This document shows, piece by piece, positions 1 to 64,000 of a stretch of DNA of 64,000 nucleotides. Source of the stretch: Salinicola halimionae (GTDB taxonomy: Bacteria > Pseudomonadota > Gammaproteobacteria > Pseudomonadales > Halomonadaceae); contig NZ_PZJQ01000002.1 in NCBI RefSeq assembly GCF_003206065.1, positions 1-64,000 on the forward strand. Direction: 5' to 3'. Numbering within the stretch: position 1 is the first letter of the stretch; the number at the start of each line of letters is the position of its first letter. Position numbers and translations under genes: made by a program. The notes under the pieces were generated by a model, which had not been told where the DNA came from, did not search any database, and was given only the letters and a program-made list of their open reading frames with translations.

Positions 1-33
1 TCAGCACTATTCAACAACTTGACTCGAGCTGGC

Positions 34-1233
34 TCAGCCAAGCGTGATGCGAGCGTAGCGCTTCTTGCCAGCCTGGATCACGTAGCTCTTGCCCGTTTCG
101 AGCATCGTATCCTTGGCAGCCACTTCCCCATCGACCTTGACCCGGCCGTTGCCGAGCATGTCCTTGGCCTGGGCACTGTTGTTGGCCAGATTGGCACGAT
201 TGAGCACGGCGGCAATTGGCGCCTGGGTCGCGCCGTCGAAGTCGACCGTCACTTCCGGCAGATCCTCGGGCAGCTCGCCCTCCGCCAGCTGATTACCCGC
301 GGAGCGGTGCGCGTTCGCCGCCGCCTCTTCACCGTGGTAACGCGTGATCAACTCTCTCGCCAACGCCATCTTGATATCTCGAGGATTGGCGCCTCCGGTG
401 ATCTCCTGGCGAATTGCTTCGATCTCTTCATTGGACTTCAGCGACAGCAGTTCGAAATAGCGCCACATCAAACTGTCCGGCATCGACACGATCTTGTTGA
501 ACATCACTCCCGGCGCATCGTCCACACCGATATAGTTGTTCAACGATTTGGACATCTTCTGGACACCATCCAGCCCTTCGAGCAACGGCATGGTGATGAC
601 CACCTGCGGCTCCTGGCCGAAATGCTTCTGAACCTCGCGCCCCATCAGCAGATTGAACTTCTGGTCGGTGCCCCCAAGCTCGACGTCCGCCTTCAGTGCC
701 ACCGAGTCGTAGCCCTGCACTAGCGGATAGAGAAACTCGTGAATGGAGATCGACTGCCCGGCGCGGTAACGCTTTTCGAAGTCGTCACGCTCCAGCATGC
801 GAGCCACGGTGGACTGCGCCGAGAGCTCGATCATGTCGGCCGCCGACATCTCTCCGAACCATTCGGCGTTAAAACGCACTTCGGTCTTGTCGGGATCGAG
901 GATCTTGAAGACCTGCTGCCGATAGGTCTGGGCATTGGCCTTGACCTCTTCCTCGGTAAGCGGCTTGCGCGTCACGTTCTTGCCGGTCGGATCACCGATT
1001 CGGCCGGTGAAATCGCCGATCAGGAAAATCACCTCGTGGCCAAGATCCTGAAACTGGCGCATTTTGGTCAGCAATACGCTATGTCCCAGGTGCAGATCGG
1101 GAGCCGTGGGGTCGAAGCCTGCCTTGATGCGGAGCTTGCGACCGGATTCGAGCTTTTTCACCAGCTCATCTTCGATCAGAATCTCCTGCGTACCGCGCTT
1201 GATCAACGCCAGCGCCTCATCGACCTCGGCCAT
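34..1233 (-). CDS. tyrS: Tyrosyl-tRNA synthetase
   Basis: Charges tRNA-Tyr with tyrosine in the cytoplasm. The protein of 399 residues shows the class I signatures: HLGH at about residues 48-51 and KMSKS at about 232. The C-terminal part has the S4-like RNA-binding region typical of the TyrZ-type enzymes of about 400 residues. I start at the internal ATG (MAEVDEAL) because AGGGAG lies 9 bases before it; the longer frame adds only seven residues with no ribosome binding site. It is divergent from anmK, an arrangement also known from pseudomonads. Nothing looks unusual in the sequence. Confidence 0.97.
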
Positions 1234-1355
1234 CGTATCCGTCTCCCTTACCAACGCTATCGAGCTTGAAAGGCGGCAATCTTAGCACGAGTCTTTGACC
1301 ATCGTTGAGCCACGCCCCGGCCCAGCCGCCGTGCTACGTTACGAATTCACGTCGC

Positions 1356-1394
1356 CGATTCACGCTATCGATTCATGCGATCGATTTACAACAA
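1356..1394. repeat. Three imperfect 13-bp units upstream of anmK
   Basis: Three consecutive 13-bp units (CGATTCACGCTAT, CGATTCATGCGAT, CGATTTACAACAA) sit in the tyrS-anmK divergent region just before the anmK ribosome binding site. The first two differ at two positions; the third keeps only the CGATT core. They may be operator-like or simple slippage products; I cannot tell. Confidence 0.4.
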
Positions 1395-1408
1395 CGAGGG
1401 AGAGGTTC

Positions 1409-2524
1409 ATGTCACTGTTCGTGGGCTTGATGTCCGGCACCAGCCTGGACGGCATCGATGCGGCCCTGGTAGAGATCGACGATGACATCGATCAACGCCC
1501 GCGGCTGGTCGATGCGCTTTGCCTGCCGCTGGGCGCCGAGCTGGGGAGAGCCCTGCTCGAACTGACGCAAGCGTCGCAGGTGAGCTTTGCTGCACTGGGC
1601 GCCACCGAAAGCGCATTCTGCGATCGCCAAGCTGAAGCGGTGCACCAGTTGCTGGCACGCCACGATCTGACTCCTGCGTCGCTTACCGCCATCGGCAGCC
1701 ATGGACAGACCATCGAGCATGCCCCCTATGCAGACGCACCTTTTACCTATCAACTCGACAACCCCAGCCGACTGGCCGAATTGACCGGTTGTCAGGTCGT
1801 CGCCGACTTTCGCCGTCGCGACATGGCGGCCGGCGGTCAGGCTGCGCCACTGGCGCCGATTTTCCATCAGGCATTGTTTACCGACGCCGTCCGCACCCGG
1901 CTCATTCTCAACCTGGGCGGGATTGCCAATTTGACGCGCCTAAGGCCTTCGGGATCATCGCTGCCGGTCATCGGCTTCGATACCGGACCGGCTAACCTGC
2001 TGATCGATGCCTGGCACGCCCGGCACCAGCATGGCCCGATCGATGAAGATGGTTGCTGGGCCGCCAGTGGCATCATCGATGATCTCTTGCTCGAACGCCT
2101 ACTGGACGAACCCTACTTTGCCTCCGCGCCGCCCAAGAGCACAGGACGGGAGCAGTTTCATCTCGGGTGGGTGGAAAAGCGCCTGCGCGGCGATGAAGCA
2201 CCGGCCGACGTTCAGGCCACCTTGGCGGAGCTGACCGCGATCAGCGTGGCGCAGGCTGCGGGGGAGTTCATCGAAGCGAATAACACCGACCTGATCGTTT
2301 GCGGCGGCGGGGCTCATAACCGCCATCTCATGCAGCGTTTGGCAACACATCTGCCCGGCGTCGCATTATTGCACTGCGAGGATTTTGGCTGGTCGGCCGA
2401 CTGGCTGGAAGCTGGCGCTTTCGCCTGGCTAGCCTGGCGGCGGATTCACCAACTGCCAGGCAATCTGCCAGAAGTGACCGGCGCCAGCGGACCTCGAGTA
2501 CTGGGCGGTATCTATTCGCCCTGA
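1409..2524 (+). CDS. anmK: Anhydro-N-acetylmuramic acid kinase
   Basis: Phosphorylates and opens 1,6-anhydro-MurNAc released by cell-wall turnover, giving MurNAc-6-phosphate. The protein of 371 residues begins MSLFVGLMSGTSLDGID, the characteristic glycine-rich phosphate-binding start of the family. Further hallmarks are the SHGQTIEH segment, DTGPANLLIDAW and the CGGGAHNRHLM nucleotide-binding segment near the C terminus. The start at 1409 follows GAGGGAGAGG; the frame is open further upstream but has no family-like residues there. Length is typical. Confidence 0.96.
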   Translation: MSLFVGLMSGTSLDGIDAALVEIDDDIDQRPRLVDALCLPLGAELGRALLELTQASQVSFAALGATESAFCDRQAEAVHQLLARHDLTPASLTAIGSHGQTIEHAPYADAPFTYQLDNPSRLAELTGCQVVADFRRRDMAAGGQAAPLAPIFHQALFTDAVRTRLILNLGGIANLTRLRPSGSSLPVIGFDTGPANLLIDAWHARHQHGPIDEDGCWAASGIIDDLLLERLLDEPYFASAPPKSTGREQFHLGWVEKRLRGDEAPADVQATLAELTAISVAQAAGEFIEANNTDLIVCGGGAHNRHLMQRLATHLPGVALLHCEDFGWSADWLEAGAFAWLAWRRIHQLPGNLPEVTGASGPRVLGGIYSP

Positions 2525-2579
2525 CAGACCTCCGGCGGAGGCTGACACCAGGTTTGCTCCTGCTTCTAGAGACACTGAA

Positions 2580-3722
2580 TCACTGCCGATCTGCGTCGTC
2601 GATCAATGAAAACCGGGTGCCATCATCTCCTCGCTCTCCGGGACGACGCCGCTCGCCATATCGGATCAGCATACGCAGATCGTTGGCTGAATCGGCGTGG
2701 GCCAGCGCCAGCTCCTCACCGATATCGCCACGCCGGAACAGCTCATAGAGCGACTGATCGAAGGTTTGCATGCCTTGCTCGCGGGAGCGACGCATCAGAT
2801 CCTTCAGTTCTGCCACCTCGCCGCGCCGGATCAACTCGCTGATCAACGGCGACTTGAGCAGGATCTCCGTCGCCACACAGCGCCCGGCACCATCCTGGCG
2901 AGGCAGCAATCGCTGAGCGACCACGGCACGCAGGTTGAGCGAAAGATCCATCCAGATTTGCTCCTGCCGGGACGGCGGAAACAGGCTGAGGATGCGTTCG
3001 ATCGCCTGGTCGGCGCTATTGGCGTGAAGCGTCGCCAGACACAGATGCCCGGTTTCGGCGAAGCTAAGCGCCAGCTCCATGGTGTCGCGGCTTCGAATTT
3101 CGCCAATCATGATGACATCCGGCGCTTGGCGCAGCGCGTTTCTCAGCGCAACCTCATAGGACTCGGTGTCGATGCCCACTTCGCGCTGATTGATGATGCC
3201 ACGCTGGTGGGGATGCATATACTCGATCGGATCTTCGATGCAGATGATGTGACCGCCAACCGTACGATTGCGATGCTGGATCATCGAGGCCAGCGTCGTC
3301 GACTTGCCGCTGCCGGTCCCACCGACCACGAGCACCAGCCCGCGCCGAATGGAGGCCAGGGTTCCTGTCACCACTGGCAGCCCCAACGATTCGAGATCGG
3401 GAATATCGAACGCGATGCGCCGCACCACCATGGCCGGCTGGCTGCGCTGGTAGAAGGCGCTGACCCGAAACCGCCCCTTGCCGCTCAGACTCAGGGCGAA
3501 ATTGGCTTCGTGCTCGGCTTCGAACGCTTCCCGGCGCCCCTGAGGCAAGGCGACAGCCACCAGTTCGCGTACCTGTTCCGGATGCAACGGCGTTTCGCCT
3601 AGCGCCACCAGTTTTCCATCGAGCTTCAGACAGGGCGGAGCCCCGATGGAAATCAGCAGGTCCGAAGCCTGCTTGGCCAACATGATGTCGAGTAATTGCT
3701 CAAACCATTGAGAGGGTGTCAT
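2580..3722 (-). CDS. pilU: Twitching motility ATPase PilU
   Basis: Accessory retraction ATPase of type IV pili, working with PilT at the inner-membrane base of the pilus. The protein of 380 residues has Walker A GGTGSGKST near residue 135, the Asp box HIICIEDPIEY, and the Walker B region with MIGEIRSRDTME. The histidine box is ETGHLCLATLHANS. It lies 34 bp downstream of pilT in the same direction, so the two are probably co-transcribed. The ribosome binding site AGGACA lies just before the ATG. The C-terminal tail of about 40 residues is charged and poorly conserved, as in other PilU proteins. Confidence 0.96.
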   Translation of the reverse strand: MTPSQWFEQLLDIMLAKQASDLLISIGAPPCLKLDGKLVALGETPLHPEQVRELVAVALPQGRREAFEAEHEANFALSLSGKGRFRVSAFYQRSQPAMVVRRIAFDIPDLESLGLPVVTGTLASIRRGLVLVVGGTGSGKSTTLASMIQHRNRTVGGHIICIEDPIEYMHPHQRGIINQREVGIDTESYEVALRNALRQAPDVIMIGEIRSRDTMELALSFAETGHLCLATLHANSADQAIERILSLFPPSRQEQIWMDLSLNLRAVVAQRLLPRQDGAGRCVATEILLKSPLISELIRRGEVAELKDLMRRSREQGMQTFDQSLYELFRRGDIGEELALAHADSANDLRMLIRYGERRRPGERGDDGTRFSLIDDADRQ

Positions 3723-3756
3723 GACATGTCCTGAAAACCGGAATCAGGGGCCCGAT

Positions 3757-4791
3757 TCATTGATCGAGCCCGGCGCGCGACTTGGCGTGGGCTTCCTGGC
3801 GTGTCACCAAGCCTTCGGCCACCAAATGGGATAGCGCCGCATCCAGCGTCTGCATCCCCAGGTTGCCGCCGGTCTGAATCGCTGAATACATCTGCGCGAC
3901 CTTGCCCTCTCGAATCAGGTTGCGGATCGCCGACGTGGCCACCAGGATTTCGTGAGCGGCGACTCGCCCACCACCATCGCGCTTGAGGAGTGTCTGAGAA
4001 ATCACCGCCTGCAGGGACTCGGACAGCATCGAACGCACCATGCCTTTCTCGTCCCCCGGGAACACATCGATGATCCGGTCGATGGTCTTGGCCGCCGAGG
4101 TGGTATGCAGGGTACCAAACACCAGATGACCGGTCTCCGCCGCCGTCAGTGCCAGTCGAATGGTTTCCAGGTCTCGTAGCTCGCCCACCAGAATCACGTC
4201 CGGATCCTCGCGCAGCGCCGAGCGCAGGGCGGGCGCGAAGCCCTTGGTATCACGATGGACCTCACGTTGATTGACCAGGCAGCGCTTGCTTTCGTGAACG
4301 AATTCGACCGGATCCTCGATGGTCAGGATATGTTCCTGACGATTGCTATTGATGTAGTCGATCATCGCCGCCAGCGTCGTCGACTTACCGCTTCCGGTCG
4401 GCCCCGTGACCAGCACCAGGCCCCGCGGTAGCATCGCCAGACGCCGGAAGACATCGCCCAGCCCAAGATCATCGAGCGTCAGCACATTACTGGGAATGGT
4501 ACGAAATACGGCGCCCGCCCCTCGCCCCTGAGTGAAAGCGTTGACGCGAAAACGCGAAACTCCGGTAACCTCGAACGAAAAGTCGGTTTCGAGTACGGCC
4601 TCGAAGTCGCGGCGCTGACGATCGTTCATGACGTCGTAGATCAGGCGGCGCACCTGGCTGTCGTCGAGCGCCGGCACGTTGAGTCGGCGCATGTCACCGT
4701 CAACCCGTATCATGGGCGGCAATCCTGCCGAAAGGTGCAGATCGGAGGCGTCGTGTTTTGCCGAGAACGCCAACAGTTCGGTAATATCCAT
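3757..4791 (-). CDS. pilT: Type IV pilus retraction ATPase PilT
   Basis: Hexameric ATPase that drives pilus retraction. The protein of 344 residues is the expected length and has an N-terminal PAS-like domain (LHLSAGLPPMIRVDG). It also has Walker A GPTGSGKST at about 129-137, the Asp box ILTIEDPVEFVH, Walker B VILVGELRD and the His box ETGHLVFGTLHT. It is first in the pilT-pilU pair and divergent from yggS, with only 40 bp between start codons. The pilin and assembly genes are not in the window. Confidence 0.97.
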   Translation of the reverse strand: MDITELLAFSAKHDASDLHLSAGLPPMIRVDGDMRRLNVPALDDSQVRRLIYDVMNDRQRRDFEAVLETDFSFEVTGVSRFRVNAFTQGRGAGAVFRTIPSNVLTLDDLGLGDVFRRLAMLPRGLVLVTGPTGSGKSTTLAAMIDYINSNRQEHILTIEDPVEFVHESKRCLVNQREVHRDTKGFAPALRSALREDPDVILVGELRDLETIRLALTAAETGHLVFGTLHTTSAAKTIDRIIDVFPGDEKGMVRSMLSESLQAVISQTLLKRDGGGRVAAHEILVATSAIRNLIREGKVAQMYSAIQTGGNLGMQTLDAALSHLVAEGLVTRQEAHAKSRAGLDQ

Positions 4792-4831
4792 GGGCTTTTA
4801 TTCGCTCCCCTGCGTAAGGTCGCTAATCAGT

Positions 4832-5542
4832 ATGTCAGAAGCATCGGTGTCCGAGTCCCTATCCCGTGCCCGCGAGCGCCTCGGAGCGGCGTTGGCTGCT
4901 GCCGGTCGTCCGGGTGATGACGCGCACCTGCTTGCTGTCAGCAAAACCAAGTCAGCGGACATGCTGCGCCAGGCCTATATCGCCGGTCAACGCGCTTTCG
5001 GCGAGAACTATCTGCAGGAAGCTCTGGACAAACAACAGGCACTGGCCAATCTCGACGATATCGAGTGGCATTTCATCGGCTCACTACAATCGAACAAGAC
5101 TCGCGAGGTGGCCGAGCATTTCAGCTGGGTGCATGGCGTCGATCGGGAAAAGATCGCACGTCGTCTTTCCGAACAGCGCCCCGCCGAGTTAGGCCCCCTC
5201 GATATCTGTCTGCAGCTCGATGTCAGCGGCGAAGCGAGCAAGGCGGGCGTCGAACTTCAGGCATTGCCGGCGCTCGCCGAGTCGATTCTCGCGCTTCCCA
5301 ATCTGCGTCTGCGCGGGCTGATGGCACTGCCCGCGCCCAGCGACGACCCCGAGCAGCAGCGCCAGGCCTTCCGCCATGTCGCCGATGCCTTGGCAACGCT
5401 ACGACAGCGCTTTCCCGAAGCACCACTGGATACGCTATCGATGGGCATGAGCGGCGACCTGGAAGCGGCCGTCGCCGAAGGCGCCACCATCGTCCGTCTG
5501 GGCACCGCCGTCTTCGGTAGCCGACCGCCAGCCGGGAGTTGA
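4832..5542 (+). CDS. yggS: PLP homeostasis protein YggS (PLPBP)
   Basis: Pyridoxal-5'-phosphate-binding protein that buffers PLP and affects amino-acid balance; it has no known catalytic activity. The protein of 236 residues is a single alanine-racemase-like barrel. It carries the PLP lysine in LLAVSKTK (about residue 35), GENYLQEA, WHFIGSLQSNKTR and the C-terminal LSMGMSGDLEAAV phosphate-binding segment. The start at 4832 gives the usual length; the longer frame reads back through the pilT promoter region. It precedes proC, a widespread pairing. Confidence 0.95.
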   Translation: MSEASVSESLSRARERLGAALAAAGRPGDDAHLLAVSKTKSADMLRQAYIAGQRAFGENYLQEALDKQQALANLDDIEWHFIGSLQSNKTREVAEHFSWVHGVDREKIARRLSEQRPAELGPLDICLQLDVSGEASKAGVELQALPALAESILALPNLRLRGLMALPAPSDDPEQQRQAFRHVADALATLRQRFPEAPLDTLSMGMSGDLEAAVAEGATIVRLGTAVFGSRPPAGS

Positions 5543-5579
5543 CGGCTCCAATGGCTTGCTCTTCTCGACGCCAGACCAT

Positions 5580-5654
5580 AGGGCTTTTTCACAGGGCTTC
5601 TCCAAGAGCTTTGCCAAAGGGCTTTCCCACAGGACTCATCCATAGGACCTAGTC
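5580..5654 (+). repeat. Six-unit degenerate 13-bp tandem repeat between yggS and proC
   Basis: AGGGCT-type units begin at 5580, 5593, 5605, 5618, 5631 and 5644, spaced 13, 12, 13, 13 and 13 bp, with consensus close to AGGGCTTTTCCAC. The last unit (AGGACCTAGTC) supplies the AGGA ribosome binding site of proC. It occupies most of the 112-bp yggS-proC gap. Confidence 0.7.
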
Positions 5655-6494
5655 ATGACCGACTCGCCCCAGGCCAGCCGTATCGTCTTCATCGGTGCCG
5701 GCAACATGGCCAGCGCCATCTTCGGTGGCATGCTCGATAGCGGCTATCCCGCCGAGGCCATCGTCGCCACGTCGCGTAGCCAAGAGAAGCGCGATGACAT
5801 CAGCCAACGCTACGGCATCCGCACGATGCAGGATAATCTAGCTGCCGTTGAGCAGGCCGACGTGCTGGTGCTGGCGGTCAAGCCGCAGATGATGCGCGAC
5901 CTGTGCCTGTCGCTGAGAGAAACCGTCCAGGTACGCCGTCCCCTGGTCGTCTCGGTGGCGGCCGGGCTCGACGCCGCGACGCTGGATGGTTGGTTGGGGG
6001 GTGGCTTGGCGCTGATTCGCTGCATGCCCAACACGCCGTCGCTGGTAGGCGCTGGCGCCAGCGGCCTCTACGCCAACGCCCGCGTCAGCGATGGGGAGCG
6101 CCAGCTCGCCACCGAGCTTCTGACGTCGGTCGGGCTGGTCGAATGGGTCGATCAGGAAGCGCAGATCGAAGCCGTCACAGCCGTCTCCGGCAGCGGCCCG
6201 GCCTACTTCTTTCTCTTCATGGAGTCGTTGGAGGCTGCCGGTATCGAACTGGGTTTGCCTGCGAAAAGCGCGCGCCGACTGGCATTGCAGACCGCCTTCG
6301 GGGCCGCCAAGATGGCGCGGGAGAGCGAATTCGACCCCGCTGAACTACGCCGCCGCGTCACGTCTCCCAATGGCACTACCGAGCGGGCCATCAACGCTTT
6401 CGAGGAGGCGGGCCTGAAGGACATCGTAGGCCGCGCGACCCAGGCCTGCGCCGAACGTGCCCGAGAGCTATCTCGCGAATTGTCGCGCGAATGA
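5655..6494 (+). CDS. proC: Pyrroline-5-carboxylate reductase
   Basis: Last step of proline synthesis: reduces 1-pyrroline-5-carboxylate with NAD(P)H. The protein of 279 residues has an N-terminal Rossmann motif FIGAGNMASAI (about 11-21), the LAVKPQMM segment, CMPNTPSLVGAG, and the C-terminal dimer/active-site block AVSGSGPAYFF plus RRVTSPNGTTERAI. The ATG follows AGGACCTAGTC, which is the last unit of the 13-bp repeat upstream. Proline is a compatible solute in halophiles, so supply could matter for osmoadaptation; that is inference only. Confidence 0.96.
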   Translation: MTDSPQASRIVFIGAGNMASAIFGGMLDSGYPAEAIVATSRSQEKRDDISQRYGIRTMQDNLAAVEQADVLVLAVKPQMMRDLCLSLRETVQVRRPLVVSVAAGLDAATLDGWLGGGLALIRCMPNTPSLVGAGASGLYANARVSDGERQLATELLTSVGLVEWVDQEAQIEAVTAVSGSGPAYFFLFMESLEAAGIELGLPAKSARRLALQTAFGAAKMARESEFDPAELRRRVTSPNGTTERAINAFEEAGLKDIVGRATQACAERARELSRELSRE

Positions 6495-6548
6495 AACAAA
6501 GATCGAACCCAGTCGGAATGGAACCCGCCGAATCATTAGGAGAACGTA

Positions 6549-7139
6549 ATGGGCAGTAATCTCGGAAGCGCCGGCTTGATGCTGGTCAACACGCTAGTCA
6601 ACATCTATTTGTTTGTGTTGATGCTGCGCTTTTTGCTGCAATTTTCGCAGGCGGACTTCTATAACCCTCTGAGTCAGGGAATCGTCAAGGCGACGCAGCC
6701 AGTCGTCGCCCCGGTACAGAAAATTCTGCGCCCTGTCGGCCGTATCGATATCGCCACGCTGTTCGTGGGTTTTCTGCTGAAAGTGATCGTGATCATCGCG
6801 ATTTTCCAGATTGCCGGCTTCGGCATGCCGCCGCTTCAAGGGCTGCTGTTGGCCGGCATCGCCGGTGTCCTCAACGCGATTCTCAAGATCTACTTCTTCG
6901 CCCTGATCATCATGATCATCCTGAGCTGGGTGGCACCTCGAGCCAGTCATCCCGGGGCGCTGCTGGTCATGCAGATCGTCGAACCGATCATGGCCCCGGT
7001 GCGCCGTGTGATCCCGCCGCTGGGCATGATCGATCTGTCGCCGATCGTGGTGTTCATCATCATCAACCTGCTCGACAGCGTCGTGGTGGGCTCGCTCGCC
7101 CGCGCCGCCGGCTTGCCGGGTGCTCTGATCGGTTTCTGA
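6549..7139 (+). CDS. yggT: YggT family inner-membrane protein
   Basis: Integral membrane protein of 196 residues built from two copies of the YGGT domain. Each copy has a hydrophobic helix pair and a short amphipathic segment (first NPLSQGIVKATQPVVAPVQK, second SHPGALLVMQIVEPIMAPV). I count about four to six membrane segments. E. coli YggT has been linked to osmotic-shock tolerance; the biochemical role is not known. AGGAGAACGTA precedes the ATG. It is 54 bp after proC and likely in the same operon. Confidence 0.9.
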   Translation: MGSNLGSAGLMLVNTLVNIYLFVLMLRFLLQFSQADFYNPLSQGIVKATQPVVAPVQKILRPVGRIDIATLFVGFLLKVIVIIAIFQIAGFGMPPLQGLLLAGIAGVLNAILKIYFFALIIMIILSWVAPRASHPGALLVMQIVEPIMAPVRRVIPPLGMIDLSPIVVFIIINLLDSVVVGSLARAAGLPGALIGF

Positions 7140-7306
7140 ACCGTCGTGATCACGGCCCTGTCACTGTTGCAGCATGACTGTCGCAGCGTTATCAGGGCCG
7201 CGGTTCCATCACTATCGCGGCGTCGTGACTTCCGCGGCGGCGCTAGGGCACCCCCGATACGTCATCGGTGACATGCCCCTGCTGAACCTGGAGATTATCC
7301 CGCTTC

Positions 7307-8464
7307 ATGTCCGCTTCCTTCCCGTCCGATTCGGTCGGCGTGGTCACACCGCAAATCGCGACGTTCGAGTCGCCGCTGGCGCTGGCCTGCGGCAAGACCC
7401 TAGAGCGCTTCGAACTGGTCTACGAGACCTACGGTGCGCTGAATGCCGAGCGCAGCAATGCGGTGCTGATCTGTCACGCCCTTTCGGGACATCACCATGC
7501 CGCGGGTTATCACACGGCCGATGAGCGCAAACCCGGCTGGTGGGACGCTTACATCGGTCCCGGCAAGGTGATCGATACCGATCGCTTCTTCGTCATCTCG
7601 CTCAACAACCTGGGCGGCTGCCACGGCAGCACCGGGCCTGCCAGCCTCAATCCGCAGACAGGTCACCAGTGGGGGCCGACATTCCCGGTCATGACCGTGG
7701 CGGACTGGGTCCATAGCCAGGCTCGCCTGGCCGATCAGCTGGGCATCGAACGTTTTGCCGCAGTGGTCGGCGGCAGTCTGGGCGGCATGCAGGCAATGCA
7801 GTGGTCAATCGCCTACCCGGAACGCGTCGCCAACGTGGCCGTGATCGCCGCCACCCCTCGCCTGTCGGCGCAGAATATTGCCTTCAACGAGGTGGCGCGC
7901 CAGGCGATCCGCTCGGATTCCGATTTCCACGATGGCTGGTACGCCGATCACGATGCGATTCCCAAGCTCGGGTTGAAACTGGCCAGAATGATCGGCCACA
8001 TCACCTATCTGTCGGAACACTCGATGGGGTCGCGCTTCGGCCGCGACCTGCGCAGCGATCAGTTGAACTTCGGCTACGACGTCGAATTCCAGGTTGAATC
8101 CTATCTGCGCCATCAGGGCGATACGTTCTCGACCCGCTTCGACGCCAACACCTATCTATTGATGACCAAGGCGCTGGACTACTTCGATCCCGCCGGCCAG
8201 CACGGCGGCGATCTGGCGGCGGCACTGGCCCCGGTGACCTGCCCTTATCTGGTGGTCAGCTTCACCACCGACTGGCGCTTCGCGCCGGCACGCTCTCGGG
8301 AACTGGTCAGTGCGCTACTGCGAGCCGGCAAGGCGGTCAGCTATATCAATGTCGACTCGCCCCACGGCCATGACGCGTTTCTGCTGCCCAACGATCAGTA
8401 CGAAGCCGTATTCGGCAGCTACATGCGGCGCATCCACGCCGATATCACCGGGGAGGCAGTCTGA
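7307..8464 (+). CDS. metX: Homoserine O-acyltransferase MetX
   Basis: Activates homoserine for methionine synthesis by O-acylation. The alpha/beta-hydrolase protein of 385 residues has the nucleophile elbow [12 protein letters not shown] (about residue 150), the oxyanion region [12 protein letters not shown], a catalytic Asp in FTTDWRFAP and the His in SPHGHDAFL near the C terminus. The family uses acetyl-CoA or succinyl-CoA, and I cannot tell which from the sequence by eye. Its stop overlaps the metW start (TGATG), a strong sign of translational coupling. The upstream 167 bp contain a CGGCCCTG/CAGGGCCG inverted repeat (7152 and 7193) but no clear promoter. Confidence 0.95.
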
Positions 8465-9060
8465 TGCGCGCGGATCTTGAGCTGATCTACGACTGGATTC
8501 CCGACGACGCCCGTATTCTCGACCTGGGCTGCGGTGATGGCACACTGCTGGCAGCGCTGGCACGCCACAAGAACGTTACCGGGTACGGCCTCGAGATCGA
8601 TCCCGAGGGGATTGCCGCCTGCCTCGGCCGGGGCGTCAATGTGCTCGAACAGAACCTCGACGATGGCCTCGGCAACTTCGTCGACGACGCCTGCGACCTG
8701 GTAATCATGACTCAGGCGCTGCAGGTATTGCGTCGCCCCGACGCCATGCTCGACGAGATGCTGCGCGTGGCCCCGGAGTGCATCATCGCCTTCCCCAACT
8801 TCGCCTACTGGAAGCACCGCCTGCATCTGACATTCCGCGGTCGCATGCCGGTGTCACGCTCGCTACCGCACGCCTGGTACGACACGCCCAACATTCACCT
8901 GTCGACGTTTCAGGACTTCGCCCAGCTGTGCCGCGACAAGGGCGTCACCATCGTCGATGAAGCGGTGGGCAGTGCCGAGCATGAAGGACATTGGACCTCG
9001 CGGCTCTGGCCCAATCTTTTCGGCGAGACGGCAATTTTTCGGGTGCGCCGCGGGCGCTAG
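8464..9060 (+). CDS. metW: Methionine biosynthesis protein MetW
   Basis: SAM-dependent methyltransferase-fold protein of 198 residues that is required with MetX for methionine synthesis in many proteobacteria. Motif I is ILDLGCGDGTLLAAL (about residues 19-33), followed by GLEIDPEGI and the conserved FPNFAYWKHR block and the C-terminal WPNLFGETAIF. Its ATG overlaps the metX stop codon. It converges on sfsA. Confidence 0.95.
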   Translation: MRADLELIYDWIPDDARILDLGCGDGTLLAALARHKNVTGYGLEIDPEGIAACLGRGVNVLEQNLDDGLGNFVDDACDLVIMTQALQVLRRPDAMLDEMLRVAPECIIAFPNFAYWKHRLHLTFRGRMPVSRSLPHAWYDTPNIHLSTFQDFAQLCRDKGVTIVDEAVGSAEHEGHWTSRLWPNLFGETAIFRVRRGR

Positions 9061-9090
9061 TCAGACCATACGCATGACCGCTGACGAGAA

Positions 9091-9843
9091 TCAAAGCGGC
9101 TTCGCGGACCAGCGGCGATCGAGATCGATACTCAGACGGCGATTCAGCATCATCGCCTCGGGCCGACCCGATCGCCGCATGACGCGACAGCCGTAGGCCA
9201 ATATCTCCACCCCGCGCTCGCTCACCGCCTGCAATGTCCGCGCGTAGGCCGGATCGAGGTGCGCTGCGGGTGCCACGTCATCGATGCCGGTATGTGCCAC
9301 GCAGAACAGCAATACGCTACGGTGCCCTTGGTCGGCCAGATCGGCGAGCACATCCAGATGACGTCGGCCCCGCTCGCTGACGGAGTCGGGAAAATAGCCA
9401 TGACCGTCGCTCTCTTGCAGCGTGACCTGCTTTACCTCGACGAAGGTATCGCGACCCGGCGGTGCGCTCAGTCGAAAATCGAGTCTGGCCCCTTCGACAC
9501 CGACCTCCCGCTTGAGCTCAGAGAAGCCTGCCAGCTCCGGAATGGCGCCAGCGAGCAGCGCCTCTTCCACTAGCGCGTTGGCTCGCCCGGTATGCACCGA
9601 GACCCAGTCGATATCTCCATTCCTGTCGGGCAGCTCGATCAGCTCCCAGGTCCAGGCAAGCTTTCGAGCCGGATTGGTGCTCGGCGACAGCCAGACCCGG
9701 CAACCGGGCGCATTGACGGCCCGCATCGAACCGGTATTGGGACAGTGCGCCACGACTTCGCGGCCATCCTCGAGCTCGATATCGGCCAAGAAGCGTTTAT
9801 AGCGTCGCAGCAGAATGCCGGAAACGAGAGCGGGATAATTCAT
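9091..9843 (-). CDS. sfsA: SfsA family DNA-binding/nuclease-like protein
   Basis: The protein of 250 residues is typical of SfsA, first found as a multicopy effect on maltose genes in E. coli and containing an N-terminal OB-fold and a nuclease-like C domain. Visible family blocks are VAHCPNTGSM, TWELIELP, GARLDFRL, and VEVKQVTL, whose acidic and lysine residues form the nuclease-like site. It converges with metW and is divergent from dksA. Its physiological role is uncertain. Confidence 0.93.
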   Translation of the reverse strand: MNYPALVSGILLRRYKRFLADIELEDGREVVAHCPNTGSMRAVNAPGCRVWLSPSTNPARKLAWTWELIELPDRNGDIDWVSVHTGRANALVEEALLAGAIPELAGFSELKREVGVEGARLDFRLSAPPGRDTFVEVKQVTLQESDGHGYFPDSVSERGRRHLDVLADLADQGHRSVLLFCVAHTGIDDVAPAAHLDPAYARTLQAVSERGVEILAYGCRVMRRSGRPEAMMLNRRLSIDLDRRWSAKPL

Positions 9844-9969
9844 GCGGTGCCGATCCCTTGAGCGTGAGGTCAGGAAGATAAACGTTGTCGCCGCTGCCGG
9901 ACCGGCCGATAACGGCTCGATTCCCCGGTTTCACAAACGCGGCATGAGAAAAATAAAGCGCCTATTGGG

Positions 9970-9998
9970 TTGCAAAGCGGCAACTTTTTCGCTAAATA
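9970..9998 (+). promoter_or_regulatory. Candidate sigma-70 promoter of dksA
   Basis: TTGCAA (9970-9975) and TAAATA (9993-9998) are separated by 17 bp in the sfsA-dksA divergent region, about 90 bp before the dksA start. Five of six and five of six positions fit the -35 and -10 consensus. Confidence 0.55.
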
Positions 9999-10089
9999 AG
10001 CATGGCTTCGGGCAGTGGCAATCGCTGCCCACGGTCGATACTCGGCCAGATCACACGCGTCACGACACTTGCGTAACGAGGCAGCCCAC

Positions 10090-10527
10090 ATGCCAGTAGC
10101 GGAAAAGAAAGCGGAAGCGCCCAGTCAATTCACCCCGTACCAGCCGGCGCCGGGTGAAGAGTATATGAATGACAAACAACTTGCGCATTTCCGTGAGATC
10201 CTTCTGGGCTGGAAACAGGATCTGATGGAAGAGGTCGATCGCACGGTTCGCCATCTGCAGGAAGAAGCCAACAACTTCGCCGATCCTGCCGATCGCGCCA
10301 CGCAGGAAGAGGGGTTCAGCCTGGAACTGCGCACCCGGGATCGCGAGCGCAAGCTGCTCAAGAAGATCAACGAAACGATCGAGAAGATCGATGAGGATGA
10401 CTACGGCTTCTGCGAAGCCTGCGGCGTCGAAATCGGCATTCGTCGTCTCGAAGCTCGCCCCACGGCCACGCTGTGCGTCGACTGCAAGACGCTGGCCGAG
10501 CTCAAGGAAAAACAGCTCGGCGGCTGA
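10090..10527 (+). CDS. dksA: RNA polymerase-binding factor DksA
   Basis: Binds the RNA polymerase secondary channel and works with ppGpp in the stringent response. The protein of 145 residues has the coiled coil with DPADRATQEE at its tip, preceded by DLMEEVDRTVRH. The zinc-finger cysteines are CEAC and CVDC near residues 110-135 and all four are present. I start at MPVAEKKAEA after ACGAGG; the longer frame runs back into the promoter region. It is followed by a clear terminator and then gluQ, the order known from pseudomonads and enterobacteria. Confidence 0.97.
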   Translation: MPVAEKKAEAPSQFTPYQPAPGEEYMNDKQLAHFREILLGWKQDLMEEVDRTVRHLQEEANNFADPADRATQEEGFSLELRTRDRERKLLKKINETIEKIDEDDYGFCEACGVEIGIRRLEARPTATLCVDCKTLAELKEKQLGG

Positions 10528-10552
10528 GCGTCATGATTGCGTTCGCCACGCG

Positions 10553-10579
10553 ACGGGCACCTTCATCGGTGCCCGTTTT
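10553..10579 (+). terminator. Intrinsic terminator after dksA
   Basis: Stem ACGGGCACC / GGTGCCCGT (9 bp, loop of 6) followed by TTTT, 25 bases after the dksA stop. Confidence 0.85.
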
Positions 10580-10654
10580 GCGTTCTGCGGCTCCACGCCC
10601 GTTCCTCCGTGATCGGAACCACCATGCACCCTGCGTCGAATCCGGAGCCATGCC

Positions 10655-11557
10655 ATGACTGCGCCTCTCTCGGCAACGCCTGATTATGTCGGCCGCTTCG
10701 CTCCCACACCCTCGGGGCCCTTGCATCTGGGTTCGCTGGTGGCAGCGGTGGGAAGCTGGCTGGACGCTCGAGCCGCTGGCGGCCAATGGTTGCTGCGATT
10801 CGAGGATATCGACCCGCCCCGCTGCCCACCCGGTACCGACGACACCATCCGTCGCCAACTGGAAGCCTTCGGCCTGGCATGGGATGGAGAGATTCGCTAT
10901 CAGAGCGAGCGCGGGGAAGCCTATCAGACAGCGCTGGATCGGCTGCTCGCCGTTGGCATGGCTTATCCCTGTGGCTGTTCGCGTCGAGAATGGCAGCAAT
11001 ATGGCTATTATCCGGGCTGGTGTCGCCATGGGTCGCGATACCCTGAACGGCCGCAAGCCTGGCGCTTGCGAACTGACAAAGGCGTTCAACCCGTAACGTG
11101 GCAGGACCGCCTGTTCGGCCACCAGAGCCTCGACCCGACCCGGCAGGGCGACGTCGTCATCAAACGCAAGGAGGGGCTCTGGGCTTATCAGTTGGCCGTG
11201 GTGGTCGATGATGCGGACCAGAACGTCACCGACATCGTGCGTGGTTTCGATCTGCTCGATAACACGCCATGGCAGCGCCAGCTCCAGACCGCCCTCGGCT
11301 ATTCCGAACCCCGCTATCTACATCTGCCACTGATTCTGGGCGACGACGGTCAGAAGCTCTCCAAACAGAATCTCGCGACCGCCATTCCCGATGATGCCGA
11401 CCTGGCTCGACCACTGCTTCATCAAGCGCTGCAGCTGCTCGATCAGCATCCCCCTATGACGCTACGCGAGGCGCCGGTGGCCGATCAGCTCGCTCACGCC
11501 TGCCAAAACTGGTCGCCGCAGGCGTTGAGTGCAACGCCGGGGCGAACTCGAAGCTGA
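10655..11557 (+). CDS. gluQ: Glutamyl-Q tRNA(Asp) synthetase
   Basis: Attaches glutamate to the queuosine base of tRNA-Asp. The protein of 300 residues is a shortened glutamyl-tRNA synthetase without the anticodon-binding domain. It has [15 protein letters not shown] at the N terminus (HIGH-type motif), the zinc-binding CGCSRREW and GWCRHG cysteines at about 100-125, and the KLSKQN signature at about 229. GGAG lies 7 bases before the ATG. In pseudomonads the next genes are cbrA-cbrB; here the next 1 kb has no protein gene. Confidence 0.95.
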
Positions 11558-11920
11558 AGCCAGACGAGGATACCTGTTCCCTCCTGTTCGGCTACCCGTT
11601 CCATCCCTCGTGCGACGCTTTGGCCAGGCAACAGTATCTTCTCGTCGTCCCCCAAAAAATCGAAGCTGAAGTAGCCCGCGCCCCCTTCCTTTGGCCGGTT
11701 GTAACCCTCTCCTACATTCGGTTGAAGACTATTGTCTAAGCGCAACCTGCGCCATTTTGCGTCACCCTGTCGCCATCGCATGAGGGTGCACCACAATCAA
11801 GCATAAGCGGTCTAAGGTGCCCCGTCATGAATCAGCGAGATCGACCGTGTCCGGAGCCAGTTGAAACTTGGCATGGAAAGAATTCAGCAAGATATTGTTT
11901 TATAAGAAAAGAATATGGAG
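11558..11920. other. Non-coding stretch upstream of the CrcZ-like RNA
   Basis: I find no convincing gene. Short frames exist on both strands, including a 100-codon one on the minus strand that overlaps gluQ, but none shows a recognisable motif or a ribosome binding site. This is where cbrA and cbrB stand in pseudomonads. A CACCCT/AGGGTG dyad (11763-11768 and 11783-11788) lies about 150 bp before the sigma-54 promoter, a plausible distance for an activator site. Confidence 0.6.
11763..11788. promoter_or_regulatory. Possible upstream activator dyad
   Basis: CACCCT and AGGGTG form an inverted repeat with 14 bp between arms (20 bp centre to centre), about 135-160 bp before the sigma-54 element. 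Enhancer-binding proteins use such sites; the match to a known CbrB site was not checked. Confidence 0.25.
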
Positions 11921-11936
11921 TGGCACGGCAAGTGCA
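11921..11936 (+). promoter_or_regulatory. Sigma-54 (-24/-12) promoter of the CrcZ-like RNA
   Basis: TGGCACGGCAAGTGCA matches the sigma-54 consensus TGGCACG-N4-TTGCA with one mismatch. The invariant GG and GC are 12 bp apart, as required. The predicted transcription start is near 11947. In Pseudomonas, crcZ is driven by RpoN and the activator CbrB. Confidence 0.8.
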
Positions 11937-11946
11937 ATCAGTAAGA

Positions 11947-12437
11947 TAAGAAAAACAACAGCGGGTGCCGATCAATCCCAACGACAATAATCGTTGATCG
12001 GATGTCCCCAAGTGCCGACGACAATGACAACATGGCACTCAACCTAAAAGGCAGATCGTCAACGGCCCAACAATAACAAACTTGGCCGAAGGCACGAATG
12101 AGAGCATGAACAACAACAATCGTTCTCGGGCCTAAGCAAAATCAGGACGCGACGCTCTTCATCAGCGGGGCAACAAGAACAAGCCTCCCCGTGGTCCGAA
12201 GACTTCTCGGAACAACGACAAGAACCGAGAAAGGGCATTGCCTGTCGTGGTTGGATTATTGTTTTGAATACGAGGTGGTCGCTACGCAGCAAGGCTGACA
12301 ATGACAAGCCGAAGGCTGCAGTAGCGTTTAGCGACTGTGTTACGTATTCAAGGCGATGCGCCATCACGAACAAGAAAAAGCGGCATGGACGTTGCGAAGT
12401 ATCTTTAGAGGGGAGGCCCACCGGGTCTCCCCTTTTA
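11947..12437 (+). ncRNA. crcZ: CrcZ-like Hfq/Crc-sequestering small RNA
   Basis: RNA of about 490 nt, bounded by a sigma-54 promoter and an intrinsic terminator. It sits directly before pcnB, the same neighbour as Pseudomonas crcZ. It has nine A-rich CA motifs: 11951-11960, 11980-11990, 12018-12032, 12069-12080, 12109-12120 (AACAACAACAAT), 12172-12183, 12211-12224, 12298-12308 and 12369-12380. Motifs 2, 3, 4, 6, 7 and 8 lie in loops of perfect stems: 11968-11975/11994-12001, 12011-12016/12034-12039, 12063-12067/12084-12088, 12166-12170/12187-12191, 12204-12210/12225-12231, and a long composite stem 12266-12284/12329-12349. CrcZ binds Hfq and Crc and so relieves catabolite repression. Neither its sequence similarity nor its expression was tested. 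It is longer than the roughly 400-nt CrcZ of P. aeruginosa. Confidence 0.78.
12410..12436 (+). terminator. Intrinsic terminator of the CrcZ-like RNA
   Basis: Ten-base-pair stem GGGGAGGCCC / GGGTCTCCCC with a three-base loop, followed by TTTT at 12433-12436. Confidence 0.9.
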
Positions 12438-12552
12438 CTATGACTCCTCCCGGAGCAAATCCGGTTTCCGACCCGTTGATCGACAGCCCCTTCCGGTGCC
12501 CCAAACGCGCATCCCCCATCCCCTTTCCTTTCTCCCGTCGCGACCGTTGCCT

Positions 12553-12580
12553 TTGCAAGGCTTCGGGGCTCCGCTACACT
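12553..12580 (+). promoter_or_regulatory. Candidate sigma-70 promoter of pcnB
   Basis: TTGCAA (12553-12558) and TACACT (12575-12580) are 16 bp apart, 35 bp before the pcnB ATG. This would let pcnB be transcribed independently of the RNA gene upstream. Confidence 0.45.
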
Positions 12581-12614
12581 GGAGTTTTGCTACCTCGCGA
12601 GTCGATTTCGTCGC

Positions 12615-14048
12615 ATGTTCAAAGGATTTTCCCGTTTTCTCCAGCGTCCCGGTGAGCGTTTGAAGACATTCTTCAATCCGGAATCTGCACAGGCTGGCGA
12701 AGACGCTACGCCCACTCGACAAGTCCTGCCTCGCGACGAACACAACGTCTCGCGCCAGAATCTCAGCGAAAGCGCACTCAAGGTCCTGTACCGGTTGAAC
12801 AGTGCCGGCTATGACGCCTATCTGGTCGGCGGTTGCATTCGCGACTCGCTGCTGGGGAATCGGCCCAAGGACTTCGATGTCGCTACCAACGCCACGCCCG
12901 ATGAAGTCCGCCAGCTGTTCCGCAACTCTCGCATCATCGGCCGTCGCTTTCGCATCGTTCACGTCCGCTTCGGGCGCGAGGTGATCGAGGTCACGACTTT
13001 TCGTGGACGTCATGGTGAAGAACACACCGGCAATTTGAGCCAGCAGTCGGACGACGGTTTGCTGCTTCGCGACAACGTCTGGGGCAGCGTCGAGGAAGAC
13101 GCGATTCGTCGCGACTTCACCGTCAACGCGCTCTACTACAGCGTTACCGACTTCGCCATTCACGATTGGACCGGCGGGCTCCAGGATCTCGATGACCGTG
13201 TACTGCGGATGATCGGCGATCCGGAAACCCGTTATCGCGAAGACCCGGTTCGCATGCTGCGCGCCGCACGTTTCGCCGCCAAGCTCGACTTCCGGATCGC
13301 CGAAGACACCGAAGCGCCGATCCGCGAGCTGGCGCCGCTCCTTTTGCAGATTCCGCCGGCCAGGCTGTTCGAGGAAGTCCTCAAGCTGTTCCTCTCCGGT
13401 CACGCCCTGCAAAGCTTTCGCGTGCTTCGCGAACGCGGACTGTTTGCCATGCTGTTTCCCGAGAGCGACGAAGCCCTCAACGAGCAACCGTGGGCGGTCA
13501 AGCTCGTCGAGCAGGCGCTGGCCAATACCGACGCGCGAATCGCTCAGGATCGTCCGGTGACGCCCGCTTTCCTGTTTGGCGCCCTGTTATGGCCTTGCGT
13601 ACAGCAGCGCACCCCTCAGATCGCGCACGAACAGGACCTGCCCGAAATTCCGGCGCAACAGGCGGCGGCACAGCAGGTCATTAGTCGCCAGTTGCAGCAC
13701 ACCTCGATTCCCAAGCGCTTCAGCATGCCGATGCGTGATATCTGGGACCTGCAGCAGCAGTTACCCCGTCGTCGCGGTCGCCGGGTTTTCCAGACGCTCG
13801 AGCACCCGCGCTTCCGCGCGGCGTACGATTTCCTGCTGCTGCGAGAGGAATCCGGTGAATTGACGCCGGGCCTCGGCGCGTGGTGGACCGAATTTCAGAA
13901 AGCCGACGAGGACGGCCAGCGTCAGCTGATGGCGGATGCCGATAGCGGCCCTCCTGCCGACGGCGCGAGCGGCAAGCCACGTCGTCGACGCCCGCGCAAA
14001 CGTCGGCGTCCGACCAACAAGCCGACGCCGCCGACGCTGAATGACTGA
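12615..14048 (+). CDS. pcnB: Poly(A) polymerase I
   Basis: Adds 3' poly(A) tails that promote RNA decay. The protein of 477 residues belongs to the tRNA nucleotidyltransferase superfamily: head-domain motif YLVGGCIRDSLLG (about 73-85), catalytic DFDVATNATP, FTVNALYY, then IGDPETRYREDPVRMLRAARF. The last 25 or so residues are a very basic RRRRPRKRRR tail, common in this family. There is no strong ribosome binding site before the ATG. The last 8 bp overlap folK. The gene is the first of a pcnB-folK-panB-panC-coaA run. Confidence 0.96.
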   Translation: MFKGFSRFLQRPGERLKTFFNPESAQAGEDATPTRQVLPRDEHNVSRQNLSESALKVLYRLNSAGYDAYLVGGCIRDSLLGNRPKDFDVATNATPDEVRQLFRNSRIIGRRFRIVHVRFGREVIEVTTFRGRHGEEHTGNLSQQSDDGLLLRDNVWGSVEEDAIRRDFTVNALYYSVTDFAIHDWTGGLQDLDDRVLRMIGDPETRYREDPVRMLRAARFAAKLDFRIAEDTEAPIRELAPLLLQIPPARLFEEVLKLFLSGHALQSFRVLRERGLFAMLFPESDEALNEQPWAVKLVEQALANTDARIAQDRPVTPAFLFGALLWPCVQQRTPQIAHEQDLPEIPAQQAAAQQVISRQLQHTSIPKRFSMPMRDIWDLQQQLPRRRGRRVFQTLEHPRFRAAYDFLLLREESGELTPGLGAWWTEFQKADEDGQRQLMADADSGPPADGASGKPRRRRPRKRRRPTNKPTPPTLND

Positions 14049-14538
14049 ACGCCAGCGTTCGGCCCTGGCCTACGTCGGCCTGGGCAGCAATCTCGAAGCG
14101 CCGCGTGATCAACTCGAGCGGGCGCTCTCGGCATTGGCACTCTTGCCCTTGAGCGAGTGCGTCGCACGCTCCTCACTCTACGCCAGTGCACCGGTCGGTC
14201 CCCGGGATCAGCCGGACTTCATCAACGCCGTCGCTGCCATTCGTACTCGGCTGTCGCCGCTGGCGCTGCTCGACCAACTGCAGGCGCTCGAGCAACACCA
14301 CCGCCGCGTACGTAACCGCCACTGGGGTCCGCGTACGCTGGACCTGGACCTGCTGTGGTATGACGGACTCGCACGACGTTCTCCACGCCTGACGCTTCCC
14401 CATCCTGAAATGTCCCGCCGCCGGTTCGTGCTCGAGCCCCTCGCCGAAATCGCCCCCACCCTGACTTTGGGAGGCGAGCTGCCTCTGACACTAGCAGGTA
14501 GCCTCAAGGATCAGGCGCTGACTCGACTGGTAGAGTAA
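14041..14538 (+). CDS. folK: HPPK, 6-hydroxymethyl-dihydropterin pyrophosphokinase
   Basis: Transfers pyrophosphate from ATP to 6-hydroxymethyl-7,8-dihydropterin in folate synthesis. The protein of 165 residues has YVGLGSNLEAPRDQL at the start, the PDFINAV segment, and the signature RNRHWGPRTLDLDLLWY, with HPEMSRRRFVLEPLAEI following. It overlaps the end of pcnB by 8 bp, so translation is probably coupled. Confidence 0.96.
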   Translation: MTERQRSALAYVGLGSNLEAPRDQLERALSALALLPLSECVARSSLYASAPVGPRDQPDFINAVAAIRTRLSPLALLDQLQALEQHHRRVRNRHWGPRTLDLDLLWYDGLARRSPRLTLPHPEMSRRRFVLEPLAEIAPTLTLGGELPLTLAGSLKDQALTRLVE

Positions 14539-14736
14539 ATCCGGCGCGATGGGCAGTTAGGTAATGGGTATGTCAGAAGACCTTTCATGCCGCCAACGTC
14601 GAGTTGCGTCCTGTCGACAACCCATTACACTCTGCTCCGCATCGTCTCTTCGGGGGCGACAAGCCGGCGCCCCCTGCCACGTGGGGAATGTCGTCGGCGT
14701 CCGCGAGCGAGCCTCGCTGTTCATGGGAGAGAGAGC

Positions 14737-15528
14737 ATGAAGCGCGTCACCCTCAATACGCTGCGCGACTGCAAGGCACGCGGAGAGGCCTTCAGCTGTC
14801 TGACCGCCTATGACGCCACGTTGGCGCGCTGCGCCGACGCTGCCGGTATCGATGTGCTGCTGGTCGGCGATTCGCTGGGCATGGTCCTGCAGGGCCACGG
14901 GAGTACGTTGCCGGTCACCCTCGAAGACATTCGTTATCACACGACCTGCGTGGCGCGCGGCAAGCAGCGAAGTCTGCTGATGGTCGACCTTCCGTTCATG
15001 AGCAATGCCGACATCGGCCAGCTACTCCGCGATGCCGGCGAGCTGATGCGCGCCGGGGCCGAGCTGATCAAGATCGAAGGTGAGGCATGGATGGCCGACG
15101 GCATTCGCGAACTGTCGCGTCGCGGCGTGCCGGTCTGTGCTCACCTCGGCTTGACCCCGCAAAGCGTCCATCAACTGGGTGGCTTCAAGGTACAGGGCAA
15201 GGCGGAAGACGATGCCCAGCGTATCGTCGATGATGCCCGACGGCTGGTCGACGCCGGCGCCGCGGTCATTCTGCTCGAATGTGTCCCTCGCGCCGTAGGT
15301 CGTGCGGTACGCGACGCAGTCGACGCGCCCGTCATCGGTATCGGCGCCGGGCCGGATGTGGACGGACAGATCCTGGTCATGCACGACACCTTGGGCTTGA
15401 ACAGCGGCTACGTGCCACGCTTCGTACACAATTTCCTGAAGGGTCAGGAGAGTATCGAGGCAGCGTTTCGCGCTTATGACGAGGCGGTCAAATCGCGCCG
15501 TTTTCCGGCCGAGGAGCACTGCTTCTGA
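14737..15528 (+). CDS. panB: Ketopantoate hydroxymethyltransferase
   Basis: First committed step of pantothenate synthesis, using 5,10-methylene-THF and 2-oxoisovalerate. The protein of 263 residues is the family length; the start at 14737 follows GGGAGAGAGAG, whereas the longer frame covers the folK-panB spacer. Visible blocks are TAYDATLAR, VGDSLGMVLQG with the metal-binding aspartate, KIEGE and GIGAGPDVDGQ. Its stop overlaps the panC start codon. Confidence 0.96.
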   Translation: MKRVTLNTLRDCKARGEAFSCLTAYDATLARCADAAGIDVLLVGDSLGMVLQGHGSTLPVTLEDIRYHTTCVARGKQRSLLMVDLPFMSNADIGQLLRDAGELMRAGAELIKIEGEAWMADGIRELSRRGVPVCAHLGLTPQSVHQLGGFKVQGKAEDDAQRIVDDARRLVDAGAAVILLECVPRAVGRAVRDAVDAPVIGIGAGPDVDGQILVMHDTLGLNSGYVPRFVHNFLKGQESIEAAFRAYDEAVKSRRFPAEEHCF

Positions 15529-16406
15529 TGCAGACGCTCCACGAGATCGCACCGCTGCGTGAACGGCTTCGAACACACCGCCTGGCCGGGCAGCGTATCG
15601 CGCTGGTCCCTACCATGGGAAATCTGCACGAAGGTCATCTGGCCCTGGTCGACCGCGCGAGAGAGTCCGCCGACGTGGTCGTGGCGACACTGTTCGTCAA
15701 TCCTCTGCAGTTCGGCGCCGGGGAGGACTTCGGCCAGTATCCGCGCACGCTCGACAGCGATCGCGAACGGCTGACGGCGCATGGCTGCGATCTACTGTTC
15801 GCCCCTAGCGTCGAGACGCTCTATCCCGGCGGGCTGGGGACCCAGACCCAGGTTCACGTGCCGAACGTCTCCGAAGGGTTGTGCGGTGGAACGCGTATCG
15901 GTCACTTCGACGGTGTCGCCACGGTAGTCTCACTACTGTTTCATCTGATCCAGCCGGATATCGCCTGTTTCGGCGAGAAGGACTTCCAGCAGCTGGCCGT
16001 GATTCGCAAGCTGGTCGACGACCTCCACTTTCCCATCGAGATTATCGGTGTCCCAATCGTGCGCGCCGCGGACGGCTTGGCGCTATCCTCGCGCAATGGT
16101 TATCTCACGTCCGACCAACGAGCGCTCGCCCCGGCTCTGCAGCAAACGCTGGCGCAATGTCGCAGCGCGCTGGCGAGCGGCGAGCCGCCTGGCACCATTC
16201 TGGCCGCTGCCTCGCAAACCTTGGAGGAAGCCGGCTTCCGGCTCGACTATCTCGAACTGCGGGCCCGCGATCTTTCCCCTTTCGAACCCGGTCGCGATGC
16301 CGAGGCGCACCTTCTGGCTGCGGTTTATCTCGGCTCGACGCGACTGATCGATAACGTTGCCGTTGAACTTCCCCAGCCATCCGGAGCCGATCTTCGACAT
16401 GGCTGA
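15528..16406 (+). CDS. panC: Pantothenate synthetase
   Basis: ATP-dependent condensation of pantoate and beta-alanine. The protein of 292 residues shows PTMGNLHEGHLALV (HxGH nucleotide motif), FVNPLQFGAGEDF, FGEKDFQQL and the KMSKS-like LALSSRNGYL. It starts within the panB stop (TGATG). No panD (beta-alanine supply) is present in the window. Confidence 0.96.
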   Translation: MQTLHEIAPLRERLRTHRLAGQRIALVPTMGNLHEGHLALVDRARESADVVVATLFVNPLQFGAGEDFGQYPRTLDSDRERLTAHGCDLLFAPSVETLYPGGLGTQTQVHVPNVSEGLCGGTRIGHFDGVATVVSLLFHLIQPDIACFGEKDFQQLAVIRKLVDDLHFPIEIIGVPIVRAADGLALSSRNGYLTSDQRALAPALQQTLAQCRSALASGEPPGTILAAASQTLEEAGFRLDYLELRARDLSPFEPGRDAEAHLLAAVYLGSTRLIDNVAVELPQPSGADLRHG

Positions 16407-16887
16407 CGTTCGCTGGCGCCCGGCCCTATCCTCCGATATCACGGTCATTGTCCATTGGATCGAGACGCCCAAAGCACTCGAGCGCTGGGCCGGACCGGGT
16501 CTCACCTGGCCCACCGACGGCCCGACGCTGTGGCAGGAGATCGCCGCCAGCGATAACGCCTCTTTCAGTCTGGTCGTGAACGACACCCCCATCGCGTTCG
16601 GTCAACTCGTGGACAAGGGCGAGCGGCGCGCGCACCTGGCTCGAATCATCGTGTCGCCCGTCCACCGGCGCCAGGGTCTTGGCGAGCGCCTATGCCGGCA
16701 TCTCCTCGCCGAAGCCCGCCACCGTAAGGCTGACACGGTGACGCTCAACGTCTTCGTCAACAATCATGCCGCGCTCGATCTTTATCGGCGGCTGGGTTTC
16801 GTCAACCATGGTGTGATCGACACCCGTGGCATTCAGCCCATGCAGCTGCGACAATTTACCCAGAATGTCGACAATACAGACCCATAG
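16399..16887 (+). CDS. GNAT family N-acetyltransferase
   Basis: The protein of 162 residues has a GCN5-type acetyl-CoA site: LARIIVSPVHRRQGLGERL (motif A with the Q/RxxGxG/A loop, about residues 77-95) and NNHAALDLYRRLGF (motif B). The substrate is unknown. I start at MADVRW, which overlaps the end of panC by 8 bp; a longer start 42 bp upstream would overlap more. Its place between panC and coaA suggests co-transcription with CoA genes, not necessarily a related function. Confidence 0.85.
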   Translation: MADVRWRPALSSDITVIVHWIETPKALERWAGPGLTWPTDGPTLWQEIAASDNASFSLVVNDTPIAFGQLVDKGERRAHLARIIVSPVHRRQGLGERLCRHLLAEARHRKADTVTLNVFVNNHAALDLYRRLGFVNHGVIDTRGIQPMQLRQFTQNVDNTDP

Positions 16888-16938
16888 CGCCTGGCAGCGC
16901 CTTGACCCCGCCGCCAGCTCGTCAGCGAAAGAGACCCG

Positions 16939-17895
16939 ATGAATCAATTGAGACCGGACCCCTTCTCTCCGTATCAGTTCTACACGGCCGAGCAGTGGGC
17001 CGAATTTCGAGCCGACACGCCGCAGACACTATCTGCCGAAGAGCTGCGACGGCTACGCTCACTCAACGATCCAATCGATCTGGGCGAAGTGCGGCGGATC
17101 TATCTATCGCTATCCCGGCTACTCTCTTCCTACGTCGAAGCCAGTCAGCGTCTCTACGCCCAACGCAAACGCTTCCTGGACATCGATGATACCCAGAAGA
17201 CGCCGTTCATCATTGGTATCGCCGGTTCGGTCGCAGTGGGAAAATCCACCACCTCGCGCATTCTCAAGGAGCTGCTGGCGCGCTGGCCGTCGAGCCCCAA
17301 GGTCGATCTGGTCACGACCGACGGTTTTCTCTATCCCAACGCTGTGCTGCGCGACAAGGATCTGATGGCTCGCAAGGGATTTCCCGACAGTTACGACATC
17401 GGCGCCCTGCTGCGTTTTCTTTCCTGGATCAAGGCCGGTGCCCGCCATGTTCAGGCCCCGCTCTATTCGCACCTGACCTACGACGTGCGCGAGCATGAGT
17501 ATCAGACCGTCGACTGCCCCGACATCCTCATCGTCGAAGGCATCAACGTGCTTCAGGTCCGTGACCTGCCGGAAGACGGCAAGATGGTGCCATTCGTGTC
17601 GGATTTCTTCGACTTCTCGATCTATATCGATGCCGAGGAGGACCATATCCACGACTGGTATCTGGAGCGCTTCAAGCTGCTGCGACAGACCGCTTTCCAG
17701 AACGCCGATTCGTTCTTTCATCGCTACGCCCAGATCGGGGAAGCCGAAGCGGTCGAGATCGCGGAGGGACTGTGGCGAGACATCAACCGACGTAATCTAC
17801 GCGAGAATATTCTGCCCACCCGTCCCCGCGCCGACCTGATCCTGCGCAAGGGCTGCGATCACCTGGTGGAGCAGGTCGCGCTGCGCAAGGTTTGA
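16939..17895 (+). CDS. coaA: Pantothenate kinase, type I
   Basis: Phosphorylates pantothenate, the rate-limiting step of CoA synthesis, normally feedback-inhibited by CoA. The protein of 318 residues has the P-loop [12 protein letters not shown] (about 94-105), [27 protein letters not shown] and the [13 protein letters not shown] segment, all typical of bacterial CoaA. It is downstream of panB-panC, so three steps to 4'-phosphopantothenate are clustered, with ketopantoate reductase (panE) and panD not seen. Confidence 0.96.
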
Positions 17896-18035
17896 ACACG
17901 ACTCTCCCGCAGGATCGAAAGACTAGTGAAGTCATCACGAACAGCGTTTTGTAATTTCGTGTCAAACCGTAGAACTTTTTCCGCCGCTGGCCTTCTGAGT
18001 GAACTCACCGTTCGTTCAAGCTAGGGAAAGCAGCA

Positions 18036-19061
18036 ATGTTGGTATCCGTGCAGGCACTGAGAGCCCTGGCGGCGTGGATCGTCGTTTTTCACCATTTTAT
18101 GCAGGTGTTTTTTGGTTTCGATGCCAACAACTGGGTCGAATACCTGTTCTCCACCCGCGGGCAGGTGGGCGTGGATATCTTCTTCGTCATCAGCGGCTTC
18201 GTCATTTATGTTTCGAGCCGTGGCAAACGGCTAACGATGCCGCAGTTCCTGTTGCATCGTCTGGCCCGGATCGTTCCCGCCTACTGGCTCTATACCGCCA
18301 TCACCGCGCTGGTCATCTATTTCGCCAGCGATGTCATGCCAGAGTACGGCCTGGGCCTCAAGCAACTGATTCTGTCGCTGTTCTTCATCCCGACGGAGAA
18401 CCCGGCCGGCTATGGTTACTTTCCCATCCTGCCGGTGGGCTGGACGCTCAACTTCGAAATGCTGTTCTACGTGGTCTTCGCCGCCTCGCTGGTGCTCAAG
18501 CGCGAATGGCGGTTGTGGGCGGTGGTTCTGACCATCGTCGTCATCAATACCCTGTTTGCCCGGCAACCCTTCATCAGCAATTTCTACACGGATCCGATCA
18601 TTTTCCAATTCCTGTTAGGAATGGGTATCGGTGTCGTCTATCACCGTTACGGAATTCCCGGCGGTCGCTGGTGGCCAATGGCTCTGGCGCTTGCCAGCAC
18701 CGCGACGATTCTCTGCTTCAACGACCCCAGCGGCGCCGTCCGTTTCTTCGTCTGGGGCTTGCCCAGCGCCCTGCTGGTCATCGCATTCATCGGCCTGGAG
18801 TCACGGATCGGCGATAACCGCGTCGTCAAGGCGATGGGGGACTGGTCCTATTCCACCTACTTACTGCACGTGATCGTCCTGTGGTCAGGAAACTACGTCC
18901 TGACCGAGCAGTTCGGCCTCAGCCCTTACCTGGCGCTGGCGGTCTGTCTGCCGATCATCGCACTCTGCTCCTGGCTAAGCTTCGAATTCGTAGAGAAGAA
19001 ATTCTCGCGTCGGCTCAAGCGGCATCTGCCGACGCCGAGCCCTCGAACCGCCGCGGCATGA
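18036..19061 (+). CDS. Acyltransferase 3 family membrane protein
   Basis: Integral membrane protein of 341 residues with about ten hydrophobic segments. It carries the family hallmarks: QALRALAAWIVVFHHF with the catalytic-type histidine near residue 21, then GVDIFFVISGFVIYV and PQFLLHRLARIVPAYW. The family O-acylates surface sugars such as O-antigen, capsule or lipid A. AGGGAAAG precedes the ATG. No polysaccharide genes lie next to it, so its substrate is unknown. It stands alone between coaA and pnp. Confidence 0.88.
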   Translation: MLVSVQALRALAAWIVVFHHFMQVFFGFDANNWVEYLFSTRGQVGVDIFFVISGFVIYVSSRGKRLTMPQFLLHRLARIVPAYWLYTAITALVIYFASDVMPEYGLGLKQLILSLFFIPTENPAGYGYFPILPVGWTLNFEMLFYVVFAASLVLKREWRLWAVVLTIVVINTLFARQPFISNFYTDPIIFQFLLGMGIGVVYHRYGIPGGRWWPMALALASTATILCFNDPSGAVRFFVWGLPSALLVIAFIGLESRIGDNRVVKAMGDWSYSTYLLHVIVLWSGNYVLTEQFGLSPYLALAVCLPIIALCSWLSFEFVEKKFSRRLKRHLPTPSPRTAAA

Positions 19062-19088
19062 GCTAATTCATAAAAACGCCCATAAAAA

Positions 19089-19121
19089 AACGCCCGGCCT
19101 GCGTGACCCAGGCCGGGCGTT
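19089..19121. terminator. Bidirectional terminator between acyltransferase and pnp
   Basis: Perfect 13-bp stem AACGCCCGGCCTG / CAGGCCGGGCGTT with a 7-base loop. On the minus strand it is followed by seven T, so it terminates pnp well; on the plus strand the tail is TTATTTAT, weaker. Confidence 0.9.
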
Positions 19122-19154
19122 ATTTATGGAGCATTGGCGGTTACCGCCGGGGAA

Positions 19155-21284
19155 TCACTCTTCGCTTTCGAGCGTCGCCTCGAAGGCGGCCTTCTCTTCC
19201 GGCGTGATCTCCTTGATCGACAGCTTCACGCGGTTGCGGTTGTCGATATCCAGCACCTTGACCGTGACTTCCTGGCCTTCGCTCAGGTAATCCTTCACGT
19301 CGTTGACGCGCTCCGGCACGATCTGGGAGATGTGCACGAGGCCGTCGGTACCCGGCATGAAGTTGACGAAGGCGCCGAAGTCGGCGAGACGCACGACCTT
19401 GCCGCGATAGAGCTTGCCGATCTCGGCTTCGGCGGTGATGCCTAGCACGGTGTCGATGGCGCGCTTGGCCGCGGAACGGTCTTCAGCGTAGATGCGCACG
19501 GTGCCGTCGTCATCGATATCGATGGAGGCGCCGGTCTCTTCACAGATGCCGCGAATGGTCGCACCGCCCTTGCCGATAACATCGCGGATCTTGTCCGGCG
19601 AGATCTTGATCGTCTGCATCGCCGGCGCGTAGTCGGAGACTTCGTTACGGCTCTCGGCAATCACGACGTTCATCTGATCGAGGATATCGATACGCGCCTG
19701 ATGCGCCTGCTGCAGCGCGGTCTCCATGATCTCTTCGTTGATGCCTTCAATCTTGATGTCCATCTGCAGCGCGGTCACGCCGTTGACGGAACCGGCCACC
19801 TTGAAGTCCATGTCGCCGAGGTGATCTTCGTCACCCAGGATATCGGTCAGCACGGCGAAACCATCGTCGTCCTTGACCAGACCCATGGCGATACCCGCTA
19901 CCGGCGCCTTGATCGGCACGCCCGCATCCATCAACGCGAGTGACGCGCCGCATACGGAAGCCATCGAGCTGGAACCGTTGGACTCGGTGATCTCGGAGAC
20001 GACGCGAATGGTGTAGGGAAAGTCGTCATCGTTGGGCAGCATTGCCTGGATGCCGCGACGCGCCAGACGGCCATGGCCGATCTCGCGACGCTTGGGTCCG
20101 CCCATGAAACCGGCTTCGCCCACGCTGTACGGAGGGAAGTTGTAGTGCATCAGGAAGCGATCCTTGCGCTCACCTTCCAGCGATTCGATCAGCTGGGCGT
20201 CGCGCAGCGTACCCAGCGTAGCGATGACCATCGCCTGCGTCTCGCCGCGGGTGAACAGCGCCGAACCGTGGGTGCGCGGCAGCACGCCGACCTTGATGTC
20301 GAGCGGGCGCACGGTCTTGTGATCGCGGCCGTCGATGCGCGGCTCGCCAGCGACGACCCGACTGCGCACGGTTTTCTTCTCGAGACCCGCCAGCGCACCG
20401 GAGACTTCGTCGACACTGAATTGCGCCGCGTCACCGCTGGCCAACTGCTCGATGGCCTTGGTGCGGATCTCGGCCAGCGCGTCCTGACGCGCCATCTTGT
20501 CGGTGATGCGGTAGGCTTCGCCCACGGCACTTTCGAAAGACGCCGCAATCGCCTGCTTGAGCTCGACGTTGTCGGCGGCCGGCTGCCAGTCCCACTTCGG
20601 CTTGCCCGCTTCGCTGACCAGCGATTTGATCGCATCGACCGCGACCTGCATCTCCTGATGCGCGAACAGCACGCCACCCAGCATTTCGTCTTCGGTCAGC
20701 TCCTTGGCTTCGGACTCGACCATCAGCACGGCCTTGTCGGTACCGGCCACGACCATGTTGAGCTCTGACGTGGCGAGTTCTTCGACGGTCGGGTTGAGGA
20801 AGTAGCCGCGCGATTCGGTAAAGCCGACACGTGCCGCACCGATGGGACCGCTGAATGGCAGACCAGAGATCGCCAATGCCGCAGACGTGCCGATCATCGC
20901 GGCGATGTCGGGGTCCTGATTGCGATCGGCGGACAGCACGTTACAGATGACCTGGACTTCGTTCATGAAGCCTTTGGGAAACAGCGGACGAATCGGTCGA
21001 TCGATCAGACGCGAGGTCAGCGTTTCTTTTTCGGTCGGGCGCCCTTCGCGCTTGAAGAAGCCACCGGGGATCTTGCCCACGGCATAGGTCTTCTCCTGGT
21101 AATGCACGGAGAGCGGGAAAAAATCCTGGCCGGGCTTGAGCGTCTTGCGGCCAACGACAGTACATAGAACGACTGTGTCGTCCATGGTGACCAGCACGGC
21201 ACCGGTTGCCTGACGGGCGATACGGCCAGTTTCTAGCGTGACGGTACTCGAACCGTACTGGAATGTGGTCTGAACCGGGTTCAC
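19155..21284 (-). CDS. pnp: Polyribonucleotide nucleotidyltransferase (PNPase)
   Basis: 3'-5' phosphorolytic exoribonuclease of the RNA degradosome. The protein of 709 residues has two RNase PH domains (first with [12 protein letters not shown], second with [15 protein letters not shown] and the catalytic SDYAPAM neighbourhood). A KH domain ([15 protein letters not shown]) and an S1 domain ([13 protein letters not shown]) follow. I choose the GTG at 21284 because AAGGA lies 6 bases before it and [11 protein letters not shown] is the family N terminus; an upstream ATG at 21311 has no ribosome binding site. rpsO, which precedes pnp in most gammaproteobacteria, is not upstream here. Confidence 0.95.
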
Positions 21285-21419
21285 GGGCTTTCCTTTACTT
21301 GTCGAATTCATTGGGTCGTTTTGACTCGGCGCTTATTCTAGGCGTTCGTCGAGGACAGGGCTACCGATCAGCGACCTTGGTCCCATGCTGTCCATCAAGG
21401 AAAACACGAGCCCAGAACG

Positions 21420-21476
21420 CAACGACCCCCGCCACGGGGGCGAGGGTCGTTGGGCGATGACGTCGCCGTTGGCGAC
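21420..21476 (-). terminator. Hairpins after the semialdehyde dehydrogenase gene
   Basis: CAACGACCC/GGGTCGTTG (21420-21428 with 21444-21452) and GTCGCC/GGCGAC (21462-21467 with 21471-21476) lie 20-75 bases after the stop of the minus-strand gene. Neither is followed by a T-run, so termination strength is unclear. Confidence 0.4.
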
Positions 21477-21496
21477 ATCGCAGTCGCTTGGCCTTC

Positions 21497-23074
21497 TTAG
21501 GCTTCGCGCTTGCCATCCACTAGGCGCTTCAGTTTCAGCGGATTGTCATGCTTGATCGCTTCCGGCAGCAGCGCATCCGGCAGATCCTGGTAGCAGACCG
21601 GACGCAGGAAGCGGAAGATCGCCGCCGTGCCCACAGAGGTCGTGCGCGAGTCGGAAGTCGCCGGGAACGGACCGCCGTGAACCATGGCATCACACACTTC
21701 CACCCCGGTCGGCCAACCGTTGACCATGACGCGGCCTGCCTTGCGCTCGAGAATAGGCAGCAGCGCCTTGGCGGCATCCAGGTCGGCGTCGTCCATCTGC
21801 AGCGTGGCGGTCAACTGACCTTCCAGATGCTCGGCAACCTGCTTGAGCTCGCCAGCATCGGCGCACTCGACCACCAGCGAAGTCGAACCGAAGACCTCGT
21901 CCTGCAGCGCCTCGCTACCCAGGAAATCCTGTGCCGACGCCACGAACAGACCCGTCTGGCACTGGTTGGGACCTTCGCCTTTCTGGCCGCGTGCCACTTC
22001 TTTCGCCTTGCCGCTACCGCTCAATGCGCTGACGCCGTTCTCGTAGGCATCGAAGATACCCGGCGTGAGCATGGTCTGGGCTGCGCTACCCTTGACCGCT
22101 TCACCCGCGGCGGCGACAAAGGCATCCAGCTCCGGTCCCTTGATCGCGACGACCAGCCCCGGATTGGTACAGAACTGACCGGCACCCATGTTGAGCGAAC
22201 CCACGAACGCCTTGCCCATCTCTTCGCCGCGCGCTTTCAGTGCTGCCGGCAACGGGAAGACAGGGTTGATGGAACTCATCTCGGCATAGAACGGGATCGG
22301 CTCGGGACGCGACTGGGCGGCCTTCCACAGTGCCAGACCGCCACTGCGCGAACCGGTGAAGCCGGCCGCCTTGACGCGTGAATCGGTGACCAGTGCGGTG
22401 CCGACTTCGCGACCGGAGCCGAACATCAGCGAGAACACGCCTTCCGGCAGGCCGCACTTCTTGACCGCAGCCTGAATCGCACGGCCCACCAGTTCGCTGG
22501 TGCCGGGGTGCGCGCCGTGCGCCTTGACGATGACCGGGCAGCCCGCCGCCAGTGCGGAAGCCGTGTCGCCGCCGGCCACGGAGAACGCCAGCGGGAAGTT
22601 GCTGGCACCGAATACCACGACCGGGCCCAGCGCGATGTGACGCTGGCGCAGGTCGACCCGCGGCATCGGTTGACGATCCGGCAGCGCCGGATCGATGCGA
22701 ACGTCGAGCCATTCACCGGCACGCACGGTCTTGGCGAACAGGCGCAGCTGACCACACGTCCGGCCGCGCTCGCCCTGAATTCGACCCTGGGCCAGACCAG
22801 ACTCCGCCACGGCACGCTCGATCAAGTCATCGCCAATCGCTTCGATCTCGTCGGCAATGGTTTCCAGAAACTTGGCGCGATCCTCGAGCGAGGTCTCGCG
22901 ATAGCTGTCGAAAGCGCTCCAGGCCAGTTCGCAGGCACGCTCGACTTCCGCTTGGGTGCCGCCAGGATAGGCCGGCTCGAGACGCTCGTTGGTGGCCGGA
23001 TTGATTGCCTGAATCGGGTCACGGCTGCCTTTCGCGGTCTGCTGACCGATTAGCATTTCACCTGTCAGATTCAT
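21497..23074 (-). CDS. 2-oxoglutarate semialdehyde (2,5-dioxopentanoate) dehydrogenase
   Basis: NAD(P)-dependent aldehyde dehydrogenase of 525 residues, most like the 2-oxoglutarate-semialdehyde class that ends the D-glucarate, D-galactarate and pentose-oxidation routes and yields 2-oxoglutarate. Visible: [16 protein letters not shown] (cofactor loop), GFTGSRSGG, the catalytic glutamate in [10 protein letters not shown] and cysteine in GQFCTNPG (about residue 300). The start is at GGAGG-preceded ATG 23074; 27 more residues upstream lack support. It follows glucD and kdgD in the same direction, completing the pathway. Confidence 0.9.
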
Positions 23075-23235
23075 CTTGCCTCCTGCAGTGATGGTGGATA
23101 CGGATTCTTCTCCAGCCTTGGCCGGATACGACTTGCGTTCTGCCCGCCATGGCACAATTTTTTTTCACGGCGTCGGTGCTTGCACAACACCGGTTACTGC
23201 TCGATATCGTTGTTTCCCGACATCGTTTCTTGCAC

Positions 23236-23247
23236 AAGAACGTTCTT
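23236..23247. promoter_or_regulatory. Perfect 12-bp palindrome upstream of the dehydrogenase gene
   Basis: AAGAACGTTCTT sits 160 bp before the start of the minus-strand dehydrogenase gene, directly after a TATAAA that would serve as a -10 box on that strand (23251-23246). The position over the start site fits a repressor operator. The remaining 260 bp between glucD and this gene show no coding potential. Confidence 0.4.
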
Positions 23248-23334
23248 TATACAAGGTAGTGTGCTGAGGCCATTCTCGCGTCAGATCCTTCATGTCGGGC
23301 CGTCATTGATAGGTGGGGCCAACGCATCACCGTT

Positions 23335-24675
23335 TCAACGAACCAGGGCCGGACGCTTGGGATCGAACTGCCAGCCATCGATCATGTACTGCATTGCCAT
23401 GGCGTCGTTGCGCCCCCCGGCTGGCAAACTGCGGTAAAGCGCATTGGCCTGTTCGATCTGCGCCATATCGATCTCGATACCCAGTCCGGGGGCGTCCGTC
23501 ACTGCGACCTTGCCGTCGACGATCTCCGGCGGGTTACGGGTTAGCCGGGCATCGCCCTCCTGCCAGATCCAGTGCGTGTCCAACGCAGTGGTGCGACCGA
23601 CGGCGGCTGCACCGACCTGGGCAAACATCGCCAGCGAGATATCGAAATGATTGTTGGAGTGAGAACCCCAGGTCATGCCGTGATCCTGGCACAGCTGAGA
23701 GACCCTCACCGCGCCGGAGAGCGTCCAGAAATGCGGGTCGGCCAGCGGAATGTCGACCGAACGCAGCATCAACGCGTGGGCCATTTCGCGCCAGTTGGTC
23801 GCGACCATATTGGTGGCGACCGGCAACCCGGTGGCATGGCGGAATTCGGCCAGAATCTCGCGACCTGAAAAGCCCTGTTCAGCGCCGCACGGATCTTCTG
23901 CGTAAGCAATCACGTCATGCAGGTTTTTGCATAGCCGGATCGCCTCGTTCAGCGACCAGGCCCCGTTGGGGTCGATGGTGGTGCGCGCTTCGGGAAAGGC
24001 ATTGTGGAGCGCGGTAACGGCCTCGATCTCCTGCTCGCCCGGTAGCGCCCCCCCCTTGAGCTTGAAGTCCTTGAAGCCGTAACGATCATGCGCCGCCTCG
24101 GCGAGTTCGACGATCCGCTGGGGCGTCATCGCCGTTTCATCACGCTGGCGATACCAGTCGTGGCTGGCACCGTCGGTACCGTGGCGATAGCCGAGCGGCG
24201 TGGCATGACCATCGCCGATGAAGAACAGATAACCCAGCACCTCGACGCTATCGCGCTGCTTGCCGTCACCCAGCAGCTCGGCCACCGGCACATCGAGAAA
24301 CTTGCCGAACAGGTCGAGTAATGCTGCCTCGAGTGCCGCTACCGCGTTGACGCGCAGCTCGAAGGTCCAGGACCCCTTGCCGAAATCCTCGAAATCGGCA
24401 CCGCGACCGGCGGAATGCAACGACGACACCATCGAACGCAGCTTGCCGATAGGCTGGCCCACGACCAGCGGCCGGGCCTGCTCCAGCGAGCGCTGGATCG
24501 TCTCACCACCTGGCGCTTCGCCAACGCCCACGTTGCCGGCACTATCCTCGAGAATGATCAGGTTTCGAGTGAAATAGGGAGAGTGCGCGCCACCGATATT
24601 GAGCAGCATACTGTCCCGGCCGGCGACCGGAATCACTTTCATGTCCGTAACCGTGGGTGTGGCATGACTCGGCAT
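23335..24675 (-). CDS. gudD: Glucarate dehydratase
   Basis: Enolase-superfamily enzyme that removes water from D-glucarate (and usually L-idarate) to give 5-dehydro-4-deoxy-D-glucarate. The protein of 446 residues has the KDFKLKGG lysine pair (about 205), the metal-ligand TIDPNGAW aspartate (about 235), and the catalytic histidine in [18 protein letters not shown] near 340. The start at MPSHATP is favoured because GGAG lies 9 bases before it. kdgD is immediately upstream in the same direction. Confidence 0.94.
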
Positions 24676-24831
24676 AGCGAGGGTCTCCATTCATCGAAGG
24701 CACGGCGTACGCTGACCCAAAGCGAAGGGCCACCGAGCCATTGATTCTCATTGAAATTCGCTCACGCCGAAGGGCGTTCATCGACAATCGAAGGGCGGCA
24801 CCGGTCCGCCCCGGTGATTCTGAATTCAGAA

Positions 24832-25749
24832 TCAGAGCGCGTTGGCTTTTTCGATCAGCTGTTTGAGAGTCGCTCGCTCTTTCTCGCTGGGCATGGTCAG
24901 CGGCGCGCGCACCTCGCCACCGGGATAGCCGACCAGATCGGCACCGGCCTTGATCAGACTCACGGCATAGCCTTTCTGGGTATCGCGTAGGGTGACGAAC
25001 GGCACGAAGAAGTCGCGCGTTGCCTGGCGAACGAACTCGCTATTGCCCTTGCGCAGTTCCTGGTAGAACTTCACCGCCATTTCGGGCACGAAGTTGAACA
25101 CGGCAGAAGAGTAGGTGCTGACACCGATGGCCAGATAGGCTTCGGCAATGATCTCGGCCGTCGGTACGCCGCCGACGTAGGCGAGACGATTGCCCAGCGT
25201 CTTGATGATGATGTTGAGCGCCTGCATATCGCCCTTGCCGTCTTTCAGACCGACCAGATTCGGGCAGCGATCAGCTAGCGCCTGAACGGCGTCGACGTTG
25301 AGATAGCCATTGGCACGATTGTAGTAGATTACGCTGAGATCGGTGGAATCGCACACACTGGCGGCATATTCGACGATACCGGCCTGGGGACATTCAGTGA
25401 GGTACGGCGGCATCAGCAAAATGCCATCGGCACCGGCTTCCTGGGCGGCCTTGGCATGCGCCTTGGCGAGTCCCGCGCTCTGACCGGCGCTGGCGATGAT
25501 CGGCACATGCCCGCCGAGGGTTTCCACCGCGACCGTCACGATCTCACGATACTCTTCGATCGTCATGTTGAAGAATTCGCCGGTGCCGCCGGCCACGAAG
25601 AGAGCGGAAACCTCGTAGTCCTTCAGCCACAGCAGCCGGCGGCGGTAGCTCTCGACGTCGAACTTGCCGTTGGCATCGAAATCGGTGACCGGGAACGACA
25701 GCAGACCGTCGGTAATGGAGGCAACAACCGCTTCTTTGGAAAAATTCAC
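24832..25749 (-). CDS. kdgD: 5-dehydro-4-deoxyglucarate dehydratase
   Basis: Dehydrates and decarboxylates 5-dehydro-4-deoxy-D-glucarate to 2,5-dioxopentanoate, the substrate of the dehydrogenase two genes downstream. The DapA/NAL-fold protein of 305 residues shows LLSFPVTDFD at the start, ALFVAGGTGEFF, IYYNRANGYL and the Schiff-base lysine in LVGLKDGKGDMQ. I choose the GTG at 25749 (AGGGGA six bases before); an ATG five codons upstream has no ribosome binding site. It is first of the three-gene glucarate set; no glucarate transporter lies nearby. Confidence 0.92.
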   Translation of the reverse strand: MNFSKEAVVASITDGLLSFPVTDFDANGKFDVESYRRRLLWLKDYEVSALFVAGGTGEFFNMTIEEYREIVTVAVETLGGHVPIIASAGQSAGLAKAHAKAAQEAGADGILLMPPYLTECPQAGIVEYAASVCDSTDLSVIYYNRANGYLNVDAVQALADRCPNLVGLKDGKGDMQALNIIIKTLGNRLAYVGGVPTAEIIAEAYLAIGVSTYSSAVFNFVPEMAVKFYQELRKGNSEFVRQATRDFFVPFVTLRDTQKGYAVSLIKAGADLVGYPGGEVRAPLTMPSEKERATLKQLIEKANAL

Positions 25750-25916
25750 CTGGATTCCCCTCATCGTGGGTTAACGTCAATCTGCCATTCAGTCGCTCGA
25801 CCGCAAGACCTGACCGGGCCAACCAAAGCGCAGCTGTATTTGATGGGCGCATGTTGTCATACATCATACTAAAATGCCGTTAGACCTTAGATGAATTTCA
25901 GTTTGCAGGCGACCCA

Positions 25917-26408
25917 TCAGCGTCCGAACGGTAGCTGAGTCGTCGACAGCACCTCGCGCAATCCCATGAAGGAACGGATCTGGCGTACGCCGGGCAAATA
26001 GATCAACTGCTCGGCATGCAACCGATTGAAGCTCTGGTTGTCGCGGGTGCGAATCAGCAGGAAATAATCGAATTCGCCGGTGACCACATGGCACTCCATG
26101 CAGCCTGAAATATGCTGTGCGGCGGCTTCGAAATCGGCGAACGACTGTGGGGTCGAACGATCCAGCACGACTCCGATCAATACCACCATACCGGCGTTGA
26201 GGCGCTCGGCATCCAGCAGCGCCACCGTGCGCTTGATGATACCGGCCTGCTTGAGCCGTTCGACACGGCGAAGACAAGCAGGAGGGCTTAAGTTGACGCG
26301 CTCCGCCAGAGCGACATTGGAGATCGATGCATCACGCTGCAGCAGCTCGAGAACCTGGCGGTCGATGCGATCCAGCGATGCACTAGCGTGGTTGTCGGAT
26401 TCCGGCAC
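25917..26408 (-). CDS. acdR: Lrp/AsnC family regulator, AcdR-like
   Basis: Leucine-responsive-type regulator of 163 residues: N-terminal helix-turn-helix (LDRIDRQVLELLQRDASISN to ERLKQAGIIKR, residues 12-60) and a C-terminal RAM ligand domain (HVVTGEFDYFLLIRTRD). It starts with GTG. It is divergent from acdS, the usual position of AcdR, which activates acdS in many ACC-deaminase bacteria; the role here is inferred from that position. It also stands upstream of kdgD in the same direction, so a role in glucarate use cannot be excluded. Confidence 0.85.
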   Translation of the reverse strand: MPESDNHASASLDRIDRQVLELLQRDASISNVALAERVNLSPPACLRRVERLKQAGIIKRTVALLDAERLNAGMVVLIGVVLDRSTPQSFADFEAAAQHISGCMECHVVTGEFDYFLLIRTRDNQSFNRLHAEQLIYLPGVRQIRSFMGLREVLSTTQLPFGR

Positions 26409-26612
26409 AGCTGCTTATCCACTCTCGATTAATTTAATTTCGCTTAAATACCCAATGACAGAATATAAATCACTTATGGCCGAAATTAGCAAATCTTAAT
26501 GTCATAAAAAGCCTTTAATTTGCAACTCAACCTTTCCAATTTCACTTTAGGATAGATCGGGTTCCTTTCGAGACAACTCCACGACGACGCCACAACAACA
26601 ACCGGATCCGCC
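26409..26612. promoter_or_regulatory. AT-rich divergent control region of acdR and acdS
   Basis: These 204 bp are clearly more AT-rich than their surroundings. They contain a partial Lrp-box-like stretch TAGCAAATCTTAATG (26487-26501) and, just before acdS, the CA motif AACAACAAC (26594-26602), described separately. Confidence 0.5.
26592..26602 (+). promoter_or_regulatory. Hfq/Crc-type CA motif in the acdS leader
   Basis: ACAACAACAAC ends 10 bases before the acdS ATG, where a ribosome binding site would lie. Crc with Hfq binds AANAANAA motifs near start codons to block translation of catabolic mRNAs in pseudomonads, and CrcZ-type RNA carries the same motif. Confidence 0.5.
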
Positions 26613-27629
26613 ATGAAACTTGATAAATTTTCCCGTTATCCGCTGACTTTCGGCCCCTCACCGATCACCCCGCTCAAGCGCCTGAGCGAGCATCTCGGTG
26701 GCGACGTCGAACTCTATGCCAAGCGCGAGGACTGCAATAGCGGCCTCGCTTTCGGCGGCAACAAGACGCGCAAGCTCGAGTATTTGATCCCCGAAGTGCT
26801 CGAAGGCGGCTACGACACTTTGGTGTCGATCGGTGGCATTCAATCCAACCAGACCCGTCAGGTTGCCGCCGTCGCCGCGCATCTGGGGCTCGAGTGCGTG
26901 CTGGTGCAGGAAAACTGGGTGAACTATCACGACGCCAGCTATGACAAAGTCGGCAATATCGAACTGTCGCGCATCATGGGTGCCGACGTGCGTCTCGATC
27001 CCGCCGGCTTCGATATCGGCATCCGCGAGAGCTGGGAACGCGCCATGGAAAGCGTACGTGCGAAGGGTGGGAAGCCGTATCCGATTCCCGCCGGCTGTTC
27101 CGAACATCCCTACGGCGGGCTGGGTTTCGTGGGTTTCGCCGAGGAAGTCCGCCAGCAAGAGCGCGAGCTGGGCTTCACCTTCGATTATATCGTCGTCTGC
27201 TCGGTCACCGGCAGCACTCAGGCCGGCATGGTAGTGGGCTTTGCTGCCGATGGGCGCGCCCGCCAGGTGATCGGTATCGATGCTTCGGCCAAGCCGGAAC
27301 AGACCCACGCCCAGATTCTGCGGATCGCCCAGAACACCGCCGAACTGGTCGAGCTCGGGCAGCCGATCAGCGCCGACGACGTAGTGCTCGATACCCGCTT
27401 CGGCTATCCGGAATATGGCCTGCCCAATGACGGCACGCTGGAAGCGATTCGCCTTTGCGGCCGACTCGAAGGTGTACTCACGGATCCGGTCTACGAAGGC
27501 AAGTCGATGCACGGCATGATCGAAAAGATCCGCCTGGGCGAATTTCCGGCGGGTTCGAAAGTGCTTTACGCTCATCTGGGCGGCGCACCGGCATTGAGCG
27601 CCTATGCCGAGCTGTTTCATCAGGGCTGA
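26613..27629 (+). CDS. acdS: 1-aminocyclopropane-1-carboxylate deaminase
   Basis: PLP enzyme that splits the ethylene precursor ACC into 2-oxobutyrate and ammonia. The protein of 338 residues is the family length and reads without gaps against the AcdS sequences I know. It has the PLP lysine K51 in [12 protein letters not shown]78 in GGIQSNQT, the tyrosines in RFGYPEYGL and DPVYEGK, and the glutamate and leucine (VYEGK, AHLGG) that separate true ACC deaminases from D-cysteine desulfhydrases. It is divergent from an Lrp-type regulator and followed by an amidase. Its start lies 10 bases after a CA motif, with only a weak ribosome binding site. Confidence 0.95.
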
Positions 27630-27652
27630 GCCGAAAGACGACAACTCCGAAA

Positions 27653-27685
27653 ACCGCAGAGGCGTGCCGGCCACGCCTCTGCGGT
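27653..27685. repeat. Perfect 14-bp hairpin between acdS and the amidase gene
   Basis: ACCGCAGAGGCGTG and CACGCCTCTGCGGT flank a 5-base CCGGC loop, 24 bases after the acdS stop. There is no T-run, so it may protect the 3' end of acdS mRNA or reduce read-through; it is not a classic terminator. Confidence 0.75.
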
Positions 27686-27723
27686 ATGCTGATTGCCATC
27701 CTCTTTTGCCGGAACCTCTGCCG

Positions 27724-29220
27724 ATGTCCAACGCTTCCGCTCACACCTCCGCTCAAACATCCGCTCGACCGCCGCTGGCCGAGATCGTGACCTGGAACGC
27801 CACCACACTATCGCGACGCATCCATGATCGATCGGTTTCCTGTCGCGAGGTCATGATCGCCTACCTCGACCATATCGACGCCATGAACCCTCTCGTCAAC
27901 GCCATCGTCTCCCGCCGCGAACGCGCGCCGCTACTCGAAGAGGCCGAGATCGCCGACCGCGAACTTGCTGTCGGGCGGTCACGCGGTTGGATGCATGGTT
28001 TTCCTCAGGCGATCAAGGATCTCTCTGACGCCGAGGGCCTGCCGACCATTCAAGGTTCGCCGCTTCTCGTCGGGCAAATTGCCGCCGAGGACAGCCTGAT
28101 GACGGAGCGCATGCGAGCCGCCGGCGCCATCATCATCGGCAAGACCAATACACCGGAATTCGGCCTGGGCTCGCAATCCTACAACCCGGTATTCGGCGCC
28201 ACTCGTAACGCCTTCGATCCTTCGCTTACCGCCGGCGGGTCAAGCGGTGGCGCGGCGGCGGCACTTGCCATGCGGATGCTGCCGGTCGCCGACGGCAGCG
28301 ACATGATGGGCTCGTTGCGAAACCCTGCCGCCTTCAATCACGTGATCGGCTTTCGCCCTTCGTTCGGTCGGGTGCCCGGCCTCGCCGCCGACCCGTTCGG
28401 CCAGCAGCTTGCCACCAACGGCCCGATGGGGCGAACCGTCGAAGACGTGGCGCGGCTCCTCGACACGCAATCCGGTTTCGATTCGCGCGTTCCGCTGTCG
28501 CTGGGAGAGCCGCTGGTCTCCGACGGCGTCGGTATTTCTCCGGCGCTAGAACGTGACGTTCGCGGCGTAAAAATCGGCTGGATGGGTGACTGGCAAGGAC
28601 ATCTGGCCATGGAATCCGGCTTGCTCGCCCTGTGCGAAGCGGCGCTGACACGCTTTATCCGGGTTGGCTGCGATGTTGAGGAAGTCGATCTGCCCCTCGA
28701 TCCCGAGGCGCTCTGGGAGAGCTGGACGACGCTGCGCCATTGGGCCGTCGCCGGCAATCTGGGCGCGCACTACGCCAACACCGACAACCGCGCCCAGCTC
28801 AAACCTGAAGCCCGGTGGGAAGTCGAGCATGGCCTGCGGCTCTCGGCGCAGGACATTCACGTTGCCAACGTGCAACGTGGCGATGCCTACCGCGCCTGGA
28901 ACGCCCTGTTCGAGCGCTGCGACTACTTGATCATGCCCAGCGCGCAGGTCTTTCCGTTCGACGTGGAGACACACTGGCCTCGCGAAATCGCCGGGCGAAC
29001 GATGGACACCTACCACCGCTGGATGGAAGTGGTGATTCCTGCCTCGATGCTCGGCGCCCCGGTGATCAATCTGCCAACGGCGTTGAGCGATAACGGTCTG
29101 CCGATGGGCTTTCAGCTGATCGGAAAGCCCCGCGACGACTGGGGCGTGCTACAGCTGGCGCGCGCCTTCGAAAAGGCCAGTGGCGATCTGGCGAGGATGC
29201 CGCCCACGCTTGGCATGTGA
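27724..29220 (+). CDS. Amidase (amidase signature family)
   Basis: The protein of 498 residues has the Ser-cisSer-Lys triad of the amidase signature family: lysine in GFPQAIKDL, the glycine/serine stretch TAGGSSGGAAAALA, and the nucleophile in GSDMMGSLRNPAAFN, where MM replaces the common GG/WG pair. The substrate cannot be read from sequence. I start at MSNASAH, after which the family core begins; the frame is open for 40 codons upstream, across the hairpin. It follows acdS by about 95 bp and may be expressed with it. Confidence 0.88.
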   Translation: MSNASAHTSAQTSARPPLAEIVTWNATTLSRRIHDRSVSCREVMIAYLDHIDAMNPLVNAIVSRRERAPLLEEAEIADRELAVGRSRGWMHGFPQAIKDLSDAEGLPTIQGSPLLVGQIAAEDSLMTERMRAAGAIIIGKTNTPEFGLGSQSYNPVFGATRNAFDPSLTAGGSSGGAAAALAMRMLPVADGSDMMGSLRNPAAFNHVIGFRPSFGRVPGLAADPFGQQLATNGPMGRTVEDVARLLDTQSGFDSRVPLSLGEPLVSDGVGISPALERDVRGVKIGWMGDWQGHLAMESGLLALCEAALTRFIRVGCDVEEVDLPLDPEALWESWTTLRHWAVAGNLGAHYANTDNRAQLKPEARWEVEHGLRLSAQDIHVANVQRGDAYRAWNALFERCDYLIMPSAQVFPFDVETHWPREIAGRTMDTYHRWMEVVIPASMLGAPVINLPTALSDNGLPMGFQLIGKPRDDWGVLQLARAFEKASGDLARMPPTLGM

Positions 29221-29237
29221 CCGCGACCGGACCTGGG

Positions 29238-30953
29238 TCAGGAGGCCAGAAGCTCTTCGGGGAGCGCCTGCAGCGCGTCGTAAGCCGCCAACACCGTAGC
29301 CCGCTGTGCCGCCACGCCAGCCTGAAAATCGGTGCCGTAGATCGTTTCGTCGGGATATTCGGTAATCAGCGTCATCGGTACCCGGTGACGATCATCCTCG
29401 GCGACCAGACACGGAAAGCCGTTGATCATGTCGAAGCCGGTGTCGCCGGCATGGATTTCGAACAACGCGATCTGACGGTCGTTGAACGCGCGCAGCCCCG
29501 GCACCTCGTTCAGCGCCAACGTGACCGCCTCGATCAGCGCACGTGAAGTGTCGGCCCAGCCGAGCTTATGTCGCAACACCAGGAAGAACCCCTTGGGCAG
29601 CGTCCACATCTCGAACCCCCGCGGGATGTACCCCGACAGCGGGCGCGTCCATTCATGCGCCGGATACCCGTGAAGATTGAGGTGTAATGGCGCATCGGCC
29701 AGCCGCTCGGCTTCGACGCGGATTGCCTTCTCGTGAAGGGTCGCGCCTTCACGGTACTCCAGATCATCGCCCAGCGCCGTGTAGCGGGCGGCGTGATGCA
29801 TGTGCCGAGGATTATCGCCGATCAGACGTTGATGCAGTGCATAGCCGTCCGGGTTCTCCAGCGGGCAGAGCGTGAAATGCACCCCTTCTCGTGCAGCGAG
29901 AACAGCCGCTGCCTGCAACGTGCCCGAGGGGGAGCTGGTTTCGTTGGCGTGCTGGCCCGCCGAGATGATCATCGCGCGATCGCTGCCGGCAAGGTAACGC
30001 CCTGTGATTCGGCGCCCCGCTACCGAGGTCGCGTGAAACTCGACCCCGCCAAGGGTCGCCAGCTCGTCGGCGATCTGTATTTGCGATAACGGGCGGGTAA
30101 CCGCCTCGAGCGGCTCGCGGTGAGTGGAAATCGACTCACGATCGTAGGCTCGGGTTTCCACCCGAATCTCGCACTCCTTGCCGTAACGGATCTCCGGCAC
30201 GATCTGCCCCGGCTGCAGGTGGCGATCCCCCAATGGCCTTCCCGAGCGGCGCTGAAACACTTCCAGCAGCGAGAAATAGAACTCCTCGTGCAGTGCCTCG
30301 CGTAGCGACAGCGCTTCATCGGCGTAGCCGAGTGTCTCGTCCGAGATCGGCACCGTCGCCGTGATGCTAAGCTCTTCGAAATAGGGTTCGCACTGCCAGT
30401 CGGCGTCGCGAATCGCCGTCATCGTCTCGACGAACAGCTGCTCGTAGGCCGTCGTCAACACGCTCGCGGAGCCATCGACGATCTGCCAGCCGCAGGGAGA
30501 AAGGGTCGTCTCATCCGCAAAGTCGACATGACGACGGTTGGGCGCTAACACTTCCAGACTCTCGTCTCGCCCACCGGCGTAGGTCAACCGCAGACGATAG
30601 ACAGGCAGTTCATCACGCACGTCGCCCGCCGTGAACTGAAAACCAACGCCGGGATAGAGCGCCGATAGCGGATAGCTTTCCAGCAGGAAGCGCGCCGGCT
30701 TGGCGGATGGATGCCGAGGATAGACGACCTCGACGCTTTCCAGACCCTCGATCACGATCTCCTCGCGGAAGGCGCAGACCAGCGGTTTGTAGGCCGAGCG
30801 ACAGCGTGCGGTGATGCCTCGGCTCGCCAGTCCTTCCTCCGCAGCCAGCCGCGTCGCCCGGTCGTCGAACGTCCAGGTCTCCAGCGTCATCGCCTTAGAC
30901 TCGGCGACAAAACGGTCGAGTGTGGCGGAATAGCGTTTTTCGAACAGGATCAA
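29238..30953 (-). CDS. M14 family zinc carboxypeptidase-like protein
   Basis: The protein of 571 residues has an N-terminal region of about 270 residues with no recognised motif, then an M14-type domain. Zinc ligands are H and E in SAGQHANETSS and H in LHLNLHGYPAHEW; FEIHAGDTGFD follows. I choose a TTG start at 30953 because GGAAGGA lies 7 bases before it and it overlaps the stop of the permease gene as TTGA; the next ATG is 21 codons in. As the last gene of a peptide ABC operon it probably trims the imported substrate in the cytoplasm (no signal peptide seen). Confidence 0.8.
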   Translation of the reverse strand: MILFEKRYSATLDRFVAESKAMTLETWTFDDRATRLAAEEGLASRGITARCRSAYKPLVCAFREEIVIEGLESVEVVYPRHPSAKPARFLLESYPLSALYPGVGFQFTAGDVRDELPVYRLRLTYAGGRDESLEVLAPNRRHVDFADETTLSPCGWQIVDGSASVLTTAYEQLFVETMTAIRDADWQCEPYFEELSITATVPISDETLGYADEALSLREALHEEFYFSLLEVFQRRSGRPLGDRHLQPGQIVPEIRYGKECEIRVETRAYDRESISTHREPLEAVTRPLSQIQIADELATLGGVEFHATSVAGRRITGRYLAGSDRAMIISAGQHANETSSPSGTLQAAAVLAAREGVHFTLCPLENPDGYALHQRLIGDNPRHMHHAARYTALGDDLEYREGATLHEKAIRVEAERLADAPLHLNLHGYPAHEWTRPLSGYIPRGFEMWTLPKGFFLVLRHKLGWADTSRALIEAVTLALNEVPGLRAFNDRQIALFEIHAGDTGFDMINGFPCLVAEDDRHRVPMTLITEYPDETIYGTDFQAGVAAQRATVLAAYDALQALPEELLAS

Positions 30954-31798
30954 CGGTTTGTCCTTCCGGTGGGGTCGAGCAGATCGCGCAACCAATCACC
31001 CAGCAGGTTGAGGCCGAGCACGGTGCACAGGATGGCCAGTCCCGGGAATACAGAGATCCACCAGGCGGTCTGCAAGTAGGTACGGCCTTCGGCCAGCATC
31101 CCGCCCCAGGAGGGAATCGTTGGATCGATCCCCAGTCCCAGAAACGTCAGCGAGCTTTCGAGAAGAATGTTGTTGGCCACGTTCAAGGTCATCAGCACGA
31201 CCACCGGCCCCATCAAATTGGGCAGGATATGACGCAGGATGATGGCACCGTTCTTCACCCCGATGGCTCTCGCCGACAGGATGAATTCGCGCTCCCGAAG
31301 CGTAAGCACCGAACCACGGACAAGCCTTGCGTACTGTACCCACTGGCTGACGATCAGCAGAGTGATCGTATTGGTCAATGAGCCACCCAGGATGGCCACG
31401 AAGGTGATAGCGAGCAGAATGAACGGCAATGCGAGCTGGATATCGGCACAGCGCATCACGATCATATCCCAGATCCCGCGGTAGTAACCCGAGACGAGGC
31501 CCATCACCACACCGAACACCACCGAACCCATCACCGAGAGAAAACCGACCTTCAGGGATATCCAGCCGCCGACCGCCACACGGGCCAGCACGTCACGCCC
31601 GAGAGCATCCGTGCCGAAAAGATGCGCAGCGTCCTGGAACGGCATCAGCAGCCGCGTGGAAAGACTTATCTGACCCGGAGGTGCGAACAGCCAGGCCGAG
31701 AAGACCACGCAGAAGACGACCCCGCCCAGCAACAGGAAGCCGAGCACGAACTCCAGCGACGCAAAGCGGCGCAAGCGAGGTGGCGCAGCAAAAGCCAT
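30950..31798 (-). CDS. Peptide ABC transporter permease (GsiD/DppC type)
   Basis: Inner-membrane permease of 282 residues with about six membrane segments. The DppC-type features are HLFGTDALGRDVLARVAVGG after the first helix, and the EAA loop EFILSARAIGVKNGAIILRH. It ends WLRDLLDP. It is three bases from the preceding permease gene and overlaps the M14 peptidase gene by a TTGA junction. The operon order is the same as E. coli gsiA-gsiB-gsiC-gsiD. Confidence 0.92.
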   Translation of the reverse strand: MAFAAPPRLRRFASLEFVLGFLLLGGVVFCVVFSAWLFAPPGQISLSTRLLMPFQDAAHLFGTDALGRDVLARVAVGGWISLKVGFLSVMGSVVFGVVMGLVSGYYRGIWDMIVMRCADIQLALPFILLAITFVAILGGSLTNTITLLIVSQWVQYARLVRGSVLTLREREFILSARAIGVKNGAIILRHILPNLMGPVVVLMTLNVANNILLESSLTFLGLGIDPTIPSWGGMLAEGRTYLQTAWWISVFPGLAILCTVLGLNLLGDWLRDLLDPTGRTNR

Positions 31799-31801
31799 GG
31801 T

Positions 31802-32725
31802 TTATTTCGTCCGAATTCGAGGGTCGACAATGCCGTAGGCGATGTCGACGAGCAGATTGATGCCGACAATCAGCAACGACAGGATCATGATCACCGACTG
31901 CAGTACCGGGTAGTCGCGGGCCGCGACAGCGTCGAAGGCCAGCGTTCCCATGCCAGGCCAGTTGAAAACTCTTTCGATCACCACGATTCCTCCCAGCAGA
32001 GCACCGAACTGCAGACCGAAATAGGTGATCAAGGGAATCGCGCAATTGCGCAACGCATGCTTGTAAAGCACCTTGCGCTCTGACAACCCCTTGGCGCGCG
32101 CCACCATGATGTATTGCGAGTTCAGCGTTTCGAGCATAGTGGTTCGCACCAGCCTCACGTTGGTCGCGGTCAGAATCACGCCCATCGTCGCCGCTGGCAT
32201 GATGAAGCTTGCAAAGCCGGACATGCCGGAGGGCGGCAGCCACCTCAAAGTGATCGAGAACAGCAGCACCAGCATGGTCGCCAGCCAGAAATTAGGGAAG
32301 CTCAGGCCCAGCAACGAAAAGATGCGAATCAGTTGGTCGCTGCCGCGCCCCCGCGCCACGGCGGCACGGATACCCAACGGAATCGAGACGACGATCGACA
32401 CGAACATCGAGGCGAATGCCAGCGAGAGCGTTGCGGGTAGCGCCTTGTCGACCAACAGGTTGACGGGGGTACCACCGACGAAGCTGTTACCGAGATCCCA
32501 GGTCACGAGACCGCGCAACGAATCGAGGTACTGAACGAGAAACGGCTGATTGAGCCCTAGTCCTTCTCGGATCCGGTCGAGATCCGCCTGGGTGATGTTG
32601 GTCGCACCCTGGGCGATCATCAGCGCAGGATCGCCGGTCATCCGGATCGCCACCGCCACGATCAGGCTCACCGCAATCACGACGAAGACCGCCTGCGCAA
32701 AGCGCTTCACGATAAATCCAATCAC
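31802..32725 (-). CDS. Peptide ABC transporter permease (GsiC/DppB type)
   Basis: Permease of 307 residues with six predicted membrane segments. The first helix is near the N terminus, followed by a periplasmic loop with GDLGNSFVGG-like text (WDLGNSFVGGTPVN). The EAA motif is YIMVARAKGLSERKVLYKHALRN, and DYPVLQSVIMILSLLIVGINL is typical of DppB-type proteins. It pairs with the GsiD-like permease downstream. Confidence 0.92.
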   Translation of the reverse strand: MIGFIVKRFAQAVFVVIAVSLIVAVAIRMTGDPALMIAQGATNITQADLDRIREGLGLNQPFLVQYLDSLRGLVTWDLGNSFVGGTPVNLLVDKALPATLSLAFASMFVSIVVSIPLGIRAAVARGRGSDQLIRIFSLLGLSFPNFWLATMLVLLFSITLRWLPPSGMSGFASFIMPAATMGVILTATNVRLVRTTMLETLNSQYIMVARAKGLSERKVLYKHALRNCAIPLITYFGLQFGALLGGIVVIERVFNWPGMGTLAFDAVAARDYPVLQSVIMILSLLIVGINLLVDIAYGIVDPRIRTK

Positions 32726-32751
32726 ATCCCGGGCTCCGTCGAATGAAGAAA

Positions 32752-32771
32752 GCCCCGCCCGCGGAGGGGGC
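32752..32771 (-). promoter_or_regulatory. GC-rich hairpin between binding-protein and permease genes
   Basis: GCCCC and GGGGC pair across 10 bases, followed on the minus strand by TTTCTTC, in the 63-bp gap after the binding-protein gene. It may attenuate transcription so that the binding protein is made in excess. Confidence 0.4.
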
Positions 32772-32788
32772 GAGGCAAGAAAAGCGGC

Positions 32789-34327
32789 TTATTCGACTTC
32801 GACATCATTGAGTCGCATCCGGTTATCCGGCGCCGGCACGAAGTGTTTCACGCGTTTATTGACACCGTAGATCGCGTTGAGACTGTAAAGGGGCATCTCC
32901 AGCGCGCGGTCCGCTGCGTAGTGGGCGATCTGCTGCAGAATCCGCTCGCGTTCCGCGGGATCGGTCAACGAGCGCTGGCTCTCCAGCAGTTCGTCCATCT
33001 TCGGGTCGCTATCGTAGGGGTTCCACTTCTGACCGCTGTGATACATCGCATAGGCGGTATTGTCGAAATCGAACGTCCAGCCGCCCCATGACTGCTGGAA
33101 CATGGCGCCGGTCTTGCCTTGGGGAATGATGTCGTTGAGCAGCGTATTGGTCTCGACCGGATGGATCGAGGCCGTGATCCCGACCATCGATAGATAGGCG
33201 GAAATCGCCTGGGTAACTTCGGTAAAGGTCGCGTCGTTACCGCGAATATCGATCTGGACCTGTGCTCCCGGCGACACGCCGGCTTCCTCGAGCAACTGCT
33301 TGGCCTTGTCGGGATCGTAGGGCAGCGGCTGCATGTCCGGATCGAAGCCGAAGGAGCGCTCACCCTGGAACGAGGCGATGACCTGGGCCTGGCCGCCGAG
33401 GATCCCGTCGACGATGGATCTACGGTCGACCGCTATGATCAGAGCCTTGCGCACCCGCTCGTCTGCGGTAATGCCTTCGGCGGTATTAAAACGCAGGGCA
33501 TAGACCGTCGGGCCCGAGGTGGTGACCAAATCGAGATTGTCGTCCTCCTCGATCGTCGGGATCATCGCGATCGGAATGGTCGGCGGGATGACCACATCGA
33601 CGCCACCGGACTGCAGTTCGGCCACGGCGGTCGACGGCTCCGAGATGAAACGATAATCCAGCTCCGATAGCTTGGGGCCGTCACCCCAGAAGCCCTGGTA
33701 GGCCTTTAGCTTGATGCCCACTTTCGGCTCGTAGGAGACGAACTGAAACGGACCGGTGCCGACAGGATGAGTATTGAAATACGTCTCGCCGTGTTCCTTG
33801 ATGTACTGTGGCGGCACGATCATCGCACCGTAACCGGCGAGCTTGGTGAGCAGTACGGGATCCGGGGCCCTGAGATGGAAATCGACGGTATTGTCGTCGA
33901 TCACCTCGACGCGTTCGATGGCCGTGTAGTTCGACTGCTGCGGCCCCTTGGCCCCTTCCTCGCCCAGCAGACGATCGAAAGTGAACTTGACCGCCTCGGC
34001 ATCGAATGGCTCGCCGTCATGGAACGTCACCCCTTGGCGCAGCTTGAAGCGAATGCGCGTGCCATCGTCCAGAACGTCCCAGCTGGTAGCCAGTGCAGGC
34101 ACCAGTTTCATATCCGGCCCCCGGTAGGTCAGGCCATCGAACAGATTGGTGCCTACGGAAGCCCAGTTGATCAAGAAAGTATCCACAGGATCCCAGGAGC
34201 CAGGGTCCTGCGGGGATGACACCGTCAATCTGCCATCCGCGCAGACCGGCGAGGCGAGAGCGCCGCTGACGAGCAGAAGGCCCAAAGCGGAAACAGTGAT
34301 TTTCTTGAAGGACATCATTGACGACAT
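32789..34327 (-). CDS. Peptide-type ABC substrate-binding protein (GsiB-like)
   Basis: Periplasmic binding protein of 512 residues, SBP family 5. A signal peptide is visible (FKKITVSALGLLLVSGALAS, cleavage likely near PVCA-DG). The family segments are RIRFKLRQGVTFHDGEPFDA, PVGTGPFQFVSYE and VRKALIIAVDR. The start at MSSMMSF follows AAGGGAGA; the upstream 31 codons have no signal-peptide character. The ligand is not readable, though position and the downstream peptidase suggest a peptide or modified amino-acid conjugate. Confidence 0.9.
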   Translation of the reverse strand: MSSMMSFKKITVSALGLLLVSGALASPVCADGRLTVSSPQDPGSWDPVDTFLINWASVGTNLFDGLTYRGPDMKLVPALATSWDVLDDGTRIRFKLRQGVTFHDGEPFDAEAVKFTFDRLLGEEGAKGPQQSNYTAIERVEVIDDNTVDFHLRAPDPVLLTKLAGYGAMIVPPQYIKEHGETYFNTHPVGTGPFQFVSYEPKVGIKLKAYQGFWGDGPKLSELDYRFISEPSTAVAELQSGGVDVVIPPTIPIAMIPTIEEDDNLDLVTTSGPTVYALRFNTAEGITADERVRKALIIAVDRRSIVDGILGGQAQVIASFQGERSFGFDPDMQPLPYDPDKAKQLLEEAGVSPGAQVQIDIRGNDATFTEVTQAISAYLSMVGITASIHPVETNTLLNDIIPQGKTGAMFQQSWGGWTFDFDNTAYAMYHSGQKWNPYDSDPKMDELLESQRSLTDPAERERILQQIAHYAADRALEMPLYSLNAIYGVNKRVKHFVPAPDNRMRLNDVEVE

Positions 34328-34388
34328 CGAGATATCTCCCTTGCTTGATTGGTGTTGTTCTTTCCTATGCCGGACACGTTTCTGTCTT

Positions 34389-36227
34389 TCAAACACGTTC
34401 CTGCGCGACGAAATGGCCACTGGCGATTTCGCGTAGCGGGTTTAGCGCCGGGGGCGCATTCACCGGATGAATAGACGAGGGGATTTCACCGGTCAGCGCC
34501 ACCCGCTGACGACGAGCCGACGGGTCCGCCAACGGAACGGCAGAAAGCAGACGCTGGGTATAAGGATGCGCCGTACGTTCGAACACGTCGGTCCGCTTGC
34601 CGATTTCCATGATCTGGCCCAGATAGAGTACCGCGACCCGATGACTCATTTTCTCGACGACCGCCATGTCGTGGCTGATGAAGAGATATGACAGCCCCTC
34701 TTCTCGTTGCAGATCCATGAATAGATTGATCACTTGGGCCTGAACCGAGACATCGAGCGCCGACAATGCCTCGTCGGCGATGATCAGGCGGGGCTTGGAA
34801 GCCAAGGCACGAGCAATACAGACCCGTTGACGCTGGCCTCCCGAGAATTCGTGGGGATAGCGGCTAGCCATATCCGCTGACAAGCCGACCCGCTCCAGTA
34901 GCTCACCGACACGGCGGCGGGTAGGAGCGCCGCGATCGAGCAGGCCATGGGTGAGAATCGGCTCGGCGATGGAGTCGCCGACCGTACGTCTCGGGTCGAG
35001 TGAGGCGAACGGATCCTGGAAGATGTATTGCACCTCGCGACGCAGACGCTGTCGCTCGGCAAGCTTCATCTTCGACATCGGCTTGCCATCGAACCAGACT
35101 TCGCCGTTGGCCGACTCCTGCAACTGCTGGATCGTACGCCCGATCGTAGACTTGCCCGAACCACTTTCACCGACCAACGCCAGCGTCTCACCAGGGTAGA
35201 TCTCGAACCCGACCCGAGAGACCGCGAAATTACGATGGGTGGTACGTCCCCAAAAACTCTTCTTCACGTCGAAGTGAATCGACAGGTCCTCCACGCGCAG
35301 CAGCGGCGGTACCGTGTAGTCGGCCGTGTCCTGCTGCCGATCGTCACCCTCTTTTACCAGTTCACCATTTCGCAGCACGGTCAGCGGTGTCCGTCGAGGA
35401 TGCGTGAAGCCCTGCATGGCGCCCAATTTGGGCACGGCGGCAAGCAGCATTCGCGTGTAGGGGTGCCGGGGGCAGGAGAAAATCTCTTCGACCGCCCCCG
35501 CTTCGACTTTCTCGCCCTGCCACATCACGACGACGTCGTCGGCCATTTCGGCGACGACGCCCATGTCATGCGTAATGAAGATCATTGCCATGCCGAGCTC
35601 GGCCTGCAGATCCTTCATGATATTGAGGATCTCCGCCTGAACGGTGACATCGAGGGCGGTGGTGGGCTCGTCGGCAATCAGCAGCTTCGGCCGACAGGCC
35701 AGCGCCATCGCAATCATGACGCGTTGGCGCATGCCACCCGAGAGCTGGTGTGGATAGCGCGCAAGCAGAGCCTTTGCGTCCGGCAGGCGAACCAACACCA
35801 GCAGGCGCTCGGCCTCGACCATGGCTTCAGCGCGCGAGCGCTTTTCATGGAGGATCAACACTTCGCAGAGCTGATCGCCGATGGTAAATACCGGGTTGAG
35901 CGAAGTCATCGGTTCCTGGAAGATCATCGCGATCTCCTTGCCACGAATCCGACGCATCGCTTCCTGGTCGCACTTCAGTAGATCGACGCCTTCGCCTGCC
36001 CCCGACGAGAACAGAATGCGTCCGCTGGGGAAACGGGCGCCCGCCATATCGGCAAGCCGCATGATCGACATCGACATCACCGATTTTCCCGAGCCGCTCT
36101 CCCCCACCACTGCGGTGGTACGCCCTGGGAACACGTCGAAAGACAAATCTTTGATCACTGGCGAATTGCCGAAGCTGACACTCAACTCGTCAATGTGAAG
36201 AATCGGGGTCAACCCCTGCTTATTCAT
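34389..36227 (-). CDS. Fused double ABC ATPase (GsiA-like)
   Basis: Single polypeptide of 612 residues with two complete ABC domains. The first has Walker [13 protein letters not shown] and signature LSGGMRQRV; the second has [12 protein letters not shown] and FSGGQRQRV. Both have Walker B ([24 protein letters not shown]) and His switches. DppD and DppF functions are therefore fused as in E. coli GsiA and YejF. I start at MNKQGLTP (AGGGA six bases before). It is the first gene of a five-gene operon with a long leader of about 230 bases. Confidence 0.92.
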
Positions 36228-36454
36228 GGCATCCCTGGATGTCTTGGCCGCTTCGCCAGCCCGATTTGCGGGCACCCGATCGATATTCCGGCAGCCAGGC
36301 CCGTTTGGAAAGCGCGAAGAGCCGTCCTGGAAACAAGGCGAAATGGAGGCAAATGGGGACTGAATCGGACACACGTAGGTCCGAGGAGGAGACTTTCTCG
36401 AATTCTGACATCAACGCTGCCTGGTTATTTTTATCGAGCGGGGTGCCGCCTAGC

Positions 36455-36489
36455 TCGCCAATATCTATAAATCATTGGCGAATTGTCAA
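36455..36489 (-). promoter_or_regulatory. Promoter with overlapping operator dyad for the peptide ABC operon
   Basis: On the minus strand TTGACA (36489-36484) and TAGATA (36467-36462) are 16 bp apart. A perfect 8-bp inverted repeat TCGCCAAT / ATTGGCGA (36455-36462 and 36474-36481) covers the spacer and -10 box, as expected for a repressor site. Confidence 0.6.
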
Positions 36490-36549
36490 CATTTTACCCA
36501 TCCCGTCACACGCCTGGTCTCAAAAGAATATGCGCCCCCGCGCTATGGA

Positions 36550-36585
36550 GAGTGAGCGCAAGGAGTTTTCCCTATACGCTCACTC
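36550..36585 (-). terminator. Hairpin after the anion transporter gene
   Basis: Nine-base-pair stem GAGTGAGCG / CGCTCACTC with an 18-base loop, starting 11 bases after the stop of the minus-strand gene. There is no T-run after it. Confidence 0.4.
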
Positions 36586-36596
36586 ACCCGCCACGT

Positions 36597-37898
36597 TCAG
36601 AATACGAACGTCAGCAACAGATTGAACACCAGCGCGGCAATGAAGCCGAGAGGCGCGGCGCGGAAAAGGAGCTTGGGCAGCAGGCCCGAACGCGCTTCGT
36701 CCGTCGGGCAGGAGCCGAGAATCAAGCTGCCGCCGGAGGAAAATGGCGAGATCGAGGTGGCCTGCGCGCCGACGACGATGGCGATGAAGATGATCATCGG
36801 ATCGATCGAGAGCGTGCCGGCCAGTGTTGGCACCAACGGGAACAAAGCCGGCGTGACCACGCCCAGCGTACTCGCAAACAGCGACATGAACGCGGCGACG
36901 ATGCCGAACGCGACGGGAATCAGCACCGGCGGAATGTTGGTCCCGATCCAGGAGCCGAGCAGATCGATAGTCCCGGCCTTGATTGCCACCGAGATCAGCA
37001 TGCCGACGCCGCAGATCATGATGATCGTGCCCCACGGTAGCGAGGCAATCGCCTTGCGCTCGTCGCCCAGTTTCATCAGCAGCGCGATGACCGAGAACAC
37101 GCTGGCGATCAGGCCGATATCCACCTTGGAATTGACGAAGGTCACGGCGCCGTTATCGGGCAGTAACAGGCTGGCGATCGGCGGCAGCAGCACGGTGGCC
37201 ATCATCAACAGAGTCAAGATCAGTGTCGAACGCTGATCCCGATCGAGCGGGCTGGGGTGCTCGATATGCTCCAACGACGCCATGGCCGTGCCCCGCTTGC
37301 GGCCGAACAGAATCAGGCCGGACAGCACGACGATCGGCACGATCATGGTACTGGCGAAGATGCCGAAGCTGTTGATGAAAGCCTGATTGTCGGAGATCCC
37401 CGAGTTGGTCATCAGCGTGCGGAAGATGATGCCGCTCTGGCTGGAAACGAAGTTGGCGCCCGCCAGCGCACCGTAGTTGACCGCCATGGCACCGACGATC
37501 AGATTGAGCTTGGTGCGCTCGCACAGCAGTAGCGTGATCGGTGCCATGAATGCCAATACCGTGTAATAACCGGCCCCCAGAGCGGAAATCACTACCGCTG
37601 CCAGGAAAATCGCGAAGGGCAGCAGATGTGGAAAATGCCGGCAGCGGTACATCAAATGTTCGGCGAGCTTTTCCAGCGTGCCGTTGACGATCGCGAAGCT
37701 GTAGAACAGGCACACCGAGAAGATGATGAAGAATATCTTCAGCGGCCACATGGCGATCACTTCCTTGGGGCTCAAACCCAGCCCGAAGCAACCGATCAGG
37801 TAGGCGAAGGCAATCGCGAACAGCCCGATATTGATCCTGGTGCGATACCCGAGAATGATAGAAACGATGATCGCTCCCACCACCAATAGACTCATCAT
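36597..37898 (-). CDS. SLC13/MatC-like carboxylate transporter
   Basis: Membrane protein of 433 residues with about 11-12 hydrophobic segments, of the ion-transporter superfamily that includes dicarboxylate carriers with the MatC N-terminal domain. Visible: N-terminal LLVVGAIIVSIILGYRTRIN, a central AMAVNYGALAGANFVSSQSG loop, and ATSISPFSSGGSLILGSC near the C terminus, where the re-entrant substrate loops lie. It is 103 bp upstream of nothing but its own hairpin and follows the amidohydrolase gene in the same direction, so it may import that enzyme's substrate. Confidence 0.8.
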   Translation of the reverse strand: MMSLLVVGAIIVSIILGYRTRINIGLFAIAFAYLIGCFGLGLSPKEVIAMWPLKIFFIIFSVCLFYSFAIVNGTLEKLAEHLMYRCRHFPHLLPFAIFLAAVVISALGAGYYTVLAFMAPITLLLCERTKLNLIVGAMAVNYGALAGANFVSSQSGIIFRTLMTNSGISDNQAFINSFGIFASTMIVPIVVLSGLILFGRKRGTAMASLEHIEHPSPLDRDQRSTLILTLLMMATVLLPPIASLLLPDNGAVTFVNSKVDIGLIASVFSVIALLMKLGDERKAIASLPWGTIIMICGVGMLISVAIKAGTIDLLGSWIGTNIPPVLIPVAFGIVAAFMSLFASTLGVVTPALFPLVPTLAGTLSIDPMIIFIAIVVGAQATSISPFSSGGSLILGSCPTDEARSGLLPKLLFRAAPLGFIAALVFNLLLTFVF

Positions 37899-38001
37899 GT
37901 TCCCGCTCCCCTTGGTGCTTGTCTTGATGGACTTGTTCTAATGCATTCGGCCTGACGGGCTCGTCGTGACAGACCCGCGCTACCCCTTGGCGCACCGACC
38001 T

Positions 38002-38835
38002 TCAGCCGCTTCGATCGATGTGGAACAGTCTCGCCGGGTTATCGACCAGAATGCTTCGACGTTCAGCGGCATCCGGTAGCAAGGTCTGCATCAGCGCGAA
38101 CTGCGTGTCGTAATCGGTCTGGGCTTCGAACCGCGTATGTGGCCAGTCGCTGCCCCATAGCAGTCGTTCGCTATGGCCATAGGCGTCGCGTAGGCGATCG
38201 ATCGAACGCAACGCTTGGACCGAATGCGCGCGGCTGCGATACGTGGCCGACAGTTTGACCCAGATCTCTTCGCTCGAAAGCAGAGACAACAGTGCCCGAT
38301 GGTGCGAGTTGACCGGATCGATCTCACCCGAGGGCAAGCCGAAATGGTCGATCACCACCGCCACACCGGCGTTCAGGATCTGGGGCAAGATCTGGTCCAG
38401 ATCGTCCATGCCACGTTGTATCTCTACCGACCAGCCGCGCTTCGATACTTTGGCGAATAGCGCGCGCCACGGCGCGCTACGATAATCATCCAGTGGTTGA
38501 CCGATCAGATTGAGTCGGATGCCTACGACGCCCGCCTCGGCCAGCTCGTCAAGCTCCTCGTCGCTCACGTCACGCTTCACCACCGCGGTGCCGCGCAGGC
38601 GTTGCGGGAATCGACGTAGCGCCGTCAGCATGTAGTGGTTGTCGGTCCCCAGGAAGCTAGGCTGTACCAGTACGCCATGGGAGAGGCCGCAGTGCTCGAG
38701 ATGCTCGAGATACTGCTCGAGGGTCGCATCGTAATCCGGGCTGTAGCGACGATCTCCGGCCAGCTTCAGCCCGCGATGAAAGATGTGTGCGTGAGTGTCG
38801 ACTCCGGTCAGCCCGGCAGAGGAAAGTAGCGTCAT
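38002..38835 (-). CDS. Amidohydrolase family protein, lactonase-like
   Basis: TIM-barrel metal-dependent hydrolase (amidohydrolase 2 family) of 277 residues. It has GVDTHAHIF at residues 10-18, VIDHFGLP in the middle, WVKLSATYR and the catalytic aspartate in LLWGSDWPHTRFE. The layout resembles 2-pyrone-4,6-dicarboxylate lactonase and sulfomuconolactone hydrolase. The substrate is probably a lactone or cyclic acid, but that is inference. It is co-directional with the transporter gene downstream and divergent from the GntR regulator. Confidence 0.85.
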   Translation of the reverse strand: MTLLSSAGLTGVDTHAHIFHRGLKLAGDRRYSPDYDATLEQYLEHLEHCGLSHGVLVQPSFLGTDNHYMLTALRRFPQRLRGTAVVKRDVSDEELDELAEAGVVGIRLNLIGQPLDDYRSAPWRALFAKVSKRGWSVEIQRGMDDLDQILPQILNAGVAVVIDHFGLPSGEIDPVNSHHRALLSLLSSEEIWVKLSATYRSRAHSVQALRSIDRLRDAYGHSERLLWGSDWPHTRFEAQTDYDTQFALMQTLLPDAAERRSILVDNPARLFHIDRSG

Positions 38836-39040
38836 GGATGGCCTTTGTTGATTGGCATGAACACCTTACGGCGAGCGACACGTTATACCTTGGCAAAAGA
38901 ACTATTCATATAGTTGTATAGCTACAGCAATCATACATCGCATTAGTCGTACTCTTATTCTTGTTCGACTAAAGATGAGAATATTGGTGATACAGTTGTT
39001 TGAAATAACATGGGGAACATCTATGAGGGGAATAAGCTCC

Positions 39041-39760
39041 ATGACAGACGAACGTCTGCCGCTGTACCAGCGACTGCGTGATGACATGCTGGCGAAGATC
39101 GCGGCCGGAGAATGGACGCCCGGCGGCGCCATTCCGACCGAAGCCGAGCTGACCAAACATTACGGGGTTGCCGTAGGAACCCTGAGAAAGGCCGTGGACA
39201 CGCTGGTCCAGGACGGGCTGATGAAGCGCAGCCAAGGGCGTGGCACCTTCATTCTGCGGCCCAACTTCGAAGGTTCGCTGTTCCGCTTCTTCCGTCAGGT
39301 TGACGCCAAGGGTGATCGCCGGATACCTGAGAGCCGAATTCTCGAGCGCCAGTTGGAATCTCCCGCTCAGGACGTCGCAAACGCCCTTGAGCTGGAACTT
39401 TCGGAGAAGGTCATTCGGCTGGAGAGGATCCGTCAGTTCGACGGAGCTACCCTTTATCACGAAGATATCTGGCTGCCGGCAAGACGTTTCGAGGCCTTGA
39501 TGCAGATCGAGATCGACGACTTCGGCAATCTGCTCTATCCGTTCTACGAGTCACGATGCGGCCAGCTGATCGGCTCGGCCCGGGAAACGCTTAGCGTCGA
39601 GTCAGCCAGTCCCGATGTTGCCAATATTCTCGATCTCGATGCCGGTCAGCCGGTAGTCCTGATAGAGCGACTGGCGCTGGGTTATGACCGCACGCCGCTG
39701 GAATATCGGCGCTCCCGGGGCGCCGCGAGCACCTTCCGTTATCAGGTCGATATCACCTGA
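39041..39760 (+). CDS. GntR family regulator, HutC/UTRA type
   Basis: Regulator of 239 residues: N-terminal winged helix (PLYQRLRDDMLAKIAAGEW through KRSQGRGTFIL, residues 6-70) and a UTRA ligand domain with IRLERIRQFDG, LYHEDIWLP and the C-terminal ERLALGYDRTPLEYRRS. An ATG six codons upstream (39023) also has a good ribosome binding site (GGGGA), so the start is uncertain. It is divergent from the amidohydrolase-transporter pair and probably controls it. The 205-bp gap is AT-rich and may contain its operator. Confidence 0.87.
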   Translation: MTDERLPLYQRLRDDMLAKIAAGEWTPGGAIPTEAELTKHYGVAVGTLRKAVDTLVQDGLMKRSQGRGTFILRPNFEGSLFRFFRQVDAKGDRRIPESRILERQLESPAQDVANALELELSEKVIRLERIRQFDGATLYHEDIWLPARRFEALMQIEIDDFGNLLYPFYESRCGQLIGSARETLSVESASPDVANILDLDAGQPVVLIERLALGYDRTPLEYRRSRGAASTFRYQVDIT

Positions 39761-39899
39761 CATCGAGTCTGTCCGGTTGGCGCCATCGCAATAGGTGGCG
39801 CCCGAGCCCCCGCTCGAGAAAGTTCTGAGCCCCCAGCCAGATCCTCGCAACTGCCATTTCCCTGACGTCTCGCTCCGAGCGATGGCCGAGAAAAAGACC

Positions 39900-40346
39900 T
39901 CAGTCGGGTTCGTGCAACGTGATCACCGGGCAAGAGGCGACGTGCGACACCTTGTGAGACACGCTGCCGACCAACAAGCCCTTCAGATCGCTGAGGCCAC
40001 GGCTGCCCATGATGATGGTGTCGACGCCAAGCCTGTCGGCCTGCTCGACGATGACACGGGCCGGTGGCCCCTCCACCACGAGATAGGCAACATCACCCAC
40101 CTCATCGCCCACGGACAGCCGGGCCTCCCTGAGCAGCTGTTCACCGTGCTCTCGCCCTTTCGTCGACGTATAGTCGAGCGCACTCGCGCCAAGGCGGGCA
40201 CCGAGAGAATCAGTGGCTGGCGGCGGCTCGGGTACATGAAGAAGATGAAGCTTGGCCCCGCTGGCACGCTGAATCAGACAAGCGAGCTCTAGCGCCTTGC
40301 GCGCGTTTTCGGAGCCATCGATAGGAACCAGAATCTGCTGTGTCAT
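39900..40346 (-). CDS. Universal stress protein
   Basis: UspA-fold protein of 148 residues: ILVPIDGSENARKALE at the N terminus (ATP-binding Asp), and near the C terminus the GSRGLSDLKGLLVGSVS segment, matching the G-2x-G-9x-G(S/T) ATP-binding pattern. I start at MTQQILVP, 42 bp inside the longest frame, after GGGGGATGG. It lies between the GntR gene and the dpp operon, with no evident link to either. Confidence 0.9.
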   Translation of the reverse strand: MTQQILVPIDGSENARKALELACLIQRASGAKLHLLHVPEPPPATDSLGARLGASALDYTSTKGREHGEQLLREARLSVGDEVGDVAYLVVEGPPARVIVEQADRLGVDTIIMGSRGLSDLKGLLVGSVSHKVSHVASCPVITLHEPD

Positions 40347-40485
40347 GATCGCCATCCCCCAGAGTAGGAACTGACGCGGTTTGACCACTGACGTTAACAG
40401 GCGGATGCCCTGGGTTCAGCATAGTCAATCCCGCGCCATGGGAGATGGCGTAAAAGTCTAATTAGCCCGCTTCAGCGCGATACCT

Positions 40486-41490
40486 TCAACTCGCTTCGGC
40501 GTATTTAGCCGCGGCCTGATCGACATGGATACAGGCAACCTCGACCTGGTCGTTGACGTGCTCCAACGGCGGATCGACCTGGGTACACTCATCAGTCGCC
40601 AAGTGGCAGCGCGGCGCGAATGGGCAACCCGGCGGCGGCGCCAGTGGCGACGGCGGCTCCCCTTTGAGATGCACGCGCTCGCGCCTGCGGTTCGGATCCG
40701 CCACCGGCGTGGCCGAAAACAGCGCCTGGGTGTAAGGATGCCGCGGCTTCGTAAACACCTCCTCCGCCGGCCCGGTTTCCACCGGCTGACCGAAGTACAT
40801 CACGATCACGTCGTCGGCGATGCGTCGTACCACCGAGAGATCGTGCGAGATGAACACGTAGGCCAGCCCGAACTCCTCCTGCAGATCCGCCAGCAGATTC
40901 AACACCTGCGCCTGAATCGACAGATCCAGCGCCGAGACCGGCTCGTCCAGCACTAGAATCTTGGGATTGAGCATCAAGGCCCGTGCAATGGCGATACGCT
41001 GGCGCTGGCCACCGGAGAACATGTGCGGGTAGCGATCGGCATGTTCCGGGCGCAGCCCGACCTTGGCGATCATCTCCAGCGCCGCTTCACGTCGCTCGGC
41101 CGCGCTCATCTCCTTGCGGTTGAGCTTGAGCGGTTCTTCCAGCATGGTCGCTACGGTCTTGCGCGGATTGAGCGAGCCGTAAGGGTTCTGGAAGATGATC
41201 TGCACCTCGCGGCGCAGTGCGGCCGGGGGGCGCTGCCCTTCCTTCAACGATACCTCGTGCCCGCTGATCGTCAGCTTGCCGCTGGTGGGCGGCTCGATCA
41301 TCGTCAGCACGCGAGCCAGTGTCGACTTGCCACAACCGGACTCGCCGACCACGGCCAGCGTCTGCCCGGGATAGAGTTCGAAACTCGCTTCGTTGAGTGC
41401 CTTGACCGTCGCCGGTTTGGAGAACGGCCCACCCTTGATCTGATAATGGCGCGTAAGATTGACGGCACTCAGTACGGCGTCGCGGCTCAT
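40486..41490 (-). CDS. dppF: Dipeptide ABC transporter ATPase DppF
   Basis: ABC ATPase of 334 residues. It has Walker [15 protein letters not shown], signature [16 protein letters not shown], Walker [13 protein letters not shown], and the C-terminal oligopeptide-transporter domain with [15 protein letters not shown], whose cysteines suggest the Fe-S cluster seen in this family. The ATG at 41490 overlaps the dppD stop as ATGA; the long upstream open frame is a shadow of dppD. Last gene of dppABCDF. Confidence 0.95.
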
Positions 41491-42560
41491 GGACGCACCT
41501 CCGGTCGCGGCGGATTCGGGGAAGGTGGATTCGACGACAGCGGATCCTGCGGCGGTGAATCTTGCGATGAAGCGGCCGAAGGCGGAGTGCCGGCCGCCGG
41601 ATGATCCAGCGGATAGTGACACAGCGTGCTGGCGGGATCGTCCGGCGCCGCCACCGGCTCCACCTCTCGGCAGTGCTCGGTGGCATATTGGCAACGCGGA
41701 TTGAACAGGCAACCGCTGGGGCGATCGTGCTGGCCGGGGACGACGCCAGGGATGGTCGGCAGGCGATCCTGATCGCCGGCGCGCTCCGGCAGCGCCGACA
41801 GCAGCGCCTCCGTGTACGGATGGCGCGGATGCGCAAACAGCGACTTCACGTCCTGCTTCTCGACCTGACGGCCGGCGTACTGAACCACTACGTGCTTGGC
41901 GGTTTCCGCGACCACACCCATGTCGTGAGTGATCAGGATCAGCGCCATGCCAGTATCTTCCTGCAGTCGCAGCAGCAGCTCGAGAATCTGCGCCTGGATA
42001 GTGACGTCGAGTGCCGTGGTCGGCTCGTCGGCGATCAGCAGGCGCGGATTACAGGAGATCGCCATGGCGATCATCACGCGCTGACTCATCCCGCCGGAAA
42101 GCTGATGGGGATAGGCCTTGATCCGTCGCGCCGGGTCAGGAATGCCGACCTGCGCCAGCAGATCCAACGCCCGCTCGTGGCGCTCGCGGCGCGAGCCGCC
42201 TAGGTGCTGCTTGATCATCTCGTCGATCTGGGTGCCGACGGTGAAGCAGGGGTTCAAGCTGCTCATCGGCTCCTGAAAGATCATCGACATCTCGCCACCG
42301 ACAATACGCCGGCGCTGTCGTGAACTCAGCTGCTGTAGATCCTGGCCGTCGAAGGCCATCTTGTCGGCGGTGACCTGCGCCGTCCACGGCAACAGGCCCA
42401 TGGTGGCGAGCATCGACACCGACTTACCCGAGCCGGACTCCCCCACGATCGACCACACTTCGCCGCGGTCGACGTTGATGTCGACGTCCTCCACGGCGGC
42501 AAACAGGCCGCTACTGGTCTTGAAGCGAACGCTGAGCCCTTCGATATCTAGTAATGCCAT
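41487..42560 (-). CDS. dppD: Dipeptide ABC transporter ATPase DppD
   Basis: ABC ATPase of 357 residues with Walker [13 protein letters not shown], signature [15 protein letters not shown], Walker [13 protein letters not shown], and the [14 protein letters not shown] cysteines near the C terminus. It ends in an unusual tail of about 40 residues rich in Pro and Ser ([14 protein letters not shown] and similar), not part of the usual DppD. The tail region also drives long false frames in this stretch. Overlaps dppF by ATGA. Confidence 0.94.
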
Positions 42561-42576
42561 GATGGGTCCTCGCGCG

Positions 42577-43476
42577 TTAAGAGCGTTTCATCTTGGGATC
42601 GAGCGCATCGCGCAAACCGTCACCCATCAGGTTGATCATCAGTACCGTGAGCAGAATGATCAGCCCAGGGAACGTGACTGCCCAGTAGGCGCTACCCATG
42701 AACTCACGGGCATTGGCCAGCATCGCGCCCCACTCCGGCGTCGGCGGCTGCACGCCCATGCCGAGAAAGCCCAGCGCCGCGATATCGAGAATCGCAGTGG
42801 AGAAAGAGAGCGTCGCCTGCACGATCAGCGGTGCCATGCAGTTGGGCAGCAGCGTGTTGAACATCAACCTCAGATGCCCGGCGCCGGAGAGCCGGCTGGC
42901 GATGACGTACTCGCGATCCTTCTCGCCGATCACTGCCGCCCGAGTCAAACGCACGAAATAAGGCAGCTGTACCATTGCAATGGCGATCATCGCGCTGGTC
43001 AGGCCGGGGCTGAGAATGGCCACCAGGCCCAGCGCCAGCAGCAGGCTGGGAAATGCCAGCACCACATCCATCACGCGGGTAATGACGGTCTCGACCCAGC
43101 CGCGGAAATACCCGGCCAGTAGACCGAGAAAAATGCCTACGCCCATGGAGATCACTACTACCATGGCGCTGATCGAGAGCGAATAGCGCGCCCCGTAGAT
43201 CAATCGCGAAAGCACATCGCGGCCGACGGCATCCGTCCCCAGTAGATAACTCCAGCTACCTTCGGCATGCCATACCGGCGGTATCAGTAACGCCGAACGA
43301 TCCTGCATCGCCGGGTCATGCGGGGCGACCCAGGGGGCGAACAGCGCGACCAGCAGGATGAAAATAATGAAAATCAGGCCGACCAGCGCGCCGCGGCTGG
43401 CGCTGAAGTCGCTCCAGAAAGACGCCAACTGGTAGCGAAGGGTACCGGGCGCAGCGGGGGTAGAAATCGCAGTCAT
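42577..43476 (-). CDS. dppC: Dipeptide ABC transporter permease DppC
   Basis: Inner-membrane permease of 299 residues, six membrane segments. It shows the DppC lead [35 protein letters not shown], and the EAA motif [18 protein letters not shown]. The end is [15 protein letters not shown]. Start at MTAISTPAA after GAGGGGG; the longest frame would overlap dppB. Gap to dppB is 13 bp. Confidence 0.94.
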
Positions 43477-43489
43477 GATGGAAGCCCCC

Positions 43490-44494
43490 TCAATGACGAA
43501 TGCGCGGATTGATGACGCCATAGGCGAGATCAACCAGCAGATTGACGATCATCACGATGAACGCGATCAGCACCAGACCACCCTGTACCGAGGGATAGTC
43601 GCGTCGCGAGATCGCATCGATCATCCATTTACCGATCCCCGGCCACGAGAAGATCGTTTCGGTCAGAATCGCCCCCGCCAACAGCAGGCCGACCTGAAGG
43701 CCAATCACCGTTACCACCGAGATCAGCGCATTGCGCAGGGTATGCACCATGATCACACGGAAGTTCGACAGCCCCTTGGCCCGCGCGGAGCGCACGTAGT
43801 CCTCGCCAAGTACCTCGAGCATCGAGGAGCGGGTCTGCCGCGCAATGACCGCCAGCGGAATCGTGCCCAGCACGATTCCCGGCAGAATCAGGTGATGAAG
43901 CGACGAGAGGAACGCGCCCCAATCGCCAGCGAGCAGGCTGTCGATAGTCATGAAACCGGTGACGGGCTCGATGAAGTACAGAAACGAAATGCGTCCCGAA
44001 ACCGGCGTCCATCCCAGCGTGCTGGAGAACAGCATGATCAGCAGCAGGCCCCACCAGAAGATCGGCATCGAGTAGCCGGTCAGACTGATACCCATGATGG
44101 AGTGATCGAGCGTCTTGCCGCGCTTGACCGCCGCCAGCACGCCGGCGGGCAGGCCGATGATGACGGCAAACGTCAATGCGAATAGCGAAAGTTCGAGCGT
44201 GGCCGGAAAGCGGCTAAGGAACTCATTCATCACCGGCGCATGAGTTACCAGCGAATTGCCGAGATCGCCATGCAGCAATCCCTTGAGAAAATCGAAATAT
44301 TGGACGACCAGAGAGCGGTCGAAGCCCATTTGAGACTTGAGCTGAGCGTAGCGCTCGGCGGAAATGCCGCGCTCCCCCGCCATCAGCAGAATCGGATCGC
44401 CTGGCAACAGACGAATGAAAGAGAACGCAACGATGGTGACGCCAATGAACGTCGGGACCAGCTGCGACAGCTTGACCAGAAAAAATTTGAACAT
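43490..44494 (-). CDS. dppB: Dipeptide ABC transporter permease DppB
   Basis: Permease of 334 residues that follows E. coli DppB closely: N-terminal MFKFFLVKLSQLVPTFIGV, IRLLPGDPILLMAGERGIS, GYSMPIFWWGLLLIML, EAA motif DYVRSARAKGLSNFRVIMVH, and the C-terminal VNLLVDLAYGVINPRIRH. The ATG at 44494 is chosen over a GTG seven codons upstream on N-terminal agreement with DppB. It lies after a strong hairpin that separates it from dppA. Confidence 0.95.
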   Translation of the reverse strand: MFKFFLVKLSQLVPTFIGVTIVAFSFIRLLPGDPILLMAGERGISAERYAQLKSQMGFDRSLVVQYFDFLKGLLHGDLGNSLVTHAPVMNEFLSRFPATLELSLFALTFAVIIGLPAGVLAAVKRGKTLDHSIMGISLTGYSMPIFWWGLLLIMLFSSTLGWTPVSGRISFLYFIEPVTGFMTIDSLLAGDWGAFLSSLHHLILPGIVLGTIPLAVIARQTRSSMLEVLGEDYVRSARAKGLSNFRVIMVHTLRNALISVVTVIGLQVGLLLAGAILTETIFSWPGIGKWMIDAISRRDYPSVQGGLVLIAFIVMIVNLLVDLAYGVINPRIRH

Positions 44495-44522
44495 GTTTGG
44501 AGTACTGCTAGTCACGCGTTAA

Positions 44523-44555
44523 GACGCGGGGCGGCTGTTGAAGCCGCCCCGCGTC
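44523..44555. promoter_or_regulatory. Perfect 14-bp hairpin between dppA and dppB
   Basis: GACGCGGGGCGGCT and AGCCGCCCCGCGTC pair across the 5-base loop GTTGA, 15 bases after the dppA stop. No T-run follows on the minus strand, so it more likely stabilises the dppA mRNA and limits read-through into dppB. Confidence 0.75.
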
Positions 44556-44570
44556 CTCGCTAGGAGAGAA

Positions 44571-46157
44571 TCACTCGATGTCGACGCCTTCGAAGCTATG
44601 GCCGCCGAGCGGATCGATCTTGTAGCCGGTCACTTCCTTACGGATCGGCATGAAGACCGTAGAGTGGGCCAAGGTGTCCCAAGGTGCCTGCTCCTTGAAG
44701 ATTTGCTGCGCCTGCTTATAGAGCTTGGCACGCTCGTCCTGATCATCCAGCGTACGTGCTTTCTTGATCAACTCGTCGAATGGCTTGTAACACCACTGCG
44801 AGCGGTTGGCACCACCAACACCATCACAGCCGAGCAGCACGCCCATGAAGTTGTCCGGGTCGCCATTGTCGCCCGTCCACCCCAGGATCACGGCACCATC
44901 GCGTTTGGTATCCGAAGAGCGCTTGAGGTATTCGCCCCACTCATAGGTGACGATCTGTGCATCGACACCGACCTTGGACAAATCCGATTGCATCAATTCG
45001 GCGGTACGCCGCGCATTGGGCATGTACGGACGCTGAACCGGCATCGCCCAGATATTCATCTTCAGGTTCTCGACGCCCGCATCCTTCAGCATCTGCTTGG
45101 CTTTGTCGGGATCGTACTGGTCGTCCTTGACCTCGTCGGCATAGCCCCACATGGACGGCGGGATCGGGTTCTTGGCCACTTCGCCAGCGCCCTGGAACAC
45201 CGCATCGATGATCGCCTGCTTGTTGATTGCCATGTTCAGCGCCTTGCGCACTTCCGGCTTGTCGAACGGCGCCATCTGGGTGTTGTAGGCCAGGTAGGCC
45301 ACGTTCAGCCCGGCTTCCTGCAGTACGTTGACGTCGTCGTTCTGCTTCATGTCATCGACATCGGCCGGGTTCGGGAACGGCATCACCTGGCACTCGCCCG
45401 CCATCAGCTTCTGATAGCGCACCTGAGCGTCGGAGGTGATCGCAAAGACCAGGTCGTCGATCGGCTGCTTGCCACGGAAGTAGTCCGGATTCGCCTTGTA
45501 GCGAATGGCCGCATCTTCACGATAATTGACGAACTGAAACGGACCGGTGCCGATCGGCTGCTGGTTGGCCAGCTCCGGCTTGCCCTCGTCGAGCAGTTGC
45601 TGCTCGTATTCCTTGGAGTGAATCGACGCGAAGTCCATCGCCAGATTGGCGACGAACGGCGCATTGGGCGTGGTGAGCTCGAACTTGACGGTGTGATCGT
45701 CGACCTTGTCGATAGACTTGATCAATTCGCCCATCGACATCGAGTTGAAATACTCGAAACTGCCGTTGGCGAGCTTGTAATACGGGTTTTCCTTGTCCAT
45801 CTGACGCTCGAACGTCCAGATGACGTCGTCGGCGTTGAGCATACGGCTCGGTGTGAAGAAGTCGGTGGTCTGGAACTTGACGTCGTCGCGCAGGTGGAAA
45901 GTCACTTTCAGGCCGTCATCCGAGACTTCCCAGCTCTTGGCGATGGCGGGCTCGACTTCTGTCGTACCCGGCTTGAACTGCACCAGACGGTTGTAGATCG
46001 TCTTGCTCGACGCGTCGAAGGTGGTGCCAGCGGTGTAGAGGGAAGGATCGAAGCCTTCCGGCGAACCTTCGGAGCAGTAGACCAGCGTCTTGGCCATGAC
46101 CGGAGTCGCGCCCAGCATCATGGCGGCGATGCCAGCCGCAAGCAGCGTCTTCTTCAT
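44571..46157 (-). CDS. dppA: Dipeptide-binding periplasmic protein DppA
   Basis: Periplasmic SBP family 5 protein of 528 residues with the signal peptide MKKTLLAAGIAAMMLGAT followed by PVMA-KTLVYCSEGS. The mature N terminus VYCSEGSPEGFDPSLYTAGTT, PIGTGPFQFV and WTGDNGDPDNFM are typical of DppA. Two adjacent ATGs follow GGAG; I took the second (spacing 7). It is first of dppABCDF. Imports dipeptides; in other bacteria also haem or 5-aminolevulinate. Confidence 0.95.
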   Translation of the reverse strand: MKKTLLAAGIAAMMLGATPVMAKTLVYCSEGSPEGFDPSLYTAGTTFDASSKTIYNRLVQFKPGTTEVEPAIAKSWEVSDDGLKVTFHLRDDVKFQTTDFFTPSRMLNADDVIWTFERQMDKENPYYKLANGSFEYFNSMSMGELIKSIDKVDDHTVKFELTTPNAPFVANLAMDFASIHSKEYEQQLLDEGKPELANQQPIGTGPFQFVNYREDAAIRYKANPDYFRGKQPIDDLVFAITSDAQVRYQKLMAGECQVMPFPNPADVDDMKQNDDVNVLQEAGLNVAYLAYNTQMAPFDKPEVRKALNMAINKQAIIDAVFQGAGEVAKNPIPPSMWGYADEVKDDQYDPDKAKQMLKDAGVENLKMNIWAMPVQRPYMPNARRTAELMQSDLSKVGVDAQIVTYEWGEYLKRSSDTKRDGAVILGWTGDNGDPDNFMGVLLGCDGVGGANRSQWCYKPFDELIKKARTLDDQDERAKLYKQAQQIFKEQAPWDTLAHSTVFMPIRKEVTGYKIDPLGGHSFEGVDIE

Positions 46158-46314
46158 CATCAATCTCCTGCACAGCACTCGCTGTTATTGTGGTGTCGGC
46201 TTGTGGCCGATTGTCATTGTATTGCCGGCCGGTCAGGCAGCCAGCAGTCGGCACAGACTAGAGCGTGAAGTAGCGTTTAATCAATTGGCCGATAGCGTGA
46301 GATAGACCGGTTGC

Positions 46315-46332
46315 ACTGAATGGCCGTTCAGT
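46315..46332. promoter_or_regulatory. Near-palindrome upstream of dppA
   Basis: ACTGAATGGCCGTTCAGT is an 18-bp dyad with one mismatched pair, about 160 bp before dppA, in the gap between dppA and the betaine-type binding protein gene. It could be an operator; no regulator is adjacent. Confidence 0.3.
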
Positions 46333-46391
46333 CTAGATAGCTGCAAGAGGCCCGCTCAGCCACGCCGGACAAGATCGGGCCGGCGCTGTCG

Positions 46392-47267
46392 CTACTGTTG
46401 AATCTGCTCGCCGGCGGCCAGCCATTCTTCGACCTGGCCCTGGTTTTCGTCGAGCCAGGTTCGCGCACCCGCGACCGGATCATCCTGAGACTCGATCTCA
46501 GACATCAGCTCGCCGAGGCTTTCGTCGCTCATGTGCCAGGCATCGAGCACAGCGGTCAGCCACGGATCATCCTCGGAAAATCCCTCGCGAGAGAACCAGT
46601 AGATGGTGTCGCCGTTGCCATAGACCTTATCGGGATCTTCCAGATACTTCAGATCATAGTCGGCAAACGCCCAGTGCGGATTCCACAACGTGACTACGAT
46701 CGGCTTTTCGTTCCGATAGGCATTATCGAGCGCGGACATCATCGCCGGCTCGGAACTGTTTACCTGGTCCAACGGCAACTCATAGGTCTCGATGGCATCG
46801 TCGGTCATTCCGGCAATGGCGGAACCCGGATCGATACCCAGGATCGTCGGGCTGCCCTGATATTCGAACTCTTCAGCGTGTTTCGCCAGCTCCGGAATGG
46901 TGTCGATGTCGACATAGCTTGGCACCACCAGCCCCAGACCGGTCCTGTCATACCAGGCATCATGAACCTCGAGCGTATTCTTGTAGGGTGCCAGAAATGC
47001 CTTGTCGGTATACGGCAGCCACAGTTCCAGCGAGAGATCGAAGTCACTGTTGGCCAACCCGGCAAAGAGAGCGCTCTTGCCGACATCCGACAGCTCGACA
47101 TCGTAGCCTTGGTCGTCGAGGACCAGCTTCCACAGGTTGGCCACAGCGACGTTTTCCGCCCAATTATTGGTGCCGATGACCAACGACTTTTCCTGAGCTT
47201 GTGCCTGAGCGGTAGCTGCCAGGGTGAATAGCGCGACAGCGGCGAAAGGGTAAAAGGCTTTTTCCAT
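46392..47267 (-). CDS. Glycine betaine/proline-type ABC substrate-binding protein
   Basis: OpuAC-family periplasmic protein of 291 residues. It has a signal peptide (YPFAAVALFTLAATAQAQAQ), then VIGTNNWAENVAVANLWKLV, DFDLSLELWLP, GIDPGSAIAG and VTLWNPHWAFADY; tryptophans and tyrosines in these segments form the aromatic cage for quaternary amines. No ABC permease or ATPase gene of this type is adjacent, so it is an orphan binding protein that must use a transporter encoded elsewhere. Choline, carnitine or betaine are the likely ligands. Confidence 0.88.
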   Translation of the reverse strand: MEKAFYPFAAVALFTLAATAQAQAQEKSLVIGTNNWAENVAVANLWKLVLDDQGYDVELSDVGKSALFAGLANSDFDLSLELWLPYTDKAFLAPYKNTLEVHDAWYDRTGLGLVVPSYVDIDTIPELAKHAEEFEYQGSPTILGIDPGSAIAGMTDDAIETYELPLDQVNSSEPAMMSALDNAYRNEKPIVVTLWNPHWAFADYDLKYLEDPDKVYGNGDTIYWFSREGFSEDDPWLTAVLDAWHMSDESLGELMSEIESQDDPVAGARTWLDENQGQVEEWLAAGEQIQQ

Positions 47268-47383
47268 AATCTTGTATCCCTGCTCATCGTCAAAAATCAA
47301 AACACAGCGTTATGAGTATCCGGATATTAAAGGAGATTGCTACCGCTGACGCCCATCAGCCATTACTGTCCCAAGGGATATCG

Positions 47384-47434
47384 GCCAACCTGCTTTTCCT
47401 TTACCCAGGACCATTTTCACGCAAGCAGGTTGGC
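47384..47434. repeat. 12-bp inverted repeat with 27-bp spacer
   Basis: GCCAACCTGCTT (47384-47395) and AAGCAGGTTGGC (47423-47434) are perfect inverted copies in the 259-bp gap between the betaine-type binding protein gene and the small gene at 47527. Function unknown: operator, attenuating structure or remnant of a mobile end. Confidence 0.6.
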
Positions 47435-47526
47435 TACACTCAGGATTACCGCCCTCGAGAAATGTCCAAGAACCAGGGTGTGCAAGGAGTATCTACAAAC
47501 GTTCGATGATCGGCGGGAGAAAAACG

Positions 47527-47724
47527 ATGACCGAAACAGAAGCGCTGCATCTCGCCGCGAGCGTTCAGAAAGCCTGCATCGAGGCCGCTCTGGCGGGCTA
47601 CGAAAATGCCGCCCTTTCCGGCCTGTGCCAGGAAGGTGCCATCGAAGCCGCGATCAGCGCCATCCAGATGCTGGATTTAGATGCGCTGGCGACGATATCG
47701 GGCAATCCGCAGGATCCAATGTAG
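47527..47724 (+). CDS. Small conserved-looking protein
   Basis: Protein of 65 residues beginning MTETEALHLAASVQKACIEA, mostly alpha-helical by composition (alanine, glutamate and leucine rich), with a YENAALSGLCQEGAIEAAI middle. There is no membrane segment or signal peptide. A GGGAG ribosome binding site lies 7 bases before the ATG and codon use resembles the neighbours, so I take it as real. I have an impression of similar short proteins in pseudomonads but cannot name a family. No function is assigned. Confidence 0.65.
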   Translation: MTETEALHLAASVQKACIEAALAGYENAALSGLCQEGAIEAAISAIQMLDLDALATISGNPQDPM

Positions 47725-47912
47725 ATCGACACATGCCGACATACGTCGGGTTATTCTGCTCAATGTCCTATAACTTTCGTCTAACAGGCGTCGACGGGGT
47801 AGGCGTTTATGCTGGCCCACTCTTTGTATGACAAAGGGGTTAGCGCACCGCTGGATGTCTTTGCGTGCCTTTCCTTTGTCATCGCCTTACGCACCCGCCG
47901 AAGAGCCAGATC

Positions 47913-48923
47913 ATGGAACAAGACGTCACTCTCTCGCTTCGAGATGCCGAAGCGCTAAGTTTGCGCATTCTCGGCAATGCCGGATTCAACGAGGCCCACG
48001 CCAGTGCGATCACGCGCAGCGTCGTCGCGGCACAACGCGACGAGTGCCATTCCCACGGCCTTTATCGCCTCGTTAGCTGCGTGGAAACGGCCCGGAAGGG
48101 AGGCGTCGATACCCAAGCCGAGCCGGAGACCATCGATCAGGCACCCGGCATCGTGAGGGTCGATGCCAATCGCGGCAACTCGCTGCTCTCTTTCGAACGA
48201 GGCAAGGCGTTCCTCAAGGAAAAAGCCGAGCGTAACGGCATTGCCGTGCTCGCCATCAACAACTGCTTCCACTTCTCCGCGCTATGGCCCGAGGTAGAAG
48301 CGCTCGCAGAGATGGGCCTGGTGGGCCTGGCGATGAACCCGACTCACGCCTTCGTCGCTCCTACAGGTGGCAACCGCCCGCTGCTCGGCACCAATCCCAT
48401 CGCGTTTGCCTGGCCGCGACCGGGCAAGCAGCCTTACACCTTTGATTTTGCCACCAGCGTCGTCGCTCGAGGAGAGATCGAGCTGCACAAGCGCGCCGGA
48501 GACTCGATCCCCGAAGGCTGGGCACTGGATGACCAGGGCAACGCGACCACAGACCCGCAAGCCGCGCTCGACGGCGCCATGCTCGCCTTCGGTGGCCACA
48601 AAGGTTCGGCGCTTTCGACCATGATCGAACTCCTCGCCGGCCCTTTGATCGGCGACGTGCTGAGCCACGAAACTCAGCCCGCCAACGACGACGGCACCGG
48701 CAAGCCTTACCATGGCGAAATCATCCTCGCCCTCTCCCCCGCCACGTTTTTAGGCGACCGCGCCGACGAGCATCTGGCCCATGCGGAAGTGCTGTTCGAA
48801 AGCATCATCGATCAAGGCGCCCGGCTGCCCTCGCAGCGCCGTTTCGAGGCACGGGAGCGCAGTCGCGTTAATGGCGTCACTATCCCGGCTCGACTGTATA
48901 AAGAGCTGCAGAAGCTGACGTAA
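47913..48923 (+). CDS. Ldh/YbiC family oxidoreductase, imine reductase-like
   Basis: NAD(P)-dependent oxidoreductase of 336 residues, malate/L-lactate dehydrogenase fold. Visible: ECHSHGLYRL (substrate-binding histidine), NNCFHFSALWPEVE, PTGGNRPLLGTNPIAFAWPR, FDFATSVVARGEIE, and GGHKGSALSTMIELLAG. These fit the delta1-piperideine-2-carboxylate / pyrroline-2-carboxylate reductase group (DpkA), which acts in D-lysine, D-proline or hydroxyproline metabolism. The start at MEQDVTL is inferred from the family; no ribosome binding site is strong. It stands alone. Confidence 0.82.
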   Translation: MEQDVTLSLRDAEALSLRILGNAGFNEAHASAITRSVVAAQRDECHSHGLYRLVSCVETARKGGVDTQAEPETIDQAPGIVRVDANRGNSLLSFERGKAFLKEKAERNGIAVLAINNCFHFSALWPEVEALAEMGLVGLAMNPTHAFVAPTGGNRPLLGTNPIAFAWPRPGKQPYTFDFATSVVARGEIELHKRAGDSIPEGWALDDQGNATTDPQAALDGAMLAFGGHKGSALSTMIELLAGPLIGDVLSHETQPANDDGTGKPYHGEIILALSPATFLGDRADEHLAHAEVLFESIIDQGARLPSQRRFEARERSRVNGVTIPARLYKELQKLT

Positions 48924-49351
48924 GAGCCTGCTGTATCAACGCCGGAGAGGGTCTGCTCCCGCGCGCTCCGTCGTGGCGCTTCCAATTCCTGTCTGCCATT
49001 CCATCATCGCCGTGGTGCTGGTCTATCCAGTTGCGCTTTCGGCAAGTGCCTTCATCGAATTTCACAGCGTTTTCATAGAATCCCTCAATACCTTCCTGTT
49101 TTGATAAGTTGCCACTCCCGCCGCTGACTCAAGGCTCTTCTTCATCACCGCTCATGCAAGCTTCCCAAGGCACGCGCTCGCTGAAAAACCACATCGCTGC
49201 CTGTACTTGCGATCTCATGCCACGATGGGAATGAAAGGAAAAGCCATATCGGCTGCCAAAAACATGCGACCAATGGAGAATATTGAAAACCAATAAAGCA
49301 TTTGAGAAAGAAAACGAAAGATAGTTTAATCAATTCGAAAGGATATGAAGA
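48924..49351. other. Non-coding stretch upstream of agaR
   Basis: No gene is supported. The first 200 bp are of normal composition, with short unremarkable frames; the last 100 bp are AT-rich and hold the agaR promoter region and an AgaR-type direct-repeat site. Confidence 0.5.
49304..49320 (-). promoter_or_regulatory. AgaR-type operator
   Basis: On the minus strand the site reads CTTTCGTTTTCTTTCTC, two or three TTTC repeats as in DeoR-family (E. coli AgaR) operators. It lies 32 bp before the agaR ATG, where autoregulation would act. Confidence 0.45.
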
Positions 49352-50116
49352 ATGACTGGACAGGAAAGACGTGAGGCGATCGTTCATCACCTAGCCAAAC
49401 ACGAACGTATCCGCGTGGATGAGTTGGCCAGCCATCTCGAGGTTTCGGCAGTCACCATACGCAGCGATCTGCGACTGCTCGAAGAAGCCGGCTACGTGCT
49501 GCGCATGCATGGCGTCGTGGTGTTGAGCCAGAACACCTCCGCAGAAATCGCGTTTGCGGAACGCCGCAAGAAACACTCGGGCGTGAAGGGCAGGATCGGC
49601 GCGGAAGCGGCAAGGCTTGTGAAGGACGGCGACTCGATCATTCTGGACGCTGGTACCACCACCCTGGAGGTCGCCCGCCACTTGAAACAGCACGAGGGGC
49701 TACTGGTGATGACCAACGGCCTGGACATCGCGATGGAGCTGTCCCACGCCCCGGGTATCGAAGTCATCGTGCTAGGCGGAAGACTGCGCAAGACGGCGCT
49801 CTCGTGCTCGGGAGCCGAAGCGGAAGGCAGCCTGGCGCATCATCGCTTCGACCGTCTTTTCCTGGGCGTGGACGCCATGGAGCTGAACCGGGGCCTGACG
49901 ACCGATCACGAGAACGAAGCGAGCCTGAATCGCGCCATGATCGAGATTGCCGATGAAGTGGTCGCCGTCACCGACTCCAGCAAGGCCGGGCGCAAGAGCG
50001 TGCATCTCGTCAGCACTTTTGACGGCATCGACCGGCTGGTCACGGACGATCAGTTGCCTGACGCGTATACCGACACACTGCGCCAGAAGCACAACGTCGA
50101 CGTCATTCTTTCATAG
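49352..50116 (+). CDS. agaR: DeoR family regulator, AgaR-like
   Basis: Repressor of 254 residues: N-terminal DeoR helix-turn-helix ([20 protein letters not shown], then [20 protein letters not shown], residues 6-52) and the C-terminal sugar-phosphate sensor domain ([44 protein letters not shown]). It is first of the kbaZ-agaS-kinase-transporter cluster in the same direction, so it is named for the AgaR of amino-sugar genes. It could equally be a relative with another hexosamine or tagatose phosphate ligand. Confidence 0.85.
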
Positions 50117-50153
50117 CCGCATCGAACACAGGATCAATTCGGGAGGTGATGAC

Positions 50154-51458
50154 ATGAATCCGCTGAGTGAGCTGATCGCTCGCCACAAGCAGGGCGAGCC
50201 CGTCGGGATCTATTCCGTCTGCTCCGCGCATCCGCTGGTGCTGGAGGCTGCGCTGCGCCAGGCCCACGCCTCGAACGGCCTGGCGCTGATCGAGGCGACC
50301 TCCAATCAGGTCGATCAGACCGGCGGTTATACCGGCATGACGCCCGCCGACTTCCGTGATTTCGTCATCTCGATCGCGGAAAAAGTCGGGCTGCCCGCCC
50401 AGCGCATCATCCTGGGCGGCGATCACCTCGGCCCCAATCGCTGGCAGAACGAAAGCGCCGAGGTGGCCATGGTCAACGCCGAAGAGCTGATTCGCCATTA
50501 CGTCGCGGCAGGCTTCGAGAAGATTCATCTGGATTGCAGTATGTCCTGCGCCGATGACCCCACGCCGCTGGGCGACAAACGCGCCGCCGAACGTGCCGCC
50601 CGCCTCGCCGCTATTGCCGAGCAGACTGCCGAGGAACAATTCGGCGAAAGCCGGCTTCTGTACATCGTCGGCACTGAAGTCCCCGTTCCCGGCGGCGCCC
50701 GTGAGTCGCTCGATTCAGGAATCACGCCGACGTCGCCGCAGGCCGCGCGCGACACGATCGCCGCCCACCGCCAGGCGTTTTCCCGGGTAGGACTGGATGC
50801 CATCTGGCCCCGCGTCATCGGGCTGGTCGTTCAGCCAGGCGTGGAGTTCGATCATCTGCACGTCATCGATTACCAGCGCGATGATGCGCAAGCGCTCACT
50901 CGGGTGGTCGACGAATACGACCATCTGGTGTTCGAGGCGCACTCTACCGATTACCAGACGCGCTCGGCTCTCGAGGCGCTGGTGCAGGATCATTTCGCCA
51001 TTCTCAAGGTCGGGCCGGGGTTGACCTTCGCGCTTCGTGAAGCGCTGTTTGCCCTCGAGGACATGGAGACCCTGCTGATCCCCGCCGCCCAGCGCTCTTG
51101 CCTGAGCGAGACCGTCGAGCGCCGCATGTGTGAAGCGCCCGGCTACTGGCAGGGTCATTACCACGGCGACGAAGCCCAGCAGCGCTTTGCGCGCCGGTTC
51201 AGCCTCAGCGATCGAATTCGTTACTACTGGCCCGACCCCGAGATTCAGGCAGCACAGCAGACGCTGGTGAACAACCTGGCCGAACAGGAGATTCCCCTGC
51301 CGCTGCTGAGCCGCTATATGCCCCTGCAGTACCGCCGGGTACGCGAGGGCCATCTGGAAAACCATCCTCATGTCCTGCTGATGGACCATGTCAGCACCGT
51401 GCTGCGCGATTACGCCGCAGCCTGCGACCCTTCCTATCATTGCGGAGATCAACCATGA
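50154..51458 (+). CDS. kbaZ: Tagatose-bisphosphate aldolase subunit GatZ/KbaZ family
   Basis: The TIM-barrel protein of 434 residues reads as the GatZ/KbaZ/AgaZ family: [82 protein letters not shown], and [18 protein letters not shown]. In E. coli it supports the class II aldolase subunit KbaY/GatY; a tagatose-6-phosphate kinase role has also been proposed. GGGAGG precedes the start at 50154. No kbaY/gatY is present nearby. Its stop overlaps the agaS start as ATGA. Confidence 0.88.
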
Positions 51459-52627
51459 AGTCCGATGACATGCTGAGCGTTTCCGACGCCTCTGCGCGTG
51501 GAGCCGGCCATACGGTTCGCGAGATTGCTCAGCAACCACAGGTCTGGCGGACCGCCTTCGATGAACTCCGATCGCAACGCGAGTCGATCGATGCGTTCCT
51601 CGAGCCGCTGCTCGAGCGATCCGATCTGCGCGTCGTGCTGACCGGCGCCGGTACCTCTGCCTTCGGCGGGCAGATGCTGGTATCCACCTTGACCGCGCAT
51701 TTGCGCCGCCCGGTGGAAGCCATCGCCACGACCGATATCGTCTCGCGCCCCCAGCAATGCTTTTTCGACGACAGACCCGTGCTGCTGATCTCCTTCGCTC
51801 GCTCCGGCAACAGCCCCGAAAGTATCGCGGCAACCGAGCTCGCGGAGCAGTGCAGCGCGCAGTGTCATCACCTGGTGGTGACCTGCAACCCGCAAGGCAA
51901 GCTATATGGCGCCCATGCCGATGCCGAGCGCTCGCTGGTATTGATGATGCCCGAGGCAGCGGACGATCAGGGCTTCGCCATGACCTCCAGCGTGACCTCC
52001 ATGATGCTGGCGGTGCTCTATGCGTTGGCGCCGACACTCGTCGGGAGCGGCACCATGGATCGCCTGACGGCGGCCACCGAGCAACTCATGAGCGCTCGCT
52101 CGTCGGACATCGCGGCGCTGGCAGAGCGCGGCTTCGAACGCATCGTCTATCTGGGCAGCGGTCCGTTCAAGGATCTCGCCCAGGAGTCCGCGCTTAAGAT
52201 TCTGGAGCTCACCGCGGGCCGGGTCATGGCCTATCACGACACCCCGCTCGGTTTTCGCCACGGCCCCAAATCCCTGCTCGACGAGCGAACGCTGGTGGTC
52301 GTGTTCGTCTCCAACGATGACTACGCCCGTCGCTACGATCTCGACATTCTCGACGAGCTCTGCGGACAGATCGGCAGCGACGCCGTCATCGCCATTGCCG
52401 CCGAGACCCTGGATCCGGCGCCCCAGTGTGCGCTCTGGTCAGTGGCGGGGATGGCCCGTGAACCGGACTGGGCCCTGCTGTTTCCCTTCCTGGTGCACGC
52501 ACAGCTGCTCGCGCTCCACGCATCGCTCGCCTTGGGCCGAACGCCCGACAATCCCTTCCCCTCGGGCGAGGTCAATCGCGTCGTCCAGGGCGTCACCATC
52601 CATACTTTCGAGCCGACCGCTCACTGA
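51455..52627 (+). CDS. agaS: AgaS-type sugar isomerase/deaminase
   Basis: Two SIS domains in 390 residues: first with [16 protein letters not shown] and [14 protein letters not shown], second with [24 protein letters not shown] and [14 protein letters not shown], as in AgaS. AgaS deaminates and isomerises galactosamine-6-phosphate to tagatose-6-phosphate. The ATG overlaps the kbaZ stop (ATGA). It fits the amino-sugar role of the cluster. Confidence 0.9.
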
Positions 52628-52653
52628 AGCCAACCGAAAACCGGAGGTTGCGC

Positions 52654-53598
52654 ATGTTTCTTGGCGTCGATGGCGGTGGGACGAGGACGTCCTTCTGCCT
52701 CCTGAACGAGTCCGGCCGGGTCGTAGCGACGTTCCAGGCTGGCACCTGCTACTACCTGTCGATCGGGCTCGAAGCCTCTCGTCAGGTGCTGGCCGACGGG
52801 GTCGAACAGATCTGCAAGAAAGCCGGCATCGCCCCGGCCGAGATCGCTTACGCCTTCTTCGGGCTGCCCGCCTACGGAGAAGGTTCATCGGTGATCGACA
52901 CCCTGAATGCGATGCCCCGCGACATTCTCGGTCATGACCGTTACCAGTGCGGTAACGACATGATCTGCGGTTGGGCCGGGTCGCTGGGCGGCACTGACGG
53001 CATCAATGTCATCGCCGGCACCGGCTCGATGACCTATGGCGAACGCAATGGTGTGGGCGCGCGCTGTGGCGGTTGGGGAGAAATCTTCGGTGACGAGGGC
53101 TCGGCCTACTGGATCGGCTGTCGAGGATTGAGCGCCTTCACCCGCATGAGCGACGGGCGCCTGCCACAAGGGCCGCTTTACGAACTACTGAAGCAGCACT
53201 TTGCCCTGACCAGCGACCTCGACGTGATCGATATCGTGCTGAACGAGTGGCATGCCGACCGCACCCGCATCGCCGAACTGGCGCTCACCGTGATCGAAGC
53301 GGCGCATCGCCGGGATCCTCAGGCCTTGACGATCCTCGAGGATGCGGTCGGCGAGCTGGCACTCATCGTGGAGACCACCGCCCGACTGCTCGGCTTCGAG
53401 GCGTCCGAGTGCATTCCCGTCTCCTACTCGGGCGGCCTGTTCCGGGAGAAGACGTTCCTCGACGCCTTCACGCAAGCGCTCTCTGACCTCGGCATCCGTC
53501 ACGAACTTCGCAAGCCGCTTCACACCCCGGACATCGGCGCAGCCCTTTATGCCGCGAGGCTGGCCGACGTCTCTCTCGATGTCATCACCACGGACTGA
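52654..53598 (+). CDS. BadF/BcrA-type sugar kinase (N-acetylhexosamine or hexosamine kinase)
   Basis: Actin-fold kinase of 314 residues: phosphate 1 motif LGVDGGGTRTSFCLL, GLPAYGEGS, the DGINVIAGTGSMTYG phosphate 2 block, GCGARCGGWGE-like text (GARCGGWGEIFGDEGSAYWIG), and a C-terminal SYSGGLFREK. This is the N-acetylglucosamine kinase / glucosamine kinase GspK branch of the BadF family. In this cluster it would phosphorylate galactosamine or N-acetylgalactosamine after non-PTS uptake; substrate is inferred from context. ATG at 52654 follows GGAGG; a TTG two codons earlier is less likely. Confidence 0.85.
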   Translation: MFLGVDGGGTRTSFCLLNESGRVVATFQAGTCYYLSIGLEASRQVLADGVEQICKKAGIAPAEIAYAFFGLPAYGEGSSVIDTLNAMPRDILGHDRYQCGNDMICGWAGSLGGTDGINVIAGTGSMTYGERNGVGARCGGWGEIFGDEGSAYWIGCRGLSAFTRMSDGRLPQGPLYELLKQHFALTSDLDVIDIVLNEWHADRTRIAELALTVIEAAHRRDPQALTILEDAVGELALIVETTARLLGFEASECIPVSYSGGLFREKTFLDAFTQALSDLGIRHELRKPLHTPDIGAALYAARLADVSLDVITTD

Positions 53599-53633
53599 AT
53601 CAATCCAATAATCATCCACGACTGGAGATACCG

Positions 53634-54530
53634 ATGAACAACAAGAGCTGGATCTTCTACACGTTTCTGCTGGTACTGTTCTGGGGGGTGTGGGGCGCAT
53701 TTTCCGGGCTCCCGACCGAGAAATACGGCTATCCCGATCAGATGGTCTATATCATCTGGGCTGTCACCATGTTGATCCCCTGCTATTTTTCGCTGAAGCG
53801 GGACACCTTCGATAAACGAGGCATCGCTGCGCTATACGGACTCGCCATCGGCCTGGCCGGCGCCGGCGGGCAACTGCTGCTGTTCAAGGCGCTGGCCATC
53901 GGCCCGGCCTATCTGATCTTTCCGGTCATCTCGATCTCGCCAGCCATCACGGTACTCATGGCCTACTTCATTCTGCGCGAGAAGATCACGCCGCTCGGCG
54001 GTGCCGGGGTCATCGCAGCACTGGTCGCCATCGTGATGTTCTCGCTCCCCAGCGGTGGCGCCGATCAGGTCGACTATGGCCCTTGGCTATTCCTCGCCAT
54101 CATCATCTGCCTCTGCTGGGGGGTTCAGGCCTTCCTGATGAAGCGGGCGTCTCTCGCCGGCGTCAATGACGGCACTACCTTCACCTGGATGACCATTAGT
54201 GGACTTCTACTCGTCCCGGTCGCGTTCTGGATGATGCCCGGCAGTGGCCTCGACTATCCCTGGCAAGCGCCTGCCTTGACCATGGTGACTCAGGTCCTCA
54301 ATGCCGTTGGCGCACTGTTCCTCGTCATGGCTCTAAGCCGCGGCCGAGCCGTCATCGTGGCACCGTGCACCAACGCACTGGCCCCGGTACTGACCATCGT
54401 ACTGTCGCTCACTTTCTACGGTGTATTGCCTTCGCTATTCAGTGCCATCGGTATCGTATTGGCGTTGGCGGGTTCGACACTCATGGTTTACAGCGAAGAA
54501 AAAGAGCCCGAGTTACAGCAGGCTAACTAG
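53634..54530 (+). CDS. DMT superfamily (EamA-like) transporter
   Basis: Membrane protein of 298 residues with ten hydrophobic segments in two five-helix halves, as in drug/metabolite and glucose/ribose-type porters. The YLIFPVISISPAITVLMAYF segment closes the first half and GRAVIVAPCTNALAPVLTIVL the second. As the last gene of the amino-sugar cluster it is the only candidate uptake protein, replacing the PTS. The codons right after ATG read AACAACAAG, a possible Hfq/Crc target. CTGGAG precedes the start. Confidence 0.82.
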   Translation: MNNKSWIFYTFLLVLFWGVWGAFSGLPTEKYGYPDQMVYIIWAVTMLIPCYFSLKRDTFDKRGIAALYGLAIGLAGAGGQLLLFKALAIGPAYLIFPVISISPAITVLMAYFILREKITPLGGAGVIAALVAIVMFSLPSGGADQVDYGPWLFLAIIICLCWGVQAFLMKRASLAGVNDGTTFTWMTISGLLLVPVAFWMMPGSGLDYPWQAPALTMVTQVLNAVGALFLVMALSRGRAVIVAPCTNALAPVLTIVLSLTFYGVLPSLFSAIGIVLALAGSTLMVYSEEKEPELQQAN

Positions 54531-54586
54531 CATCCGGTGAGCGCTGGATACGCTGCCAATCTGGCTGCTCCAAGCAAAGTGGAACA

Positions 54587-54624
54587 AAAAAATGGGTAGC
54601 GACGTTTGTCGCTGCCCATTTTTT
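54587..54624. terminator. Bidirectional terminator after the amino-sugar cluster
   Basis: Stem of 17 pairs, AAAAAATGGGTAGCGAC / GTCGCTGCCCATTTTTT, with one wobble pair and a GTTT loop. T-runs lie on both sides, so it ends the plus-strand cluster and the minus-strand higA. Confidence 0.9.
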
Positions 54625-54654
54625 CTCGGTAACGTCCAAAAGGCCCGGTTTGCG

Positions 54655-54945
54655 TCAAGCCACCCGGGGGCGAATCCCGCCGTAGTGACCGTGGCGTCTA
54701 GCCTCTTCCAGATCATAGGCATTCTGCAGCCGCAGCCAATAACCCTGACTAGTGCCGAAGTAGATCGACAGACGCAGATCCGTATCCGCCGTGATTGATC
54801 GCGTACCGCGTGTGATTTCGCCAATACGCGTTGCTGGTACCCCGATGGCCGTCGCCAAGGCATTCCTGGTCAGGCCCATGGGCTCGATAAATTCTTCCAG
54901 CAGAATCTCGCCGGGATGGATATTGGGGAGTCGTTCTTCCGTCAT
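54655..54945 (-). CDS. higA: HigA-type antitoxin
   Basis: Xre-family antitoxin of 96 residues: NIHPGEILLEEFIEPMGLTR, then the helix-turn-helix NALATAIGVPATRIGEITRGTRSIT and the family hallmark YFGTSQGYWLRLQNAYDLEEAR. GGGAG lies before the ATG. In intact systems it follows higB, which neutralises it; here higB survives only as a 3' fragment directly upstream, so this antitoxin is an orphan and may act on a related toxin elsewhere or only as a repressor. Confidence 0.92.
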   Translation of the reverse strand: MTEERLPNIHPGEILLEEFIEPMGLTRNALATAIGVPATRIGEITRGTRSITADTDLRLSIYFGTSQGYWLRLQNAYDLEEARRHGHYGGIRPRVA

Positions 54946-54972
54946 GATTCATCTCCCTAGTTTGAGTCGACA

Positions 54973-55083
54973 TTAGTGACAATCGACAATTTCGACGTTA
55001 TAGGCGTCACCACTCTCGAACCGAAAGCAAATGCGCCACTGATCATTGATGGGAATACTGTGCTGCCCTTCTCGGTCGCCGTG
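54973..55083 (-). pseudogene. higB: 3' remnant of the toxin gene higB
   Basis: Reading the minus strand upstream of higA gives GDREGQHSIPINDQWRICF followed by RFESGDAYNVEIVDCH and a stop, which is the C-terminal third of a HigB/RelE toxin (usual length about 92). About 36 codons remain. Before GDREG the frame no longer resembles HigB and no start is present, so the N-terminal part is lost. One change, IRIND to IPIND, also touches a conserved arginine. Confidence 0.85.
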
Positions 55084-55347
55084 AGGCCTCTTAGTGCAAC
55101 CGAACTCGGTTCCGAGCTTATTCGAATGTTCGATAGCGAAAGCCTCTATGTCGTTCTTCTGTCATCTCGTCCCTACAACCACATGCCCGTCATTCAATTC
55201 CTAATGAAGACCGCGTGCCAGCTCTTGCCAACTGCCAGTCAAGACGCAGCTGGCTTCAACCCTATGATCTTCATTGCGAACATTCGTGGAATTGATGCAT
55301 TTTCACTGACGAAACCTGCTAGCCGGGCTGGCGGAGTCTTCCTTTAG
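55081..55347 (+). other. Orphan open frame next to the higB break point
   Basis: A GTG-started frame of 88 codons (VRPLSATELGSELIRM..., later VVLLSSRPYNHMPVIQF and MIFIANIRGIDAF) begins exactly where higB similarity ends. Its base composition is more AT-rich than the neighbours. It reads like a protein fragment, but I recognise no family and see no ribosome binding site. It may be the tail of an inserted or foreign gene. A copy of AATGTTCGA, also present before glpD, lies inside it at 55125-55133. Confidence 0.35.
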
Positions 55348-55433
55348 ATGGCCCTCCAACCGGATATCCGGGCCCGAACGATCGGTCTCGATCCGAAGCC
55401 GGATTGACGTCTTATACTTTTGGACTACTTCAA

Positions 55434-55492
55434 AATGTTCGATTTCGCGCCACAATGTGCTCATTCGAACATTAACGAGCAGATCCGAACAT
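55434..55492. promoter_or_regulatory. GlpR-type half-sites upstream of glpD
   Basis: AATGTTCGA (55434-55442) and its exact inverse TCGAACATT (55465-55473), plus CCGAACAT (55485-55492) over the glpD start, resemble the TGTTCG half-sites of GlpR operators. No glpR lies in the window. Confidence 0.55.
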
Positions 55493-57014
55493 GCGCAATG
55501 AAACCTACGATCTGATTGTCATTGGCGGCGGCATCAACGGTGCGGGTATTGCTCGTGATGCCGCAGGCCGCGGGCTTTCGGTACTGCTCGTCGAAGCGGA
55601 TGATCTTGCCAGCCATACCTCATCGGCTTCGACCAAGCTGATTCACGGTGGCCTACGTTACCTGGAGCAGTACGAATTCAAGCTCGTGGCCAAGGCGCTT
55701 TCCGAGCGCGAAATACTGCTCAAGGCTGCACCGCACATCATCTGGCCGATGCGTTTCATCCTGCCTCATCAGAAGCATCTGCGGCCGGCCTGGATGATCC
55801 GAATCGGGCTTTTCCTGTATGACCACCTGGGTGGACGGCAGACGCTCGCGGGTTCGCATGGCGTCAAGTTTGCCGATCATCCAGCCGGGATCCCACTGAA
55901 GTCAGAGTTCACGAAGGGCTTTGCCTACTCGGACGCCTGGGTTCAGGATGCCCGACTGGTGGTGCTCAACTGCATGGACGCAGCCAATCGCGGCGCCCGC
56001 GTCATGACGCGCACTCGTGCCGAGTCTGCGGTGCGCCGTGCCGACGATTGGCAGGTAACGCTCAAGACGACCGAGGGCGAGACCATCCAGGTTGCCGCCC
56101 GCGGGCTGGCTAATGCAGCCGGACCTTGGGCAGCCCGTTTTCTCGACGAGGTCGCCTCGCAGCATCACCGGTATTCGCTGCGTCTGATCAAGGGCAGCCA
56201 CATCGTGGTGAAAAAGCTGTTCGACCACGATCACGCCTATATCTTCCAGCAGCCCGATGGCCGCATCGTGTTCGCCATCCCCTACGAGCGCGATTTCACG
56301 CTGATCGGGACAACCGACGTCGAACATGAGGGCGCACCGGGCAAGGTTGCCATCGAAGAAGACGAGATCCGATATCTCTGCGAATCCGCCAATCGTTATT
56401 TCGAGCGGTCTATCGACTCCGGGGATGTCGTCTGGAGCTACTCCGGGGTGCGCCCCCTTCTCGATGATCGCGAGGATAACGCCAGCGAAATCACCCGCGA
56501 TTACCGCATTCAGCTCGACACATCCGGCGGCGCCCCGCTGCTCAATGTCTTCGGTGGCAAGCTGACGACCTATCGACGTCTGGCCGAAGACGCCGTCGAC
56601 AAGCTGGCGCCCGAACTGGGTCATCACGCAAAGGCCTGGACCGGCAAAGGCGATCCCCTACCCGGCGGCGAAGAAGCGAAACCCCAGCACCTGCTCGAGT
56701 CGCTACAGGTCAGCCATCCCTTCATTCCCTTGGGCATGGCCAATCGCATGGTCTTCAACTATGGCACCCGCGTGCGCGACATCGTGGGTGATGCCAACAG
56801 CCTGGACGATCTGGGTGAGCACTTCGGCGCGGATCTTTATGCCGCCGAAGTCGATTACCTGCGCGAACACGAATGGGCGCGCATGGCGGACGACATCCTC
56901 TGGCGACGATCGAAGCTCGGTCTCCGTCTCAACGACAGCGAGAAGCGGCGACTAGCCGATCATCTGGCGCCATCGTTCGCAACGCCAATCGGGGAGTCAG
57001 CGCTCCAAAGGTGA
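55491..57014 (+). CDS. glpD: Aerobic glycerol-3-phosphate dehydrogenase
   Basis: FAD-dependent enzyme at the inner membrane that oxidises glycerol-3-phosphate to dihydroxyacetone phosphate and feeds the quinone pool. The protein of 507 residues has DLIVIGGGINGAGIARDAAGRG (FAD Rossmann), STKLIHGGLRYLEQYEF, ANAAGPWAARFLDEV and the IGTTDVEHEG segment, and ends with the usual C-terminal cap. It is first in glpD-glpF-glpK with GlpR-type half-sites upstream. The ribosome binding site is weak. Confidence 0.96.
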   Translation: MRNETYDLIVIGGGINGAGIARDAAGRGLSVLLVEADDLASHTSSASTKLIHGGLRYLEQYEFKLVAKALSEREILLKAAPHIIWPMRFILPHQKHLRPAWMIRIGLFLYDHLGGRQTLAGSHGVKFADHPAGIPLKSEFTKGFAYSDAWVQDARLVVLNCMDAANRGARVMTRTRAESAVRRADDWQVTLKTTEGETIQVAARGLANAAGPWAARFLDEVASQHHRYSLRLIKGSHIVVKKLFDHDHAYIFQQPDGRIVFAIPYERDFTLIGTTDVEHEGAPGKVAIEEDEIRYLCESANRYFERSIDSGDVVWSYSGVRPLLDDREDNASEITRDYRIQLDTSGGAPLLNVFGGKLTTYRRLAEDAVDKLAPELGHHAKAWTGKGDPLPGGEEAKPQHLLESLQVSHPFIPLGMANRMVFNYGTRVRDIVGDANSLDDLGEHFGADLYAAEVDYLREHEWARMADDILWRRSKLGLRLNDSEKRRLADHLAPSFATPIGESALQR

Positions 57015-57149
57015 TTTCGGCAACCCTCGTGAAAGGTGGCAATACAGAGCAGAAGCAAGCCCAGGACTCGACAGTCAACCGCATCGCCATTGAGGCGCAT
57101 GCACACCAGGCCTCATCCGGCCATCACGTCAACTAAGGCAAGGGTTTTA

Positions 57150-59458
<2,309 letters not shown>

Positions 59459-59518
59459 GTCGGCTTCGCCGCTGGCGGAAACCTTGCCGCACATGAGCGG
59501 TCCTCCGATCGCCAGACG

Positions 59519-59534
59519 GCCTCGCTAGCGAGGC
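59519..59534. repeat. Perfect 16-bp palindrome after glpK
   Basis: GCCTCGCTAGCGAGGC, 60 bases after the glpK stop; a near copy (CTAGCAAGGC) follows. Role unknown. Confidence 0.5.
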
Positions 59535-59559
59535 TATCTAGCAAGGCCGGCCAGCAAGA

Positions 59560-59602
59560 GACAAGGCCCGGGTCCTTTTCTGTAAGGGGCTCGGGCCTTG
59601 TC
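59560..59602 (+). terminator. Terminator-like hairpin after glpK
   Basis: GACAAGGCCCG and CGGGCCTTGTC pair (11 bp) across a 21-base loop, followed by GTTGTTTA. T-tract is weak. The remaining space to ycaO contains only a short minus-strand frame without recognisable features. Confidence 0.55.
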
Positions 59603-59750
59603 GTTGTTTATCGGAACAGAACCTTCCGCGAAGCGATACACCTCGTCAACAAACGGGCCCAAGACGAAGCGCTTCCAAATCCGGATAATGGACGCTATCC
59701 GCCGCGGCCCAGACGTCGAGGCAAGCCACTTACCAACGCGGTCCTTCTCC

Positions 59751-61940
59751 ATGGAAATCAAGGTCAACTATCTCGACAACTTGCGTCAGGAAGCGCTGTT
59801 CGATGACTTCACCGTCATCACCGACCAACCGATCCGCTACAAGGGCGATGGCTCCGCACCGGGGCCGTTCGACTACTTCCTGGCCTCCTCGGCGCTTTGC
59901 GCGGCCTACTTCGTGCGTGTCTATTGCAACGCGCGCGAGATCCCGACCGAGAATATCCGGTTGTCGCAGAACAACATCGTCGACCCGGAAAACCGCTACA
60001 ACCAGATATTCAAGATCCAGGTAGAGCTGCCAGACGATATCTCCGAGAAGGATCGCATCGGCATTCTGCGCTCCGTCGAGCGCTGCTCGGTCAAACGGGT
60101 CATCCAGAACAATCCGGATTTCCAGATCGAGACGGTCAAGAGCATCGACGAGGACGCCCAGGCGCTGTTGATGTCAGGGACCGTCGAGGGGGAGTCGACC
60201 TGGATCGAAGGCAAGGACCTGCCGCTGGAACAGACCATCGCCAACATGACCAAGATCCTCTCGGATCTCGGCATGAAGATCGAGATCGCCTCCTGGCGCA
60301 ACATCGTGCCGAACGTCTGGTCGCTTCACATTCGTGATGCCGCCTCGCCGATGTGCTTCACCAACGGCAAGGGCGCGACCAAGGAAGCGGCACTCTGCTC
60401 TGCGCTGGGCGAGTTCATCGAACGCTTGAGCTGCAACTTCTTCTACAACGATCAGTTCTTTGGCCCGGAGCTCGCCGCTAGCGATTTCGTCCACTATCCC
60501 AACGAAAAGTGGTTCCAGCCGGGGCCGCATGACGAATTACCGGCCGAGGTTCTCGACGACCATTGCCGGGCGATCTTCGATCCCGAAGGCGAACTGCGCG
60601 GATCGCATCTGTTCGACACCAACTCCGGACGCACGGATCGTGGCATCGTCTCTCTACCTTTCGTGCGCCGGTCGGATGGCGAGACGGTCTGGTTTCCCTC
60701 GAACCTGATCGAGAACCTGTACCTGAGCAACGGCATGAGCGCGGGCAACACCATCGCCGAAGCGCAGGTGCAGTGCCTGTCGGAGATCTTCGAGCGAGCG
60801 GTGAAAAGGCAGATCATCGAGCAGGAGATCGCGCTGCCGGACGTGCCCGAGACCGTGCTGGCGAAATATCCCGGTATCCAGGAAGGCATCGCCGCGCTGG
60901 AGGCACAGGGCTTTCCGGTACTGGTGAAGGACGCTTCCCTCGGCGGCCAGTTCCCGGTCGCCTGCGTAACGCTGATGAACCCGCGCACCGGCGGCGTCTT
61001 CGCATCGTTCGGCGCACACCCGAGCCTGCAGGTCGCGATCGAGCGCAGCCTCACCGAGCTGCTGCAGGGGCGTAGTTTCGAAGGCATGAACGACCTGCCG
61101 CCGCCTACCTTCAACTCTCAGGCAGTGTCCGAGCCCAACAACTTCGTCGAGCACTTCATCGACTCCTCCGGCGTGATCTCGTGGCGTTTCTTCAACGCCA
61201 GCGCGGATGTGGAATTCGTCGAGTGGGACTTCTCGGGTTCGAATGATGAGGAGGCCGCCAGCCTGTTCGGCATTCTCGAAACCGAGGGCCTGGAAGCCTA
61301 CGTGGCGATCCATGAAGACCTGGGCGCGCCGGTCTGCCGCATTCTGGTGCCGGGCTACTCCGAGGTGTACCCGGTGGAGGATCTGGTGTGGGACAACACC
61401 AACATGGCACTCGCCTTCCGCGAGGACATCCTCAACCTGCACGCGCTGGATGATGAACGACTGGCCGACCTGCTGGAGCGCCTGGACGAGAGCGAACTCG
61501 ACGAGCAGATGAAGATCATTACGCTGATCGGCATCGAGTTCGACGAGAACACCGTGTGGGGGCAGCTCACCATTCTCGAACTGAAACTGCTGGTCAATCT
61601 GGCGCTCGGCCAGCCCGAGGACGCTCTGGATCAGGTCGAGATGTTCCTGCAATTCAACGACAACACCGTCGAACGTGGTCTGTTCTATCAGGCACTGCTC
61701 GCGGTGCTGCAGATCACGCTCGACGACGAGCTCGAGCTCGAGCTCGACGACTACCGTCATAATCTGATGCGCATGTTCAGTGAAGAGACCCTGAACGCCG
61801 TAGTCGGCTCGGTGGATGGTTCGGTGCGTTTTTACGGTCTGACTCCAACCAACTTGCAACTGGACGGGCTGGATCGCCACCACCGCCTGCTAGAAAGCTA
61901 CGGCAAGCTGCATGCGGCGCGGGCGGCCCGGCAAGCCTGA
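59751..61940 (+). CDS. ycaO: OsmC-YcaO fusion protein
   Basis: Two-domain protein of 729 residues. Residues 1-135 form an OsmC-like domain (YKGDGSAPGPFDYFLASSA, two cysteine pairs LCAAYFVRVYC and ERCSVKR). The rest is YcaO (IEIASWRNIVPNVWSLHIRD, CFTNGKGATKEAALCSALGEF, SNGMSAGNTIAEAQVQCLSE, ASFGAHPSLQVAIERSLTEL). YcaO proteins ATP-activate backbone amides; in E. coli YcaO assists RimO in S12 methylthiolation. A short GAGCTC tandem encodes ELELELDD near the C terminus. The start at MEIKVNYLD is the family one; there is no ribosome binding site before it. Confidence 0.92.
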   Translation: MEIKVNYLDNLRQEALFDDFTVITDQPIRYKGDGSAPGPFDYFLASSALCAAYFVRVYCNAREIPTENIRLSQNNIVDPENRYNQIFKIQVELPDDISEKDRIGILRSVERCSVKRVIQNNPDFQIETVKSIDEDAQALLMSGTVEGESTWIEGKDLPLEQTIANMTKILSDLGMKIEIASWRNIVPNVWSLHIRDAASPMCFTNGKGATKEAALCSALGEFIERLSCNFFYNDQFFGPELAASDFVHYPNEKWFQPGPHDELPAEVLDDHCRAIFDPEGELRGSHLFDTNSGRTDRGIVSLPFVRRSDGETVWFPSNLIENLYLSNGMSAGNTIAEAQVQCLSEIFERAVKRQIIEQEIALPDVPETVLAKYPGIQEGIAALEAQGFPVLVKDASLGGQFPVACVTLMNPRTGGVFASFGAHPSLQVAIERSLTELLQGRSFEGMNDLPPPTFNSQAVSEPNNFVEHFIDSSGVISWRFFNASADVEFVEWDFSGSNDEEAASLFGILETEGLEAYVAIHEDLGAPVCRILVPGYSEVYPVEDLVWDNTNMALAFREDILNLHALDDERLADLLERLDESELDEQMKIITLIGIEFDENTVWGQLTILELKLLVNLALGQPEDALDQVEMFLQFNDNTVERGLFYQALLAVLQITLDDELELELDDYRHNLMRMFSEETLNAVVGSVDGSVRFYGLTPTNLQLDGLDRHHRLLESYGKLHAARAARQA

Positions 61941-61950
61941 ACTCCAGCGT

Positions 61951-61978
61951 CACCCGGCCGTCAGCGATCGGCCGGGTG
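61951..61978. terminator. Hairpin shared by ycaO and the GFA gene
   Basis: CACCCGGCCG / CGGCCGGGTG, 10 bp with an 8-base loop, between two converging genes and overlapping the GFA stop. No T-run. Confidence 0.45.
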
Positions 61979-62356
61979 ATTCACGCCATCGGTGGCATCG
62001 ACTTCACCCAGGTCGTACGGATTGACACCTTCCAGACAGCCGATGTTGTAGCCGTACTGGTCGGGATTCGAACGTCGCTGGTGGTGGGTGTAGATCCCGC
62101 AGTTGCCGCAGAAATAGTGTTTCGCCGTCATCGTATTGAACTGATAGCAGCGCAGCTCGGCTTCACCGGCGATGACGTGCAACGCGTCCAGCGGCACGCC
62201 CGAAGTGATTGCCCCTTTGCGTTTGCATAGCGAGCAATTGCAGCGATGCGGGTCGACCACGCCATCGGGTAATTCAAGCTCCAGTACCACCGCACCGCAG
62301 TGGCAACTCAAACGATGGCGCGGCTGGATGTCGGTATTGCCGATGCGCTTGATCAT
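61961..62356 (-). CDS. GFA family zinc protein
   Basis: Protein of 131 residues with the glutathione-dependent-formaldehyde-activating-enzyme fold: cysteines in LSCHCGAVVLELELP, CNCSLCKRKGAI and FCGNCGIYTHHQRR bind the structural and catalytic zinc. The chemistry is unproven for most members. AGGAAG precedes the ATG. It converges with ycaO and is followed by a transporter gene further along. Confidence 0.88.
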   Translation of the reverse strand: MIKRIGNTDIQPRHRLSCHCGAVVLELELPDGVVDPHRCNCSLCKRKGAITSGVPLDALHVIAGEAELRCYQFNTMTAKHYFCGNCGIYTHHQRRSNPDQYGYNIGCLEGVNPYDLGEVDATDGVNHPADR

Positions 62357-62531
62357 GGGCTTGTCTTCCTGCAGAGGAGATTATCTTCAGCGTGACCTGA
62401 CGATGCCAGGCCTAGGCTGCCGAGGCGCTCGTTCGAGCGCCACTTGCGCCTGACTCGCTGCATTCAAGGCTTGGACCCGCTGACGATAGAATAGCGCTTC
62501 GACGCATCGTCATCTTGATAACTCACGCGAT

Positions 62532-63977
62532 TCAGTAACCCACGGCGGTGGCGAACAGTGCAAAACCGACTCCCAGCAAAATCCATAGCCCGATCAACGG
62601 CATGGCGAATCGGAACCACTTTTGATAGGGAATGCCGGAGACCGCCAGACTGCCCATGAGCGCCGATGAGGTCGGTAAAATCATGTTAGTGAAGCCATCA
62701 CCCATCTGAAATACCAGGACCGCCGACTGACGGCTGATATCGAGCAGGTCCGCCAGTGGCGTCATGATCGGCATCGTCACTGCCGCCTGGCCGGTGCCCG
62801 ATGTCACGAAGACATTCATGATGACCTGGAACAAGAACATACCGACAATTTGCAGTACGTGGGGTAATTCGCCGACCACGTTGGCCAAGTAGTAGACCAC
62901 CGAATCGATGATATTGCCCTCCTGAAACACCACCAGCACGGCATGCGCGATGCCGATGATCAACGCCCCAAACAGCACGGTCTTGGCGCCGGCCACGAAC
63001 TCCTCGGCGATGCGGCTGGCGCGGTAGGCGGCGAAGGCGCCAACCGCAATGCCCATGGTCAGAAACAGCGCTGCCAGTTCCTTGATGTACCAGCCATGAG
63101 CCATCACGCCCCAAATCAGACCGCTGAAACCGACCACCATGACCAGCAGAGTCGAGTAATGCCGCCTCTGGAGCCGGGGGAGTGAATCGAGCAACTCGAG
63201 CCGATCACCACACTGTTCACGCTCCAGCTCGGCAACCACGCTACGCGAAGGATCTCGGCGGACCCGCGCACCGTAACGCATGATGTAGGCGCTCGAGACG
63301 ACGAGCATCGCGATCAGCAGCAGCGTACGCATCCACATTCCCGAGAACAGTGGTACATGAGCGATGGCCTGAGCGACACCGACGTTGAAAGGGTTGAGCA
63401 GGCCGGCGGTAAAACCGCACGCCGCACCCAGCGAAATGATCGCCGTGCCAGTGATGGCATCGAACCCTAACGAGCGCGCCACGGCGATACCGATCGGCAC
63501 GAATACCATCACCTCGCTCGACATACCCATGGTGAAACCACCGATCGAGAAGAAGCCGAGGAACACCGGCACCACCAGCAGGCCACGATTGCCCAGCGCC
63601 TTGGCGATGCGTCCGGTCAACGCATCGATCGTCCCAGTCGATCGGATCACCTGGAACGCACCGCCGATGATGAGAATGAAGAAGATGACATCGGCCGCGT
63701 CGATCAGCCCTTCGACGATGGCCATGGGAATCTGGGTGATCCCCACCGGAGTCGACGCAATGGCGTGGAAGGAGCCCGGCACGATCAACTGTTTGCCGGA
63801 AGCTTCGTCCGCAACGCGGTCGAAAGCGCCGGCGGGAATCAGCCAGGTCATCACCGCCGCCACCAGTACCATGATGATTAGAATCACGTAGGTGTGCGGC
63901 ATGCGGAAAAGTTGCCGAAACAAGCCTGGCGTCGCTAGGGCTTGAGCAGATGCCCGAGAGTCATTCTCGTAAGCCAT
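62532..63977 (-). CDS. YfcC/DcuC-type basic amino-acid or carboxylate antiporter
   Basis: Membrane protein of 481 residues with about 12 hydrophobic segments. Near the N terminus is VMTWLIPAGAFDRVADEAS, a hallmark of YfcC; ILIIGGAFQVIRSTGTIDA, FTMGMSSEVMVFVPIG, GLLNPFNVGVAQAIA and NVFVTSGTGQAAVTMPIM follow. Family members carry C4-dicarboxylates, arginine/ornithine or lactate; the substrate here is open. GGAG precedes the ATG. Its 3' end lies 175 bp from the GFA gene. Confidence 0.87.
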   Translation of the reverse strand: MAYENDSRASAQALATPGLFRQLFRMPHTYVILIIMVLVAAVMTWLIPAGAFDRVADEASGKQLIVPGSFHAIASTPVGITQIPMAIVEGLIDAADVIFFILIIGGAFQVIRSTGTIDALTGRIAKALGNRGLLVVPVFLGFFSIGGFTMGMSSEVMVFVPIGIAVARSLGFDAITGTAIISLGAACGFTAGLLNPFNVGVAQAIAHVPLFSGMWMRTLLLIAMLVVSSAYIMRYGARVRRDPSRSVVAELEREQCGDRLELLDSLPRLQRRHYSTLLVMVVGFSGLIWGVMAHGWYIKELAALFLTMGIAVGAFAAYRASRIAEEFVAGAKTVLFGALIIGIAHAVLVVFQEGNIIDSVVYYLANVVGELPHVLQIVGMFLFQVIMNVFVTSGTGQAAVTMPIMTPLADLLDISRQSAVLVFQMGDGFTNMILPTSSALMGSLAVSGIPYQKWFRFAMPLIGLWILLGVGFALFATAVGY

Positions 63978-64000
63978 GTCGATGTCTCCGAATTACTGTT

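Follow-up and report, generated by a model that had tools for sequence, protein, structure and literature searches.

A CrcZ-like RNA upstream of pcnB in Salinicola, a predicted sigma-54-dependent Hfq/Crc decoy at a locus without cbrAB

Introduction

A predicted RNA of ~490 nt, located directly upstream of pcnB in Salinicola halimionae, is the positional counterpart of CrcZ and very likely works like it. We analyzed the whole 64,000-nucleotide stretch of DNA in which it lies (positions 1 to 64,000 of contig NZ_PZJQ01000002.1, assembly GCF_003206065.1; hereafter the window), together with related genomes, and put at about 0.8 the probability that the RNA is a sigma-54-dependent decoy for Hfq/Crc that acts as CrcZ does, with possible control by nitrogen. 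We infer that the RNA is transcribed from a sigma-54 promoter, and that its nine A-R-N repeats, six of them in hairpin loops, would occupy the distal face of Hfq together with Crc. With Hfq occupied, catabolic mRNAs would be freed from Hfq/Crc repression. In Pseudomonas, passages of one report describe CbrB as the activator of crcZ, acting at TGTTAC and GTAACA subsites (PMC6296734). In Salinicola and a second genus of the family (g2), the cbrA and cbrB genes are absent from the locus, and the promoter would probably be driven by another sigma-54 activator.

Results

A predicted RNA with hairpin-displayed repeats precedes pcnB

The RNA is encoded on the forward strand between gluQ (10655..11557) and the poly(A) polymerase gene pcnB (12615..14048), both also on the forward strand, in the order dksA, gluQ, RNA, pcnB, folK, panB, panC. 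The identities of gluQ and pcnB were checked, and the other four genes are presumably those named. The position directly upstream of pcnB is that of CrcZ (RF01675), with gluQ rather than cbrB as the upstream neighbor. The initial annotation of this DNA had described, just before pcnB, a sigma-54 promoter with one mismatch, nine AAN-type motifs, six of them in loops of perfect stems, and a 10-bp terminator; each of these features is borne out below, with the terminator somewhat longer than described.

The putative sigma-54 promoter, TGGCACGGCAAGTGC (11921..11935, forward strand), has one mismatch to TGGCACN5TTGC. It was assigned by sequence alone, and the match by itself is not significant (nine in the window against 4.8 expected, with 7 of 100 shuffles reaching nine). 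Its TGGCAC...GTGC elements are invariant in all 17 aligned Salinicola loci, and RpoN is encoded in 18/18 Salinicola genomes. With its start placed from the promoter and its end from the terminator, the RNA would span 11947..12435, and its predicted fold is more stable than those of all 100 shuffled sequences (z = -4.8). The intrinsic terminator (12407..12435) has 13 predicted pairs, the outer three of which involve its T run, which is short (four). A simple terminator scan of the window did not list this element, which the fold prediction shows, and the sigma-54 promoter type falls outside the coverage of the promoter and terminator scan. A tRNA scan found no tRNA.

Within 11947-12435 there are nine (RAN)3RA motifs, against a mean of 0.55 and a maximum of 3 in 500 dinucleotide shuffles, and no 490-nt stretch sampled every 49 nt on either strand has a higher count. 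The strict motif AANAANAA occurs five times (shuffle mean 0.59; 0/500 shuffles reach five). Perfect stems of 9, 7, 5, 7, 6, and 7 bp, with G-U pairs allowed, enclose six of the nine motifs in their loops; in shuffled RNA, 27% of control placements have a stem of at least 5 bp and 3.7% one of at least 7 bp. Motif 1, AAGAAAAACAA (11948..11958), has no surrounding stem. The loops that follow present AACGACAATAA in hairpin H2 (11968..12001, 9 bp), GACGACAATGACAA in H3 (12011..12039, 7 bp), AACAATAACAA in H4 (12063..12088, 5 bp), AACAACAACAA in H5 (12099..12128, 7 bp), AACAAGAACAA in H6 (12165..12192, 6 bp), and AACAACGACAAGAA in H7 (12204..12231, 7 bp). A stem of at least 5 bp is found in 17/17 species for H2, in 16/17 each for H3, H5, and H7, and in 14/17 for H6; the H4 stem is poorly conserved (8/16), and one further species lacks the H4 motif. 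Motif 8 (12297-12307) lies in the variable apical loop of the long hairpin of a 3′ domain, and motif 9 (12369-12379) on the 3′ side of the same hairpin. By eye, the CA motif of H4, AACAATAA (12069-12076), has its complement in a U-rich strand, TTATTGTT (12256-12263), within the 3′ domain, a pairing that could form a possible internal lock in the RNA.

CbrAB and its boxes are absent from the locus

The closest relative of CbrB in the S. halimionae genome (G000) appears to be a different regulator. Searched with CbrB from family f21, which its CrcZ scores lead us to presume is the Pseudomonadaceae, this genome gave a best match of 46% identity (E 1e-89); a genome of family f20 gave 66% (E 1e-186). 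Because the best match follows a kinase gene with a glutamine synthetase gene upstream, we take it to be NtrC, the names of NtrC and the kinase being assigned from gene position. At an ortholog threshold of E 1e-125, CbrB is present in 302/390 genomes of the order, from 117/142 genera, and in 13/18 genomes within the family. The five family genomes without it are three from g2 and two from Salinicola (G000 and G004), the latter being the two of 18 Salinicola genomes in which CbrB was sought genome-wide. No convincing CbrA ortholog was found in the 18 Salinicola genomes, where the best matches are to the transporter part (35-37% identity) or, in one genome, to most of the length (32%), whereas CbrA from f20, f2, and f35 matches over its full length at 53-63%.

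Gene order at the locus follows the same division. The gluQ gene lies directly before the RNA in 17/18 Salinicola loci, the remaining locus ending at a contig edge, and in 10/10 g2 loci; neither cbrA nor cbrB is present in any of these 18 and 10 loci. In all 17 fetched loci from the rest of the family, cbrB (51-65% identical) directly precedes the RNA, and the end of cbrA is also visible in 11 of them. In L144, L146, L148, and L160, the only gene separating gluQ from the RNA is cbrB, cbrA being absent from this interval, a possible intermediate before the absence of both genes. Elsewhere, cbrA adjoins cbrB in several families (L068, L070, L071, L144-L158, L160, and L161 examined). In one assembly (G017:C1; L018, L019, L159) the pcnB and rpoN matches are in pieces, possibly owing to sequencing errors.

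The sites through which CbrB would act are missing as well. Among family loci with CbrB, 16/16 of those scored have GTTAC at 123-135 nt and GGTAACA at 81-82 nt from the -24 element, a count made without L006 (promoter unanchored) and L160 (deviant promoter; boxes seen by eye). These boxes occur in 0/17 Salinicola sequences, 16 of which have sufficient length for a judgment on both; L009 extends only 108 nt upstream. GTTACC near 124 is found in 0/10 g2 loci, and two of the ten keep GGTAAC at 79, perhaps a relic of the CbrB box. The sensor pair and its boxes are thus absent together, yet the promoter and the RNA remain.

Putative NtrC-type sites lie upstream of the promoter

GCACCA is the half-site of NtrC. 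In the window, an NtrC-type site, GCACCACAATCAAGC (11788..11802, forward strand), matches at 9/12 positions with a degenerate second half and lies 133 nt upstream of the -24 element, and a weak site, GCCCCGTCATGAATC (11819..11833; 7/12), lies 102 nt upstream, so that the two are 31 nt apart. GCACCA recurs at 132-134 nt from -24 in 16/17 Salinicola sequences, the other being too short, and GCCCC at 101-103 nt in many of them. All 4096 half-sites, arranged symmetrically about a 3-nt spacer, were ranked in loci with CbrB (13/16), Salinicola (9/17), and g2 (8/10), near duplicates having mostly been thinned and L156 and L161, from one genus with sites about ten bases further upstream, also left out. 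GCACCA-N3-TGGTGC, noticed before the ranking, came first of 4096 for the three groups combined, both as a single site and as a tandem at 31-32 nt, a distance picked after seeing the data. As a single site it ranked 24th in the loci with CbrB, first (tied) in Salinicola, and second in g2, and as a pair it ranked second in each group. Upstream of glnA in ten Salinicola genomes, GCACCA again ranked first of 4096 when the spacer was 3 nt, and for none of five other spacers, and these sites are about 31 nt apart. The RNA locus thus resembles NtrC-controlled glnA promoters in its tandem GCACCA-N3-TGGTGC-type sites ~31 nt apart, and differs from glnA in that its sites are weaker and its product is an RNA.

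From these sites, we give NtrC roughly an even chance of being the sigma-54 activator of the Salinicola RNA. Somewhat less probable, and still a strong contender, is that the RNA is a decoy as proposed and another sigma-54 activator drives it, for example the regulator at G000:C7:478996 or C7:847817. The genome offers such candidates: at least three long stretches match the activator domain of CbrB, two of them being sigma-54 response regulators by Pfam. In single Salinicola sequences, moreover, the NtrC-type site is no better than in shuffles (25-184 of 300 as good). A genome-wide search for the NtrC pattern with up to two mismatches was uninformative, giving 98 matches where the reversed control gave 151. 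A conserved block of about TTTTGCGNCACCCTGTCGCCATNGC at ~-165 (11755-11778, forward strand), which shows a few changes in 16 Salinicola rows and is not seen in seven relatives with CbrB aligned beside them, is not close to an NtrC site. It surrounds an imperfect dyad, GCGTCACCCTGTCGC (11759..11773; 8/12 to GCACCA-N3-TGGTGC), which is not significant alone and may be a further activator site. What counts against another activator is the first rank of the NtrC half-site over the combined groups and its agreement with the glnA sites, including their spacing.

Stems, motifs, and a 3′ domain are conserved

The initial annotation had named a lack of conserved stems and motifs among relatives as grounds for refuting its reading; both are conserved, with compensatory change. 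An alignment of 17 Salinicola loci with intact pcnB, from 18 genomes, contains the promoter, the 5′ motif, the hairpin array, the 3′ domain, and the terminator. The arms around the six looped motifs differ in sequence and still pair, forming a stem of at least 5 bp in 87/101 hairpin-by-species cases against 18-37% with shuffled flanks. RNAalifold identified ten pairs changed on both sides, distributed over two motif hairpins, a stem around one of these, the 3′ domain, and the terminator.

The most strongly conserved part is the 3′ domain (12234..12396, forward strand), a long hairpin with a variable apical loop. At E 0.001 or better, a covariance model of it built from 13 Salinicola sequences (R1) matches 18/18 Salinicola genomes and, of the genomes sampled across the family, 197/201, from 21/24 genera; the four without a match are G415, G416, G420, and G435. 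Over 25 sequences, seven of them from Salinicola, 13 pairs of the domain show changes on both sides, where shuffles give 5.8 (0/500 as high), in an alignment that was fitted to its own model and so leans towards the structure.

This conservation raises the question of whether the CA-motif array is secondary, with the main function residing in the 3′ domain through another partner or a processed 3′ sRNA. The sequence of the domain is indeed far more conserved than the hairpins, with 12/15 pairs of its central helix invariant over the 25 sequences and its near-universal occurrence in the family. We nevertheless consider this reading unlikely. The motifs and their display persist in 35 RNAs of the family despite the turnover of stem sequences, a sign of selection on the motifs. 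In Pseudomonas, CrcZ acts through its motifs, and the f21 CrcZ sequences likewise share, as judged by eye, a conserved middle part.

A leader of pcnB or a decaying, non-working crcZ remnant might be suspected from the location directly before pcnB and from the missing activator known from Pseudomonas, and is very improbable: the terminator, in which both partners of some pairs differ among relatives, separates the RNA from pcnB, and promoter, motifs, and 3′ domain conserved in 17 Salinicola loci (the 3′ domain in 18/18) are not expected under decay. We rejected this explanation on those grounds, as we did, with near certainty, a small protein encoded by the RNA or its complement, for which an open frame is present (for example one of 120 codons on the minus strand, 12059-12421), since the distance between two conserved blocks varies from 162 to 202 nt in relatives through indels that are often not multiples of three, and base changes follow the pairing.

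The RNA is CrcZ-like rather than CrcZ

The predicted decoy shares with CrcZ its place before pcnB, a sigma-54 promoter, A-R-N repeats, a terminator, and a host with Crc and Hfq. It differs in length (~490 nt against a model of 398 positions) and in having nine motifs, compared with five or six in f21, with more of them in perfect hairpin loops. The f21 CrcZ sequences (14 of 15 loci used) carry 5-6 motifs, 0-2 of them within stems of at least 5 bp, and 35 RNAs of the window's family carry 5-9, 2-6 of them within such stems. By this count, the earlier suggestion that the stem-loop display is distinct from that of the Pseudomonas RNA holds.

Rfam at the gathering score finds no match anywhere in the window, and at E up to 10 only weak matches, including CrcZ (RF01675) at 11.7 bits and E 1.5 over the partial interval 12101-12197, far from the cut-off of 95 bits. 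The same model has no match over the S. halimionae genome, in a search in which the control genomes gave no match either, and matches 71/390 genomes of the order, in 19 of them over the cut-off; at E 0.001 or better it matches 28/142 sampled genera. Relatives of CrcZ therefore exist outside f21, and the RNA is not a lone outlier. Because the Rfam cut-off is failed and CbrB and its boxes are missing, we call the Salinicola RNA CrcZ-like rather than CrcZ.

Its 3′ domain is also unlinked to CrcZ by covariance models. Neither R1, searched over 42 sources, nor a family-wide model of the 3′ domain (R2), searched over 34, gave a link to f21 CrcZ, and outside the family they match only L061, at E 9.1 and 0.73, respectively. 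A model of the f20 core (R3), searched over 45 sources, matched f8, f2, and f35 sequences (E 3e-5 to 9e-3) and neither f21 nor Halomonadaceae cores; its match in the window at 11193 (E 4) was off target and was discarded. The chain of sequence similarity from the window's core to Pseudomonas CrcZ is thus incomplete. In a two-strand profile test of 33 sequences, two from f20 were equaled by 0/300 and 1/300 shuffles, one from f40 by 3/300, and those from f21 by 5-62 of 300, which is weak after 33 tests. A common origin with CrcZ is instead suggested by gene order, promoter, motifs, and the CbrB boxes of relatives.

CrcZ-like RNAs in f2, f8, f20, f35, f40, and f44 were recognized from the Rfam CrcZ match, with promoter and motifs seen by eye, and pcnB lies within the fetched stretch in 17/20 CrcZ-like loci, one of them from the window's own family. 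In f2, f20, and f35, where three loci were read further upstream, cbrA and cbrB precede the RNA, unlike in Salinicola. By eye, L057, L058, L059, L062, and L063 contain short CrcZ-like units that have two or three motifs each and a terminator of the form GACCTGG[AG]TGGGGA, and L057, L058, and L059 have a second similar unit in the same gap. CrcY and CrcX are further CbrB-driven decoys with the same motif logic, encoded elsewhere in the genome, and unlike them the Salinicola RNA sits at the crcZ position. Both are named for Pseudomonas in passages of a published report (PMC8871633).

Crc, Hfq, and candidate targets

The proposed partners of the RNA are encoded in the genome. A Crc ortholog (G000:C4:130503), next to a gene that we take to be pyrE-like, has Crc (4jg3) as its best PDB match and is the reciprocal best match of an f21 protein among PF03372 proteins of three genomes (49% identity). 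NCBIfam gave no Crc family and names both this protein and its f21 counterpart exodeoxyribonuclease III; judged by eye, the Salinicola protein appears, like Crc, to lack nuclease catalytic residues at the usual places. Hfq is also encoded (L101, G000:C6:597018). Read by eye from the DNA, it has phenylalanine where the proteins of E. coli and Pseudomonas have the distal-face tyrosine 25, a replacement with which stacking could be kept.

AANAANAA motifs also lie near start codons at window positions 26594, 34362, 53637, and 57959, in genes that we take to encode an ACC-deaminase, a peptide-binding protein, a transporter, and a glycerol kinase, and which are candidate Hfq/Crc targets. In all, 14 motif positions fall outside the RNA, seven of them near possible starts of six frames of at least 100 codons, a number counted without a control.

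Discussion

The distribution of genes and sites within the family can be read as a history. Taking gluQ-cbrA-cbrB-RNA-pcnB as the ancestral order, we infer that the direction of change was loss, which at the locus looks stepwise: cbrA-cbrB-RNA, cbrB-RNA without adjoining cbrA, and the RNA alone. The decoy would then have been rewired, with CbrAB and its boxes lost in Salinicola and g2 and an older, family-wide NtrC input kept, a proposal to which we give slightly less than even odds. With NtrC as its activator, the decoy would signal nitrogen rather than carbon limitation.

The occurrence of CbrB in 302/390 genomes of the order contrasts with the printed view, in passages of two reports, that CbrAB is exclusive to the Pseudomonadaceae (PMC8871633; PMC6296734), one of which adds that no other family had been described as having the cbrA-cbrB-crcZ arrangement. 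Transcripts of cbrA and cbrB have been reported from open-ocean microcosms, their owners not being named in the passages available (PMC5073097). Among the papers listed from the mostly non-subscription literature on CrcZ, on Hfq/Crc and catabolite repression, and on CbrAB in Halomonas, and on NtrC with CrcZ, no title or abstract beginning describes the RNA, and no paper was listed for CrcZ in Marinobacter. Taken together, CbrB across the order and a CrcZ-like RNA in 197/201 genomes of the family would imply a far greater age for the Hfq/Crc decoy circuit than has been assumed.

Halomonadaceae have biotechnological uses, which makes a master switch of their substrate use of practical interest. 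The family is also a natural experiment, with a decoy that persists where the sensor is missing. If the rewiring is true, Hfq/Crc repression in these bacteria would be lifted by nitrogen limitation instead of carbon limitation.
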